From positions 1-42,594 of IMG/VR virus record IMGVR_UViG_3300048694_000741: 42,594 nucleotides of DNA; one strand, 5' to 3'. Origin of the DNA: a virus. Below are positions 1 through 42,594 of the stretch, one piece after another; within the stretch, counting starts at the first letter, position 1; the number at the start of each line of letters is the position of its first letter. The notes under the pieces are model-generated. The model had not been told where the DNA came from and ran no database searches. It worked only from the letters and a program-made list of their open reading frames with translations. The position numbers and the translations under genes were made by a program.

Positions 1-443
1 GCGGCAACGTAAGACAATATGATCCTATCCGTAAAAAAGAAGTTAAGTCAGATACCCCGCGAATGTATCTATTTGAGCATATTATTCGTGGTGATAGAGG
101 CGATGGTATTCCTAATATAAAGAGCCCCGATAACACCTTTGTAGATGGTAAGAGGCAATTCAACCTAGCCAAGACTGATCTTGAGCGTTGGGTTATAGCA
201 CTCGATAATTCCACTGATCCAGGCTCGAAAGATTATCCAGCTTCCCAATTATTTGAGGGGGAGATGCTTAGAAACTGGCATCGTAATAGAGCCCTTATCG
301 ATCTAATGGAAATCCCTAAAACAATTCAACAAGAAATATTAGACGAGTATGAACGGCAAAAGCAGAAGCCCAAAAAGAACCTACTCGAATACTTTCTTGA
401 ACACGATCTTAATCAGCTTGTAGGAGCTATCAGTGAGTTTTAA
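1..443 (+). CDS. rnh: T4-type RNase H / 5'-3' flap exonuclease, C-terminal part (5' end outside window)
   Basis: The reading frame is open from the window edge (first full codon at 3), so only the C-terminal ~146 residues are visible. The segment EHIIRGDRGDGIPNI is the helix-hairpin-helix DNA-binding signature of the T4 RNase H/FEN-like 5' nuclease family. The sequence before it (NVRQYDPIRKK) and the C-terminal NQLVGAISEF also resemble T4 RNase H. In T4 this enzyme removes RNA primers and short flaps from lagging-strand fragments. The metal-binding catalytic aspartates lie in the N-terminal half, which is not visible. The ATG at 63 is internal, not the start. The 3' end overlaps a small membrane-protein gene. 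Confidence 0.85.
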   Translation, partial: GNVRQYDPIRKKEVKSDTPRMYLFEHIIRGDRGDGIPNIKSPDNTFVDGKRQFNLAKTDLERWVIALDNSTDPGSKDYPASQLFEGEMLRNWHRNRALIDLMEIPKTIQQEILDEYERQKQKPKKNLLEYFLEHDLNQLVGAISEF

Positions 444-555
444 ATTATGGGTTATCTTTGCATTAATGATAGCCCTACTAGGTTTAGGTGTAGTATTTGG
501 TGATTTTGTAATTCATTTACAAGGGTTTCTAGTCAAAGGGATATACAGTGGATAA
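433..555 (+). CDS. Small single-pass membrane protein (40 aa)
   Basis: This short frame starts at GTG 433 and has a good ribosome-binding site (AGGAG at 422-426, six bases upstream). It overlaps the end of the RNase H gene by 11 bases. The product is a 40-residue peptide with one strongly hydrophobic segment (about residues 5-27) after a short basic N-terminus. The next gene starts inside its last codons (GTG 548), which fits a translationally coupled phage operon. No function is recognised. It could be spurious, but the hydrophobic segment, the ribosome-binding site and the tight packing support it. Confidence 0.5.
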   Translation: MSFKLWVIFALMIALLGLGVVFGDFVIHLQGFLVKGIYSG

Positions 556-784
556 TAAATTACATAAACAATGTAGATTGAGGCAACTTCAACCAGATGG
601 TACAATCGCTGAGGTTGTTGTATGGATTCCTGAAAAAGCAGCGGTATCTGGATATCGTGTAGAGCTTAAGGGTGAAGAGGGTCTATGGAATGTCTGTGTG
701 GTAACAGAGCCATCTATGCCACTACAGGAAATCAAAGACACAGAAAGAGCGGGTAGGAAAGGACTGCAATCAATTAGCACATGA
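548..784 (+). CDS. Hypothetical small phage protein (78 aa)
   Basis: The frame begins with GTG at 548 behind an AAAGGG ribosome-binding site and ends with an ATGA overlap with the next gene. The product is soluble and mixed-charge. The segment TIAEVVVWIPEKAAVSGYRV suggests short beta strands. I do not recognise a family. Its place between rnh and a DUF6433-like gene suggests one transcription unit with the replication genes. Confidence 0.65.
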   Translation: MDNKLHKQCRLRQLQPDGTIAEVVVWIPEKAAVSGYRVELKGEEGLWNVCVVTEPSMPLQEIKDTERAGRKGLQSIST

Positions 785-1230
785 AATTAGGAATCAGTGA
801 AATACTTGAGATGGCCGATAAGGCAGAGACAGAAGAGCACCGCAAAGAAATTCTATTGAATTATAATTCAAGAGTGCTACAATCAGTCCTTAAACATGCT
901 TATTGTCCTTCCATAAAGTTTGTACTTCCTACTGGAAAGTATGAATATCAAAAAAACCAATTGGTAGATTTAGAACACCTTCTATATTCAGAAGCAAGAT
1001 TGTTATATCTTTTTGTTGAAGGTGGTAACAATTTATTGACAGATGAAAAGAGAAAGAAGCTATTCATTCGTTTACTTGAGAATATAGCCCCCGCTGATGC
1101 AGAACTATTATTAAAAGTTAAAGATAAGAAACTACCATATAAAAAGATCACAAAGAAATTGGTCAAGGAAGTATTTCCAGGCCTTATTGATGAGGAAACG
1201 AAAGAGGAGATTGTAAGTGAAGGTAAGTGA
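781..1230 (+). CDS. DUF6433-like T4-superfamily conserved protein
   Basis: The product is a 149-residue, mostly helical soluble protein. The layout is an N-terminal helix (KLGISEILEMADKA), a central LLYSEARLLYLFVEGGN motif and a C-terminal DKKLPYKKITKKLVKEVFPG motif. I match this to the DUF6433 family of small proteins in T4-superfamily phages from memory, not from a search. The function is unknown. The start overlaps the previous stop (ATGA), and the next gene starts inside its last codons at 1217, so the three genes look translationally coupled. Confidence 0.7.
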   Translation: MKLGISEILEMADKAETEEHRKEILLNYNSRVLQSVLKHAYCPSIKFVLPTGKYEYQKNQLVDLEHLLYSEARLLYLFVEGGNNLLTDEKRKKLFIRLLENIAPADAELLLKVKDKKLPYKKITKKLVKEVFPGLIDEETKEEIVSEGK

Positions 1231-1633
1231 GTTTAAGGCTTGGTTTGAAGGTTTTACTGAGAGTATCGAAGGCCTTCCCAATAAGAAGCAATGGGATCGT
1301 ATCAAGGAAAAGATTGAGGCTGTTGACGGTAAGGAAATCGTCTATCGCGAATATGTTGATCGTTGGTATTCTAGACCATATACATGGACAACATACGGAA
1401 TTGGTTCGTCTTCTATAACTGCCGATATTAAAGGCTCTAGCACTATACTATTACAGAACGGAACATCATCAGTCAATACTGTTGCTGGCGTTGATGCAAC
1501 CAAACTAACAGCCGCTCAGCCTGTCAATTATACAGACTGGCAGACCTATATTTCCGAGACAAATTATGATAGCCATACAGCGATGTATGCACTTGGGAAG
1601 TCAGAAGCAGTAGAACTAGAAGGGAGTAAGTAA
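1217..1633 (+). CDS. Conserved hypothetical phage protein with SEFKAWFEGF N-terminus
   Basis: The product has 138 residues. The first ~35 (KVSEFKAWFEGFTESIEGLP, then NKKQWDRIKEKIE) form an amphipathic helical region of a type I recall from small T4-superfamily proteins of unknown role. The rest is rich in Ser, Thr, Gly and Tyr and lacks charged clusters. That composition suggests an extended or beta-rich tail rather than an enzyme. It overlaps the upstream gene by 14 bases. No catalytic motif is visible. Confidence 0.6.
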   Translation: MKVSEFKAWFEGFTESIEGLPNKKQWDRIKEKIEAVDGKEIVYREYVDRWYSRPYTWTTYGIGSSSITADIKGSSTILLQNGTSSVNTVAGVDATKLTAAQPVNYTDWQTYISETNYDSHTAMYALGKSEAVELEGSK

Positions 1634-1645
1634 AATATAACAGCC

Positions 1646-1831
1646 ATGGGTAAAAGCCGAAATACAAAATATAATCGTGATTTTTCTGATTATGAAACAG
1701 TTAGAAAAAAAGATACTAGATTGCAGAGAAAAGAAAAGCAAAATCGCCGCGACCGTCAATATCAAATTGCTGATGATGACGGGGTTAATTATGAAGCAGA
1801 TGATACATATTATACAAACAGAAAATGGTAA
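1646..1831 (+). CDS. Small highly basic/acidic hypothetical protein (61 aa)
   Basis: This 61-residue product has a basic, Arg/Lys-rich first two thirds (ETVRKKDTRLQRKEKQNRRD) and an acidic, Tyr-rich end. There is no hydrophobic core, so it is probably disordered or nucleic-acid associated. Its position in the rnh-phoH cluster and its ATG start (1646) behind the previous stop support it as a gene. Function unknown. Confidence 0.5.
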   Translation: MGKSRNTKYNRDFSDYETVRKKDTRLQRKEKQNRRDRQYQIADDDGVNYEADDTYYTNRKW

Positions 1832-1837
1832 ATACCC

Positions 1838-2074
1838 ATGCCTACATATAGATTTCTGAACAAGAATACAGGTAAAGAATGGGTTGAATTAATGGGTATC
1901 ACTGAATGTGATGAATACCTGAAATCTAACCCGCATGTTGAAAGACTTGTTAATGGATGCCCCGCTATAGTTTCTGGTGTGGGCACTCATATGAAAGTCC
2001 CTGGTGATTATACCGATATGCTAAAGAGCATTAAAAAGGGGTCAGGCAAGAAAAACTCTATTAATGTTCATTAG
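1838..2074 (+). CDS. FmdB-like small protein lacking the zinc cysteines
   Basis: The first residues (MPTYRFLNKNTGKEW) resemble FmdB-type small zinc-ribbon proteins, which start MPxYxF/Y and are found in T4-superfamily phages. The paired cysteines expected for a zinc ribbon are absent, with only isolated Cys residues present. This is either a metal-free phage variant or a chance resemblance. The basic C-terminus (SIKKGSGKKN) would suit nucleic-acid binding. The end overlaps the upstream open frame of phoH but stops before the phoH start chosen here. Confidence 0.55.
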   Translation: MPTYRFLNKNTGKEWVELMGITECDEYLKSNPHVERLVNGCPAIVSGVGTHMKVPGDYTDMLKSIKKGSGKKNSINVH

Positions 2075-2111
2075 AAGGTCATTTCAAAGTCGTCAGATAA
2101 AAAGGAAATAT

Positions 2112-2861
2112 ATGGCTGTTGAAAAACTTAGCAAGAAACAAAAACGCCATTTGAAGATCGAAGACATGAAACAAGAAAACGGTTGCTTTAAAATAAAATC
2201 CTTCAAGCCATTAACTAAGACTCAACATAGGGTCTATCGTTCGTTTGCGGAGGATCAAAATTTATTCCTATATGGAGTTGCAGGAACGGGCAAAACCTTT
2301 CTGGCCATATACCTAGCTTTGGAAAGTATTCTTTCTGACCTAACAACATATGATAAGTTGGTTATCGTTAGAAGTATCGTTCCATCTAGAGATATTGGCT
2401 TCCTTCCTGGCAATATGCAAGAGAAAGCCAAAGAGTATGAACAGCCATATCATATCATATGTGAAGAGTTATTTGACAAAAAAGATGCCTACCGATTGCT
2501 TAAAGACAAACAAGTTGTGGATTTCCTACCTACATCTTTTAACCGTGGTGTTACCATATCTAACGCCATTGTATTTGTTGATGAAGTCCAAAATTTTACA
2601 TCTGCTGAATGTAATACTATAATCACTCGTCTCGGAAGAAACTGCCGCATGATTGTGGCGGGAGATATGAGACAGTGCGATTTGAACCGTAAGAAAGAGC
2701 TTAGCGGTATTGCAGACTTTATTCAAATTATCAAAGAGATGAAGTCATTCGATTTCATTGAGTTTGGTTTAGAGGATATTGTTAGAAGCTCATTCGTCAA
2801 GGAATACATTATGACCAGAACCATTCTAGAGGATAAAGGCTTAGTTGCTCATTTATTCTAA
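2112..2861 (+). CDS. phoH: PhoH-like ATPase
   Basis: The product is a 249-residue P-loop ATPase of the PhoH family, which is common in T4-superfamily phages. Walker A is GVAGTGKT (residues 55-62). Walker B is IVFVDEVQNF, with D157-E158. A sensor-like GDMRQCDL motif and a C-terminal IVRSSFVKEYI motif complete the family pattern. The frame is open from 2064, but the ATG at 2112 has the ribosome-binding site (AAGGAAA) and the family-typical length, so I place the start there. PhoH proteins have been linked to RNA handling and phosphate stress. The phage role is not settled. The downstream exonuclease gene overlaps it by 17 bases. Confidence 0.9.
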   Translation: MAVEKLSKKQKRHLKIEDMKQENGCFKIKSFKPLTKTQHRVYRSFAEDQNLFLYGVAGTGKTFLAIYLALESILSDLTTYDKLVIVRSIVPSRDIGFLPGNMQEKAKEYEQPYHIICEELFDKKDAYRLLKDKQVVDFLPTSFNRGVTISNAIVFVDEVQNFTSAECNTIITRLGRNCRMIVAGDMRQCDLNRKKELSGIADFIQIIKEMKSFDFIEFGLEDIVRSSFVKEYIMTRTILEDKGLVAHLF

Positions 2862-3474
2862 GGATTTACCTACAGGCCGTGTATATTGTCTAGAAGACGA
2901 TGGTCTAAAGGTATACTTTCCTTCGGTCACAACAGTTCTCTCCAAGCTCACAAAAGACGCCATTGAGACTTGGAGAGAACGTGTTGGGGAAAAGGAAGCA
3001 GACGAGGTTTCTCAAAGAGCCAAAGACAAAGGAACCGCTTTTCATGCGTTACTTGAAAAGTATGTTAAGAAAGAACCCATAGACAGAAGTCAAGAGAACC
3101 CTATGGTTTTAGATGACTTTGATATGATTACTCCTCTCTTGGATGATCATTTAGGAGAAGTTATTACAGTAGAAGAAATCCTTTACTCATTCCGATTGAA
3201 TACGGCAGGACGTGTAGACCTGATAGGTAAATGGGATGGTATTCCTATGGTGGTGGATTTCAAAACTTCAAAGAAGGAAAAGAAACGGGCTGATATCATC
3301 CCCTATTTCTTACAAGCGTCCTGTTATGCTATGATGTATAATGAATTACATAATACCGATATTCAGGACTTTGTTATCGTGATGGCAAACAAATATTCGA
3401 CTCCAATGCTTTATTATGGAAAGGTCGATAATTACAAGCCCTATGTTGAACAACTATTCATAAAAGGTATATGA
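2845..3474 (+). CDS. PD-(D/E)XK exonuclease, MGME1/RecB-like
   Basis: The 209-residue product carries the ordered motifs of the RecB/Cas4/MGME1 single-strand exonuclease group. These are His67 in TAFHALLE, Asp125 in GRVDLIGKW, the core Asp138-x-Lys140 in VVDFKTSKK, and Gln157/Tyr161 in FLQASCYAMMY. No iron-sulfur cysteine cluster is seen, so it is closer to MGME1 than to Cas4 or AddB. It probably trims single-stranded DNA during replication or recombination, as its neighbours rnh and phoH suggest. It overlaps phoH upstream and the next small gene downstream (ATGA). Confidence 0.85.
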   Translation: MLIYSKDLPTGRVYCLEDDGLKVYFPSVTTVLSKLTKDAIETWRERVGEKEADEVSQRAKDKGTAFHALLEKYVKKEPIDRSQENPMVLDDFDMITPLLDDHLGEVITVEEILYSFRLNTAGRVDLIGKWDGIPMVVDFKTSKKEKKRADIIPYFLQASCYAMMYNELHNTDIQDFVIVMANKYSTPMLYYGKVDNYKPYVEQLFIKGI

Positions 3475-3665
3475 TGCAATTCCAATTGAAACTAACTGCA
3501 ACAGAGGCAGTTAAAGTCTTAGAGAAACTATATCAAGAGAAAAAGATTACGAACTTGGTGTTTTCTTTTGATGTTACTGACAAGGCCCTCAATTTTAAGT
3601 TTGACATAGTAGATGAGTATAAAGGTTTTACATTAATTGAACTTAGTCAATTGTTGTTGTGGTGA
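3471..3665 (+). CDS. Hypothetical small protein (64 aa)
   Basis: The gene is coupled to the exonuclease gene by an ATGA overlap and is the last intact gene before the tRNA region. The 64-residue product alternates a Lys/Glu-rich helix (TEAVKVLEKLYQEKKI) with short beta strands. No family is recognised. The gene stops at 3665, and the decayed gene end that follows happens to be in the same reading frame. I see no sign that the two were ever joined. Confidence 0.6.
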   Translation: MMQFQLKLTATEAVKVLEKLYQEKKITNLVFSFDVTDKALNFKFDIVDEYKGFTLIELSQLLLW

Positions 3666-3671
3666 TGCATA

Positions 3672-3860
3672 CTTCAAGACTTGACAGAGCGTCAGAAATT
3701 TGATGTTCTGAACTTCATCAACGCAGAGGCCACGAACATCAGGCCTCTTGACTTGCGGGCCGTTCTAAGGTAGCATCGCTGGTCAAAGAGTGTCCAGACA
3801 CAGCGTTAAAGAAAGGGGTAGCCTACAACTCTTATGACAAAAGTTACAGGCTACTTTCAG
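3672..3860 (+). pseudogene. Decayed 3' end of a gene (possibly the C-terminal lid region of an AAA+ ATPase)
   Basis: One frame from about 3672 reads LTERQKFDVLNFINAEAT then NIRPLDLRAVLR and meets a TAG at 3775-3777. The adjacent frame from about 3779 continues in the same style (ASLVKECPDTALKKGVAYNS) up to the tRNA-Leu acceptor stem. Together they look like one C-terminal protein segment broken by a frameshift, with no start codon or 5' part. The pattern of a helix, then R-x-L-D-L-R, then a Lys-rich segment resembles the C-terminal helical region of phage AAA+ ATPases. That assignment is weak. The fragment probably marks the scar of an insertion or deletion at the tRNA cluster. Confidence 0.4.
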
Positions 3861-3945
3861 GCTCGCATGGCGGAATCGGTAGACGCGGGGGACTTAAAAT
3901 CCCCTTCCTTCGGGAGTGCAGGTTCGAGTCCTGCTGTGAGCACCA
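3861..3945 (+). tRNA. tRNA-Leu (anticodon TAA)
   Basis: The acceptor stem GCTCGCA pairs with TGTGAGC, followed by A and an encoded CCA. The anticodon stem GGGGA/TCCCC closes the loop CTTAAAA, giving anticodon TAA at 3895-3897. A long variable arm (class II) and a GGTTCGAGTCC T-loop complete a leucine tRNA. It reads UUA, a codon favoured in this AT-rich phage and rarer in GC-rich hosts. Confidence 0.95.
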
Positions 3946-3951
3946 CATATA

Positions 3952-4038
3952 GCTCTTATGGCGGAATTGGTAGACGCGCTGGATTTAGATTCCAGTGCCC
4001 GAAAGGGCGTGTAGGTTCGAGTCCTACTAGGAGCACCA
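3952..4038 (+). tRNA. tRNA-Leu (anticodon TAG)
   Basis: The acceptor stem GCTCTTA pairs with TAGGAGC and is followed by ACCA. The anticodon stem CTGGA/TCCAG encloses TTTAGAT, giving anticodon TAG. The long variable arm CCCGAAAGGG is typical of a class II tRNA. It begins six bases after the previous tRNA-Leu and resembles it closely, so the pair probably arose by duplication. Confidence 0.95.
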
Positions 4039-4040
4039 AT

Positions 4041-4117
4041 AGGCACATAGCTCAATTGGTTAGAGCCGTTCGCTCATAACGGACTGGTTACAGGTTCAAG
4101 TCCTGTTGTGCCTACCA
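4041..4117 (+). tRNA. tRNA with CAT anticodon (elongator Met or Ile2)
   Basis: The acceptor stem AGGCACA pairs with TGTGCCT, then ACCA. The anticodon stem GTTCG/CGGAC closes the loop CTCATAA, giving CAT. The first pair is A-T, so it is not a typical initiator tRNA, which has an unpaired position 1. CAT could be read as Met, or as Ile2 if C34 is changed to lysidine by host TilS. The T-loop GGTTCAAGTCC and the frequent AUA codons in the window would suit Ile2, but sequence alone does not decide. Confidence 0.9.
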
Positions 4118-4119
4118 AT

Positions 4120-4195
4120 GGACTCGTAGCTCAACGGTTAGAGCGTCCGACTTTTAATCGGAAGGTTATGGGTTCGATTCCCATCGAGTCTACCA
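4120..4195 (+). tRNA. tRNA-Lys (anticodon TTT)
   Basis: The acceptor stem GGACTCG pairs with CGAGTCT (with one G-T), followed by ACCA. The anticodon stem TCCGA/TCGGA encloses CTTTTAA, giving TTT. The T-loop is GGTTCGATTCC. Lysine tRNA is the classic target of host anticodon nucleases such as PrrC, which is relevant because this window also encodes RNA ligase and both Pnkp activities. Confidence 0.95.
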
Positions 4196-4224
4196 AACAC
4201 AAAAGGCAGCGGAAGGGATTATAA

Positions 4225-4518
4225 ATGACAAAGCCCTGGGAAATTGATCAAGGAATCGTCAGGGACGTAAAACGTGATTTATACATAATATCTGGGAGTG
4301 AGGTTAGATTAGGTAATATCAAAATAAATGCCCCTAAGGTTTTTCGTATAATTCAGGACGTGGACTTAGAACAACTATTCAATAATAATGGGGAACCCGC
4401 CGCCAACATTCCCATGAAACATTTGATAATTGACGTTGTTACTTCTTTACAGAAGTTCAATAACAGTCAATCAGTCGAAAGCAAGATTGCCATGATCCTA
4501 GCAGCCCTAGAGAAATAA
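4225..4518 (+). CDS. Hypothetical protein (97 aa)
   Basis: The gene starts at ATG 4225, 29 bases after the tRNA-Lys end, behind GGAAGGGA. The 97-residue product has short alternating beta strands in its first half (DLYIISGSEVRLGNIKI) and a helical second half. No motif or family is recognised. It is followed after two bases by another small gene, so the two are probably co-transcribed with the flanking tRNAs. Confidence 0.6.
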   Translation: MTKPWEIDQGIVRDVKRDLYIISGSEVRLGNIKINAPKVFRIIQDVDLEQLFNNNGEPAANIPMKHLIIDVVTSLQKFNNSQSVESKIAMILAALEK

Positions 4519-4520
4519 CA

Positions 4521-4745
4521 ATGAAAATCAGGCCTGGAGTGAATGCTGCCTTAATTCGGATAGCTCAGCTTGACGCTGCTATAACCTATCTGGAAAATAA
4601 TAGGCCCTATCGTGAGTGTATTCTAGAGCCTGATTTCGATCCGAAAACTGATCCAGTGATGATAGGCTATGAGACATGCCTTGACTCATTGAATGCCGAA
4701 ATTGACGAGTTAAAAAAGCTCGTCAAAAAAGAAACGGTCCCATAG
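4521..4745 (+). CDS. Hypothetical helical protein whose end overlaps tRNA-Arg
   Basis: The 74-residue product contains two predicted helices (VNAALIRIAQLDAAITYLEN and LNAEIDELKKLVKK), so it is probably a helical hairpin or a dimerising coiled coil. The last four codons and the stop (TAG 4743-4745) lie inside the acceptor stem of tRNA-Arg, so the two genes share ten bases. Function unknown. Confidence 0.6.
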   Translation: MKIRPGVNAALIRIAQLDAAITYLENNRPYRECILEPDFDPKTDPVMIGYETCLDSLNAEIDELKKLVKKETVP

Positions 4746-4811
4746 CTCAGTGGATAGAGCATCTGCCTTCTAAGCAGAGGGTCGCAGGTTCGAATCCTGC
4801 TGGGATCGCCA
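4736..4811 (+). tRNA. tRNA-Arg (anticodon TCT)
   Basis: The acceptor stem GGTCCCA pairs with TGGGATC (one G-T), followed by G and an encoded CCA. The anticodon stem TCTGC/GCAGA closes CTTCTAA, giving TCT for AGA codons. The T-loop is GGTTCGAATCC. AGA is common in this window's genes and usually rare in GC-rich proteobacteria. The 5' end overlaps the upstream coding sequence by ten bases. Confidence 0.95.
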
Positions 4812-4830
4812 TTACATCAAAAGGGTAGTC

Positions 4831-5046
4831 ATGAGCCAGACCGCATGGGCACGAAGAGAAATCCTATGGGCGATTGACGAATTCATTCGTGCCGCAACGG
4901 ACCTAGATCAACACGGGGTTGCCATCAATACCAAACTGACAAACAGGCAGACATTGGGAACCCTTGTTCAAGAGAGAAACCGAATAGCCTCTTTTCTAGG
5001 ACAACCTAAATCCAATAAGGAAAAAATATCTCAGGAGAAGAAATAA
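4831..5046 (+). CDS. Hypothetical small helical protein (71 aa)
   Basis: The gene has an ATG start at 4831 behind AAAGGG. The product is mostly helical (ARREILWAIDEFIRAATDL and LGTLVQERNRIASFLG) with a Lys-rich tail. The stop codon shares its last base with the start of the next gene (TAATG), indicating coupling. No function is recognised. Confidence 0.6.
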   Translation: MSQTAWARREILWAIDEFIRAATDLDQHGVAINTKLTNRQTLGTLVQERNRIASFLGQPKSNKEKISQEKK

Positions 5047-5258
5047 TGTGGGAAATATTCATTACTGCTTATTTGATATCTGTTGTCTACAATTTTATCA
5101 AATATGCTGATACATTTAGGTATTCGTATATATGGGTAGTTTGTGGTTTCTATTTCCTCTGTTTCTTCTGGCCTATCTTTGTATCTATAAGTTGGCTAAT
5201 CAAGATGAAATGGGCAATCGAAGATAACTACAATGGAGTCGGTTATGATAAGCGCTGA
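5046..5258 (+). CDS. Small membrane protein (70 aa, two hydrophobic segments)
   Basis: The product has two strongly hydrophobic, aromatic-rich stretches, about residues 2-20 and 28-52, separated by a short polar stretch and followed by a charged C-terminus. It is probably an inner-membrane protein with both ends on the same side. The start overlaps the previous stop by one base, and its end overlaps the next gene by 14 bases. Superinfection exclusion or lysis regulation are possible for such phage proteins, but nothing in the sequence shows it. Confidence 0.6.
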   Translation: MWEIFITAYLISVVYNFIKYADTFRYSYIWVVCGFYFLCFFWPIFVSISWLIKMKWAIEDNYNGVGYDKR

Positions 5259-5646
5259 GAGAGTTAGAGAAATAACTAAAGGTAGCATTTATCATCAATC
5301 TGACTTGCCAGATGATTACAAGCCTGGGGATAAGCCAGAGAATGCCATCATGATTGAAGGCATTGTTAATATGTTTGGCTTTAATCCTGACAGGGTTAAG
5401 AGATTTAAAAATGAAGTGAAAGGCATCTTGGGAGAATTACCAGAAACCTTTCGTGTGAACGAAAATGGAGATACCTTTCTCAATGGAGCAAAGGACAAAA
5501 ATGGGGTTATCTGGGGAGAACACTTTGACGTGGAGTGCCTTATGTGTGTTGGTATGGCTTTGGGTTATATAACTTGCCCATATCCAAGGTCTGAGTGGAG
5601 CACTCTCTATGGGGAAATGCCATATTATAAGGTTCATTTAGAATGA
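5245..5646 (+). CDS. Hypothetical protein (133 aa)
   Basis: I place the start at ATG 5245 because TGGAG (5234-5238) is well spaced for it. A start at 5233 would lack a ribosome-binding site. The soluble product has an N-terminal helical part, a central FKNEVKGILGELPETF region and a Cys-rich stretch (ECLMCVGMALGYITC). Two cysteines separated by two residues could bind metal, but there is no second CxxC pair. No family is recognised. It overlaps its neighbours at both ends. Confidence 0.55.
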   Translation: MISAERVREITKGSIYHQSDLPDDYKPGDKPENAIMIEGIVNMFGFNPDRVKRFKNEVKGILGELPETFRVNENGDTFLNGAKDKNGVIWGEHFDVECLMCVGMALGYITCPYPRSEWSTLYGEMPYYKVHLE

Positions 5647-5831
5647 CGAAGAAAAAGAGAGACCCTGATTTACCTCCCGTATCTTATATATGTAATGTCT
5701 GCCGCAAATGCTGGAAGATAGCAGACCCATCTTCCAGTATTTACGGTTTATGCATGTGTGGTGGGCCGTTCAGTGGATATCTAACAGATGATGGGAGACT
5801 TCTCACATTAAAAGATTTTGAATCTAAATAG
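5643..5831 (+). CDS. Small zinc-ribbon protein (62 aa)
   Basis: The product contains the cysteine pattern C-N-V-C ... C ... C-M-C-G, consistent with a single zinc ribbon (residues about 17-40), between a basic N-terminus and a Lys-containing C-terminus. Such small phage ribbons can bind nucleic acid or host RNA polymerase. No specific family is recognised. The start overlaps the upstream stop (ATGA). Confidence 0.6.
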   Translation: MTKKKRDPDLPPVSYICNVCRKCWKIADPSSSIYGLCMCGGPFSGYLTDDGRLLTLKDFESK

Positions 5832-5835
5832 GAGT

Positions 5836-6009
5836 ATGATTAGAACCGTATTAATTCAAATACAAGACAAGATAGGAAATTGGGTAACTGTTCAACATGC
5901 CCATAACGAGATGATTTCTCTTGCGAGAACTCTCGATACGGTTTCTCGTATGTATAAACGACGCTGTAGAGCAATAGACTCGCAGGGTCACGTAATCGAC
6001 ATACGATAG
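5836..6009 (+). CDS. Hypothetical small protein (57 aa)
   Basis: The ATG at 5836 follows AGGAG at 5830-5834 with very short spacing. A TTG start at 5818 is possible but overlaps the previous gene. The product begins with a beta-like MIRTVLIQIQ stretch and continues with a basic helix (SRMYKRRCRAI). A hairpin terminator follows directly at 6010. Function unknown. Confidence 0.45.
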   Translation: MIRTVLIQIQDKIGNWVTVQHAHNEMISLARTLDTVSRMYKRRCRAIDSQGHVIDIR

Positions 6010-6033
6010 AGTTGTTTCGGCAACACAACTTTT
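6010..6033 (+). terminator. Probable intrinsic terminator
   Basis: AGTTGT at 6010-6015 pairs with ACAACT at 6025-6030 around a nine-base loop and is followed by TTTT. The stem is short, so efficiency may be modest. It lies right after the stop of the small gene ending at 6009 and before a new AT-rich upstream region. Confidence 0.5.
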
Positions 6034-6103
6034 AAAAAAGTTCCATTAAATTTAATTTTTTTCTTTACAACTATAAGATTATATGCTAGAGGAGCATTAA
6101 CAC

Positions 6104-6298
6104 ATGAGTAGTGTGCTAACGACTATTACAATCTATAACGAAATGAATGTAGCCATAGCCACAATTAAAACCACGAATCAGGAGGTTACGAACACTTTAA
6201 TCCCTTCTTACTCATGTGGACGACTTAGGGTGAAAGCTGAAAAAGTCGAAGAGGGATTACGCAATGAGCGGCCACGAAACAAAACCGCTAACGGATGA
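6104..6298 (+). CDS. Hypothetical small protein (64 aa)
   Basis: The gene begins at ATG 6104 behind GAGGAG (nine-base spacing), after an AT-rich stretch that probably holds a promoter, though I cannot place its boxes with confidence. The product starts with a beta-rich, hydrophobic half (VLTTITIYNEMNVAIATIKT) and ends in a basic tail. It overlaps the next gene by 35 bases. Function unknown. Confidence 0.5.
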   Translation: MSSVLTTITIYNEMNVAIATIKTTNQEVTNTLIPSYSCGRLRVKAEKVEEGLRNERPRNKTANG

Positions 6299-6446
6299 TG
6301 TGTATACTCTGAATCAAGAGGCCATCAATCTAGAGAAGTGGCATAGTTCGTTGGAGAAGACGACGCAGCATGACAACGAAAATAATAGGGAAGAATCATC
6401 CTTAATGTCCCCTGGCTCTCTTGACCAGAAAGGGGACACGTGCTAA
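6264..6446 (+). CDS. Hypothetical acidic/polar small protein (60 aa)
   Basis: The ATG at 6264 has an AGAGGGA ribosome-binding site about eight bases upstream and lies inside the end of the previous gene. The product is polar, with many Asn, Glu, Thr and His residues, and probably unfolded alone. Its stop codon (TAA 6444-6446) is also the -10 box of a downstream promoter. Function unknown. Confidence 0.45.
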   Translation: MSGHETKPLTDDVYTLNQEAINLEKWHSSLEKTTQHDNENNREESSLMSPGSLDQKGDTC

Positions 6447-6449
6447 CTC
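6421..6449 (+). promoter_or_regulatory. Sigma-70-like promoter for the 6516 gene
   Basis: TTGACC (6421-6426), a 17-base spacer and TAACTC (6444-6449) form a near-consensus promoter. It overlaps the end of the previous gene. The leader to the next start (6516) contains the small inverted repeat CTCTTA...TAAGAG just after the -10 box. It matches the other TTGACA-N17 promoters in the window. Confidence 0.5.
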
Positions 6450-6515
6450 TTAAATAGTAAGAGGGTGGGGAGCAGCAGGTAGCCTGACTCGTCACTCTCT
6501 TGTGAGACCTGAGCC

Positions 6516-6746
6516 ATGACAAGAGCTAAGCAGTTAAGAGATAGAATCGTCTTCATCCAGAAGCAAAAAGGTAAAACGGATGAAGAAGCGATACGCTTCG
6601 CATTGGATTATATAACGGCATTCCTAGACTCATACGCTTTATCAAACACTGTTTTGATAAAAGCTCTAGAGAGCCGCATCGCCCTGATAGATCACAATAT
6701 GTCCAGAGAAGATAAAAAGAGATTCATCTTCCACACATCTAAATGA
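6516..6746 (+). CDS. Hypothetical helical protein (76 aa)
   Basis: This is the only gene between a predicted promoter (6421-6449) and a strong bidirectional terminator (6752-6779), so it probably forms its own transcript. The product is a basic helical protein (RAKQLRDRIVFIQKQKGK, then two further helices). No motif is recognised. A monocistronic early gene with its own promoter is typical of phage host-takeover factors, but the role here is unknown. Confidence 0.55.
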   Translation: MTRAKQLRDRIVFIQKQKGKTDEEAIRFALDYITAFLDSYALSNTVLIKALESRIALIDHNMSREDKKRFIFHTSK

Positions 6747-6751
6747 GCAAA

Positions 6752-6779
6752 AAAAGGGGGAGCTTAAAGCTTCCCCTTT
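6752..6779. terminator. Bidirectional intrinsic terminator
   Basis: AAAAAGGGGGAGCTT is mirrored by AAGCTTCCCCTTT, giving an 11-pair stem with A-rich and T-rich flanks on both sides. It lies exactly between the convergent plus-strand gene ending at 6746 and the minus-strand gene ending at 6764, so it can stop transcription from both directions. Confidence 0.8.
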
Positions 6780-6958
6780 GCCTTTTCTGTGTTCTCCCAA
6801 ACCCATATCAAGTTAACTATCACCCCAAATACTACACATGTGTTTTGTAGATGGGGGACCATTACTTGCATAAGGCCCGCTGAAATTATACCAGAAGTGA
6901 TTATTATCTGGTAGCCGCGATGGGTTAAATTGACAGGCAGGTTCATAACAAACCTCAT
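6764..6958 (-). CDS. Small membrane protein (64 aa)
   Basis: The frame is open to 7090, but everything before the ATG at 6958 lies under the next gene and looks like a shadow (Arg/Cys-rich). The ATG at 6958 shares one base with the upstream stop (TAATG), which is the natural coupled start. The product has two hydrophobic segments (IIITSGIISAGLMQVMV and CVVFGVIVNLIWVW) and a charged Lys-rich end. That topology would fit a small holin-like or exclusion protein, but this is only suggestive. Confidence 0.55.
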   Translation of the reverse strand: MRFVMNLPVNLTHRGYQIIITSGIISAGLMQVMVPHLQNTCVVFGVIVNLIWVWENTEKAKGKL

Positions 6959-7266
6959 TACTCTAATCCGTTGCTGATATAGGTGGCAACAGTTATTACA
7001 AGAAGGACGCCAGCTACAGCCGCATACATTCCGTGGCCTTCGATGAAAACCGCAGATAGATATGCCGCATGGGCGATTCCATGTGAGCAATGAAGAACCT
7101 TAGTGTGATGATCTAGGCTATGCTTCATTGCCGCATACTGAGCCACAATCTCGTTACGGATATTCTGATAAGTGTTCAGAATCTCTTTTCCGATATTAAC
7201 GGAACCGTTACGAAGATGCCCAAGAATGGCAAGAGGGAATTGTAGAAGCATCTTGAACCTCGTCAC
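6958..7266 (-). CDS. Membrane-associated hypothetical protein (102 aa)
   Basis: The 102-residue product has an amphipathic N-terminal half with several His residues (KHSLDHHTKVLHCSHGIAH) and a C-terminal hydrophobic segment (AAVAGVLLVITVATYI). It heads a two-gene minus-strand unit ending at the terminator at 6752-6779. The upstream 150 bases contain small inverted repeats (AACCTT...AAGGTT). No function is recognised. Confidence 0.55.
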   Translation of the reverse strand: MTRFKMLLQFPLAILGHLRNGSVNIGKEILNTYQNIRNEIVAQYAAMKHSLDHHTKVLHCSHGIAHAAYLSAVFIEGHGMYAAVAGVLLVITVATYISNGLE

Positions 7267-7358
7267 ACAATGACAACCTTAAGGAAGGTTCTATCCAGTA
7301 GCAACCTTCGTTAAGATATATGCTACAATTTTCAATCATATTCAACTAAATTGTTTGC

Positions 7359-7387
7359 TTGACAGTGTGAGTTTACCGTACTAGCCT
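7359..7387 (+). promoter_or_regulatory. Sigma-70-like promoter upstream of the 7422 gene
   Basis: TTGACA (7359-7364), a 17-base spacer and TAGCCT (7382-7387) are found 35 bases before the start codon at 7422. The -35 box is perfect and the -10 box is weak. It belongs to the same promoter class as those at 7649, 9069 and 20569. Confidence 0.55.
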
Positions 7388-7421
7388 GGAAAAACCAACA
7401 ATTGCGTATTTTTGAGGTAAT

Positions 7422-7652
7422 ATGGTTCAAAAGTGGACAATCAAAGCCAAACTGGCAAATAGTCAAGCTGTTTACTTATGGGGTAATCATAATCGATGGG
7501 TTCCCGATATGGGGAAACGGAATATCGATGCCGTGAAAAAGTTCGACTCAATTGATGATGCGAATTACGAGGCAAAACTATTCGATTTAGAGAAGATGGC
7601 AATGAATCAGTTTAAAGTAGGGACTTCGATTATTGTTATCGATCCTTGTTGA
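7422..7652 (+). CDS. Hypothetical protein (76 aa)
   Basis: The start has GAGG six bases upstream and its own predicted promoter (7359-7387). The product looks like a small alpha/beta protein, with aromatic strands near the N-terminus and a helix (IDDANYEAKLFDLEKMAMN). Its stop (TGA 7650-7652) lies inside the next promoter's -35 box, so the genes are packed as separate transcripts. Function unknown. Confidence 0.6.
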   Translation: MVQKWTIKAKLANSQAVYLWGNHNRWVPDMGKRNIDAVKKFDSIDDANYEAKLFDLEKMAMNQFKVGTSIIVIDPC

Positions 7653-7677
7653 CAACTGGCCTAAGCTGTGATATGAC
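7649..7677 (+). promoter_or_regulatory. Strong sigma-70-like promoter for the 7711 gene
   Basis: A perfect TTGACA (7649-7654), a 17-base spacer and TATGAC (7672-7677) lie 34 bases before the start codon at 7711. This is one of the best promoter matches in the window. A clear GAAA-loop terminator follows the gene, so a single short transcript is expected. Confidence 0.75.
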
Positions 7678-7710
7678 GTGTTTGCCATTAGGGCAAATAG
7701 GAGATTTACC

Positions 7711-7917
7711 ATGAAGCTTGCTGAGGGTGGAATCCAATCGAATGAGTTGGAAGAGTCGTCGCTGATCGATGCGACTCGGGCCGAAGTGGTGAAGTTCCTC
7801 GATTTGATCGGGGATAAGCAGGAGTATTCGGCTCTGGCGTCGGCTCTCAATGCCGCTCAGGCCAACGCTCAGGTTGCGGACACGAATCAGTATATCGTGG
7901 TCAGGATTCGCAACTAG
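7711..7917 (+). CDS. Small acidic early protein (68 aa), monocistronic
   Basis: The start is ATG 7711, with AGGAGA seven bases upstream. An upstream in-frame ATG (7678) would begin at the promoter and is rejected. The product is acidic and helical (NELEESSLIDATRAEVVKFL, then ALASALNAAQAN). Codons are richer in G and C than in neighbouring genes (GCG, CTC, GTG), which suggests strong expression in the host. It sits alone between promoter 7649-7677 and terminator 7950-7982. Function unknown. Confidence 0.65.
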   Translation: MKLAEGGIQSNELEESSLIDATRAEVVKFLDLIGDKQEYSALASALNAAQANAQVADTNQYIVVRIRN

Positions 7918-7949
7918 GCTCTGATCACAACAGTCTGAGCATACCAGAT

Positions 7950-7982
7950 GGGCTGGCCGAAAGGCTGGCCCTAAACTTTTTT
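7950..7982 (+). terminator. Intrinsic terminator with GAAA tetraloop
   Basis: GGGCTGGCC (7950-7958), the loop GAAA (7959-7962) and GGCTGGCCC (7963-7971) form a nine-pair stem with two G-U pairs. TAAAC and a run of six T (7977-7982) follow. It ends the transcript of the 7711 gene just before the next promoter. Confidence 0.8.
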
Positions 7983-8002
7983 GTCTCTTGTGAAAAAAGT
8001 TG

Positions 8003-8031
8003 TTGCATCCTGTCCTAGGTTAGGGTATAAG
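8003..8031 (+). promoter_or_regulatory. Sigma-70-like promoter for the DUF932 gene
   Basis: TTGCAT (8003-8008), a 17-base spacer and TATAAG (8026-8031) lie 46 bases before the start codon at 8077. A strong ribosome-binding site (GAGGAG) follows. The preceding terminator isolates this transcript from the upstream gene. Confidence 0.65.
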
Positions 8032-8076
8032 AGTTGTCACCAGAGACGCACTACTCTAACAATTGAGGAGATAAAA

Positions 8077-9072
8077 ATGGCCGCGCTTGTTGAAACCATG
8101 GCTTACGCTTATCGTGGCACGAATGCTGATATTCCGTGGCACGGTTTCGGAACGCAGTGCCATCCCGATACGCCCCCCGCTGACTTTCTCAAGAAAGCTG
8201 GTCTTGATTGGAAGGTGGTTCTTCGCCCCTCGTTCATCACGTTCAAGGGTCCGAGTGACGAGTATCCCCGCACGATTGCGACGGGTGATCAAGCCTTGGT
8301 GCGCGAGACGGACGGAAAGGTTCTCACGAACGTTTCAGGGACGTGGTTCCCCGTTCAGAATTCGGAAGCCTTCGATTTCTTCAATGAGTTTGTCGCCGCT
8401 GGCGATATGACTATGGAGACGGGAGGTTCACTCCGTGATGGCAAAATGGTTTGGGCTATGGCCAAGGTCTCGGAATCTTTCGAGGTTTTTGGTCATGACA
8501 GGGTGGATAGCTATATGCTGTTTTCCAACCCGCACGAATACGGTAAGGGAATCGACATTCGTTTCACTCCCGTTCGCGTCGTCTGCAACAACACTTTGAC
8601 GTTGGCCCTCGCAACGAAAGGTGATCTGCAAATCAAGCTCAGCCATCGTAAGAAGTTCGATCCTGAGATGGTTAAAGAGGCCCTTGGGATTGCCCATGAG
8701 CGACTTGTTGAGTATCGCGACATGGCTAAGCTTTTGGGTTCCAAGAAAGCAGAGAAAGAAAGTGTGGTGGAGTATTTCACTCGCATTTTCCCGCATACCA
8801 GCAGGGATAAGGCCACAACCGAAATGTCCAAGGTTGGGGCTCAGGTAATGGAGACGATTGAGACTCAGCCTGGAAATGAGTTTGCCCGTGGTTCGTGGTG
8901 GCAGGTTTTCAACTCTGTAACATATGCCACGGATCACACTCTAGGCAAGACTCCTGAGAATCGTCTGTGGAACTCTTGGTATGGTTCGGAAAGGACCCGC
9001 AAAATCAAGGCGATGCAGTTGGCCACGGAGTATGCGGCCCTTAGCGGAGATTTGGAGAAAGTTTCCGCTTGA
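8077..9072 (+). CDS. DUF932 / TIGR03299-type phage-plasmid protein
   Basis: The 331-residue product matches the DUF932 family found in many phages and plasmids. It has an N-terminal PWHGFGTQ motif, a central MWAMAKV-like strand region and a long C-terminal domain with YFTRIFP and SVTYATDHT. Family members have no settled function. I place the start at ATG 8077, with GAGGAG seven bases upstream, rather than at 7981, where the frame would begin upstream of the promoter. Codon use is more GC-rich than in the structural genes, suggesting high early expression. The stop codon overlaps the next promoter. Confidence 0.85.
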   Translation: MAALVETMAYAYRGTNADIPWHGFGTQCHPDTPPADFLKKAGLDWKVVLRPSFITFKGPSDEYPRTIATGDQALVRETDGKVLTNVSGTWFPVQNSEAFDFFNEFVAAGDMTMETGGSLRDGKMVWAMAKVSESFEVFGHDRVDSYMLFSNPHEYGKGIDIRFTPVRVVCNNTLTLALATKGDLQIKLSHRKKFDPEMVKEALGIAHERLVEYRDMAKLLGSKKAEKESVVEYFTRIFPHTSRDKATTEMSKVGAQVMETIETQPGNEFARGSWWQVFNSVTYATDHTLGKTPENRLWNSWYGSERTRKIKAMQLATEYAALSGDLEKVSA

Positions 9073-9097
9073 CAGGGTATGAGTAGTAGGGTAGAAC
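9069..9097 (+). promoter_or_regulatory. Sigma-70-like promoter for a small RNA / 9208 leader
   Basis: A perfect TTGACA (9069-9074) overlapping the DUF932 stop codon, a 17-base spacer and TAGAAC (9092-9097) form the promoter. The expected start is near 9104, where two hairpins and a terminator begin rather than a coding sequence. Confidence 0.6.
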
Positions 9098-9103
9098 AAC
9101 CAC

Positions 9104-9186
9104 ATCAGCCGCTAGTTAGGTGATTGGGTCTAGCGGCTGGTTTCCTCCCTGGAGAAACTGAGAGGGTTTAGGCCCTCTCAGTTTTC
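9104..9186 (+). ncRNA. Candidate small RNA or attenuator leader (~83 nt)
   Basis: Between promoter 9069-9097 and the gene at 9208 there is no start codon but strong structure. A perfect ten-pair stem (9106-9115 with 9130-9139, 14-base loop) is followed by a single-stranded stretch with CCTCC. A perfect 12-pair hairpin (9155-9166 with 9173-9184) ending in TTTTC comes last. This is the shape of an independent small RNA with an intrinsic terminator. The CCTCC could pair with ribosome-binding sites. A transcription attenuator for the 9208 gene is the alternative reading. Confidence 0.55.
9155..9186 (+). terminator. Intrinsic terminator of the candidate small RNA
   Basis: AAACTGAGAGGG (9155-9166) and CCCTCTCAGTTT (9173-9184) pair perfectly around the six-base loop TTTAGG. 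The T-run is short (TTTT, partly inside the stem), so some readthrough into the 9208 gene is likely. Confidence 0.7.
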
Positions 9187-9207
9187 ACAAAAGACGGGAT
9201 ACATAAA

Positions 9208-9546
9208 ATGGCGGTTAGCGATAACGTTCGTAGACTACTGGGTGAATTCTTAGGGTCGCCCGAGAAAGCGAATGATATTTTGAACCGCTTACAGGGTGAT
9301 AATACCTATAATCCCAATTGGAATGATCCTAGAGCATTGTCCGATTGGAGAATGATGATCGGTCCCTTTGCTCGCGAGAATTGGACTTCATTCCCCTCGG
9401 AAGTAAGAGAAGGGTTGCGAAAGGACGCTGAGGATCACATAATGAAGATGACTAGCTATTTGGCTCTTGCATCAGTCAAAAAATCGGATTATGATGCAAT
9501 GGCGAAAGAGCATGGTGTATCGTCTTCAAACACCGTGATTCTTTGA
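9208..9546 (+). CDS. Hypothetical protein (112 aa)
   Basis: The soluble product begins with a helical RRLLGEFLGSPEKANDILNRL region, has a central Trp-rich stretch (DWRMMIGPFARENW) and ends with AMAKEHGVSSSNTVIL. No family is recognised. The ribosome-binding site is weak (ACGGGA). It lies directly downstream of a promoter-hairpin-terminator block, so its expression may depend on readthrough. Confidence 0.6.
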   Translation: MAVSDNVRRLLGEFLGSPEKANDILNRLQGDNTYNPNWNDPRALSDWRMMIGPFARENWTSFPSEVREGLRKDAEDHIMKMTSYLALASVKKSDYDAMAKEHGVSSSNTVIL

Positions 9547-9553
9547 TCGAATA

Positions 9554-9614
9554 GAGACTAGACTAAGCAAGTTGCTCCACTTGAAAACTGTTTTATACAG
9601 TGTAGTCTAGTCTC
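9554..9614 (+). ncRNA. Structured element: 12-bp closed stem with two inner hairpins
   Basis: GAGACTAGACTA (9554-9565) pairs perfectly with TAGTCTAGTCTC (9603-9614). Inside lie CAAG/CTTG (9568-9571 with 9580-9583, eight-base loop) and ACTG/CAGT (9587-9590 with 9598-9601, seven-base loop), giving a three-way junction. No T-run follows, so it is not a simple terminator. It opens the 308-base stretch 9547-9854, which otherwise holds only one doubtful small frame. It may be a structured RNA, an mRNA-processing site or a DNA site. I do not recognise a known RNA family. Confidence 0.4.
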
Positions 9615-9615
9615 C

Positions 9616-9780
9616 ATGAGTTTGGGTGATAAATCTGTAGAAGCTTGGCGTTACCCTCACGTTATAGGCTTCACATGTGCTTACTACTTGGCCCGATCCC
9701 CCCGTATCCCCAGCCAAATAGAAGCACGCCCAATCCTCTCCTGGTGCACAACCATCCTTAGCATTTTGTGCGGGTGCTGA
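9616..9780 (+). CDS. Doubtful small frame (54 aa) in the 9547-9854 gap
   Basis: An ATG at 9616 opens 54 codons ending at TGA 9780. There is no ribosome-binding site. The start abuts the stem of the structured element. The product is rich in Pro, Cys and Trp, unlike its neighbours. It may be non-coding. It is listed because it is the only sizeable plus-strand frame in the gap. The rest of the gap (9781-9854) shows only a 20-codon frame (9809-9871) overlapping the next gene's start. Confidence 0.2.
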   Translation: MSLGDKSVEAWRYPHVIGFTCAYYLARSPRIPSQIEARPILSWCTTILSILCGC

Positions 9781-9854
9781 GGTAAAGACCGCAAGTGGTT
9801 AAACAGCCATGAAAAAGGTGGAAGCCCTTTATCTTATCATAACAGGAGTTAACT

Positions 9855-10286
9855 ATGTCAGGCAGTTTTAATTCCGATAAAGATTTAAGATCGGACCTTT
9901 GGAAATGGACGTTTTGGATTTTCCTTTTCATCACGGTTTTCTCTGGCCTAGCGTGGTTTATCAATCTCGCTTCTGTGCCTGGAAAGATCGTTTCCAAGAC
10001 GCTCGATCCTGATAACATCATTCATAATTATGAATGGTTTCATGATTTCAATGGACAATACAAGTCCAGAATCAATCAGATATCTAGCCAGAAGGCTATG
10101 ATAAAAGACCTGGGGGAAGTCAACAACACTGAGAAAGTTCGGCTGGCTCAGGAACTCTCAGCCATAAGACAATCTTGCAGAGATATCGTGACCCGATATA
10201 ATGCAAATGCCACCAAAACCAATCGATCTATTTTCATGGGTCGGGAAGCTCCTGAGAAATTAGAAATTTCAACATGTGAGCAATAA
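9855..10286 (+). CDS. Membrane-anchored protein with periplasmic helical domain (143 aa)
   Basis: The start is behind AGGAG. Residues 1-15 are polar, about 16-38 form one transmembrane helix (WTFWIFLFITVFSGLAWFI), and the remainder is a soluble helical domain with a probable coiled coil (about residues 70-115). The topology suggests an inner-membrane anchor with a periplasmic domain. With the 28-residue membrane peptide and the signal-peptide protein that follow, and the endolysin nearby, a role in lysis or the envelope is possible, but no spanin signature is clear. Confidence 0.6.
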   Translation: MSGSFNSDKDLRSDLWKWTFWIFLFITVFSGLAWFINLASVPGKIVSKTLDPDNIIHNYEWFHDFNGQYKSRINQISSQKAMIKDLGEVNNTEKVRLAQELSAIRQSCRDIVTRYNANATKTNRSIFMGREAPEKLEISTCEQ

Positions 10287-10287
10287 A

Positions 10288-10374
10288 ATGGATAAAGAAA
10301 GCCTTCTGGGGGCGATCTTCACGGGAGTGTGGTGTATTGTTATGATAGGGGCAATCGCATGGTTCGCTTTATAG
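10288..10374 (+). CDS. 28-residue single-pass membrane peptide
   Basis: ATG 10288 follows the upstream stop by one base and opens 28 codons ending at TAG 10374. After a charged N-terminus (MDKESL) the peptide is almost entirely hydrophobic. It fits neatly between the two envelope genes, and the following gene starts at 10377. Small size and lack of a strong ribosome-binding site keep the confidence moderate. Confidence 0.45.
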   Translation: MDKESLLGAIFTGVWCIVMIGAIAWFAL

Positions 10375-10376
10375 GT

Positions 10377-10928
10377 ATGAAAGCTATCCCCGCATTGGGG
10401 ATTTGTCTGGCAATTGTGTTGGGTCTCACTGGTAATACTTGTGTTGACCCTAATGCAAATCGGCCTCCAACGGTTCAACAGGAACAGGCTAAAAAAGCTT
10501 CGGAAGCCGCCAAGCATCTGAACTTTTCTGACAATGCCGAAATTGATAACATCAAACATCGGCTCGAATTGACGGCTCAGCCCTCGCTACTAGGGTTTAT
10601 TGCCCTGGTCAATAATGTAGGGCAGATCGCCTTATACACTCCTGTCCAGGGAAAAGTTACCTCAGGAGGTAAAAGGCTTACCCCTCCGTTTCAAGTGTCC
10701 CATACACAAAGGGATTGCGGAGAATCATCATGTGATGACATAACTGCTGCCCCATCGGATGAAGGAACCTGGGGAAGCTCTAACGAATACATATTCTTTA
10801 GAGCCCCTACAGGGCAGTATTTCCAGACCAATATGCAATACATCTACAGCGACAAGCCTTTCAGGCCAACTGTAGAGCCGCTGTTGGTTATTGGAGAATC
10901 GTCTGCCGCTGGCCAAGCCAAAAAGTAG
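10377..10928 (+). CDS. Secreted or lipoprotein-like envelope protein (183 aa)
   Basis: I start at ATG 10377, which gives a compact signal sequence (KAIPALGICLAIVLGLTG) ending at a cysteine (residue 22). The open frame extends upstream to 10329. The lipobox is imperfect (GNTC), so either lipidation or ordinary secretion is possible. The mature part has a coiled region, then a globular beta-rich domain with a Cys pair (RDCGESSCDD) that could form a disulfide. I recall small phage lipoproteins of similar layout. No function is established. Confidence 0.6.
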   Translation: MKAIPALGICLAIVLGLTGNTCVDPNANRPPTVQQEQAKKASEAAKHLNFSDNAEIDNIKHRLELTAQPSLLGFIALVNNVGQIALYTPVQGKVTSGGKRLTPPFQVSHTQRDCGESSCDDITAAPSDEGTWGSSNEYIFFRAPTGQYFQTNMQYIYSDKPFRPTVEPLLVIGESSAAGQAKK

Positions 10929-10954
10929 GCGTATCAAACCGTAGGGTGAAGAGT

Positions 10955-11248
10955 ATGCAGACCATTGAGATTAAGCAGCAAGAGCTAGATAAGCCTACCA
11001 AATGTCCGTATTGCAATGAGACTACGGATATGGCTGCTGCAATGCATAACCATAAGCCTACGCCTGGATCAATCAGTGTTTGCCTTCACTGTATGCATTG
11101 GGCAATATTTGATAAGGATTTGAGCCTGAGAAAGCCGACAACCGAAGAAACAATGAGATTGGGCAATGACCCGAGATTTATTATTGCCCAACAACTTGGA
11201 GCCTTATTAGGTCAAGGCTTTCAGAAAACTAAGTCATCTGTGAACTAG
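10955..11248 (+). CDS. Small zinc-finger-like protein (97 aa)
   Basis: The product carries CPYC near residue 17 and CLHC about 30 residues later, a layout compatible with one zinc ribbon, with extra His residues between. The ATG at 10955 is well spaced from AGGG (10943-10946). A GTG at 10946 is the alternative. The gene's last 20 bases overlap the convergent endolysin gene, so the two mRNAs are complementary at their 3' ends. Function unknown. Confidence 0.6.
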   Translation: MQTIEIKQQELDKPTKCPYCNETTDMAAAMHNHKPTPGSISVCLHCMHWAIFDKDLSLRKPTTEETMRLGNDPRFIIAQQLGALLGQGFQKTKSSVN

Positions 11249-12401
11249 AGATAATATCTTCGTCTAGTTCCTTTTCGATGGCACCAATCTTCAATAAGTC
11301 CATCTTATCAGAAGGCCAGCGCATACCAACACAGTTGGCCTTTGATACCTTCTTAACACAAACCATGTCAGATTGATTTCCACCTAGGACGTGGTAATAA
11401 TCATCGTCCTCAGAAACATATAATCCGACATGTCCGCCCCCTTGGCGTTTGAAAACTAGAACAGCCCCATAGGCTGAGTCTTGAACGGGGCTTCCCCATG
11501 CTTTCCATGATAAGGCCCATAGAGGCGAATCAGGAACGTCTTCCCCTGCTTCACTCATGACATGAGCCATAAACAATCCGCACCATGGAATTGAATCGTG
11601 GTTATAATCATTAATTAATCCTAATGATCTAGCCCACTTAATTATATCTTGATTGTCTTCATCCCCTGGTTCTTCCTTGACTCCAATTAGAGCTTTTGCT
11701 ACTATCATCCAAGGTAGATCGTCCGTCTTTTCATTGGAATCGGTAGTTTCAGCATTCGTTGAAACAGGGGTATCCGCTGAAACTCCTGTCCATTGTGCCT
11801 TTAAATCGTCTTCTGAGCCATCATAGGCGTTTAAATCAACATCACCCTGTATCCCCCGCACCCCATGAGGATCAGGGCCTACACCATCTCCTGTATATTG
11901 CCATAGCCAATACGAATCCCATGCATCGGGGAGCTTGGCTTTAGGGCCATATTGACATAGCCATAAACGATGCTTTCCCCAAAAACCATCAGAGTCATCT
12001 TCTAATTGTTCTTTGATTAGATTTCCAGAATATAATACTGGCCTTTGACCAGTCTTATCATAAACGGCTTCTAAGAATTGTCTAGCCTGTTTCAGGCTCA
12101 TTGTTTTGCCATTGGGGTTAGCTTCAAAATCTAATGCTAATAAAATGCCTTTGGTATCTCCAACAGTGTCTAGAAAGTTACTAACTTGGTCATCAACATC
12201 TTCACCAGTGCCAAAATGATAAGCCCCCCAAAGTAAATCAGCATCAATTGCTTGTGGTTGTCTAGCTTTATACTTTTTATCCTGTAATGTTGCGCCTTGT
12301 GTAGCTTTGTGTATAATACCTCTTATACCGTCTTTGTAGGCTTCCTCGAATGAGGTAACTACATCGCCATGATAAATGTCTGCAACTATTGGTGTTGGCA
12401 T
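11229..12401 (-). CDS. Two-domain endolysin: GH25 muramidase plus CHAP/NlpC-like amidase
   Basis: The N-terminal ~205 residues fit glycoside hydrolase family 25 lysozymes: a beta strand with Asp8, YHFGTG near residue 61, the catalytic-type LALDFEANP (Asp91, Glu93), and later VLYSGN and WLWQYTGDG. After a Thr/Ser/Glu-rich linker (about 206-228), the C-terminal domain matches the TIGR02594 cysteine-peptidase type, with Cys274 in IPWCGLFMAHV, His324 in GGGHVGLYVS and VLGGNQ. It should cut both glycan and peptide bonds of peptidoglycan. There is no signal peptide, so release would need a holin. A late-promoter box (CTAAATATT, minus strand) lies 27 bases upstream. Confidence 0.9.
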   Translation of the reverse strand: MPTPIVADIYHGDVVTSFEEAYKDGIRGIIHKATQGATLQDKKYKARQPQAIDADLLWGAYHFGTGEDVDDQVSNFLDTVGDTKGILLALDFEANPNGKTMSLKQARQFLEAVYDKTGQRPVLYSGNLIKEQLEDDSDGFWGKHRLWLCQYGPKAKLPDAWDSYWLWQYTGDGVGPDPHGVRGIQGDVDLNAYDGSEDDLKAQWTGVSADTPVSTNAETTDSNEKTDDLPWMIVAKALIGVKEEPGDEDNQDIIKWARSLGLINDYNHDSIPWCGLFMAHVMSEAGEDVPDSPLWALSWKAWGSPVQDSAYGAVLVFKRQGGGHVGLYVSEDDDYYHVLGGNQSDMVCVKKVSKANCVGMRWPSDKMDLLKIGAIEKELDEDIISSSQMT

Positions 12402-12427
12402 TTTAAAACTCCATTAATGTTATATCG

Positions 12428-12434
12428 TAATATT
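12428..12434 (-). promoter_or_regulatory. T4-type late promoter box for the endolysin gene
   Basis: On the minus strand the sequence reads TCTAAATATT, matching the CTAAATA boxes at 28342, 28364 and 18899. It lies 27 bases before the endolysin start codon, a proper distance for a late promoter, and lysis genes are late genes. No -35 box is visible, as expected for T4-type late promoters. Confidence 0.6.
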
Positions 12435-12449
12435 TAGAGAAAGAGACAA

Positions 12450-12956
12450 ATGCAGTTAGATGAAAAAGTAACTATGGATTTTTGTGAGACTAGACTTGCA
12501 ATTCCCCCATTAGGAGATATCATATTTGACGTAGATGGAACGCTTGCAAATTGTGAACATAGACAGCATTTCGTCCGATCAAAGCCTCGTAATTGGAAAG
12601 CTTTCAATTCCACTATTGGGGATGATTCCGTTCATTGGGATATTGTTTGGCTAGCTCGTCTATTCCATTCGGTTGGTTGCCGTATTTTGATTTGCACCGC
12701 TCGCACTGATGATTTACGGGAAGTCACAAAGAATTGGCTGGATAAGAAAGCTGGTTTGGAAGGTATCTATGAGAAAATCTATATGCGAGGAGAAAAGGAT
12801 TATAGAGATGATAGCATTGTTAAAAGAGAATTACTTGACGAAATAAGGAATGATGGTTATGATCCTGTTATGGTCTTAGACGATAGAGACCGTGTTGTTA
12901 AAATCTGGCGGGAAGCTGGATTACGCTGCTTACAAGTGGCCCCTGGAGACTTTTAG
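12450..12956 (+). CDS. Polynucleotide 3'-phosphatase (phosphatase half of T4 Pnkp as a separate gene)
   Basis: The 168-residue product corresponds to the C-terminal phosphatase domain of T4 polynucleotide kinase. It has the HAD-type motif FDVDGTLAN (Asp27, Asp29), CTAR (Thr83-Arg85), the RDDSIVKRELL segment with Lys125, VLDDRD (Asp144-Asp145), and the distinctive end QVAPGDF, close to T4 Pnkp's C-terminus. It should remove 3'-phosphates or 2',3'-cyclic phosphates from cleaved RNA. The kinase domain, fused to it in T4, is encoded separately at 16942. RNA ligase 1 and two groups of small genes lie between, so the repair pathway is split but clustered. Confidence 0.88.
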   Translation: MQLDEKVTMDFCETRLAIPPLGDIIFDVDGTLANCEHRQHFVRSKPRNWKAFNSTIGDDSVHWDIVWLARLFHSVGCRILICTARTDDLREVTKNWLDKKAGLEGIYEKIYMRGEKDYRDDSIVKRELLDEIRNDGYDPVMVLDDRDRVVKIWREAGLRCLQVAPGDF

Positions 12957-12976
12957 GCTAAATAGAGGAAAACAAG

Positions 12977-13273
12977 ATGTTTAAACGCGCATTAGTAAAT
13001 GATCCAATGTTTAATTATATCATATCTGAACAAGTTGAAATACAAAGTGAAATGAAATCAGTCATAGAAAAGCTTACAAGGCTTGATAGGGAGGATGATG
13101 CTGAAATCATTTCACAGTTGTTGGACCTCAGTGAAGAGATTGTTAGACAAGTTACGGCGGAAGACATTGAGGCCGCAATCTCCTCTTGTGAAAAAATCAA
13201 TAGATACTGGGACGATTATCCAGAACTCATGTCCGAAATTGATGAATGGGTCGAAAACGGAGATATCTCCTGA
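12977..13273 (+). CDS. Hypothetical acidic helical protein (98 aa)
   Basis: The product is acidic and mainly helical (EQVEIQSEMKSVIEKLTRL, then ISQLLDLSEEIVRQVTAEDI). A GCTAAATAGAGG sequence lies just upstream (12957-12968), but it is too close to the start to be its promoter. The next gene begins inside its last 32 bases. Function unknown. Confidence 0.55.
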   Translation: MFKRALVNDPMFNYIISEQVEIQSEMKSVIEKLTRLDREDDAEIISQLLDLSEEIVRQVTAEDIEAAISSCEKINRYWDDYPELMSEIDEWVENGDIS

Positions 13274-13409
13274 TTATCACGAAGGATATAATATAATAGA
13301 TAATCCGTTATTTGGTATTCTTTGGACTTATCATCTATCTCGGTATTGGAACTCGCCTGAATATAAACGTGGATATGATGATAGGATGAAGAAACATCTA
13401 AATATGTAA
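13242..13409 (+). CDS. Hypothetical small protein (55 aa)
   Basis: The open frame runs from 13083, but the part before 13242 lies under the previous gene and reads like a shadow. ATG 13242 gives a compact product with an aromatic-rich centre (PLFGILWTYHLSRYW) and a basic, Tyr-containing end (YKRGYDDRMKK). tRNA-Trp starts eight bases after its stop. Function unknown. Confidence 0.45.
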   Translation: MNGSKTEISPDYHEGYNIIDNPLFGILWTYHLSRYWNSPEYKRGYDDRMKKHLNM

Positions 13410-13416
13410 CAGCAAT

Positions 13417-13492
13417 ACGGGTGTAGCTTAGTGGACTAAAGCAGCGGTCTCCAAAACCGCGATCAGGGGTTCGAATCCCTTCTCCCGTGCCA
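13417..13492 (+). tRNA. tRNA-Trp (anticodon CCA)
   Basis: The acceptor stem ACGGGTG pairs with CTCCCGT except for one T-T mismatch, followed by G and an encoded CCA. The anticodon stem GCGGT/ACCGC closes CTCCAAA, giving CCA. The T-loop is GGTTCGAATCC. Tryptophan has only one codon, so this tRNA is not explained by codon bias. Replacement of a cleaved host tRNA is a possible reason for it. Confidence 0.92.
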
Positions 13493-13509
13493 TTCTATTA
13501 TGATAAAAT

Positions 13510-13821
13510 ATGACTATCACATGGGTTGATCCAAAGGCGTGCTTGCCTCCTCATAGGCTAACGCATCCCGAAAAGTTCCAAGATTTAGTAGAAGAGTTTA
13601 AAAATAATAATTGGGGTAGGGGGTTTCCTGCCTTAATTGGATATTGGGATATTAATGACGATGATAAAAAAATACAGTTAATCTCAGGAACCCATCGTTG
13701 GAATGCAGCAATCAAGGCTGATATTCTTATACCAGTTGAAATACATAGCAGGGAATTCCTCGAAGAGATTTGGGGAACTGACGAATGGCTAGAAATGATG
13801 CAAAACCCGCTAGTGGTATAA
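13510..13821 (+). CDS. ParB/sulfiredoxin-fold protein (103 aa)
   Basis: The short product contains the ParB-N/Srx signature. An N-terminal strand (ITWVDPKACLP) leads to a helix (PEKFQDLVEEFKNNNW), then LIGYWDI, and the core LISGTHRWNAAIKADILIPV, in which G-T-H-R is the nucleotide-binding box. ParB-fold proteins can bind CTP or ATP and sometimes act as nucleases or kinases. There is no DNA-binding HTH, so this is not a partition ParB. A similar G-N-H-R box recurs in the late genes at 37793 and 38220. It sits in the RNA-repair cluster. Confidence 0.7.
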   Translation: MTITWVDPKACLPPHRLTHPEKFQDLVEEFKNNNWGRGFPALIGYWDINDDDKKIQLISGTHRWNAAIKADILIPVEIHSREFLEEIWGTDEWLEMMQNPLVV

Positions 13822-13997
13822 CAAGAGTTGAATTAATTGACCATCAGGTTAAGGACCCTGGTAGGCAATATGTTAGATATGCTTCTAAAGGCAATCGATT
13901 TAATATTGAGTTTAGTTATCAAGATGATGGCAGAACGTTGAAGATATTCGTGAAAGAGATAGATGTTTTACAAGTTTCCTCAGATAACAAGAATTGA
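13785..13997 (+). CDS. Hypothetical small protein (70 aa)
   Basis: The gene overlaps the previous gene by 37 bases and the RNA ligase gene by 35 bases. The product reads as a small beta-rich basic protein (RQYVRYASKGNRFNIEFSY, then RTLKIFVKEIDVLQV). No ribosome-binding site is obvious, so translation may be coupled. Function unknown. Confidence 0.45.
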   Translation: MARNDAKPASGITRVELIDHQVKDPGRQYVRYASKGNRFNIEFSYQDDGRTLKIFVKEIDVLQVSSDNKN

Positions 13998-15231
13998 ACC
14001 TGTATTAGAAGCGATTAAAGGTTCTGATGATTTTCGAGTAACCGAAAAGGAAGGTTACAAGGTTATCAATTACAACCTTGCTAGCTCCTCAACATTTCCT
14101 AAAGTAGCAATGTCAGATAAGCCGTTTGTATGGGCTAATACAACTCCTGACGGAATGTATGTTCATGCAATTACTCCTGAGCAAGACTTGTTTAATTCCG
14201 CTGTCAGGAGAGAATGTCGTGGTCTGATCTTTAATGATGACGGCAATCTTATCAGAAGAGCCTATCACAAGTTTTTCAATCTCAATGAGAGAGAAGAGAC
14301 CTTATTAGATAATGTGGACTTCTCAACTCCTCATGTGATTATGGAGAAGCTTGACGGATCAATGGTAACTCCATTGTTCCTACCCGATGAAACCCGAGGG
14401 GCATTACATCTCCGCTTAGCCACAAAGGCAGGCATTACAGATGTGTCAATGGAAGCCGAAGTTTTCATTGCCAATAAGCCTTGGTATAAAGAGTTTATGG
14501 AGTTGTGCCACGCCCAAGGCCTAATGCCAATCTTTGAGTATGTTTCTCCTGAGACTCGAATTGTCATACATCATAAGGAACCGAACCTTATTCTGACTGC
14601 TATTCGCAATCAGATTACGGGGGAATACCTTCCATATTTCCAAATGCTTATCAATGCCAAGTATTGGAATATTCCTCATGTCAATGACGTTTATCGATCA
14701 AGCTCATTTCTTGAAGACGACATTATAAAGAAAATAGAGAACACTTCTGACACAGAGGGTGTTGTTGTCAGGTTTGATAATGGACATATGGTCAAAGTTA
14801 AGACTCTATGGTATGTTGCCATTCATAGAGCAAAGGACAACCTCTTACATGAGAAGCGAGTTGTTGAGCTTATTCTAGAGGATAAGGTTGACGATGTTCT
14901 AGGCTTCCTAGACCCTGAGGACAGAGACAGGCTAGATGCCTATCGAACCTCGTTTGTAAACGGTCTGGATGCCACGAAAAAGCTTCTCATACACCATTAC
15001 TATCCCAAGGCTAAATCAATGAGTCGTAAAGACTTCGCTCTTGGTTTTGGTAAGGATATCCCTGGTTGCTATGCCTCAATCATATTCTCATGTTGGGATA
15101 AGGGAGTAGAGCATATTGAGGGGGAAGTGTTAGAGGTAGTTAAGAAGTCGTTAACAAGCCAAGCCAAGATCGATAAGACACGTCATATATGGGGTAATGC
15201 GGTTTGGAGTTTCAAAGTGATGAATGAATGA
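13963..15231 (+). CDS. rnlA: RNA ligase 1 (T4 RnlA-type)
   Basis: The 422-residue product matches T4 RNA ligase 1. The nucleotidyl-transferase motif I is MEKLDGSMV, with the adenylated Lys129. Before it are ECRGLIF and RAYHKFFNLNE. After it come FEYVSPETRIVI, ITGEYLPY, the EGVVVRF motif IV and the VKVKTLWYV motif V with catalytic lysines. The C-terminal helical domain is longer than in T4 (374 residues). In T4 this enzyme rejoins tRNA cut by the host anticodon nuclease PrrC, after Pnkp heals the ends. Both Pnkp halves are nearby. The next gene overlaps by ATGA. Confidence 0.93.
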   Translation: MFYKFPQITRIEPVLEAIKGSDDFRVTEKEGYKVINYNLASSSTFPKVAMSDKPFVWANTTPDGMYVHAITPEQDLFNSAVRRECRGLIFNDDGNLIRRAYHKFFNLNEREETLLDNVDFSTPHVIMEKLDGSMVTPLFLPDETRGALHLRLATKAGITDVSMEAEVFIANKPWYKEFMELCHAQGLMPIFEYVSPETRIVIHHKEPNLILTAIRNQITGEYLPYFQMLINAKYWNIPHVNDVYRSSSFLEDDIIKKIENTSDTEGVVVRFDNGHMVKVKTLWYVAIHRAKDNLLHEKRVVELILEDKVDDVLGFLDPEDRDRLDAYRTSFVNGLDATKKLLIHHYYPKAKSMSRKDFALGFGKDIPGCYASIIFSCWDKGVEHIEGEVLEVVKKSLTSQAKIDKTRHIWGNAVWSFKVMNE

Positions 15232-15467
15232 TAGAATATTTAATAGCATTTTTTGGAGTAATGATAACCGATTTCTTTTATGTTCATTTCGTGAAAGCAA
15301 TTGGGCAAGATAGTGCTCTGAAAGGTGGTTTGTGTTCAGGAGCCTATTACCTGATATCAGCTATAATCATTATTAACTATACAGCCAACCATGCCTTAAT
15401 CATTCCAGTTGCATTAGGAGCATTTGTTGGTAGTTACATTGGAATCAAATATAAAGGTTGGAAATGA
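15228..15467 (+). CDS. Small polytopic membrane protein (79 aa)
   Basis: The product has about three hydrophobic segments (residues about 1-22, 40-55 and 57-73) with short polar loops and a basic C-terminus (IKYKGWK). It is coupled on both sides by ATGA overlaps, to RNA ligase and to the metallophosphoesterase, so it is part of that operon. No transporter or holin signature is recognised. Confidence 0.6.
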   Translation: MIEYLIAFFGVMITDFFYVHFVKAIGQDSALKGGLCSGAYYLISAIIIINYTANHALIIPVALGAFVGSYIGIKYKGWK

Positions 15468-16054
15468 CTGAGTTTGTAATAAGTGACCATCATTTCGGTC
15501 ATGAAAATATCTTGAAGTTTGGAAGAATAGACGGAACGCCTGTTAGACCTGAGTTTTCTTCGGTTGAACATATGAACGAAGAAATGATCAGACGGCATAA
15601 TCAAGTCGTAGGTAAGAATGACAAGGTTTATTTTTTGGGTGATGTTGCTTTTAAAGCTACCGATCTACATGCTGTTATGCCAAGGCTTAATGGAAGAAAG
15701 GTTCTGATTCTAGGTAATCATGACAAGCTGAGAATGGATGACTACTATAAGTATTTCAAGAGCATCTATTCAGCCAGATACAGAAAAGACCTTGGCCCCG
15801 ATGGAGTAATGCTCTGTCATTACCCGCTGCATATCGATGCTAATTATCCTAATAGCCCTATCTGTGTCCATGGTCATATCCATGAAAAGGAAATCACAAC
15901 AGAGATATATTGCGATCTAGGTCAAATTGGTCCGACAAAGAAAACTGTTCCTGACGCCAGATATTTCAATGTTAGCGTTGAACGAATTGACTATACGCCC
16001 ATTTCGTTCGATTATCTGTTAGCTAGAATTAAGGAAAGAAAAGAGAGGTATTGA
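15464..16054 (+). CDS. Calcineurin-like metallophosphoesterase
   Basis: The protein has the metallophosphoesterase metal motifs in order: Asp8-x-His10 in ISDHHFGH, Asp60 in FLGDVAF, GNHD (Asn85-His86-Asp87), LCHYPLH, and a final HGHIH. I start at ATG 15464, which overlaps the previous stop (ATGA). The TTG at 15458 is less likely. Phage members of this family act as phosphatases or as nucleotide or RNA phosphodiesterases. Its place between RNA ligase and the Pnkp kinase half suggests a role in opening cyclic 2',3'-phosphates on cleaved RNA, which is inference. Confidence 0.85.
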   Translation: MTEFVISDHHFGHENILKFGRIDGTPVRPEFSSVEHMNEEMIRRHNQVVGKNDKVYFLGDVAFKATDLHAVMPRLNGRKVLILGNHDKLRMDDYYKYFKSIYSARYRKDLGPDGVMLCHYPLHIDANYPNSPICVHGHIHEKEITTEIYCDLGQIGPTKKTVPDARYFNVSVERIDYTPISFDYLLARIKERKERY

Positions 16055-16056
16055 TA

Positions 16057-16266
16057 ATGTATGTGAAGGTTGGTCAAAGAGTAATGATGATTGGAGACGA
16101 CGTTTCTCCAACTGAGCTAACAGAAGCAATTGAAACTCTAACAGTAGGAGATATTTACACAGTAAAGAGTTGGGTATTTGGTGGGGGTAAGACTCTAATT
16201 GAGTTAGAAGAATTCCCTGGTAAGCGTTATAATCTGGCTATGTTCACAACAGTAAAAGGTGTATAA
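16057..16266 (+). CDS. Small beta-rich protein (69 aa)
   Basis: ATG 16057 is eight bases after GAGAGG, so it is preferred to the TTG at 16051. The product looks like a small SH3-type beta barrel: VGQRVMMIGDD near the start, then VGDIYTVKSWV and LIELEEFPGKRYNLAMF. Such folds often bind nucleic acids or proteins. No specific family is claimed. Confidence 0.55.
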   Translation: MYVKVGQRVMMIGDDVSPTELTEAIETLTVGDIYTVKSWVFGGGKTLIELEEFPGKRYNLAMFTTVKGV

Positions 16267-16269
16267 AAC

Positions 16270-16644
16270 GTGGATGATCTTAAACATTTGAAAATATGGA
16301 AACAGACCTTAGAATTTGAAATGAAAAATGGGGTATATGTAGCTCAAGTAAAGCATTCTGATGATGGTTATTTACTGTCAGTAGGAAATCAGAATGAAGT
16401 TCCAACCGCATGGTTTGTAACTGATCCAAGAAAGCCCCAAGATTTAGCTACATGGGTTAGTTCCGTTGGAACTGGTGGTAGTTTGCCTGTTGCTAGTGAT
16501 AACCCGTCCATTGGAGCTATATTTTTAAATACTTTACAATTTAATGATGGGCGTGTAGTTCTTCATATATTTTTAGACGATGTTAGACCTGTTGAAGATG
16601 AAAAGGATAATGTAAATGAGCGTTTGGAAACCCTCTCCAATTGA
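16270..16644 (+). CDS. Hypothetical protein (124 aa)
   Basis: The frame starts at GTG 16270, three bases after the previous stop. The product is beta-rich (FEMKNGVYVAQVKHS, then YLLSVGNQ) with an acidic C-terminus, and it ends under the start of the next gene (29-base overlap). No conserved motif is visible. Confidence 0.5.
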   Translation: MDDLKHLKIWKQTLEFEMKNGVYVAQVKHSDDGYLLSVGNQNEVPTAWFVTDPRKPQDLATWVSSVGTGGSLPVASDNPSIGAIFLNTLQFNDGRVVLHIFLDDVRPVEDEKDNVNERLETLSN

Positions 16645-16945
16645 ACAGACTCCTGCAATTGATGTAGGAGCCTGGAAAGTCTATGAGGCTGAGTTTGAAG
16701 ATGGAACGAAACAGCGGCATATTGTTGGCTATAACCTAACCGAGCAAGAGGGTAGGGTTAGTTCTGCAATCATTGATTTCGATCCTGAAACCTATACTTG
16801 CACAACCTGTAAAGGCCGCAAATATAGATTGGTCAAAAACTATCATTGCGATCCTAATAACGACGCTGCCTATGTTTGGGATTTTTGGCAACGTTTTAAT
16901 AAGGTGGTCAATGCAGTTGATGTTACGAGAGAATATCATAAGTGA
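16616..16945 (+). CDS. Hypothetical protein with one CxxC (109 aa)
   Basis: The product has a beta-rich first half (WKVYEAEFEDGTKQRHIVGY) and a CTTC motif followed by a basic KGRKYRLVKNY stretch and a single later Cys. This could be half of a zinc ribbon or a redox site. It overlaps the upstream gene by 29 bases and the kinase gene by four bases (GTGA). Confidence 0.5.
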   Translation: MSVWKPSPIEQTPAIDVGAWKVYEAEFEDGTKQRHIVGYNLTEQEGRVSSAIIDFDPETYTCTTCKGRKYRLVKNYHCDPNNDAAYVWDFWQRFNKVVNAVDVTREYHK

Positions 16946-17421
16946 CAGAAAAGACTTTGTTCATGATGGTTGGCTTGCCTGGATCAGGCAAGTCAACTTG
17001 GGTTGATTATCAGCAACGGAATGAAAGGTGTTATACCTATTCAACTGATCACGTAATTGATAATATCGCGTCTCTTTACAAGGTTGATTACGATTTCATC
17101 TTTAAGCAAGCGATTGACCTAGCCAAACGGATTTGTAATCATCAATTAGGTATAGCCCAAACGGATGATGTTCCTGTTATTTTTTGGGATCAAACCAACT
17201 TGACAAGGAAGTCTCGTAAGGCTAAAATGTCTCAGGTTGACCCTGCCTACCGTAGGGTTGCCGTGGTTGTTCAGTGTCAGGACAGATTCAAATGGCTTGA
17301 ACGCTGTAAGAGCCGAAAAGGAAAACATATCCCCTTAAAGGTATTAGAGGATATGGAGAAAAGTTTTGAAATGCCCGAGAAAAGTGAAGGGTTTGATGAA
17401 ATAGGAATCTATAGAACATGA
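16942..17421 (+). CDS. Polynucleotide 5'-kinase (kinase half of T4 Pnkp as a separate gene)
   Basis: The 159-residue product corresponds to the N-terminal kinase domain of T4 polynucleotide kinase. Walker A is GLPGSGKST (residues 11-19), followed by a Trp as in T4. The general-base region is YSTDHVID, with Asp36. The WDQTNLTRKSR segment matches T4's DTNL motif, and RKGKHIPLKVLEDM matches the lid region. It should phosphorylate 5'-OH ends of cleaved RNA so that ligase 1 can seal them. The start is GTG 16942, overlapping the previous stop. The phosphatase half is 4 kb upstream. Confidence 0.85.
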   Translation: MTEKTLFMMVGLPGSGKSTWVDYQQRNERCYTYSTDHVIDNIASLYKVDYDFIFKQAIDLAKRICNHQLGIAQTDDVPVIFWDQTNLTRKSRKAKMSQVDPAYRRVAVVVQCQDRFKWLERCKSRKGKHIPLKVLEDMEKSFEMPEKSEGFDEIGIYRT

Positions 17422-17711
17422 AACAACTAGGTCTCGCAATTCTATTTGTTATCTGTTTTTCGATTGAAGTTTTGGCTCATTCATGGTATCCTTGGATTTG
17501 TTGTAGTGATAATGACTGTGCTCCTGTCACAAGTGTTATTATGCTTGAAGGCGGTAAACTAGAAGTTGTCACAAAACATGGGATCGCAGTCGTTAATGAG
17601 GACTTCGAAAGAAAAGAATCCCAAGACTCTCGAATGCACGCATGTATGAGATACGATCCTTCCGTGGAACAAATGATTCTTATTTGTTTCTTTGTCCCCC
17701 CTGGTAACTGA
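17418..17711 (+). CDS. Secreted cysteine-rich protein with HSWYP..CC motif
   Basis: Residues 1-20 form a signal peptide (KQLGLAILFVICFSIEVLA), with likely cleavage before HSW. The mature part starts HSWYPWICCSDNDCAPV and contains further Cys residues near the end, so disulfides in the periplasm are likely. I recall the HSWYP..CC..DC start from small secreted proteins of Rhizobiales and related alphaproteobacteria. It may be host-derived. The start overlaps the kinase stop (ATGA). Its role in infection is unknown. Confidence 0.65.
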   Translation: MKQLGLAILFVICFSIEVLAHSWYPWICCSDNDCAPVTSVIMLEGGKLEVVTKHGIAVVNEDFERKESQDSRMHACMRYDPSVEQMILICFFVPPGN

Positions 17712-17722
17712 AAGGAACCCTT

Positions 17723-18103
17723 ATGATAAGTGGTTTGCACGGTATCGAAGCTGAGTATGATGTTTCGACTATTAAGAGAACTTTAGCATCTTTCAGAGAT
17801 GCCCATATTGAGCAGTATTATATTGCGGTGAAAGAGTTTCAAACACAATATATTGCTGCCGCTCGTAAAGTTTCAGACGCCATTTCTCACACTGAATTTC
17901 CAGAGGTTAAAGCTGATTTTGGTCTGACACGTCCTATCCTTAAAGATAAGGAATATGACAATATGATTAATGTATTCAGTCAGATAGTAACCCCTACAAT
18001 TAAGCTGTCAATGAATGATGCCAATTCCATTTTCAATGATGATTGGGATTTTGTAAAACACGCAAAGTTTATTAATTCAACATATGCTTCCTCTAAGAGA
18101 TAA
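17723..18103 (+). CDS. Hypothetical helical protein upstream of gene 33 (126 aa)
   Basis: The start is behind AAAGGAA. The product is helical with several long amphipathic stretches (RTLASFRDAHIEQYYIAVKE). In T4 this position, beside genes 33 and 59, is held by dsbA, but I see no clear DsbA similarity, so no name is given. It overlaps gene 33 by 20 bases. Confidence 0.55.
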   Translation: MISGLHGIEAEYDVSTIKRTLASFRDAHIEQYYIAVKEFQTQYIAAARKVSDAISHTEFPEVKADFGLTRPILKDKEYDNMINVFSQIVTPTIKLSMNDANSIFNDDWDFVKHAKFINSTYASSKR

Positions 18104-18320
18104 GTTTTCGTTTCAGGCAACAGTATCACGTGAAGTTCAACGTCTTGTTGATGAACAAGGGTTAACCTATATCGAGGCGGTAATTGAATACGCCAAGACT
18201 ATAGACGTTGAAGTTGAGGCTGTTGCCGAAGCTGTTAAGAAAATCCCCTTCCTCATGTCTAAGATTCAAGAGGAGGGGGAGATTCTTAATTTACTCCCAA
18301 AAACGGATAGGTTAGAGTGA
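18084..18320 (+). CDS. 33: Late-transcription coactivator gp33
   Basis: The 78-residue product resembles T4 gp33. A helix with VSREVQRLVDEQGLTYIEAV is followed by IEYAKTIDVEVEAVAEAV and the C-terminal LMSKIQEEGEILNLLPK motif. In T4, gp33 links RNA polymerase to the sliding clamp gp45 and, with sigma-like gp55, allows transcription from late promoters. Gene order here (33-59-32) parallels T4's 32-59-33 block. Its presence supports reading the CTAAATA boxes as late promoters. Confidence 0.8.
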   Translation: MLPLRDKFSFQATVSREVQRLVDEQGLTYIEAVIEYAKTIDVEVEAVAEAVKKIPFLMSKIQEEGEILNLLPKTDRLE

Positions 18321-18889
18321 ATGGTTTTGACGCTTATAAAGCTTATGTATCTTTGAAGTTGCATTTCTACTCAAGCTATGATATATTTAAGTATAAAGGA
18401 AAAAGCAAACTCATTACTCCTGATACATATCTGAAACGTAATGACAAGGATATGTTTAAGACTTTGGCCCGTCACCATGATCCTGAGGGGCTTTTAATTG
18501 CTAATTTCCTTGAAAAAGATTATTGGATAGGCTTCCTTAAATCCGAGGAAGCTAAGAAAATATATCAAGATTGGAAACGAAGGCTTGATACATTATCGTA
18601 TATGTTTAATGAAGAATTGAAGCTCTTAGAGCCCAATGCTTTAGAAAACTTTAAGACTGATGGGTTAAATCATCCTCCAATTTTACGTTTGTATATGGCT
18701 AAGAAAATTAGCCTAGAGACTCTGTTGATCGTAACAGAGTTGACGGGAATGAGAGACTATCTTGACAAGCAACTTTGTGATGATTTTGTGTGGAAAGAGA
18801 TTTCCTTGAAGCTTGTTAAGTATTCTCCATTCCTTTCTTATCCTAAACAAAAGTTTACAAAATTACTACTAGAGAGGTTCCAAGGCTAA
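18317..18889 (+). CDS. 59: Replicative helicase loader gp59
   Basis: The 190-residue product matches T4 gp59 in its N-terminal part (GFDAYKAYVSLKLHF, then FKYKGKSK) and in its two-domain, all-helical layout. It is somewhat shorter than T4's 217 residues. gp59 binds forked DNA and gp32 and loads helicase gp41. The start is GTG 18317, overlapping the gene 33 stop (GTGA). Gene 32 follows after an intergenic control region. Confidence 0.85.
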   Translation: MNGFDAYKAYVSLKLHFYSSYDIFKYKGKSKLITPDTYLKRNDKDMFKTLARHHDPEGLLIANFLEKDYWIGFLKSEEAKKIYQDWKRRLDTLSYMFNEELKLLEPNALENFKTDGLNHPPILRLYMAKKISLETLLIVTELTGMRDYLDKQLCDDFVWKEISLKLVKYSPFLSYPKQKFTKLLLERFQG

Positions 18890-18898
18890 GAAACGCAT

Positions 18899-18905
18899 CT
18901 AAATA
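18899..18905 (+). promoter_or_regulatory. Late-type promoter box upstream of gene 32
   Basis: TCTAAATAAA (box at 18899-18905) lies between genes 59 and 32, 71 bases before the gene 32 start. It matches the window's CTAAATA late boxes. Late transcription of gene 32 would add to early and middle expression, as in T4. Confidence 0.5.
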
Positions 18906-18912
18906 AAACAGG

Positions 18913-18927
18913 GACAAGATTCTTGTC
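18913..18927 (+). promoter_or_regulatory. Small hairpin in the gene 32 leader
   Basis: GACAAG (18913-18918), ATT and CTTGTC (18922-18927) form a compact hairpin at about the first bases of a transcript from the 18899 box. T4 gp32 represses its own translation by binding a folded leader. This hairpin could mark a similar operator, or it could simply stabilise the mRNA 5' end. Confidence 0.35.
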
Positions 18928-18976
18928 GCCTACTTTACATTATGTCGATTAATACGCTAACACGAAGGATACGATA

Positions 18977-19945
18977 ATGACGAAACTAAGCTACGCAGAT
19001 TTTAAGAAGAACCGTGAAAACTATGCTGATGCGCTCGCCGCAGAACTTGAAAAGCAGAATGCTAAGCCATCTCAGACATATGAAGATGCAGATGATCGCT
19101 TTTGGTTCCCTACGATTGATGATAGCGGCAATGGCCGTGCTCTCATTAGATTCCTCCCCAATCAGTATGATTTAGGTAAGTCTTGGGTCCGTTATTGGGT
19201 TTATGACTTTACAGGACCTACTGGACTATTCTATAAAGAAAAGTCTCTTGTGACAATTGGTAAGTCCGATCCCGTTGCAAAGTATAATTCGGAGCAGTGG
19301 GATGCAGGAAATGAGGCCGACGTTCGCACTCGTAAGAGAGGCGTCCGTTATGTAACCAATATCTATGTTATTAGAGACCCTGCAAAGCCTGAGAATGACG
19401 GAAAGGTTAAGCTGTTCCGTTATGGTCCTCAGATTCAAGGTATTATTGAAAAAGTTCTCCCTTTCAATAAGAAGACTGAAAAGGAAGAGAAGACTGAGGA
19501 AATCTTATCCGAGGCTGAGTTAGAGGATAAGGTTAGATTTATTCCTCATGACTTACAGGGGGGTGCAAACTTCCTCATTAAGGTTCGTCCTAATGATGAG
19601 GATAGCAATCGTCCTAAAAGAAAAGGTGGCAAGCCGTGGCCTACGTATGTCGACTCAAAGTTTGAGAAGCCTTCTCAATTCCTAGGCGGGAATGATGAAA
19701 TGGTCGGTAAAATCTTTGAACAGACTTATGATCTGTCAGAGTTTACTAACCCCTCTACATTCAAGAGCTTTGAGGAATTAGAAGCTAGAATGAGAAAGGT
19801 TCTATGTCTGGATAGTAACCAGCCTAGATCAGTTTCAAATCAAGTTGAAGATAACTCTAACGATCTTCCGTTTGATCCTGATGTAGAAATGTCAGATGAA
19901 GATAAGAAGCTGAAAGAGCTATTTTCAAAAATCAATGCAGGGTAA
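18977..19945 (+). CDS. 32: Single-stranded DNA-binding protein gp32
   Basis: The 322-residue product follows the T4 gp32 plan. It has a basic N-terminal region (YADFKKNRENYADALAAEL), a core starting RFWFPTIDDSGNGRALIRFL, and an acidic C-terminal tail (DPDVEMSDEDKKLKELFSKI) for protein contacts. It coats single-stranded DNA in replication, recombination and repair. The T4 zinc ligands (three Cys, one His) are missing: the only Cys here lies near residue 276, outside the core. The zinc-finger subdomain has therefore been replaced or lost. A strong terminator follows directly. Confidence 0.9.
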   Translation: MTKLSYADFKKNRENYADALAAELEKQNAKPSQTYEDADDRFWFPTIDDSGNGRALIRFLPNQYDLGKSWVRYWVYDFTGPTGLFYKEKSLVTIGKSDPVAKYNSEQWDAGNEADVRTRKRGVRYVTNIYVIRDPAKPENDGKVKLFRYGPQIQGIIEKVLPFNKKTEKEEKTEEILSEAELEDKVRFIPHDLQGGANFLIKVRPNDEDSNRPKRKGGKPWPTYVDSKFEKPSQFLGGNDEMVGKIFEQTYDLSEFTNPSTFKSFEELEARMRKVLCLDSNQPRSVSNQVEDNSNDLPFDPDVEMSDEDKKLKELFSKINAG

Positions 19946-19947
19946 AA

Positions 19948-19980
19948 GAAAAAGGGGGGCAAATCGCCCCCCTTTTCTTT
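19948..19980. terminator. Bidirectional intrinsic terminator between gene 32 and the H-NS gene
   Basis: AAAGGGGGGC and GCCCCCCTTTT form a stem of at least 11 pairs around AAATC, with A-rich and T-rich flanks on both sides. It separates the convergent gene 32 (plus) and H-NS-like gene (minus) and can serve both. Confidence 0.85.
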
Positions 19981-19985
19981 CTGTA

Positions 19986-20390
19986 TTACGCCGCCTCTTG
20001 GTCCGCATCGTCCTTGTTGATCAGAAAGTCATCGAGCTTGGCCCCGATGGCAATCTGAGCCTCCAACCACTTCGGCTTACGCCCGCGACCTGCCCAAGTC
20101 TCCGAGGGATCGGCAGGGTTCCGATACTTCGGAAGGATCGTGGTCCCCATAATGTCATCCAGGCTGAAACCGAGAACGGCACCTTCAGCACTCAGCTTGC
20201 CGCAGAACTCATTGTACTTGGCCCGCATCTGCGCCAAGGCCTGATCCTTCTTTCCCGCCGTCTCTTCCGCGATCTTGGCCTGCAATGCCATGAGAGAAGC
20301 ATAGTCCAGAGTCGGGAGTTTCGACATGATCTCGCCGCTGGAAACGGTCTCAATGCTGGTCTCAGTCGTCTTGGTTGTCTTAGAAGCCAT
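19986..20390 (-). CDS. H-NS/HvrA-family nucleoid protein
   Basis: The 134-residue product ends with the H-NS DNA-binding core: KYRNPADPSETWAGRGRKP (residues 88-106) then KWL. GRGRKP corresponds to the AT-hook-like loop that enters the minor groove. The upstream part holds a helical oligomerisation region (about residues 28-65). H-NS proteins silence AT-rich foreign DNA, so a phage copy may shield or retune the AT-rich phage genome, or act as a decoy against host silencers. It has its own promoter (20461-20489, minus) and ribosome-binding site (AAGGAA), and GC-richer codons than the late genes. Confidence 0.88.
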   Translation of the reverse strand: MASKTTKTTETSIETVSSGEIMSKLPTLDYASLMALQAKIAEETAGKKDQALAQMRAKYNEFCGKLSAEGAVLGFSLDDIMGTTILPKYRNPADPSETWAGRGRKPKWLEAQIAIGAKLDDFLINKDDADQEAA

Positions 20391-20460
20391 GTTGTGTTCC
20401 TTTCAAAGATGTGTTTGGTCTAGTCGTTGTATGTTCGGGCATCTCGCCCTTACCAGCATA

Positions 20461-20489
20461 GGTATAAGCCAACTCAAACCATTTTGCAA
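20461..20489 (-). promoter_or_regulatory. Sigma-70-like promoter for the H-NS gene
   Basis: On the minus strand, TTGCAA (20489-20484), a 17-base spacer and TATACC (20466-20461) precede the H-NS start by about 70 bases. The leader contains a small GGGC/GCCC hairpin. It faces away from the plus-strand promoter at 20569. Confidence 0.65.
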
Positions 20490-20568
20490 TACTTTTTTTC
20501 ATCGGAACCTACACTTTTTTAAACTATAATGTTGGTCCATTCAGAACAACTTTTTTTCGGCTACCCTC

Positions 20569-20597
20569 TTGACATGCAAATGGTACTATACTACGGT
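20569..20597 (+). promoter_or_regulatory. Sigma-70-like promoter for the 20624 operon
   Basis: TTGACA (20569-20574) with a 17-base spacer and TACGGT (20592-20597) lies 27 bases before the start codon at 20624. A TATACT nearby (20588) is too close to the -35 box. The 230-base region 20391-20623 otherwise holds only the divergent H-NS promoter and T-rich tracts. Confidence 0.55.
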
Positions 20598-20623
20598 GAC
20601 TCAACTCAACACGAGGGGAAACC

Positions 20624-20866
20624 ATGCGGGTTAACAACGTCTCTCTGAGACTCGGTAAGGGTACTTCTAGGATAGTGGTGTTTGAGATGCCCACTAAGAC
20701 TATAGAGTCTGCCCTTACATTGCATAAGCAAGGGGGTGGTTGGTTCCTCAGGTACAAAGGTGCTTCCATCATGGAAAAGGGGCATCCTGTAAGGTTTAAT
20801 ACCTTGACAGATGCGGGGATTAGTATTACTAACCATTTATCAACGTGGCTATCTAAACAAGGATGA
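20624..20866 (+). CDS. Hypothetical early protein (80 aa)
   Basis: This is the first gene of a four-gene unit behind the promoter at 20569, with a strong GAGGGGAA ribosome-binding site. The small product looks alpha/beta, with strands around SRIVVFEMPTKTI and GGGWFLRYKGASI. No family is recognised. It overlaps the next gene by ATGA. Confidence 0.55.
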   Translation: MRVNNVSLRLGKGTSRIVVFEMPTKTIESALTLHKQGGGWFLRYKGASIMEKGHPVRFNTLTDAGISITNHLSTWLSKQG

Positions 20867-21279
20867 CGAGTCTTATGACAAAAGCAGCTAGGTATTCAGT
20901 CCAGAATAATCCCAAGCGTCGGATTGTGGAACTGAATAATCTTCTCCACCTGATCTTGAATGCGACGGCTGGTGTTCCTGCAACGCAGGTAATGAAAGCC
21001 CTCCCCAAGAGAAAGGACCTTTCTCTTTCCGTTTCGACTCTTCGTAACCTCAGGAACGGAACCACGATTTACCCGAGTATCAAGACTGCCTTCATCATTG
21101 CTATGGCCTCAGGCCGTATGAAGGAATTCAACGAGACGCTTACAACGGGGAAGCTTCCTGAAAATCTCCCCGCGCCCCTCGCAATCAAGACTAAGAAGAT
21201 TGGGAATTATGTAAAGCTGAAACCCAAGAAGGATTCTGCCAAGCTTACCGTCATTCATGGTGGTAAGGTTGTGGCATGA
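20863..21279 (+). CDS. Putative HTH DNA-binding protein (138 aa)
   Basis: Residues about 25-85 resemble a phage-type helix-turn-helix: LLHLILNATAGVPATQVM, then LSLSVSTLRNLRNGTT, then SIKTAFIIAMASG. This is the pattern of XRE-like domains, a recognition helix with S-x-S-T-L-R-N followed by a GT turn and a helix. The C-terminus is basic (KLKPKKDSAKLTVIHGG). It may regulate phage or host genes early. The assignment is moderate. Codon use is relatively GC-rich. The start overlaps the previous stop (ATGA). Confidence 0.6.
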   Translation: MTSLMTKAARYSVQNNPKRRIVELNNLLHLILNATAGVPATQVMKALPKRKDLSLSVSTLRNLRNGTTIYPSIKTAFIIAMASGRMKEFNETLTTGKLPENLPAPLAIKTKKIGNYVKLKPKKDSAKLTVIHGGKVVA

Positions 21280-21476
21280 GTAAGGAAGTAGAGATTGAGT
21301 TTGAAGTACGAACTCCTCAGGGCCTTCAAACAATAGTTAAGAGGATGCCATGGAAAATAACCATGGCGTCTTCTATAAGACGTGAAAAGAACCTTATAGA
21401 AAAGACTGAGGGGTATTATGTTTTACATGCATTCGATTCTGATGTTTGTCTTATGCGCAAGTATAGAATAAAATAA
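21276..21476 (+). CDS. Hypothetical small protein (66 aa)
   Basis: The gene is coupled to the HTH gene by an ATGA overlap. The product starts with acidic beta strands (EVEIEFEVRTPQGLQTIVK), has a basic middle and ends in a basic stretch. No motif is visible. It was probably made together with the HTH protein. Confidence 0.5.
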   Translation: MSKEVEIEFEVRTPQGLQTIVKRMPWKITMASSIRREKNLIEKTEGYYVLHAFDSDVCLMRKYRIK

Positions 21477-21689
21477 ATGGTTCCCCCAACTGCCTTTCAA
21501 CTTCACTGTCTTTCCTTCTTTAGAAGGGAAACCCATTCTGTTCAGTTATCAAAAGAACAGAAAGACGATCTAGAAAAGATGGGTTGGGTATCCTGGCAAC
21601 CAACAATCTTGGGCTGTAACAATCTCTACTTCCTTACCGAATTGGGGAGAGAGGTTTGTGAAAAATATGTTTGGGAGCCCTTGACCTAG
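21477..21689 (+). CDS. Hypothetical small winged-helix-like protein (70 aa)
   Basis: The gene begins immediately after the previous stop. The product has a helix (LSKEQKDDLEKMGWVSW), a short beta wing (LGCNNLYFLTELGREVC) and a final helix. This order is reminiscent of a small winged-helix domain (LTELG.EV is typical of such wings). The assignment is tentative. Its end overlaps the next promoter. Confidence 0.5.
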   Translation: MVPPTAFQLHCLSFFRRETHSVQLSKEQKDDLEKMGWVSWQPTILGCNNLYFLTELGREVCEKYVWEPLT

Positions 21690-21709
21690 GCCGAATCATT
21701 TGCTATAAG
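21681..21709 (+). promoter_or_regulatory. Strong sigma-70-like promoter for the 21738 gene
   Basis: TTGACC (21681-21686), a 17-base spacer and TATAAG (21704-21709) lie 28 bases before the start codon at 21738 and overlap the end of the preceding gene. Confidence 0.7.
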
Positions 21710-21737
21710 AGAGTCATCAAACACGGGGAACCACACA

Positions 21738-22052
21738 ATGGCTAAGATGGCTGATTCGGTAGCTTCTGCTTCCAAGCTCTCTAAGAAGGATATCGAGGCT
21801 CAGATTGTTGACTCTTTTGTTGAGGGTCGGAAGCTGAGTAACGAGGGAAAGCGAAAGGTCAATGCCGCGAAAAAGTTCTTCGCATCGGCTGAAAAGACTT
21901 CCTTCAAGAGCAAGTCTTTCATCGTCACCGCTGAGGAAGAGGAGCGGATGGGGTTCGATAAGGATGCCTTCATTCGCGACTTTGGGCAGGCTCTTTATGA
22001 CAAGTATTACGTTCCTAAGCCTTGCCTGACCTACAAGGTAACGAATCGATAA
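21738..22052 (+). CDS. Basic helical early protein (104 aa), monocistronic
   Basis: The gene sits alone between a good promoter (21681-21709) and a strong terminator (22056-22078). The product is basic and helical (ASASKLSKKDIEAQIVDSF, then GKRKVNAAKKFFASAEK) with an aromatic C-terminal part. Its codons are GC-richer than those of the late genes. This gene pattern matches small abundant early phage proteins, but no specific function is recognised. Confidence 0.6.
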   Translation: MAKMADSVASASKLSKKDIEAQIVDSFVEGRKLSNEGKRKVNAAKKFFASAEKTSFKSKSFIVTAEEEERMGFDKDAFIRDFGQALYDKYYVPKPCLTYKVTNR

Positions 22053-22055
22053 GAA

Positions 22056-22078
22056 AAAGGGGGCTCAGAGCCCCCTTT
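22056..22078. terminator. Bidirectional terminator ending the minus-strand tail operon
   Basis: AAAGGGGGCT and AGCCCCCTTT pair around CAG, with A-rich and T-rich flanks on each side. It lies between the convergent plus-strand gene ending at 22052 and the tape-measure-like gene ending at 22083. Confidence 0.85.
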
Positions 22079-22082
22079 GTCG

Positions 22083-25000
22083 TTATATGTTGAGGGAGAA
22101 ATCGTCTTCCTCATTTTCGCCTCTGGATTTATCGGCAGGACCCCCTTTATGTTTATCGGGGTTGTGCTGAGTCGATGGCATCTTAAGTTCAGGTTCTTCA
22201 TTGCTGCTACTGGTCTTATTATCAGTTGCATTGGGATTAGGACCTGATCTAGCAGCCGCTTCGTTAGCTTGCTGTTGGCCGCTGTTATCATTCTGAGCAG
22301 GGGGAGCAGGAGGAACCTTAGGACCTTCCTTACTCGTATCAGAAGACTGAGACGGGGGAACAATTTTATCGGCTGGCCTGTTTTGATTAGGTGGGGGTTG
22401 TTGTTGATTTGATGGAGAATTAGAGTCAGCTTGCTTATTATCAGGTGTAACATTTGTTTTTCCCAATAGAGCATCTTTATCTTTTTGCTGTTCAACAAAG
22501 TTATCAGTAGTTGTTGTTTTAACCGTTGCGTTACTAGGAACAATTGACGCTGATCCATCTGGATTAACATTCAATGTCAACTTACCGCCATTTCTTTTCA
22601 TCATATCTAACATATGAGCTTTAAAAGCTGGCCATTGGTCTTTTCTAACTGCAAGACACCCTGCACTATAAAGTTTGTCTAAATCTCTTGCAGAGTGTAA
22701 TAATATACCTTGCCTATCCGTGCCCCATTTTGGGTCATACATATTCTTAACCCCAAACGAATTATTGTTAAATCGCGGGTTATTAGAAGAATGCAATCCA
22801 GATTCTATTTGGAAAGAACCATATGGAATAGAACCTCTATGCATATCTCTATTATATGCGCCTGGAGCCCCTGTCCCATAATCATAAACTTTATCTTCAA
22901 CTGTCAATTTGCCTTTTACATAATCTGGTCTCGTTACTTGTTGCTGGTTTGAAACCTTTACCGCAGATTCCGTTGCAGTTTGAGGCGTAGGGTTAGACGC
23001 CATTTTAGTTTGTAATTCTTTGATTTGATCAAGCTGCTTTTGAATAGCTTCTTTATCACCATCGGGAGCTTTTGCTAATTGGCCTTCAAGATATTTCTGA
23101 GCATTATTCAGATCAGACATAGAAGACGATTTTCCAAGAGATGGTGCCCCATTTCCTAACATTCCAGGGGTAACTTTACCGCCTAATGCAGCTTGAACAT
23201 CACTTCTTTCCCAATGATTTCTTAAACCAAAATACATACCAGACATAGCATTTCTGGCATCTTCATAAGCCTTAGGATCGCCAGTCTTTAACCGTTCATA
23301 TATCTCAGGGTAACGCTTAGACAAATAATGATGCATTGCCCTAGTTTGTTCCTGAGGAGTCGAGTTTCCTCCTGCCCCTCCCCCATAAAGATGCTTGGCT
23401 ATGTTAGGATCAAGGCCATATTTCTTAATCGCCTCATTCACATCATGTCTGTTCATCTGGAAATGGCCATAATCGCCATATTCGGCTTTAGCCTCTTCCT
23501 CAGACATACCACGAGCCATAGCATTTCTTACATTAGCATTACCTTTTTTAATAAGTCTTTTGCCATCCCAAACGTCATTAGGAACATTGTTTCTATCAGT
23601 GTATGCTTCTTTTCTATCCCAATTCGTTTCTGATTGGGCAATAGCTCGGACAAACTTTAATTGATTTGCATCGATATCACTTAGGTCATCTGTGTTTTGC
23701 CCCTCAGGAGCATATAATTTTCCAACGCCAGATGCGTCAATAGTTTTTTCTTTAGGACCATCCGCCCGTCTTTCAGGACTTCCGTAATTAGAAGAATAAG
23801 GTACGTTTCCGCCCGTACCTCCTGGGGAACCTTGCGGTTGGCCAGAAGGTTGCCCAGACGGATCAATTGCCCATCCATCATAGGGAACATTAGGATTAGA
23901 AGGGGTAAACGGAGTATGTGTTGTTGAAGGTATTCCATAATTAGACGTATAAGGAACAGAAAGCCCTTGGCCCATTTTCATCCGTTGTTGAATTGGACTC
24001 AGACCCTTTTGCTTTCTTCTATTTTTTACTGCTTGTCCGTCACCTTCTCCCGACTCTCCTGTATCTTCGGCATCAGCAACCATAAGTTTACTAGCAGTTT
24101 CAGAAACCTGATCCCAAAATGAATCAGGCATTTTCAATGTCGGAGTATCTAATATAATGCTAGATGCTTTTAACGTAAGTATCTTTTGGGCTTCAATGTT
24201 GATATGTTGAGATGAATAGACGTTCCAATCTTCAATCTTCTTAATATCACCTTCCTCTTGGAGACGATCTTCTCCCGATGATCCTTTTAGCTTACTAGGA
24301 GCTTTAGGAGTAACTATTGTATCATTTTGAGGATTGCCATTTTTGAACTTCTCTTGAGCTTTCTTTAAGGCCCCGTCATATCCTATTTTAGGGTCTTTTC
24401 TCATAGAGTTAAACCATTTCTTACGCTTTGATATTTCTTCCTGAGTCATATCAGGAGTAATGCCTAATGCGTCGTTAATGGTTGAATTACCAGAACCTAT
24501 CGTAAGTAATCCAGCAAGACTGCCTAGAATACCAATGCCACCTGCAATAGCAGGGATTGCCCCTCCTGGCAGTTTACTAAGAATTGAGGGTAATTCTGCT
24601 TTTTTATATGTTGATGCTTTTCCAAATGCCTCAGATGGTGACATTGGAGCTTTAATAGATGATTTGACCTTTTTAGTTGAATTGGTTCTTTCTCCCCCTG
24701 AGAAAGTGGGAGATTGTTTTACCTTAGCAGCTTCGGTTATCTTTTCTGATAACTTCATAAAATTAGTTGCTATTTTCTTAGACAGCGTATCAAATCTTTT
24801 TTCAGACCTGCTGTCTAATTCCTTAACAGCCTTCTCAACATTCTTTGCTAATAGTTTATCATTCTTTAATAATTCTCTACTCATTTTTTGAGCATGTTCA
24901 TCAACATCTTTAAGACCCTGTACCAAATCTTCAAAGGCCTTAAACTTTCTATTTGGCTCAATAGCAGACTTATCAATGATATCCTTAATACCATCTAGTT

Positions 25001-25340
25001 TATAATGAGCATTCAATAGTTCTCCAAAGATACCCATGTTCCCAAGGGTCTCTCTTTTGAGGATATCTAATCCTACTCTTTTGAATGCTTCTCCTAAACC
25101 AAACTGACCAGTCCGCCACATTTGGATCGCTTCTCCAAATGAGCCCATATTACCCAAAGTCTCTCTTTCAATAGTCTCGTATAGAGCCCCTTTTGATCTT
25201 TGACCAAAAGTCATATTATTAGTGGTATCTCTCCAATCTCTCCACGTAGGAGCCCCTGAGGTTTTTGGAGAAGATGCCTCTGATTTAACAGTGGATTGTA
25301 ATGCTTCTGAAAGTTTGCTAGCTGTTGATTTATCTACCAT
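22083..25340 (-). CDS. Tape-measure-like tail protein with lytic-transglycosylase-like and L,D-transpeptidase-like domains
   Basis: The 1085-residue product directly follows the gp26/frameshift chaperone pair, the usual place of a tape measure gene. The N-terminal third is helical with a Gly/Ala-rich hydrophobic stretch (GGIGILGSLAGLLTIG, around residue 260). Around residues 550-720 a lysozyme/SLT-like region has RAIAQSETNWD and YGDYGHFQMNRHD. Around residues 800-930 there is a transpeptidase-like region with VYDYGTGAPG, ILLHSARDLD and SAGCLAVRKD (a His and a Cys placed as in YkuD-type enzymes). The C-terminus is Pro/Gln/Asn-rich. It probably sets tail length or fills the tube and helps cut peptidoglycan during DNA entry. 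Confidence 0.65.
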   Translation of the reverse strand: MVDKSTASKLSEALQSTVKSEASSPKTSGAPTWRDWRDTTNNMTFGQRSKGALYETIERETLGNMGSFGEAIQMWRTGQFGLGEAFKRVGLDILKRETLGNMGIFGELLNAHYKLDGIKDIIDKSAIEPNRKFKAFEDLVQGLKDVDEHAQKMSRELLKNDKLLAKNVEKAVKELDSRSEKRFDTLSKKIATNFMKLSEKITEAAKVKQSPTFSGGERTNSTKKVKSSIKAPMSPSEAFGKASTYKKAELPSILSKLPGGAIPAIAGGIGILGSLAGLLTIGSGNSTINDALGITPDMTQEEISKRKKWFNSMRKDPKIGYDGALKKAQEKFKNGNPQNDTIVTPKAPSKLKGSSGEDRLQEEGDIKKIEDWNVYSSQHINIEAQKILTLKASSIILDTPTLKMPDSFWDQVSETASKLMVADAEDTGESGEGDGQAVKNRRKQKGLSPIQQRMKMGQGLSVPYTSNYGIPSTTHTPFTPSNPNVPYDGWAIDPSGQPSGQPQGSPGGTGGNVPYSSNYGSPERRADGPKEKTIDASGVGKLYAPEGQNTDDLSDIDANQLKFVRAIAQSETNWDRKEAYTDRNNVPNDVWDGKRLIKKGNANVRNAMARGMSEEEAKAEYGDYGHFQMNRHDVNEAIKKYGLDPNIAKHLYGGGAGGNSTPQEQTRAMHHYLSKRYPEIYERLKTGDPKAYEDARNAMSGMYFGLRNHWERSDVQAALGGKVTPGMLGNGAPSLGKSSSMSDLNNAQKYLEGQLAKAPDGDKEAIQKQLDQIKELQTKMASNPTPQTATESAVKVSNQQQVTRPDYVKGKLTVEDKVYDYGTGAPGAYNRDMHRGSIPYGSFQIESGLHSSNNPRFNNNSFGVKNMYDPKWGTDRQGILLHSARDLDKLYSAGCLAVRKDQWPAFKAHMLDMMKRNGGKLTLNVNPDGSASIVPSNATVKTTTTDNFVEQQKDKDALLGKTNVTPDNKQADSNSPSNQQQPPPNQNRPADKIVPPSQSSDTSKEGPKVPPAPPAQNDNSGQQQANEAAARSGPNPNATDNKTSSSNEEPELKMPSTQHNPDKHKGGPADKSRGENEEDDFSLNI

Positions 25341-25549
25341 GGAACGTCTTTAGGGTCTGTGAATACATGTTTTTCATTCTGACTTGATTGTGCCTTTTCT
25401 TGTAGTTCTCCACGAATAAAGTCATAATATACGTTACGTTCATACGGATACATGTTTTCAATTTCATTTATGTTAAATGAATGATGCTTTTTCATAACGA
25501 AGATGGTTTTATAAAAGTTTAGTAGGTCCTGTCCTGTTAGACAAAGATA
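25334..25549 (-). CDS. Tape-measure chaperone extension reached by -1 frameshift from gene 26
   Basis: In the -1 frame, 71 codons run from the slippery site at 25549-25555 to TAG 25336-25334 without a start at their beginning. They encode YLCLTGQDLLNFYKTIFVMK and then HHSFNINEIENMYPYERNVY. The H-H-S ... E-I-E-x-M-x-P-Y-E-R-x-x-Y pattern is of the type seen in T4-superfamily gp26/gp51-like and tail-chaperone extensions. The natural product is therefore a gp26 fusion, as with lambda G/GT. An internal ATG (25492) could also give a 53-residue separate protein. It overlaps the tape-measure start by seven bases. Confidence 0.65.
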   Translation of the reverse strand, partial: YLCLTGQDLLNFYKTIFVMKKHHSFNINEIENMYPYERNVYYDFIRGELQEKAQSSQNEKHVFTDPKDVPW

Positions 25550-26247
25550 AAAAAATCAGCTAACGATGACAGATTAATAACTCTTTCTGTTCCCTTTGAA
25601 TTAGTATAAGATATCTTATAAATCATAGAAGGGTCGGAATCCATAAAGTCACGTACTTGCTTTTTGATTTTCAATGGTAAGCCATCAATGAAATTAACTG
25701 TGTCTTCTTTTGTCAAGAAAGGCTGCACAGTCTCTTGACCATTCTTCTTAGTGACTAAAGAATCCACATGACGGAATATCATTTCGTCTTCGATTTCTAT
25801 ATTAGGCTTTCCTAACATACTTACGTCTGTATAGAATATAACACTAGGCCATTTCATTTTAATATATTGGTCAGAATCAATAACAATCTTAGAACTGATG
25901 TTTTCAGGGAAATCAACCTTTATGTCCGTTATGTTGATTTCAAAATCATATTCTTTATTGTCCTCATTGTCATTGTAACTAACTTTGATTATGTTATCTG
26001 CTGATATACCCCATAGTTGTAAAAACATCCATTCTAGGTCAAAAATAGTTAGAGAGTTTACATCAAACTTTTCATCAATAATACAATTATCGACAACCTG
26101 TTTAATTGATGATAGTATCTCTTTGATTTCCCCGCTTTGCTTGGCCATTAGAAGTAGTTTTTCATCTTTACCTGTAATTGGCCTTACATGGATTTTCTTC
26201 TGAGTAGAAGGAATCTCTAATTCACTTGTAGGATGGATAGTTTTCAT
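25537..26247 (-). CDS. 26: Baseplate hub assembly protein gp26-like (T4_baseplate family)
   Basis: The 236-residue product matches the gp26 family by its start (PSTQKKIHVRPITGKDEKLL), the long helix that follows, a central FDLEWMFLQLWGISAD motif and the C-terminal FIDGLPLKIKKQVRDFM region. In T4, gp26 helps build the baseplate hub. Here it directly precedes the tape-measure-like gene and ends in a run of seven T that is a perfect slippery heptamer, so a longer -1 fusion product is expected. The start has AAGGAAA as ribosome-binding site. Confidence 0.75.
   Translation of the reverse strand: MKTIHPTSELEIPSTQKKIHVRPITGKDEKLLLMAKQSGEIKEILSSIKQVVDNCIIDEKFDVNSLTIFDLEWMFLQLWGISADNIIKVSYNDNEDNKEYDFEINITDIKVDFPENISSKIVIDSDQYIKMKWPSVIFYTDVSMLGKPNIEIEDEMIFRHVDSLVTKKNGQETVQPFLTKEDTVNFIDGLPLKIKKQVRDFMDSDPSMIYKISYTNSKGTERVINLSSLADFFIFV
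25549..25555 (-). other. Slippery heptamer U UUU UUU for -1 frameshifting
   Basis: On the minus strand, codons GAU UUU UUU AUC of gene 26 contain seven consecutive U. The phase U UUU UUU lets both Phe tRNAs re-pair after a -1 slip. The new frame is open for 71 codons with conserved-looking sequence, while the zero frame stops four codons later. Confidence 0.6.
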
Positions 26248-26259
26248 TATTCGTTTTCC

Positions 26260-26940
26260 TTATCGTGTAGACATTGATAAATCTTGATTAAACCATGAGA
26301 AGAATGTGAATGTAACTGGCACTGCCATTATGTTGTTCATTTCTCCCCAATTCAATTGTATGTCAGATACCATTATAGGGTATGCTTCCTGTAGAATATA
26401 AACAGAGGACTTTTCCCCTGCATCGGTAAAGGTCGTTATTTCTACTACAGTTTCATAGTCACTCTTATATGATATTTCAAAAGGATCGAGCCTACTACCC
26501 CCTGCCCCTCTAGCTGTGATTTCACTACTAGTCCCCTTTATATCACCCTCTCGGAAGTCTTTATTGATGATACAAGTTTGCCATGTGTCAAAATACTTTT
26601 TGATGATCCCTTGGGCATCAGCTAAAAACACTAACGTAATATCAGTGAATATTGGAGTAAACGGCTTTTTCTCAATAGGACCATAGCTGTAACGTAAAAT
26701 GTCATGTGTAGCAACTGTATATCCTGGTAACGGTACTGCCATACACCAGAACTCTAACATTCTAGATGCCACATTTAAAATAGTGTCCCCTGCCATTAAA
26801 GCAGGGGGGAATATTCTTACAAAAAACTTGTTAGTCTTTTGTAGACCCTGAAATTGTTCTATCTTGGCGTTGAAGGACTCAATATTGAATCCTTCTCCCG
26901 ATTGCCTTTGACTTGGATTATTAGATGTTATTACTGGCAT
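26260..26940 (-). CDS. Tail-tube-fold baseplate protein (T4 gp19/gp54-like)
   Basis: The 226-residue product has tube-protein features. An N-terminal segment (TNKFFVRIFPPAL) is followed by EFWCMAVPLPGYTVATH, then a beta region FTDITLVFLAD, a FDTWQTCIINKDF helix, and a C-terminal VYILQEAYPIMVSDIQLNW strand pair. This order resembles T4 gp19 and the tube-initiating gp54. It is longer than gp19, and its place beside gp26 favours a hub/tube-junction role over the main tube. It shares one base with the upstream stop. Confidence 0.65.
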   Translation of the reverse strand: MPVITSNNPSQRQSGEGFNIESFNAKIEQFQGLQKTNKFFVRIFPPALMAGDTILNVASRMLEFWCMAVPLPGYTVATHDILRYSYGPIEKKPFTPIFTDITLVFLADAQGIIKKYFDTWQTCIINKDFREGDIKGTSSEITARGAGGSRLDPFEISYKSDYETVVEITTFTDAGEKSSVYILQEAYPIMVSDIQLNWGEMNNIMAVPVTFTFFSWFNQDLSMSTR

Positions 26941-27611
26941 TACCTTACTTTACGCATACTGTCTGTCCATACTGTCTGACGTGCAATAGGTGCTCCGAAC
27001 TTACCGCCATTATTTCGGCCTCCCTTTTCAAATCTTTCAGTTGGAAGAAATAGAATTGTATCCCATTCTTCATAGCTAACAATGAGAAAACGTGATCTAA
27101 CGTATTTATAGAGGTAATGCTTAATGCATGGTCTGAATAGCTTGAACTTGGTGGCTTGTTTCAGAATATCATAAGAGATTTTAAGCCTCTTGTTTTCATC
27201 ATACGCCTTATTGTTCAATGTAGTGTATAGAGCAGCCATTAGCTTACCTCTCATAGTAGGGGAGAGGTAATGCATGTTAATTCCAAGAAACCCTGCTTCT
27301 CCCTCGGTTCCAGCACGCGCCTTCACTTCTATAGGGAATATAACAGGGAACCTGTCATAGTATGGCAGCTTGGCTTTTGTTTTTGGATCATAAAAGAACA
27401 TGACCATCTTACCAATAGAACCTTGGGTAATACGTCCTGTCTTAATGAACCTATCTGGATTGGCTTCTCTCATTAACTCGCTGGCGTTAACATTACGAAA
27501 TACTCTAGCGGTTTTTCTTAGCCAATCCATGGCCTCTTTTGACTTTGAATTAATATCAATTCCAAGAGAAGCCGCACGATCAGACATTCTCTGGAAAATA
27601 TAACTTGCCAT
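26940..27611 (-). CDS. Conserved T4-superfamily virion-assembly protein (223 aa)
   Basis: The protein has strongly patterned motifs: MVMFFYDPKTKAKLPYYDRF, PIEVKARA, INMHYLSPTMRGKLMAALY, and LFRPCIKHYLYKYVRSRFL, then TILFLPTERFEK. I recall very similar proteins in T4-superfamily genomes (cyanophages among others) near gene 4 and the tail genes, described only as structural or assembly proteins. The basic charge and the fixed spacing of Tyr and Arg residues suggest nucleic-acid or capsid-portal contact. The exact role is not established. Confidence 0.6.
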   Translation of the reverse strand: MASYIFQRMSDRAASLGIDINSKSKEAMDWLRKTARVFRNVNASELMREANPDRFIKTGRITQGSIGKMVMFFYDPKTKAKLPYYDRFPVIFPIEVKARAGTEGEAGFLGINMHYLSPTMRGKLMAALYTTLNNKAYDENKRLKISYDILKQATKFKLFRPCIKHYLYKYVRSRFLIVSYEEWDTILFLPTERFEKGGRNNGGKFGAPIARQTVWTDSMRKVR

Positions 27612-27851
27612 TTATTTTTTGCTTCCTAATCTAGTTCTCAATCTTTGGCCAATTTTCTTGTTGCCGTATTTGGCATCCATTACTTTTTGCTTTTCGTGAT
27701 TATCATCTATGAAATTTGAAAATGATTTCATGTTCTTTTCTTGGGCGTCGGGTGAAATAGGAGCTAAGTGCCCTCTATTTCCTAACATTGGATTTGCTTG
27801 CATAGCATTTTTAATCTTGGCCCACATTCCCTCAGATAAATAAATAATCAT
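27612..27851 (-). CDS. Hypothetical late protein (79 aa)
   Basis: The basic, helical product (SEGMWAKIKNAMQANPMLG, then KKIGQRLRTRLGSKK at the end) is coupled to gene 4 by an ATGA overlap. It is followed directly by the next late gene. It has no recognised family. Its position suggests a head or tail assembly role. Confidence 0.5.
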   Translation of the reverse strand: MIIYLSEGMWAKIKNAMQANPMLGNRGHLAPISPDAQEKNMKSFSNFIDDNHEKQKVMDAKYGNKKIGQRLRTRLGSKK

Positions 27852-28333
27852 ACGGTCTCCTTTTTAGGTTTTGGTGTTCTAATACCTAGATCATTCTCTG
27901 TTAAAAGTAGGAACTCAATACCTTTGCCTTGACAATATTTTGTGCAGGCATCCCACTTTGCTTTATTATTAGCGAAAGTAATTACTTCTTTTTGAAATGT
28001 TTTCTTGTGTTTGGTTCCTTGGACGGGTTGAATGGTCTGCTTAAATGGTTTGATTTCAACAAAAGCTTCTCTTATAGTCCCGTTCTTATCTTTCCATTTC
28101 ATCCAAAAATCAACGAAATAGCGTCTGATTTTTCTCTTTATAGGACAGCGATATGGAATAGGGTGTTCTTCTGATGACCATTCTAATACATTAGGGTTTT
28201 TGTCTAAATCATACATAAACTTCAATTCCCAAGAGCTTCGGTATACTATATTTGAAATGTTACCTTTATACTTAAGGGGGTGTATTGGTTTATATGTTCC
28301 TTGTAGGGTTTTTCTACCTCGGTTCGCTTTCAT
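27848..28333 (-). CDS. 4: Head-completion nuclease gp4
   Basis: The 161-residue product closely follows T4 gp4 (gene 50/4). It has a basic start (RGRKTLQGTYKPIHPLKYKG), NIVYRSSWELKFM, LEWSSEEHPIPYRCPI, the nuclease-type YFVDFWMKWKD (Asp) and AFVEIKPFKQT (Glu-x-Lys), then NNKAKWDACTKYC and FLLLTENDLGI. This is a PD-(D/E)XK-like fold used to complete DNA-filled heads before tail joining. It is the first gene of the minus-strand late operon behind the promoter box at 28364-28370. Confidence 0.88.
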   Translation of the reverse strand: MKANRGRKTLQGTYKPIHPLKYKGNISNIVYRSSWELKFMYDLDKNPNVLEWSSEEHPIPYRCPIKRKIRRYFVDFWMKWKDKNGTIREAFVEIKPFKQTIQPVQGTKHKKTFQKEVITFANNKAKWDACTKYCQGKGIEFLLLTENDLGIRTPKPKKETV

Positions 28334-28341
28334 TTTATGGC

Positions 28342-28348
28342 CTAAATA
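28342..28348 (+). promoter_or_regulatory. Late promoter box driving the plus-strand tail operon
   Basis: CCTAAATAGCTT (box at 28342-28348) lies 28 bases before the start codon at 28377. The same AAATAGCTT follows the box at 35952. It resembles the T4 late -10 element TATAAATA, with C replacing the first TA-A step. No -35 box is present. It faces the minus-strand box at 28364-28370. Confidence 0.65.
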
Positions 28349-28363
28349 GCTTGAAACAAAGAA

Positions 28364-28370
28364 TATTTAG
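28364..28370 (-). promoter_or_regulatory. Late promoter box driving the minus-strand gp4-tape measure operon
   Basis: The minus strand reads CCTAAATATTC, 30 bases before the gene 4 start. Together with the plus-strand box 16 bases away, it makes an inverted arrangement in which the two late promoters point through each other. Simultaneous occupancy by two polymerases would be hindered. Confidence 0.65.
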
Positions 28371-28376
28371 GAAGCC

Positions 28377-29435
28377 ATGCCAACAATAGAAATCGATACA
28401 GATATCAATGCACAGAACGGTTTATCTAACGCAGGGGAGAATGTTAATACAGGTAACATTGCCGTAGTTGGTAATGGCCCGTATTCCCCTCCTACTTCTA
28501 CTAGATGGATTAGACAACGGCTCATTGATGATCAAAGATTAGATACTCTTCAATTCCCCTCAGATTTACCAAAGTATTATATCAGGTTGGGATTGAGTAA
28601 GTACACTAGAATAAATCCTACAAGAGGGGCAGTCTTAACCCCTTCTAAGTTTATATTGCTACCACTTCCATTACAGTTAATGGATAACCAAGGCGTATCA
28701 TATGAGGAACAGCAATTAGGTCCTACACTTGGAACGGTTGCTAACATGGCTGATGCAGTCAAGGATAGAGTTAAGAATATCATGAGTGCTACCCCTCCTA
28801 GTATATCTGATCCTAAATCCTTAGGAGACTATGCCTTAAAGATAGGTTCTGAATTAGGAGGGCTGGCCTCTGATGCAGTAAAAGGGGTAGTTACGCAGGG
28901 ACCTGGATTAGCTGCCGCCCAAGCAAGGCAAGCCGCTGGCAATGCGGGGGCTGTTTCAGATGTTGTGTTGGGGTATTCTCCAAACCAGTTTCTTACCATC
29001 CTTCTTAAAGGACCGATGTATAAGAGAAATGAGTTTACATGGAAATTATCACCCCGTTCTCCTATAGAAGCTAAAGCTATTAACCAAATTGTAAGATTGA
29101 TGAATAATTCTATGGCCCCTGGAATTACAGGGGGAGGGTATTTCTTCTCATTCCCAAGCATATTCTCAATTAGCTTTATGCCTAATTCTCAATATCTGTT
29201 TAAGATGAAACCTTCGGTATTAGAGAATATGGTTATCAATTATACTCCCGCTGGCCGTAATGGATTTTTGCGGGCTGATGAAAATACAAGTGGATTAAAT
29301 GCTCCTGAAAGTGTTGAAATTAAAGTTAGATTTCTTGAATTAGAGTATTGGTTAGCAGGAGATTTCATAGAAGATAATAATCCTGCCAACGTTACAGAAG
29401 GTATTAGACAAGATATTAAAAGTCCAGAGAAATAA
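28377..29435 (+). CDS. 48: Baseplate tail-tube cap protein gp48-like
   Basis: The 352-residue product has the overall plan of T4 gp48 (364 residues). It has an N-terminal flexible part, a middle Ala/Gly-rich helical insertion (about residues 120-200), and a C-terminal tube-like fold with RNEFTWKLSPRSPIEAKAIN, MVINYTPAGR and VEIKVRFLELEYW. gp48 caps the baseplate and starts tube growth. The assignment is based on pattern and gene context, so gp54 is an alternative. It is the first gene after the plus-strand late promoter, with AGGA before its ATG. Confidence 0.65.
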   Translation: MPTIEIDTDINAQNGLSNAGENVNTGNIAVVGNGPYSPPTSTRWIRQRLIDDQRLDTLQFPSDLPKYYIRLGLSKYTRINPTRGAVLTPSKFILLPLPLQLMDNQGVSYEEQQLGPTLGTVANMADAVKDRVKNIMSATPPSISDPKSLGDYALKIGSELGGLASDAVKGVVTQGPGLAAAQARQAAGNAGAVSDVVLGYSPNQFLTILLKGPMYKRNEFTWKLSPRSPIEAKAINQIVRLMNNSMAPGITGGGYFFSFPSIFSISFMPNSQYLFKMKPSVLENMVINYTPAGRNGFLRADENTSGLNAPESVEIKVRFLELEYWLAGDFIEDNNPANVTEGIRQDIKSPEK

Positions 29436-29440
29436 CATCA

Positions 29441-30322
29441 ATGTCAAATGACGATTATTTTCCAAAGTTTCCTAAGATCATTTATTCAAACACGATTTGC
29501 TTAGACATAAGTAAACGGGTTGGTTTAACTGATACTATGAAAAATAATATCACAACCTTTTATCCATTCACTCTAGATTCTGGAATGAGGTCGGATCAAG
29601 TTTCATATGGCTATTATCAGAACCCATATCTTGATTGGATCATATATCTAACCAATGGTATTATTGATCCTTATTATGGATGGTATTTGAGTGTTGAAGA
29701 CTTTGAAGCATACATTATTAAGAAGTATGGTTCTGTTGAGGATGCTATTCGCAGAATCCGTCATTATAAATTGAATTGGACTTCTGATGAAAATGAAATC
29801 TCAGTTTCATTCTATGAAAACAATCTTCCAAGCGCATTAAAGAAGTATTACACTCCTAGATTTGGTTCTGAGACTTCGGTTGTCTCTTATATTAGAAGAC
29901 GTGAAGATTGGATTACTAATACAAATAAAACTGTTCAATTAACAATTGACTCTCAGAATGATAATACCTTTCAGGAAGGGGAACTATGTATTCTGACTAA
30001 CGATACAATTGAAGTTGGGTCGGGGGAGATTGAAAGTGTTATAGATAATATCGTTGTAATACAGAAAATTACAGGCAATACATCAGCCAATAATGTATTG
30101 GTTGGAAGAACATCTAACGCTTACGGTAATGTGACTCATTCATTAGTCTTGAATGAGAATATAACAGAAGACGAATATGTATATTGGACCCCAATTAACT
30201 ATTATGATTGGGAAGATGATAAGAACGAACGTAACAAGTTTATTCAGCTTATTGATCCTGCTTATACTCTAAGCATTTCAGAAGAGCTACGCCTAACAAT
30301 GAAAGAAGCTGCTAACACCTAA
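29441..30322 (+). CDS. 53: Baseplate wedge protein gp53
   Basis: The N-terminal two thirds match gp53 (LysM-like wedge protein): FPKIIYSNTICLDISKRVGL, then TTFYPFTLDSGMRSDQVSYG, YYQNPYLDWIIYLTNGIIDP and WYLSVEDFEAYIIKKYG. The YW..INYYDWEDDKNE end is also typical. gp53 bridges the wedge and hub of contractile baseplates. At 293 residues it is longer than T4 gp53 (196) owing to an extra beta domain around residues 160-245. It overlaps the next gene by one base (TAATG). Confidence 0.85.
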   Translation: MSNDDYFPKFPKIIYSNTICLDISKRVGLTDTMKNNITTFYPFTLDSGMRSDQVSYGYYQNPYLDWIIYLTNGIIDPYYGWYLSVEDFEAYIIKKYGSVEDAIRRIRHYKLNWTSDENEISVSFYENNLPSALKKYYTPRFGSETSVVSYIRRREDWITNTNKTVQLTIDSQNDNTFQEGELCILTNDTIEVGSGEIESVIDNIVVIQKITGNTSANNVLVGRTSNAYGNVTHSLVLNENITEDEYVYWTPINYYDWEDDKNERNKFIQLIDPAYTLSISEELRLTMKEAANT

Positions 30323-31572
30323 TGCCTATACATAGAGTTGATGACAGTAGTGTTATTCTTCCAACTAAATGTAGATTAACACGGTTCACACTAAAGGGTG
30401 CAGAAATTAAACAACACGTTAGAGCCCTTAACGTGTATGAAAGTATTTACAAGCCATATATTACCATTCAAGCTGATGTTTTGGATAACGTTCCTGGTGG
30501 ACTGATTAAAAGCCTGGACCTTAAGCCTGGAGACCCAATAGAGTTTTCATTCGACTCTGTTGAAAACCAACCATATGATGGTAAGGTTTATTTGTCTGGT
30601 ATTGATAAGGACAAAAAGAAAAACAACCTACGTAGTACGTCCTATGTAATTGATGGCATCGGGCCAGCATGGTTTAGGGATCAACAGAGTATTGTTAAGC
30701 AGTCTTATCAATTCATTCCCGCAACTCAGGTTATGGCATCTATCCATAATAATTATGTCGGGGGAGATGCCCCATTAAGAATCCTAGATCAAAGCATTGG
30801 CCCTGTTGATCAAGAGGCTTATAGAGTATTCGGTATCAAGCCTTTTAAAGCTATAGAAAATCTTATGGCCAGAGCTACATATGGTAGTGTCAAGACGGGC
30901 ACTACAATGTATTACAGAGACCAGAACTCTTATGTATTATCCCCTCTAGAAACATTATTCAAACAATTACAGGCTCAAGAGACCTTTTTCCAGGATAATA
31001 CATTAGGACGTTATATAACGGACTTTGATAAAGCCAAGATTACTATAACTCAAATAGCAGCGCATGTTGACCAAACGAACCCTGGCAGACAGGGAGCTAA
31101 TAAGGTTGCCGCAGCTTCTAGCCAAGGCGTAGGTCATTTTAATCTTAGATCGTCCAAGAATACTATATTGCAAGCCAAGAAAATGATTACCTCTCAACTA
31201 GGACAAGCAATAAGAGGGGGAACCCCTCATGGTGGCAGGGCCAATTACTTTATGTTTGATCCATCTAAACTATCAAAAGAGCAGCAAGAGTTTCAAAAGG
31301 TAAGAGACGAAAACGCATATAAAGCTCAATTCATAAATGGAACAAACTTCACTGTTATGGTCCCGATAAATAATGGAACCAAACTTACAGTTGGTAAAGG
31401 TGTTGGTCTTAAACTATTAGCCCCTCAGGGAGATTTATCAACATACGCTGGTAGTGACCAATCAGGAGTTTATATGGTTACAACTCTTGTTCATGCTCTT
31501 ACATTTGGCGATACTTTAACCAACGGATTTACTTGTTTCGAATGTTCAGACGACGGGAACCAAAATGGCTAG
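30322..31572 (+). CDS. 27: Baseplate hub protein gp27-like
   Basis: The 416-residue product has a beta-rich N-terminal half (PTKCRLTRFTLKGAEIK, VYESIYKPYITIQADVLD, GDPIEFSFD) and a helical middle with KPFKAIENLMARATYG. This is the hub layout shared by T4 gp27, gpD and VgrG N-terminal domains. It should form the trimeric ring that holds the spike. The placement just before the OB-fold spike protein supports this. It overlaps the downstream leader-bearing protein gene by eight bases. Confidence 0.75.
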   Translation: MPIHRVDDSSVILPTKCRLTRFTLKGAEIKQHVRALNVYESIYKPYITIQADVLDNVPGGLIKSLDLKPGDPIEFSFDSVENQPYDGKVYLSGIDKDKKKNNLRSTSYVIDGIGPAWFRDQQSIVKQSYQFIPATQVMASIHNNYVGGDAPLRILDQSIGPVDQEAYRVFGIKPFKAIENLMARATYGSVKTGTTMYYRDQNSYVLSPLETLFKQLQAQETFFQDNTLGRYITDFDKAKITITQIAAHVDQTNPGRQGANKVAAASSQGVGHFNLRSSKNTILQAKKMITSQLGQAIRGGTPHGGRANYFMFDPSKLSKEQQEFQKVRDENAYKAQFINGTNFTVMVPINNGTKLTVGKGVGLKLLAPQGDLSTYAGSDQSGVYMVTTLVHALTFGDTLTNGFTCFECSDDGNQNG

Positions 31573-32092
31573 AAAACTTAGAGACGTATTAACAGAAGCC
31601 CCTTGGATTAACGATGAAATAAGTGAGAGAAAACCAAAACAGGTTGAAGTCACTCCCGCATCGGGAGAACATATCTCCAAAATGGGAAAAGGATATAACG
31701 TATTAAAAAACCATTTAGGAGATACAGAAGACGGTAAGAAAGTAACTTATACTGTGGCAGATAGACGTGGAAATGTTCATGTAAGAGTCCATGGAAATGA
31801 AAATGGCAATAGACTTGACGTTACCTCTTTGTATGCACCTGAGGGTAACAAAGTAGAAGCACATGATTTTTATCATCACTTAATTACACAACACGGAATA
31901 CATCTTCATTCTGATTATGAGCAATCCGAAGGGGGAATGAAGGTATGGAAGCGTCTTCAAAAGATGCCTGGAATCCATATGCAGTCATGGAATGGCTCAG
32001 ACCAAAAATACAGAGAACTGAAACCTTCATTTCAAAGAACATATGATATGGATAGCTCTACAAGATTAGCAGCTAAAAAACGAGGGACATAA
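31565..32092 (+). CDS. Putative packaged internal protein with L-x-E leader (175 aa)
   Basis: The N-terminus MARKLRDVLTEAPW fits a capsid-targeting leader ending in L-T-E, like those of the genes at 34941, 38220 and 42534. The rest contains a domain shared with the 34941 product: VEAHDFYHHLITQHG, then LHSDYEQSEGGMKVWKRLQ, compared with VRVHDVYDHLINKHG and IYSDTSHSEGAQRVWSRL. The repeated H-D-x-Y-x-H-L-I and S-E-G-x-x-x-V-W-x-R-L motifs suggest an alpha/beta fold of unknown activity. It lies between the hub and spike genes but does not look structural. Confidence 0.55.
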   Translation: MARKLRDVLTEAPWINDEISERKPKQVEVTPASGEHISKMGKGYNVLKNHLGDTEDGKKVTYTVADRRGNVHVRVHGNENGNRLDVTSLYAPEGNKVEAHDFYHHLITQHGIHLHSDYEQSEGGMKVWKRLQKMPGIHMQSWNGSDQKYRELKPSFQRTYDMDSSTRLAAKKRGT

Positions 32093-32622
32093 TGGTAAGA
32101 AATACATATGGCTCGCATAATGGCCAAACCTTTGTTGCAAAGGTTGTTGATCGTTTCGATAAAGAACAAAGAGGCCGCTTAAAGATTGAAATCCAAGGTG
32201 GTTATCAGGGACAAGACGGGGAATCGTTATGGGGTAATCCTGTCTATCCTGTTACGGGGGGGATGATGGGCGGTATTGGCGGTTTCGCTACAGGTGCTCT
32301 AGAAGACACAATGGTTGTTGGTTATTTTGCCGCTGATGGGTTGCCTATGATTACAGGAACCATTGCAGCTTCTAACAAAGAAGATGAATCTAACGATCCT
32401 ATCGGTAAAGATAGAAACCACGATATTCATAGAATATCCCGTGATAAGACAAAGAAGGGGGGAGACTATCGTTTTGATCCCGATCAAAAGAAATACGGGG
32501 ATGAAAGTATAACTGTTTATGCTCGTGATAAGTTTCCGAATCCTCATGGGCGCAGACACACAAGAGAATATGACGATGAAACTACGTTTACAATTGGGGT
32601 AACGAAGTTTGGGGACGCCTAA
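32092..32622 (+). CDS. 5: Central spike OB-fold protein (gp5 N-terminal domain without lysozyme)
   Basis: The 176-residue product has the gp5 OB-domain pattern. AKVVDRFDKEQRGRLKIEIQ is followed by LWGNPVYPVTGG, EDTMVVGYFAADGLPMITG and a C-terminal PNPHGRRHTREYDDETTF stretch. T4 gp5 continues into lysozyme and beta-helix domains in one chain. Here the OB part ends at 176 residues, and the beta-helix is separate (33107). It shares one base with both neighbours (TAATG-type overlaps). Confidence 0.75.
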   Translation: MVRNTYGSHNGQTFVAKVVDRFDKEQRGRLKIEIQGGYQGQDGESLWGNPVYPVTGGMMGGIGGFATGALEDTMVVGYFAADGLPMITGTIAASNKEDESNDPIGKDRNHDIHRISRDKTKKGGDYRFDPDQKKYGDESITVYARDKFPNPHGRRHTREYDDETTFTIGVTKFGDA

Positions 32623-33107
32623 TGAGTAGAAAGAACGCAACAGCCTATATTAAGAAACTCAATCCCAAGAATAAGAGTGGAGCTATTAAAGAAGCTCTGA
32701 ACCTCTTAGAGAACCTGAAAAAGGTAAAGGGAATGATGAACCCAAATGTTCCAAGTGCTGTCGGAGCTTCTAATCTACAGAATGCAATATCTCAAGTAGC
32801 CAAGGATTTTGCTGCCCCTGTTGATCCAATTGATCAAGACGTGTTGACGCTTGAAAAGATATTGAGAAAGCTAGGGCCTAGATACGGTCTATTGGTTGAT
32901 GACGTTATTAAGTTTGGTAAAGAGATATTCGGTTATCTAACATTTGACCTAACGCTTTCTGTTCCTGATGATACACTTGATAGATTGTCTCAGGATATTA
33001 AAGCCTTAACCGAATTACGTTCTCTGATTACCACGTATGAAACCATTCTAGACAATTCAGTGGCCGCAATCAAAGATATTAGAAAGATAACAGCAGAGAA
33101 TAGATAA
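32622..33107 (+). CDS. Helical protein between the two spike genes (161 aa)
   Basis: The product is helical (KSGAIKEALNLLENLKKVKG, then ITTYETILDNSVAAIKDIR) with a short hydrophobic piece in the middle (GYLTFDLTLSVP). It sits between the OB-fold spike protein and the beta-helix protein, overlapping both by a base. It could be an adaptor or chaperone for spike assembly, or an occupant of the lysozyme position. Nothing muralytic is visible in it. Confidence 0.5.
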   Translation: MSRKNATAYIKKLNPKNKSGAIKEALNLLENLKKVKGMMNPNVPSAVGASNLQNAISQVAKDFAAPVDPIDQDVLTLEKILRKLGPRYGLLVDDVIKFGKEIFGYLTFDLTLSVPDDTLDRLSQDIKALTELRSLITTYETILDNSVAAIKDIRKITAENR

Positions 33108-33682
33108 TGGTAAACAAACCTAATAGACTAAATGATACAACAGCTACAACTGAATACCCTTATGTCCAGGCGATGGTATTAGAAGGGGGTCATCAGCTTA
33201 TATTTGGTAATCGTCCTGGTAATCGCTTTATTCGTCTAGCTCATGGTAAGTCAGGTAGTTATATTGAAATGTCCGAAGACGGTAAAATGGTTACTCATGT
33301 AACAGGCAATCAACAGACCATGAATAAAGGTGGAGTTACCTTGACGGTTGAAGAGAACAACGACGTGAAAATCCATGGCCATAATCGAGTTATAACAGAC
33401 GGGGGATCGCATATTGAAGTTAAGGGAGATGCCTCAATCGCTACAGGAGGACAGGTAGCCTTGTTATCCATGGGCGGTATGAATGTTGGAGTCGTCGGAG
33501 ACGTTTATCTTGGGGCAACAGAGAACCTGAAAATGAACGTAATGGGTAATATGGATATGCAGATTAAGGGAAATCAGACAGTCAATATTGGAGGGAGCCA
33601 AACAACCACAGTCGGGGGAACTGTGACAACTCAGTCTGATGGAAACAATACAACGCTTGCCCCTCGAATAGATCACAACTAG
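33107..33682 (+). CDS. Spike triple-stranded beta-helix protein (gp5 C-terminal-like)
   Basis: The first ~75 residues are gp5/VgrG-like beta strands (HQLIFGNRPGNRFIRLAHGK, then SYIEMSEDGKMVTHVTGN). From about residue 85 onwards there are short repeats of V-x-I-x-G type (VKIHGHNRVITDGGSHIEVK, then GDVYLGATENLKMNVMGNM and QTVNIGGSQTTTVGG). These are the strands of a trimeric beta-helix. It should form the membrane-piercing needle beneath the hub, topped by the PAAR protein at 34658. Confidence 0.75.
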   Translation: MVNKPNRLNDTTATTEYPYVQAMVLEGGHQLIFGNRPGNRFIRLAHGKSGSYIEMSEDGKMVTHVTGNQQTMNKGGVTLTVEENNDVKIHGHNRVITDGGSHIEVKGDASIATGGQVALLSMGGMNVGVVGDVYLGATENLKMNVMGNMDMQIKGNQTVNIGGSQTTTVGGTVTTQSDGNNTTLAPRIDHN

Positions 33683-33690
33683 GGGGTTTA

Positions 33691-33915
33691 ATGATTATAA
33701 TTCCAAATGGGGTTCTTATGGCCAGAATACTATATGTTATTCCAGATTGTGAATTTACTCTTCAAGAGTTTTCAATACAGATGGATGACGTTCATCCATT
33801 ATATCCCCGTTTTGATAAGTTTCTCCGCTATTGGGTTGATAATGACCTAGCCACAATCAAACATGTGGAAAAGGCATTTAGATACGGTAGCAATTCCTAT
33901 AGGATATCCATTTGA
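33691..33915 (+). CDS. Hypothetical baseplate-region protein (74 aa)
   Basis: The ATG at 33691 follows AGGGGG closely. An internal ATG (33718) is also possible. The product starts with a beta-like stretch (ARILYVIPDCEFTLQEFSIQ) and ends with a helix containing FLRYWVDNDLATIKHVEKAF. The second part resembles small adaptor helices. No family is recognised. Confidence 0.5.
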   Translation: MIIIPNGVLMARILYVIPDCEFTLQEFSIQMDDVHPLYPRFDKFLRYWVDNDLATIKHVEKAFRYGSNSYRISI

Positions 33916-34658
33916 ATATAACATCTAATCTACATCTTGCTATTGCCAATTCCATTGCCAATGCTTCTCATGGGTGGAACATTGTAAGGATTAATGAATA
34001 TAGCACCACAACTGTAACATCTGATGGATATGGGGGATATTCAACCTCAACATATCCCATAACAGATTATGTATTGAAATCCAATGCTATTTTCATATCA
34101 AATACGTCTAATACTCCATTGTCATTCACATATACATATATAACCTCAGATGGTAGTTCGTTCGCTAATGCGAAGATTTCGATTAATGGAACATCATATA
34201 CATGCCCTAATAACATGCTATATGCCAACATCAATTTAAAGGCTAATACCTTTCTTAATACCCAATCGTCTTCTCTCTTGTCATTATTCCAGACTGGACC
34301 TGTAGACAAGCCAACAATCAACACAACTTTATTGACCAATCTTAATAATTCATTCTCCAATAACGCTGGTTTATGGACTGTTCTTTCTGTTAATGATCTT
34401 GATATGTTTGTTGATGGGGAAGTTCAAAGGATATCTCAGATATTTCTTAATAGCTCTAAATATACGATAAAAGGAATTAAATTAGTTCTTACATATCATG
34501 CTGTATTAGATAAGACAGGTTCTTTGAAAGAAGCTCAAGTTACTTTGAATGGCGCTCAATTCAGCACAAAGGACTCTACATTGTATTCTAGTATTACTAG
34601 TCTCGCTAATACATTCACTTCAACTAGGGAAACTGAATTACTTTCAGTTATTGTATAA
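33912..34658 (+). CDS. Late protein with two tandem copies of a ~115-residue domain
   Basis: The frame starts at TTG 33912, overlapping the previous stop. No closer ATG exists. The 248-residue product is rich in Ser, Thr and Asn, and its halves are related. AKISINGTSYTCPNNMLYAN, then INLKANTFLNTQSSSLLSLF, in the first half corresponds to AQVTLNGAQFSTKDSTLYSS, then ITSLANTFTSTRETELLSVI, in the second. It is probably a virion surface or baseplate decoration protein. No receptor-binding motif is recognised. Confidence 0.6.
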   Translation: MNITSNLHLAIANSIANASHGWNIVRINEYSTTTVTSDGYGGYSTSTYPITDYVLKSNAIFISNTSNTPLSFTYTYITSDGSSFANAKISINGTSYTCPNNMLYANINLKANTFLNTQSSSLLSLFQTGPVDKPTINTTLLTNLNNSFSNNAGLWTVLSVNDLDMFVDGEVQRISQIFLNSSKYTIKGIKLVLTYHAVLDKTGSLKEAQVTLNGAQFSTKDSTLYSSITSLANTFTSTRETELLSVIV

Positions 34659-34948
34659 TGCCTGGGGCTCATAGAAATGGTGATTCAAGAGCATGTGGAG
34701 CGGCAACTATTGTCGTGATGCAAAGCACTGTCTTTGTGAATGGCCAATTATGGGCCGTTCTAGGAGACATTGATAGCCATGGGGATGGCCAATTAACTCC
34801 CACTGGTACAACTGTGTTTGCAGGGGGATTACCCGTAGTGGTGTTAGGCGATCCTGCTATTCCTGATGATGAATGCCCAATTTTAGACGGGCCTCATTGC
34901 AACCCCAAAACAGTTACAGCATCAGGAGACACTTTCGCTTATGGATAA
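34658..34948 (+). CDS. PAAR spike-tip protein
   Basis: The 96-residue product follows the PAAR plan: an N-terminal PGAHRNGDSRACGA, repeated VFVNGQLWAVLGD and VFAGGLPVVVLGD strands, and metal ligands in DSHGDG, CPILDGPHCNP. A cone-shaped, zinc-bound tip on the beta-helix needle is expected. It shares one base with the previous gene and overlaps the next by eight bases. Confidence 0.85.
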   Translation: MPGAHRNGDSRACGAATIVVMQSTVFVNGQLWAVLGDIDSHGDGQLTPTGTTVFAGGLPVVVLGDPAIPDDECPILDGPHCNPKTVTASGDTFAYG

Positions 34949-35549
34949 TTCTAAGATACTTTCATTCAAGGAAATGTTATATGAAATGCCAGAACGGAAT
35001 AGTATAACAAGGGAAACTCCTGGATACACTGTTACAGATGATGAGGAAAAACTATTTTCTAATAAGATATTTGATCGTAAAAACATGGGTAGATTACCAT
35101 CTGGCCATAGAATATATCATGTAACAGATGGTCCTAATAGTGGTGGGCATATATTAGCTTATCATCCAAAAGACAATAAAATAGAAGCAAGAATTGGTCT
35201 GAGACGAAATAATACAGACGCCTATCAGGAACAATCTCTTAGTAAAAGAAAAGGTTCTACTGTTAGAGTGCATGACGTATATGACCATCTTATAAATAAA
35301 CATGGATGGACAATTTATTCTGATACATCACATTCTGAGGGTGCTCAACGTGTATGGTCTAGACTGAGAGATAAATTAAGACAATCAGGTGGTAAGATGC
35401 ATCACCTTGACGTTACGGGAAACACTACATTTGCAGGTAAACCTATGCACATGTATTACAATGAGCCTAGTGTTTTTATGGCAACTCCGTCTCCTAGCGT
35501 AAAAGAAAGATTACAAAAGAGGTTAGGACGTGGCAAGAGCGGAACGTAA
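34941..35549 (+). CDS. Putative packaged internal protein with L-x-E leader (202 aa)
   Basis: The N-terminus MDNSKILSFKEMLYEM matches a capsid-targeting leader, with cleavage expected after L-Y-E. The body shares a domain with the 31565 product: RVHDVYDHLINKHGWTIYSD, then SHSEGAQRVWSRLRDK. Before it lie beta strands (IYHVTDGPNSGGHILAY, then IEARIGL), and after it a basic tail. The mix of a leader with a non-structural domain among baseplate genes suggests a protein carried in the capsid and delivered to the host. Enzymatic activity is unknown. It overlaps gene 25 by 20 bases. Confidence 0.55.
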   Translation: MDNSKILSFKEMLYEMPERNSITRETPGYTVTDDEEKLFSNKIFDRKNMGRLPSGHRIYHVTDGPNSGGHILAYHPKDNKIEARIGLRRNNTDAYQEQSLSKRKGSTVRVHDVYDHLINKHGWTIYSDTSHSEGAQRVWSRLRDKLRQSGGKMHHLDVTGNTTFAGKPMHMYYNEPSVFMATPSPSVKERLQKRLGRGKSGT

Positions 35550-35955
35550 TAGTTATAAATCGGTACTGCCAGAATACTTTTCGGATTTCTTTATTACCTT
35601 TGAGCGCAATCCTGTAACGGGGTTGCTTAAGAAAGTAACAAATGAAGATTCTATTAAACAAGCCGTTATTTTGACGGTTTTAACTACTTTAGGAGAACGT
35701 TTCTATCAACCTCATTTCGGGTCAAAGTTAGAAACTTCTCTATTCGAGTTTCTTAATAATGAAACTATTGATCTAATTCGACATACTATAGAAGTTAGCT
35801 TAAAGAACTTTGAGCCTAGAGTTACGATTATAGGTATCAATGTAGGGTCAGATATATTCGATGAACATAGCATAGCTGTTACTGTTCAGTTTGAATGTGT
35901 CAATATTCCTGATAAGCTTATAGAGGTTGATATTCCTTTAACGAGAATTAGATAA
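35530..35955 (+). CDS. 25: Baseplate wedge protein gp25
   Basis: The 141-residue product matches gp25: DFFITFERNPVTGLLKKVTN, SIKQAVILTVLTTLGERFYQ, then PHFGSKLETSLFEFLNNE. The E-R-F-Y-x-P-x-F-G-S/C motif is the family hallmark, also found in type VI secretion TssE. It should bind gp6 in the wedge and start sheath assembly. The start is GTG 35530, behind AGGAC. Confidence 0.88.
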   Translation: MARAERNSYKSVLPEYFSDFFITFERNPVTGLLKKVTNEDSIKQAVILTVLTTLGERFYQPHFGSKLETSLFEFLNNETIDLIRHTIEVSLKNFEPRVTIIGINVGSDIFDEHSIAVTVQFECVNIPDKLIEVDIPLTRIR

Positions 35956-35958
35956 ATA
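35952..35958 (+). promoter_or_regulatory. Late promoter box upstream of gene 6
   Basis: GATAAATAGCTT (box at 35952-35958) lies 36 bases before the gene 6 start and shares AAATAGCTT with the box at 28342. It overlaps the stop of gene 25. It should give a second late transcript for gene 6 and the genes after it. Confidence 0.6.
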
Positions 35959-35993
35959 GCTTATAAAATCAACAAATAACATTAGGATTTTAC

Positions 35994-37790
35994 GTGGCTA
36001 ATTCTTCTATAAGCTCTCTTGATTTAATATCCCTTGACTTCGATGGTCTGAAAACCGATCTTAAGCGGTTTATGAAGTCTCAATCTCAATTCAAAGATTA
36101 TGACTTTGAATCATCTGCTATGAGTGTATTGTTAGATGTTCTCGTTTACAATACAACAAAAAACATCTTCTTTTACAACATGGATATCTCTGAGAGCTTC
36201 TTAGACAGTGCTCAGATGCGCGATAGTGTGCTATCCAGGGCTAAGGATTTAAACTATACCCCAAGGTCCGCTAGATCGGCCAAGGCCCGTGTAGCCGTCT
36301 CTTTTAAGGCTACAGGAGAGAGTCAGCCTTACGTTATCTCAAAGGGCTCAGGATTTGGTACAGTTATCAAAAATGAGAGTTTCTTTTTCACCATACCCGA
36401 AACGTTAACGGTTGCATCTGCCAATACATCATTCTCATTCGAGACAGATATATATGAAGGTGTTTACATAAAGGACACGTATATATTCCCTTCTAATGTA
36501 GATAACAAACGTTTCAGAATCAACAATAAAAATGTTGATACCAATAGTCTTTCAGTTGTTGCCTTTGAGGATAACACCTTAGTTGGTCAAAAATATACTC
36601 GGGCCACAACTCTACTAGGTCTTAATGAGCTATCAAAGGTTTATTTCTTACAAGCCTCAGAGAATGGTTATTATGAAATCCTATTCGGAGATAATAATAT
36701 TGGAAGACAACCAAAAGCAGGGTCTACTATAGTATTAGACTATAGAGTCTCAACAGGTAGTAAGGCCAATGGTGCAAAGTCATTTACCCAAAACTTTGAC
36801 CCCACTGGAGAAGTTTCAGAACTTATTGATAATGTGGTTGTGGAGACACTTTCAAATGGTATAAATGGGTCCGAACCTGAGAGCATCGATTCTATCAAGT
36901 ATTATGCCCCTAGACACTTTCAGGTACAAGAAAGAGCTATTGTTCCTTCTGATTACGAGGTTATCTTAAAGGAAGAGTTTCCTGAAATAAATGCCGTATC
37001 AGCATATGGGGGAGAAGACGCTAATCCCCCACAATATGGGAAAGTGTTTATTGCAGTTGATCTAAAAGATGTTGAAGGCTTTCCACAATCAAAAGTGGAA
37101 GAGTATACTGACTTCATCAAAAAAAGAACAATGTTAGACCCAATCTTTATTGAGCCTGTTTTTACATATTTTAGAATAGATAGCACAGTCAGATATAATA
37201 TAAATGTTACAACACTATCCCCAAAGAACTTAGGGACATTGGTTAGTAATGTTATAACTGCTTATAATGATGCATACCTAGATGATTTCGCAGTAGAGTT
37301 TAGACGTTCTCCATTTACAACTGCGATTGATGATTCAGATCAATCAATGATATCAAATGTAACTAGAGTTTCATTGTATAAGAAGTTCAATCCAGAGCTT
37401 CAAGTATTTACAGATGCGATATTAGACTTTGGAGTGAAACTTGAGAACCTACAGCAAATTGATATAGACGATGACAACGATCTTCACACATTATCATCAA
37501 CGTATTTTACTTTCAAGGGTATGCGTGCAATCATAAAGGATGATGGTACAGGAGGATTATGGATAACTCATAGTGATTCTGGAATAGACAAGAAAATTGC
37601 TAAAGTTGGGTCTGTTGATTACGATTCTGGAGTAGTTAATATAGAAAGTTTTTATTGCGACTCTTATGAAGGATCAACAATCAAGCTTTATGTAATTCCA
37701 GCAGACGATGATATCATTATACCAAGAGATACCATCGCCTCAATTGAACCCGATGAAATCCATTTGACAGTTGAAACATTGAAGAGATAG
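35994..37790 (+). CDS. 6: Baseplate wedge protein gp6 (J-like)
   Basis: The 598-residue product is the T4 gp6 type. It has FKDYDFESSAMSVLLDVLVY and TTKNIFFYNMDISESFLDSA near the start, the LSRAKDLNYTPRSARSAKAR motif, YEILFGDNNIGRQPKAGSTI, and VQERAIVPSDYEVILKEEFP in the middle. gp6 dimers form the inner ring of the baseplate. Length is close to T4's 660 residues. The start is GTG 35994, with AGGA seven bases upstream. Confidence 0.9.
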   Translation: MANSSISSLDLISLDFDGLKTDLKRFMKSQSQFKDYDFESSAMSVLLDVLVYNTTKNIFFYNMDISESFLDSAQMRDSVLSRAKDLNYTPRSARSAKARVAVSFKATGESQPYVISKGSGFGTVIKNESFFFTIPETLTVASANTSFSFETDIYEGVYIKDTYIFPSNVDNKRFRINNKNVDTNSLSVVAFEDNTLVGQKYTRATTLLGLNELSKVYFLQASENGYYEILFGDNNIGRQPKAGSTIVLDYRVSTGSKANGAKSFTQNFDPTGEVSELIDNVVVETLSNGINGSEPESIDSIKYYAPRHFQVQERAIVPSDYEVILKEEFPEINAVSAYGGEDANPPQYGKVFIAVDLKDVEGFPQSKVEEYTDFIKKRTMLDPIFIEPVFTYFRIDSTVRYNINVTTLSPKNLGTLVSNVITAYNDAYLDDFAVEFRRSPFTTAIDDSDQSMISNVTRVSLYKKFNPELQVFTDAILDFGVKLENLQQIDIDDDNDLHTLSSTYFTFKGMRAIIKDDGTGGLWITHSDSGIDKKIAKVGSVDYDSGVVNIESFYCDSYEGSTIKLYVIPADDDIIIPRDTIASIEPDEIHLTVETLKR

Positions 37791-37792
37791 AA

Positions 37793-38218
37793 ATGGCTAA
37801 CCTAACTCGTAATGAAGCTTTAGAGAGACTAGAAAAACTGCCGTGTAATTATGATGGGTGTTTAACAACTATTCTTCCTTTACAGGAGTTTGATGGATTT
37901 GTGGTATCTGGCGGAAAGCGGGTTGGACGCAATTCCAGTCCGTATAGATGTGAATGGGATTATATGAAAGAGAACGGAATTAAGAAATTAATACCTGTTA
38001 GGGCTATTGTCACAAGACAGTCTAATGTGTCTAAAGAGGCAATTGCCCTAAAAATTAGGGGTAAGTTCCAAGATCATGAGCCTAATTACCCGTATACATA
38101 TCATCATAGAGGTTATTATTATTTGATTGATGGAAACCATAGAGCCATGAAAGCAACGTTATTAGGGCAAGATTATATGTGGGCTTACGTTGCAGATGGC
38201 AGACCATACAGGAGTTAA
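37793..38218 (+). CDS. ParB/sulfiredoxin-like late protein (141 aa)
   Basis: The second half holds a ParB/Srx-type core. It reads LIPVRAIVTRQSNVSKEAIA, then LKIRGKF, and YYYLIDGNHRAMKATLLGQ with the G-N-H-R box. This segment is clearly related to residues 75-150 of the neighbouring 38220 protein (VPVKSIVTSQ, then HYLLDGNHRVAKARLLGQ, then VADARPF), so the two genes are tandem relatives. It lacks the L-x-E leader. A nucleotide-dependent activity on host components is possible but not shown. Confidence 0.6.
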   Translation: MANLTRNEALERLEKLPCNYDGCLTTILPLQEFDGFVVSGGKRVGRNSSPYRCEWDYMKENGIKKLIPVRAIVTRQSNVSKEAIALKIRGKFQDHEPNYPYTYHHRGYYYLIDGNHRAMKATLLGQDYMWAYVADGRPYRS

Positions 38219-38219
38219 G

Positions 38220-40277
38220 GTGTTATCATTCAAGGCGTTCTTAGTCGAGGCTAAAAGAACTAGACCCCAAGCCCAAAAGATTCTCAAAAGAATAACCCCT
38301 CGCCTAGGCAGGGGGTATCATGATGGTGATATATCTACAATCATTCCTCATGAATATTATCCAGCCTTTAGAACGCCAGATGGTAGGGCAATAGGAGATA
38401 ACTATGAGAACCAACATACATACGCAGATACCAAAGGCAAACTGAAAAATGTTCCTGTAAAATCTATTGTAACAAGTCAAAGCACTATTAATTCAGGGGT
38501 CCTTAAAAAGAAAATCCAGGGGAAATGGACAGAACCTCATTATCCAGATATTCCAACTGCCATACATCATAATGGGGTTCATTATCTATTAGATGGAAAT
38601 CATAGAGTAGCAAAAGCTAGATTGCTTGGCCAATCACATATACTCATGAAAGTTGCTGATGCTAGACCCTTTGAAAATGAAGACTATAAGAAAGAATATA
38701 AAAAGAAGTTTCCTGATCCTGTAGATGAGGCATTTGAAAAGAAAACGTATGTCCTTTGGAAAGAGGAAATAGAAACGGCTTATCATCCTGATTTAGATAT
38801 TCAGCCTAATAAGCCGTTTCAATACATTAGGAATACGAAATCAGCAAAGAAATACACGAGGCATTTACAAGATGATCCGTTTGCTCAGAAATTGGAGCCC
38901 GCAGGTAGATACATGCAAGCCTCTAGTATGGTGCCCTCGCATCTTGAACCCCATATGGAAGTTGGAACACATACGTTTACCAATCCCCTCTACATCAAAT
39001 GGGGAGAAAGTGGACTTTACCGTAATCCTGACAACTGGAAACATGTATTAAGCAACCATTACAAAGGAAAGAAAGGGAAGCGGTTATCACAAGCCATTCG
39101 TGATAGTGGGCATGATGGTATTGTTACAGTTGGTTATCACAATGGTAAACCGCATACCAGTGAAGTTGTTGACCTTACAATGTATAGACCCCAAAAGATA
39201 AATGAGAAATGGTCAACAGAAAGATACGAATCTCCTAGAACGGGCAAGAAAATATTTGCCCGTAACCAAACAACCATTGATGGCCATCATGTGGACGTTC
39301 ATTTCTCGGGGACGGGAGATAAAGATTTCAGTGTGAACTATATGGTAAATGGTTCATATTGGAGAAGTCCTAAAATGGACAAGAAAACTGGCCAAAAGAT
39401 TATAGGCCATGTGCACCGCTCCATTATGAGCTTTGCAAGGCACATGAGACCTGCTAGCCTTAACTTCTCCTCTTCAAAGGATAGGAACATAGACCTACAT
39501 GCAAAGCTTTCTGCTAGGCTAGCCAGACGACACAAAGGTAGTGTGGAGACAAGACAGGTGACAGACCTAACGCACCATACAGTCAAGTTTCCAATGACTG
39601 AAAGCGTCAAAGACGTTGAAGACGAAATCAAGGCTCAGCATGGCGTTGATTTAAATATATACCATGATTCAAAGAACAATGACATTCACTTAGCCCATAT
39701 TTCTGTTCCTAAAGGAAAACGAAAACAAGGAATTGGATCAGCGGCAATGAAACATTTAACTGCCTACGCTGATAAACATGGACATAGAATACGTTTGGAT
39801 TTGGCTGATAGAGATTACTCATTCGGGACCACTAGTAAAAATAGATTGAGACGCTTTTATGGTCGATTTGGGTTCGTCAGTAACAAGGGAAGAAACAAGG
39901 ATTTCACGATAAGATCGTCAATGTATAGGAAGCCATCTACAATGACAGAAAGCGTGTCTGATTATATTCCAATTCATAGAGGAGAAAGCGTTCATAATAA
40001 GGCTGGTGGGCCTATGGGCGGTAAGTTTTATTCAACTGATAAAGAATGGGCTAGACAGTTTACACAGACTGGCAGATTGAGCGAAGTAAAAACCAGATAT
40101 ATACACAAGGATCATGTTTTGGATAAGTCCAATGTCTATGCAGGAGATGACATTGAGCCCCATCTACACGAGGCCAAAAACAATGGTTATGCGGCAGTCC
40201 GCTTTCATGAGGGTAATGGAGAGCCACATTCCATCTATGTAATAAATCATTCTAAGCTAAGGTTTACACAAAGGTAA
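38220..40277 (+). CDS. Multi-domain putative injected effector: leader, ParB-like, ART-like, GNAT, ART-like
   Basis: AGGAG at 38210-38214 fixes the start at GTG 38220, giving 685 residues beginning MLSFKAFLVEA, a capsid-targeting-type leader ending L-V-E. A longer frame from 38190 lacks a ribosome-binding site. The order is: ParB/Srx-like (about 75-150, DGNHR); a region with HTFTNPLYIKWG and RDSGHDGIVTVG (about 225-325), reminiscent of ADP-ribosyltransferase-type polyvalent domains; a basic domain (330-445); GNAT acetyltransferase (about 465-570, HISVPKGKRKQGIGSAAM); and a second ART-like end (580-685, GGKFYSTDKEWARQF and NNGYAAVRFHEG). M-T-E-S-V linkers occur at 459-463 and 575-579. T4 packages and injects the ART Alt, and this may be an analogue. 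The ART calls are tentative. Confidence 0.6.
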   Translation: MLSFKAFLVEAKRTRPQAQKILKRITPRLGRGYHDGDISTIIPHEYYPAFRTPDGRAIGDNYENQHTYADTKGKLKNVPVKSIVTSQSTINSGVLKKKIQGKWTEPHYPDIPTAIHHNGVHYLLDGNHRVAKARLLGQSHILMKVADARPFENEDYKKEYKKKFPDPVDEAFEKKTYVLWKEEIETAYHPDLDIQPNKPFQYIRNTKSAKKYTRHLQDDPFAQKLEPAGRYMQASSMVPSHLEPHMEVGTHTFTNPLYIKWGESGLYRNPDNWKHVLSNHYKGKKGKRLSQAIRDSGHDGIVTVGYHNGKPHTSEVVDLTMYRPQKINEKWSTERYESPRTGKKIFARNQTTIDGHHVDVHFSGTGDKDFSVNYMVNGSYWRSPKMDKKTGQKIIGHVHRSIMSFARHMRPASLNFSSSKDRNIDLHAKLSARLARRHKGSVETRQVTDLTHHTVKFPMTESVKDVEDEIKAQHGVDLNIYHDSKNNDIHLAHISVPKGKRKQGIGSAAMKHLTAYADKHGHRIRLDLADRDYSFGTTSKNRLRRFYGRFGFVSNKGRNKDFTIRSSMYRKPSTMTESVSDYIPIHRGESVHNKAGGPMGGKFYSTDKEWARQFTQTGRLSEVKTRYIHKDHVLDKSNVYAGDDIEPHLHEAKNNGYAAVRFHEGNGEPHSIYVINHSKLRFTQR

Positions 40278-40278
40278 A

Positions 40279-42537
40279 ATGGATACACTCGAAAAGACAA
40301 TATCAAACTTCATTGAACAACAATTTCCCGCTGTCTTTCGAGAGCTAGGCCCAACCTTTGTTCTCTTTGTGAAATTGTATTATGAGTGGCTAGAAGAACC
40401 AGACAACGTTTTATATAATACAAGACGATTATACGAATACAGAGACGTTGACGAAACTACAGAACGTTTTCTTATACATTTCAAAGAAACGTATCTCAAG
40501 AATATTCAGCTTGATACTGTTCAGAATACTAGAACTCTAATTAAGCATTCATTAGACTTATACCGATCAAAGGGAACGCAACAGTCAATAGAGTTGCTAT
40601 TCCGTCTGGCATTTGGAACAGATGCCGAAATCTACTATCCCCGTCAAGATATTCTAAAGCCATCCGATGGCTATTGGTTTGAGCCCGAATATCTAGAAGT
40701 AACTCTTAAAGAGACCAATGGTAATTACGTTGGTAAGCAGGTTATTGGGGATAAATCTAAAGCAAAGGCCTTTGTTGAAAAAGCTGTTAGACGATATGGC
40801 AAAGGCCATACTCTAATTGACTTATTGTATATCTCAGCCCGTGAAGGTAACTTTAAGACAGGCGAGACATTATCTCTTCTCAATGACACATTACCAATTG
40901 ATGAAAGAACCTCGATTACAGGTTCTCTTTCTTCATTAGAAATAAGTGTTAATGGGTCTGGTTCTAATTTTGAAGTTGGTGATATTGTTGATCTTGTATC
41001 AAATACAGGAGTCGGCGGTAAAGCTCGTGTTACTGAAATCACAGAAACTACTGGGCAGGTTACAATTGAATTATTGGACGGTGGATACGGCTACAATGCT
41101 AATTCCCTTGTTCTGGTATCAGAAAATATCCTAACCGTTAATGGTCAATATGATTTCAGTCTATTAGAAGAAATCTACCAGCCTTTGGCTAATATCAATT
41201 ATTTAAATTGCACGGGAAGCTTTTCAGCCAACGATCTAATAACAACGTATTATGCAAACGGTTCTTCAAAGGGGACCGCCAGAATCATATCAGTCAATCT
41301 CACTAACACATCAGCAGGTAATCTATATGTTGAAGTGTTAAGTGGTAATGTGCAAGGCAACGCATTTTATACGTCTGGCAATCTTGTTTCAGCCAACCAA
41401 TCTTTATTAGATGGATATGAGAATAAAAGAGCCTCAGGTAATGTTGTTGGATGGGCTTCTAATTCTATATCCAATACAACCAAAATAGGAGTGATGAATG
41501 TAAACAATACATTCCATTCCAATCAAGTGTATTTCTATTCAACTGTCACTAATCACTCTAATAAAGTCGTCTCGGTATCTAAAGGAACTGGATTTACATT
41601 CCAGATATCGAACTCTCTTTTATTTGAAGAGTATGTAACTGTTGATGATGACTTATTAAGTGATTACGTTGATGTTTTATTGAATGCTAATAACTATGGG
41701 TTTCATGGGACAACCCCAAACACCAACTCCAATACTTTATTGTCTGCCATAAACTGGTCAAACACTATATTTGGTAAAATACAAAAGTTAGTAGGTCTAA
41801 ATCCTGGTCAAGATTACAACGATTTTCCGTTCATCTATATCTATGACCCATTAACGGTTCCGTTTGAGCGATATGACCATATATTGACATTGGATCAATC
41901 TCCGTTTCCATTTGAGATTGGAGACCTGATAACTCAGGATGCTACTAGCGCTCGTGGTATTGTTAAGTCGAAAAATACTTCATCAAATACAATTACGCTA
42001 CAGACGTTAAGATTATCAACAGCCAATAATTTTGTCATAACTGGCAATTCAACAACAATAGTATCAGGTGTTAATTCTAATTTCCAGGCTAATGTTATTG
42101 CTGTCAATTTCGACCTGTCTTCAAATGTGTCAGGAAAAAATGCTCTAGTCTCAACTGAATTGAATACTGCTAATGGCGCTGCAACTCTGAAAGTGTTTAA
42201 TTCAGGTGTATCATATAGAGACGGTGAATATCTACAATTTGTTAAGGATGAAAATAGCATTGGGTATGCCTTTGCTAATGTCTCTACTCAGGGAAAAGGT
42301 GAAGGTTATTATAAGATTGAAGGTGGTGTTCTATCAGGTAGTAAGAGATTATACGATGGTCATTATTACCAAGAGTTTTCGTATGATGTAATGTCATCAT
42401 TGACGTTAGATAAATATGAAAAGCTACTAAAAGACGTAGTTCATACCGCTGGATATGCGTTATTTGGAACTATCAAACATAAGAATAATGTTAAGTCAAT
42501 CAAGAAAACAACCCAATCAGCAATAACGGTAACATGA
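40279..42537 (+). CDS. Baseplate wedge-associated virion protein (752 aa)
   Basis: The N-terminal ~150 residues carry a conserved T4-superfamily pattern: FIEQQFPAVFRELGPTFVLF, then KLYYEWLEE, FKETYLKNI, LDLYRSKGTQQSIELLFRLA and AEIYYPRQDILKPSDGYWF. The middle is a series of beta domains with G-x-G-Y-x-x-N and G-D-I-V repeats. The end YYQEFSYDVMSSLTLDKYEK, with HTAGYALFG, is also shared in such proteins. I recall these as wedge or structural proteins downstream of gene 6 in cyanophage and related genomes, possibly replacing T4 gp7 or gp8. It begins right after the effector gene. Confidence 0.7.
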   Translation: MDTLEKTISNFIEQQFPAVFRELGPTFVLFVKLYYEWLEEPDNVLYNTRRLYEYRDVDETTERFLIHFKETYLKNIQLDTVQNTRTLIKHSLDLYRSKGTQQSIELLFRLAFGTDAEIYYPRQDILKPSDGYWFEPEYLEVTLKETNGNYVGKQVIGDKSKAKAFVEKAVRRYGKGHTLIDLLYISAREGNFKTGETLSLLNDTLPIDERTSITGSLSSLEISVNGSGSNFEVGDIVDLVSNTGVGGKARVTEITETTGQVTIELLDGGYGYNANSLVLVSENILTVNGQYDFSLLEEIYQPLANINYLNCTGSFSANDLITTYYANGSSKGTARIISVNLTNTSAGNLYVEVLSGNVQGNAFYTSGNLVSANQSLLDGYENKRASGNVVGWASNSISNTTKIGVMNVNNTFHSNQVYFYSTVTNHSNKVVSVSKGTGFTFQISNSLLFEEYVTVDDDLLSDYVDVLLNANNYGFHGTTPNTNSNTLLSAINWSNTIFGKIQKLVGLNPGQDYNDFPFIYIYDPLTVPFERYDHILTLDQSPFPFEIGDLITQDATSARGIVKSKNTSSNTITLQTLRLSTANNFVITGNSTTIVSGVNSNFQANVIAVNFDLSSNVSGKNALVSTELNTANGAATLKVFNSGVSYRDGEYLQFVKDENSIGYAFANVSTQGKGEGYYKIEGGVLSGSKRLYDGHYYQEFSYDVMSSLTLDKYEKLLKDVVHTAGYALFGTIKHKNNVKSIKKTTQSAITVT

Positions 42538-42594
42538 AATCATTCAAAGATCAGCTATTAGAAATGCGGATGCACGAAAAGGTGCACCATAATA
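42534..42594 (+). CDS. Start of a further protein with an L-x-E leader (runs off the window)
   Basis: ATG 42534 overlaps the previous stop (ATGA). The visible 20 residues read MKSFKDQLLEM and then a His/Lys-rich stretch. M-K-S-F-K-x-x-L-L-E matches the capsid-targeting leaders at 34941 and 38220, with cleavage expected after L-L-E. The rest lies beyond the window. Confidence 0.55.
   Translation, partial: MKSFKDQLLEMRMHEKVHHN

Follow-up and report, generated by a model that had tools for sequence, protein, structure and literature searches.

Conserved U UUU UUY heptamers at the end of gene 26 point to a frameshifted, two-length tail assembly chaperone in relatives of phage T4

The window analyzed here is the whole of IMG/VR record IMGVR_UViG_3300048694_000741 (positions 1 to 42,594; 42,594 bases), which is a fragment. 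The record holds one gene 26 locus, on the minus strand, and a conserved open frame that is joined to gene 26 only via the −1 frame. The features of the locus, in the direction of transcription, are as follows:

26260..26940, minus strand: tail tube or tube-initiator-like gene directly upstream of gene 26 (phrog_45 'tail tube', E=4.1e-22; PF23849, E=1.2e-11)
25537..26247, minus strand: gene 26 homologue with a short product of 236 aa, the proposed short tail assembly chaperone (PF12322, phrog_150, AlphaFold)
25555-25549, minus strand: slippery heptamer U UUU UUU in the zero frame (X XXY YYZ phase), three sense codons upstream of the gene 26 stop, read from the sequence
25528..25545, minus strand: weak 7-bp hairpin UUUGUCU-AACA-GGACAGG, a possible stimulator (MFE −5.1 kcal/mol)
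25334..25549, minus strand: −1 frame extension of 71 codons plus TAG, the gp51-type C-terminal domain of a proposed long product of ~304 aa (phrog_634)
25493..25495, minus strand: ATG inside the extension, not accepted as its main start (no Shine-Dalgarno sequence, position not conserved)
22083..25340, minus strand: next gene, 1085 aa, tape measure candidate by position; its start overlaps the extension stop (weak Shine-Dalgarno sequence, −0.9 kcal/mol)

The short protein matches PF12322 (T4_baseplate) over residues 6-233 (E=2e-39; 136 bits against a curated cut-off of 24.5) and phrog_150 'baseplate hub' (E=1e-41). On the minus strand its gene ends GCT GAT TTT TTT ATC TTT GTC TAA, and the heptamer that the initial annotation had placed at the gene 26 end is indeed in frame there. 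That annotation also held that a −1 slip opens 71 further codons, and the frame is open for exactly this length, from 25549 to 25337, with a TAG stop at 25336-25334 and the product YLCLTGQDLLNFYKTIFVMKKHHSFNINEIENMYPYERNVYYDFIRGELQEKAQSSQNEKHVFTDPKDVPW; the junction peptide predicted for the long form of the window phage is VINLSSLADFFYLCLTGQDLLNFYK. The extension stop and the start of the next ORF overlap by 7 nt (ATGGTAG, in which the ATG is 25340-25338). Nearby T4-type genes encode a gp4-like head closure protein, a gp2-like DNA end protector, and a tube-like protein, and the opposite strand encodes tube-cap, wedge, gp5-, gp25-, and gp6-like proteins; the locus thus belongs to a tail module of the T4 superfamily. 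A search at the DNA level among isolate phages gave no match, and no separate full-length gp51 paralogue of gp26, as in T4, was found in the window record, itself a fragment.

Relatives were collected by gene 26 homology, with the heptamer as no criterion. The isolates fetched were phages of Sinorhizobium, Methylophilales, Vibrio, Aeromonas, Cronobacter, Delftia, Agrobacterium, Ochrobactrum, Stenotrophomonas, and Pseudomonas, plus cyanophages, and were joined by one marine single-cell record; all have an in-frame T TTT TTY beside the gene 26 stop, followed by a homologous −1 ORF. Two scans of IMG/VR, likewise by gene 26 homology, contributed 160 loci, and after removal of one exact duplicate the total was 178; some contigs are common to both scans, and 161 loci are left at 99% identity, 101 at 70%, and 24 at 40%. 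In-frame U UUU UUY is present in 178/178 loci (131 TTTTTTC, 47 TTTTTTT), at a distance of 0-3 codons from the stop (8 codons in one locus), and the gp51-like −1 ORF is 53-75 codons long, ORFs cut by contig ends aside. The same arrangement occurs in Aeh1, Ahp1_CNU-2021, phi-Grn1, and Xanthomonas X1, and the phiM9 heptamer is U UUU UUG (TTTTTTG). Both the T-run shared by relatives and the one-frame fusion that the initial annotation had suggested looking for were therefore found, the latter in T4 gp51, and a search for relatives in which the extension has a conserved start of its own and no slippery site found none. Upstream of the slip the −1 frame closes at a median of 8 codons; the extension therefore does not belong to a longer, overlapping gene. 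The joined product is marked in none of the annotated relatives' records examined. In the records of S-WAM1, ZPAH1, S13, Atu_ph04, and Aeh1 the extension is unannotated, and about 55-65 codons are absent from the protein sets.

Profile searches used the narrower alignments, the very diverse ones being without a conserved stretch. The extension matches phrog_634 'baseplate hub assembly catalyst' over residues 2-60 (E=3.9e-16), which bears out its earlier description as conserved, and it has a further match to phrog_150, at the C-terminal end of that family. Two residues are invariant in its alignment with 55 IMG/VR homologues, and its predicted structure consists of helical segments (pLDDT 75.7).

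A gp51-type protein made alone, as a separate gene started at the ATG at 25495 and perhaps by termination-reinitiation, is the alternative that survives best, and we consider it improbable. It is implied by most public annotations, many records listing gp51 as its own short gene, and about a third of relatives do have an ATG at extension codon 2-4. However, the ATG of the window lies 42 nt beyond the gene 26 stop and has no Shine-Dalgarno (SD) sequence, with a best duplex energy of +1.6 kcal/mol vs. −6.2 kcal/mol at the gene 26 start. Among relatives the first ATG of the extension ranges from codon 1 to codon 55 and is lacking altogether in 5/101; the first 13 extension codons hold no ATG in 91/174 loci, and none of ATG, GTG, and TTG in 50/174. 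In loci that are ATG-less over these 13 codons, substitutions between the slip and the first ATG are distributed over −1 frame codon positions 1/2/3 as 0.20/0.24/0.56, and this weight on position 3 indicates that the −1 frame is protein-coding ahead of any start. Separate genes would, moreover, leave the invariant heptamer and frame unexplained. The independent product from the internal ATG that the initial annotation had offered is accordingly rejected: the ATG is present, but it lacks an SD sequence, its position is not conserved, and coding constraint extends further upstream.

Frameshift stimulators were examined in the 101 loci by anti-SD duplex energy and by the RNA stability of the 60 nt past the heptamer relative to synonymous recodings. 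Mean anti-SD complementarity is highest in 8-nt windows starting 14-17 nt upstream of the heptamer, close to the spacing of 9-14 nt reported for SD-like elements in −1 frameshifting (PMC5009743). In the U6C loci this element has a mean of −6.7 kcal/mol, with 81% at or below −5 vs. 13% elsewhere in the gene, and it beats the synonymous expectation in 56 of the 62 loci; the GAG ratio of Glu codons is 42:16 in the motif and 673:1538 in gene bodies. The element is mostly absent from U7 loci (present in 23%). Downstream structure has a mean z of −2.67 in U6C loci (n=62) and −3.57 in U7 loci (n=39), against −0.08 to −0.69 in controls. Ungapped RNAalifold consensus folding of all U7 or all U6C loci yielded no common structure, and because the hairpins vary in place and sequence between clades, a single stem-loop motif is not claimed. 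The type of stimulator varies with clade and heptamer, U6C occurring with the SD-like element and U7 mostly without it; hairpins directly past the slip site are very strong in some relatives, such as the perfect 14-bp stem of S-PM2, and absent from others. In the window, no SD-like element is present 9-14 nt upstream (best duplex energy +1.2 kcal/mol), and the weak hairpin does not differ significantly from synonymous recodings (z −1.26, p about 0.10); thus, slippage in the window phage would depend chiefly on the U7 heptamer.

Slippage by RNA polymerase is conceivable on a T7 run such as that of the window, and the mixed mRNAs that result would fuse the two frames. Yet the TTTTTTC heptamer of most relatives is a run of six T followed by C, and transcriptional slippage has no need for the NNT TTT TTY phase, for an SD-like element, or for a hairpin placed for the ribosome, so that we regard it as very improbable. 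Still less credible is that the T-run reflects mere codon choice for Phe-Phe in an AT-rich gene, with no fusion of frames. Phe-Phe is nearly invariant as protein, in the conserved motif LxGLxxFF, and TTT makes up 65% of Phe codons (TTC 35%); however, slippery Phe-Phe pairs elsewhere in the same genes number 1/89, vs. no exception at this site in 101 loci. The residue preceding Phe-Phe varies (D, S, N, A, T), yet its codon ends in T at every locus, and the first Phe codon is TTT throughout. If independence of the 101 loci is assumed, log10 P is −21.3 for the preceding codon and −19.2 for the first Phe codon, values that are too extreme because the loci share kinship; the 24 groups at 40% identity show zero exceptions to the pattern. 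The −1 frame is, in addition, open and conserved in every relative. Homopolymers are prone to sequencing error, but the possibility raised initially, that a single gene has been broken by a sequencing or assembly mistake in the T-run, is negligible, since two further IMG/VR contigs from different samples are identical to the window over 930 nt, seven T included, and the same phase recurs in the 178 relatives, many of them isolates.

Gene 26 therefore very probably encodes a tail assembly chaperone of two lengths by −1 frameshifting on U UUU UUU. We infer the slippage itself, its frequency, and the chaperone role from what the sequences hold, namely the heptamer, the open frame, homology, and conservation, together with the selection that acts in relatives on codons and on RNA structure. 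Most ribosomes would terminate at the gene 26 stop and yield the 236-residue short form, and a minority would slip back one base on the heptamer, where both tRNA-Phe can re-pair perfectly, and would thereby bypass the stop and add 71 codons, producing a long form of ~304 residues with a gp51-type C-terminal domain. If the pair worked like lambda gpG/gpGT, numerous copies of the short form and a few of the long one would coat the tape measure protein, the predicted product of the next gene; the long form would recruit the tail tube protein through its C-terminal domain, and both forms would be absent from the finished tail. The AlphaFold model of the short form has a mean pLDDT of 92.9, and its structure matches in BFVD are gp26-type proteins. 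A PDB fold search with this model gave no significant match, a weak one being the HK97 tail assembly chaperone 2ob9 (E=1.2, probability 0.38, 84 aligned columns), and a sequence search against solved structures gave no real match.

The arrangement resembles the tail assembly chaperones G/GT of lambda (Xu, Hendrix and Duda, 2004, as described in PMC5009743) in that a short ORF is followed by a −1 frame extension, the long form is the short form plus a C-terminal domain, and a long ORF follows directly, here a tape measure candidate by position; it differs in its slippery site, U UUU UUU/C. The G/GT-type logic proposed initially is upheld by the universal heptamer, by the gp51 homology of the −1 extension, by coding constraint ahead of the ATG, and by the in-frame fusion in T4 gp51. 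The same logic applies to TAC-N/TAC-NC of Vandenendeviridae and Andersonviridae, which also have a poly-T shift site and a −1 frame open in all relatives, whereas their shift motif is GTTTTT and the phage lineage is another (Adele, PMC12846349).

PMC3004832 counts T4 gp26 and gp51 among the hub assembly chaperones. Both are matched by PF12322 (gp26, 208 aa, 8.8e-64; gp51, 249 aa, 3.9e-52), and BLASTP aligns them with each other at E=2e-6. The phrog_634 domain lies at residues 147-246 of gp51, which covers phrog_150 to its end. In the alignment, gp26 ends with GLKEFFELL where the short forms end, sharing their GLxxFF terminus, and gp51 runs on in frame into the extension; gp26 therefore corresponds to the short form, and gp51, as gene 26 domain plus extension, to the long form. 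Unlike the frameshifting loci, 26 and 51 are paralogous genes on opposite strands, and at Phe-Phe T4 gene 26 reads GAG TTC TTT GAG, which is not slippery; the slippery site is likewise absent at the gene 26 end of phiAS4 and a Krischvirus. By this alignment, T4 carries the putative short and long forms as paralogous genes and not as frameshift products. The initial description of 26 and 51 as separate genes hence holds for T4, where there are two, but gene 51 is a full gene 26 paralogue with the extension attached.

In a tree of 47 gene 26 domains, which is unrooted and has many weakly supported inner branches, a single branch (97/97) separates split-gene proteins from frameshifters, so that one state change is needed. 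A single duplication within Straboviridae is the simplest reading of the origin of separate 26 and 51, because Straboviridae hold both states and the other lineages examined hold only frameshifters. Cyanophage gp51 has been described as about 20% of the usual length and without the first 200 residues, and gp51 as missing only in Aeh1 (Sullivan et al., 2010; PMC3037559). Aeh1 has the −1 ORF, unannotated, and the short and long forms as T4 paralogues would explain both the 'truncated' cyanophage protein and the one 'missing' in Aeh1. The cyanophage 'gp51' (T4-GC 12, phrog_634) is placed like the extension, −1 to gene 26 and with U UUU UUC, but was annotated as stand-alone (Sullivan et al., 2010); we interpret it as the C-terminal portion of a frameshifted protein. 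More broadly, we lean somewhat towards a scenario in which −1 frameshifting with selected stimulators is ancestral and nearly superfamily-wide, in marine cyanophages and in Straboviridae of the Aeh1/KVP40 type, the T4 clade having exchanged it once for a duplication into 26 (short) and 51 (long), and in which translation of the tape measure may need frameshifted ribosomes.

A review gives the frameshift as conserved in long-tailed phages 'except T4' (PMC5009743). This apparent exception would be resolved if relatives of T4 fuse gene 26 and gp51 by frameshifting and T4 has split the two forms; the T4 hub proteins gp26 and gp51 would gain a role, as short and long chaperone, and recoding replaced by gene duplication would have a natural case. 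The comparison also suggests that many marine phage records misannotate or omit the gp51-type protein. Vladimirov et al. (2022) had recognized tail assembly chaperones in T4-like phages earlier, and the title of that work proposes a mechanism other than frameshifting. It is cited for T4-like phages that have a short gene and a long one (PRFect; PMC10885494) and for poly-T frameshift signals in T4-like TAC-N genes (Adele, PMC12846349); going by these citations, the 26/51 paralogy and some T4-like frameshift sites have probably been published. In the literature, with Vladimirov et al. (2022) represented by its title and citations, we found no statement that U UUU UUY is nearly universal beyond the T4 clade, nor of a selected SD-like element and structure or of this explanation of gp51 in cyanophages and Aeh1.

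The extension had been said to end at the start of a tape-measure-like gene. The ATGGTAG overlap agrees with this, and the name tape measure is positional, as no sequence similarity between the 1085-aa protein and T4 gp29 could be detected; the protein also had no family match in profile searches, and similarity to the downstream gene of the Aeh1 type was not found. Of the 93 relatives in which the next gene could be identified, 56 share the overlap between its start and the extension stop, and the SD sequence at this start is often weak; this suggests as a hypothesis that translation of the tape measure may be coupled to frameshifted ribosomes. The candidate (22083-25340, minus strand) contains a hydrophobic segment rich in glycine, and its long C-terminal regions have an enzymatic look, with a stretch that is lysozyme-like by eye and a sub-threshold Tlde1-type match (E=0.08). 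The gp5-like spike apparently comes in two pieces, one with the OB and one with the beta-helix portion (32092-32622 and 33107-33682, plus strand), which match phrog_430 at positions 15-141 and 329-499. No lysozyme domain is visible between them, and the tape measure candidate may have taken over a lytic domain from the spike. The baseplate genes also include two similar small proteins (31565-32092 and 34941-35549, plus strand), without Pfam matches, and a 695-aa protein with a GNAT acetyltransferase domain (38190-40277, plus strand).
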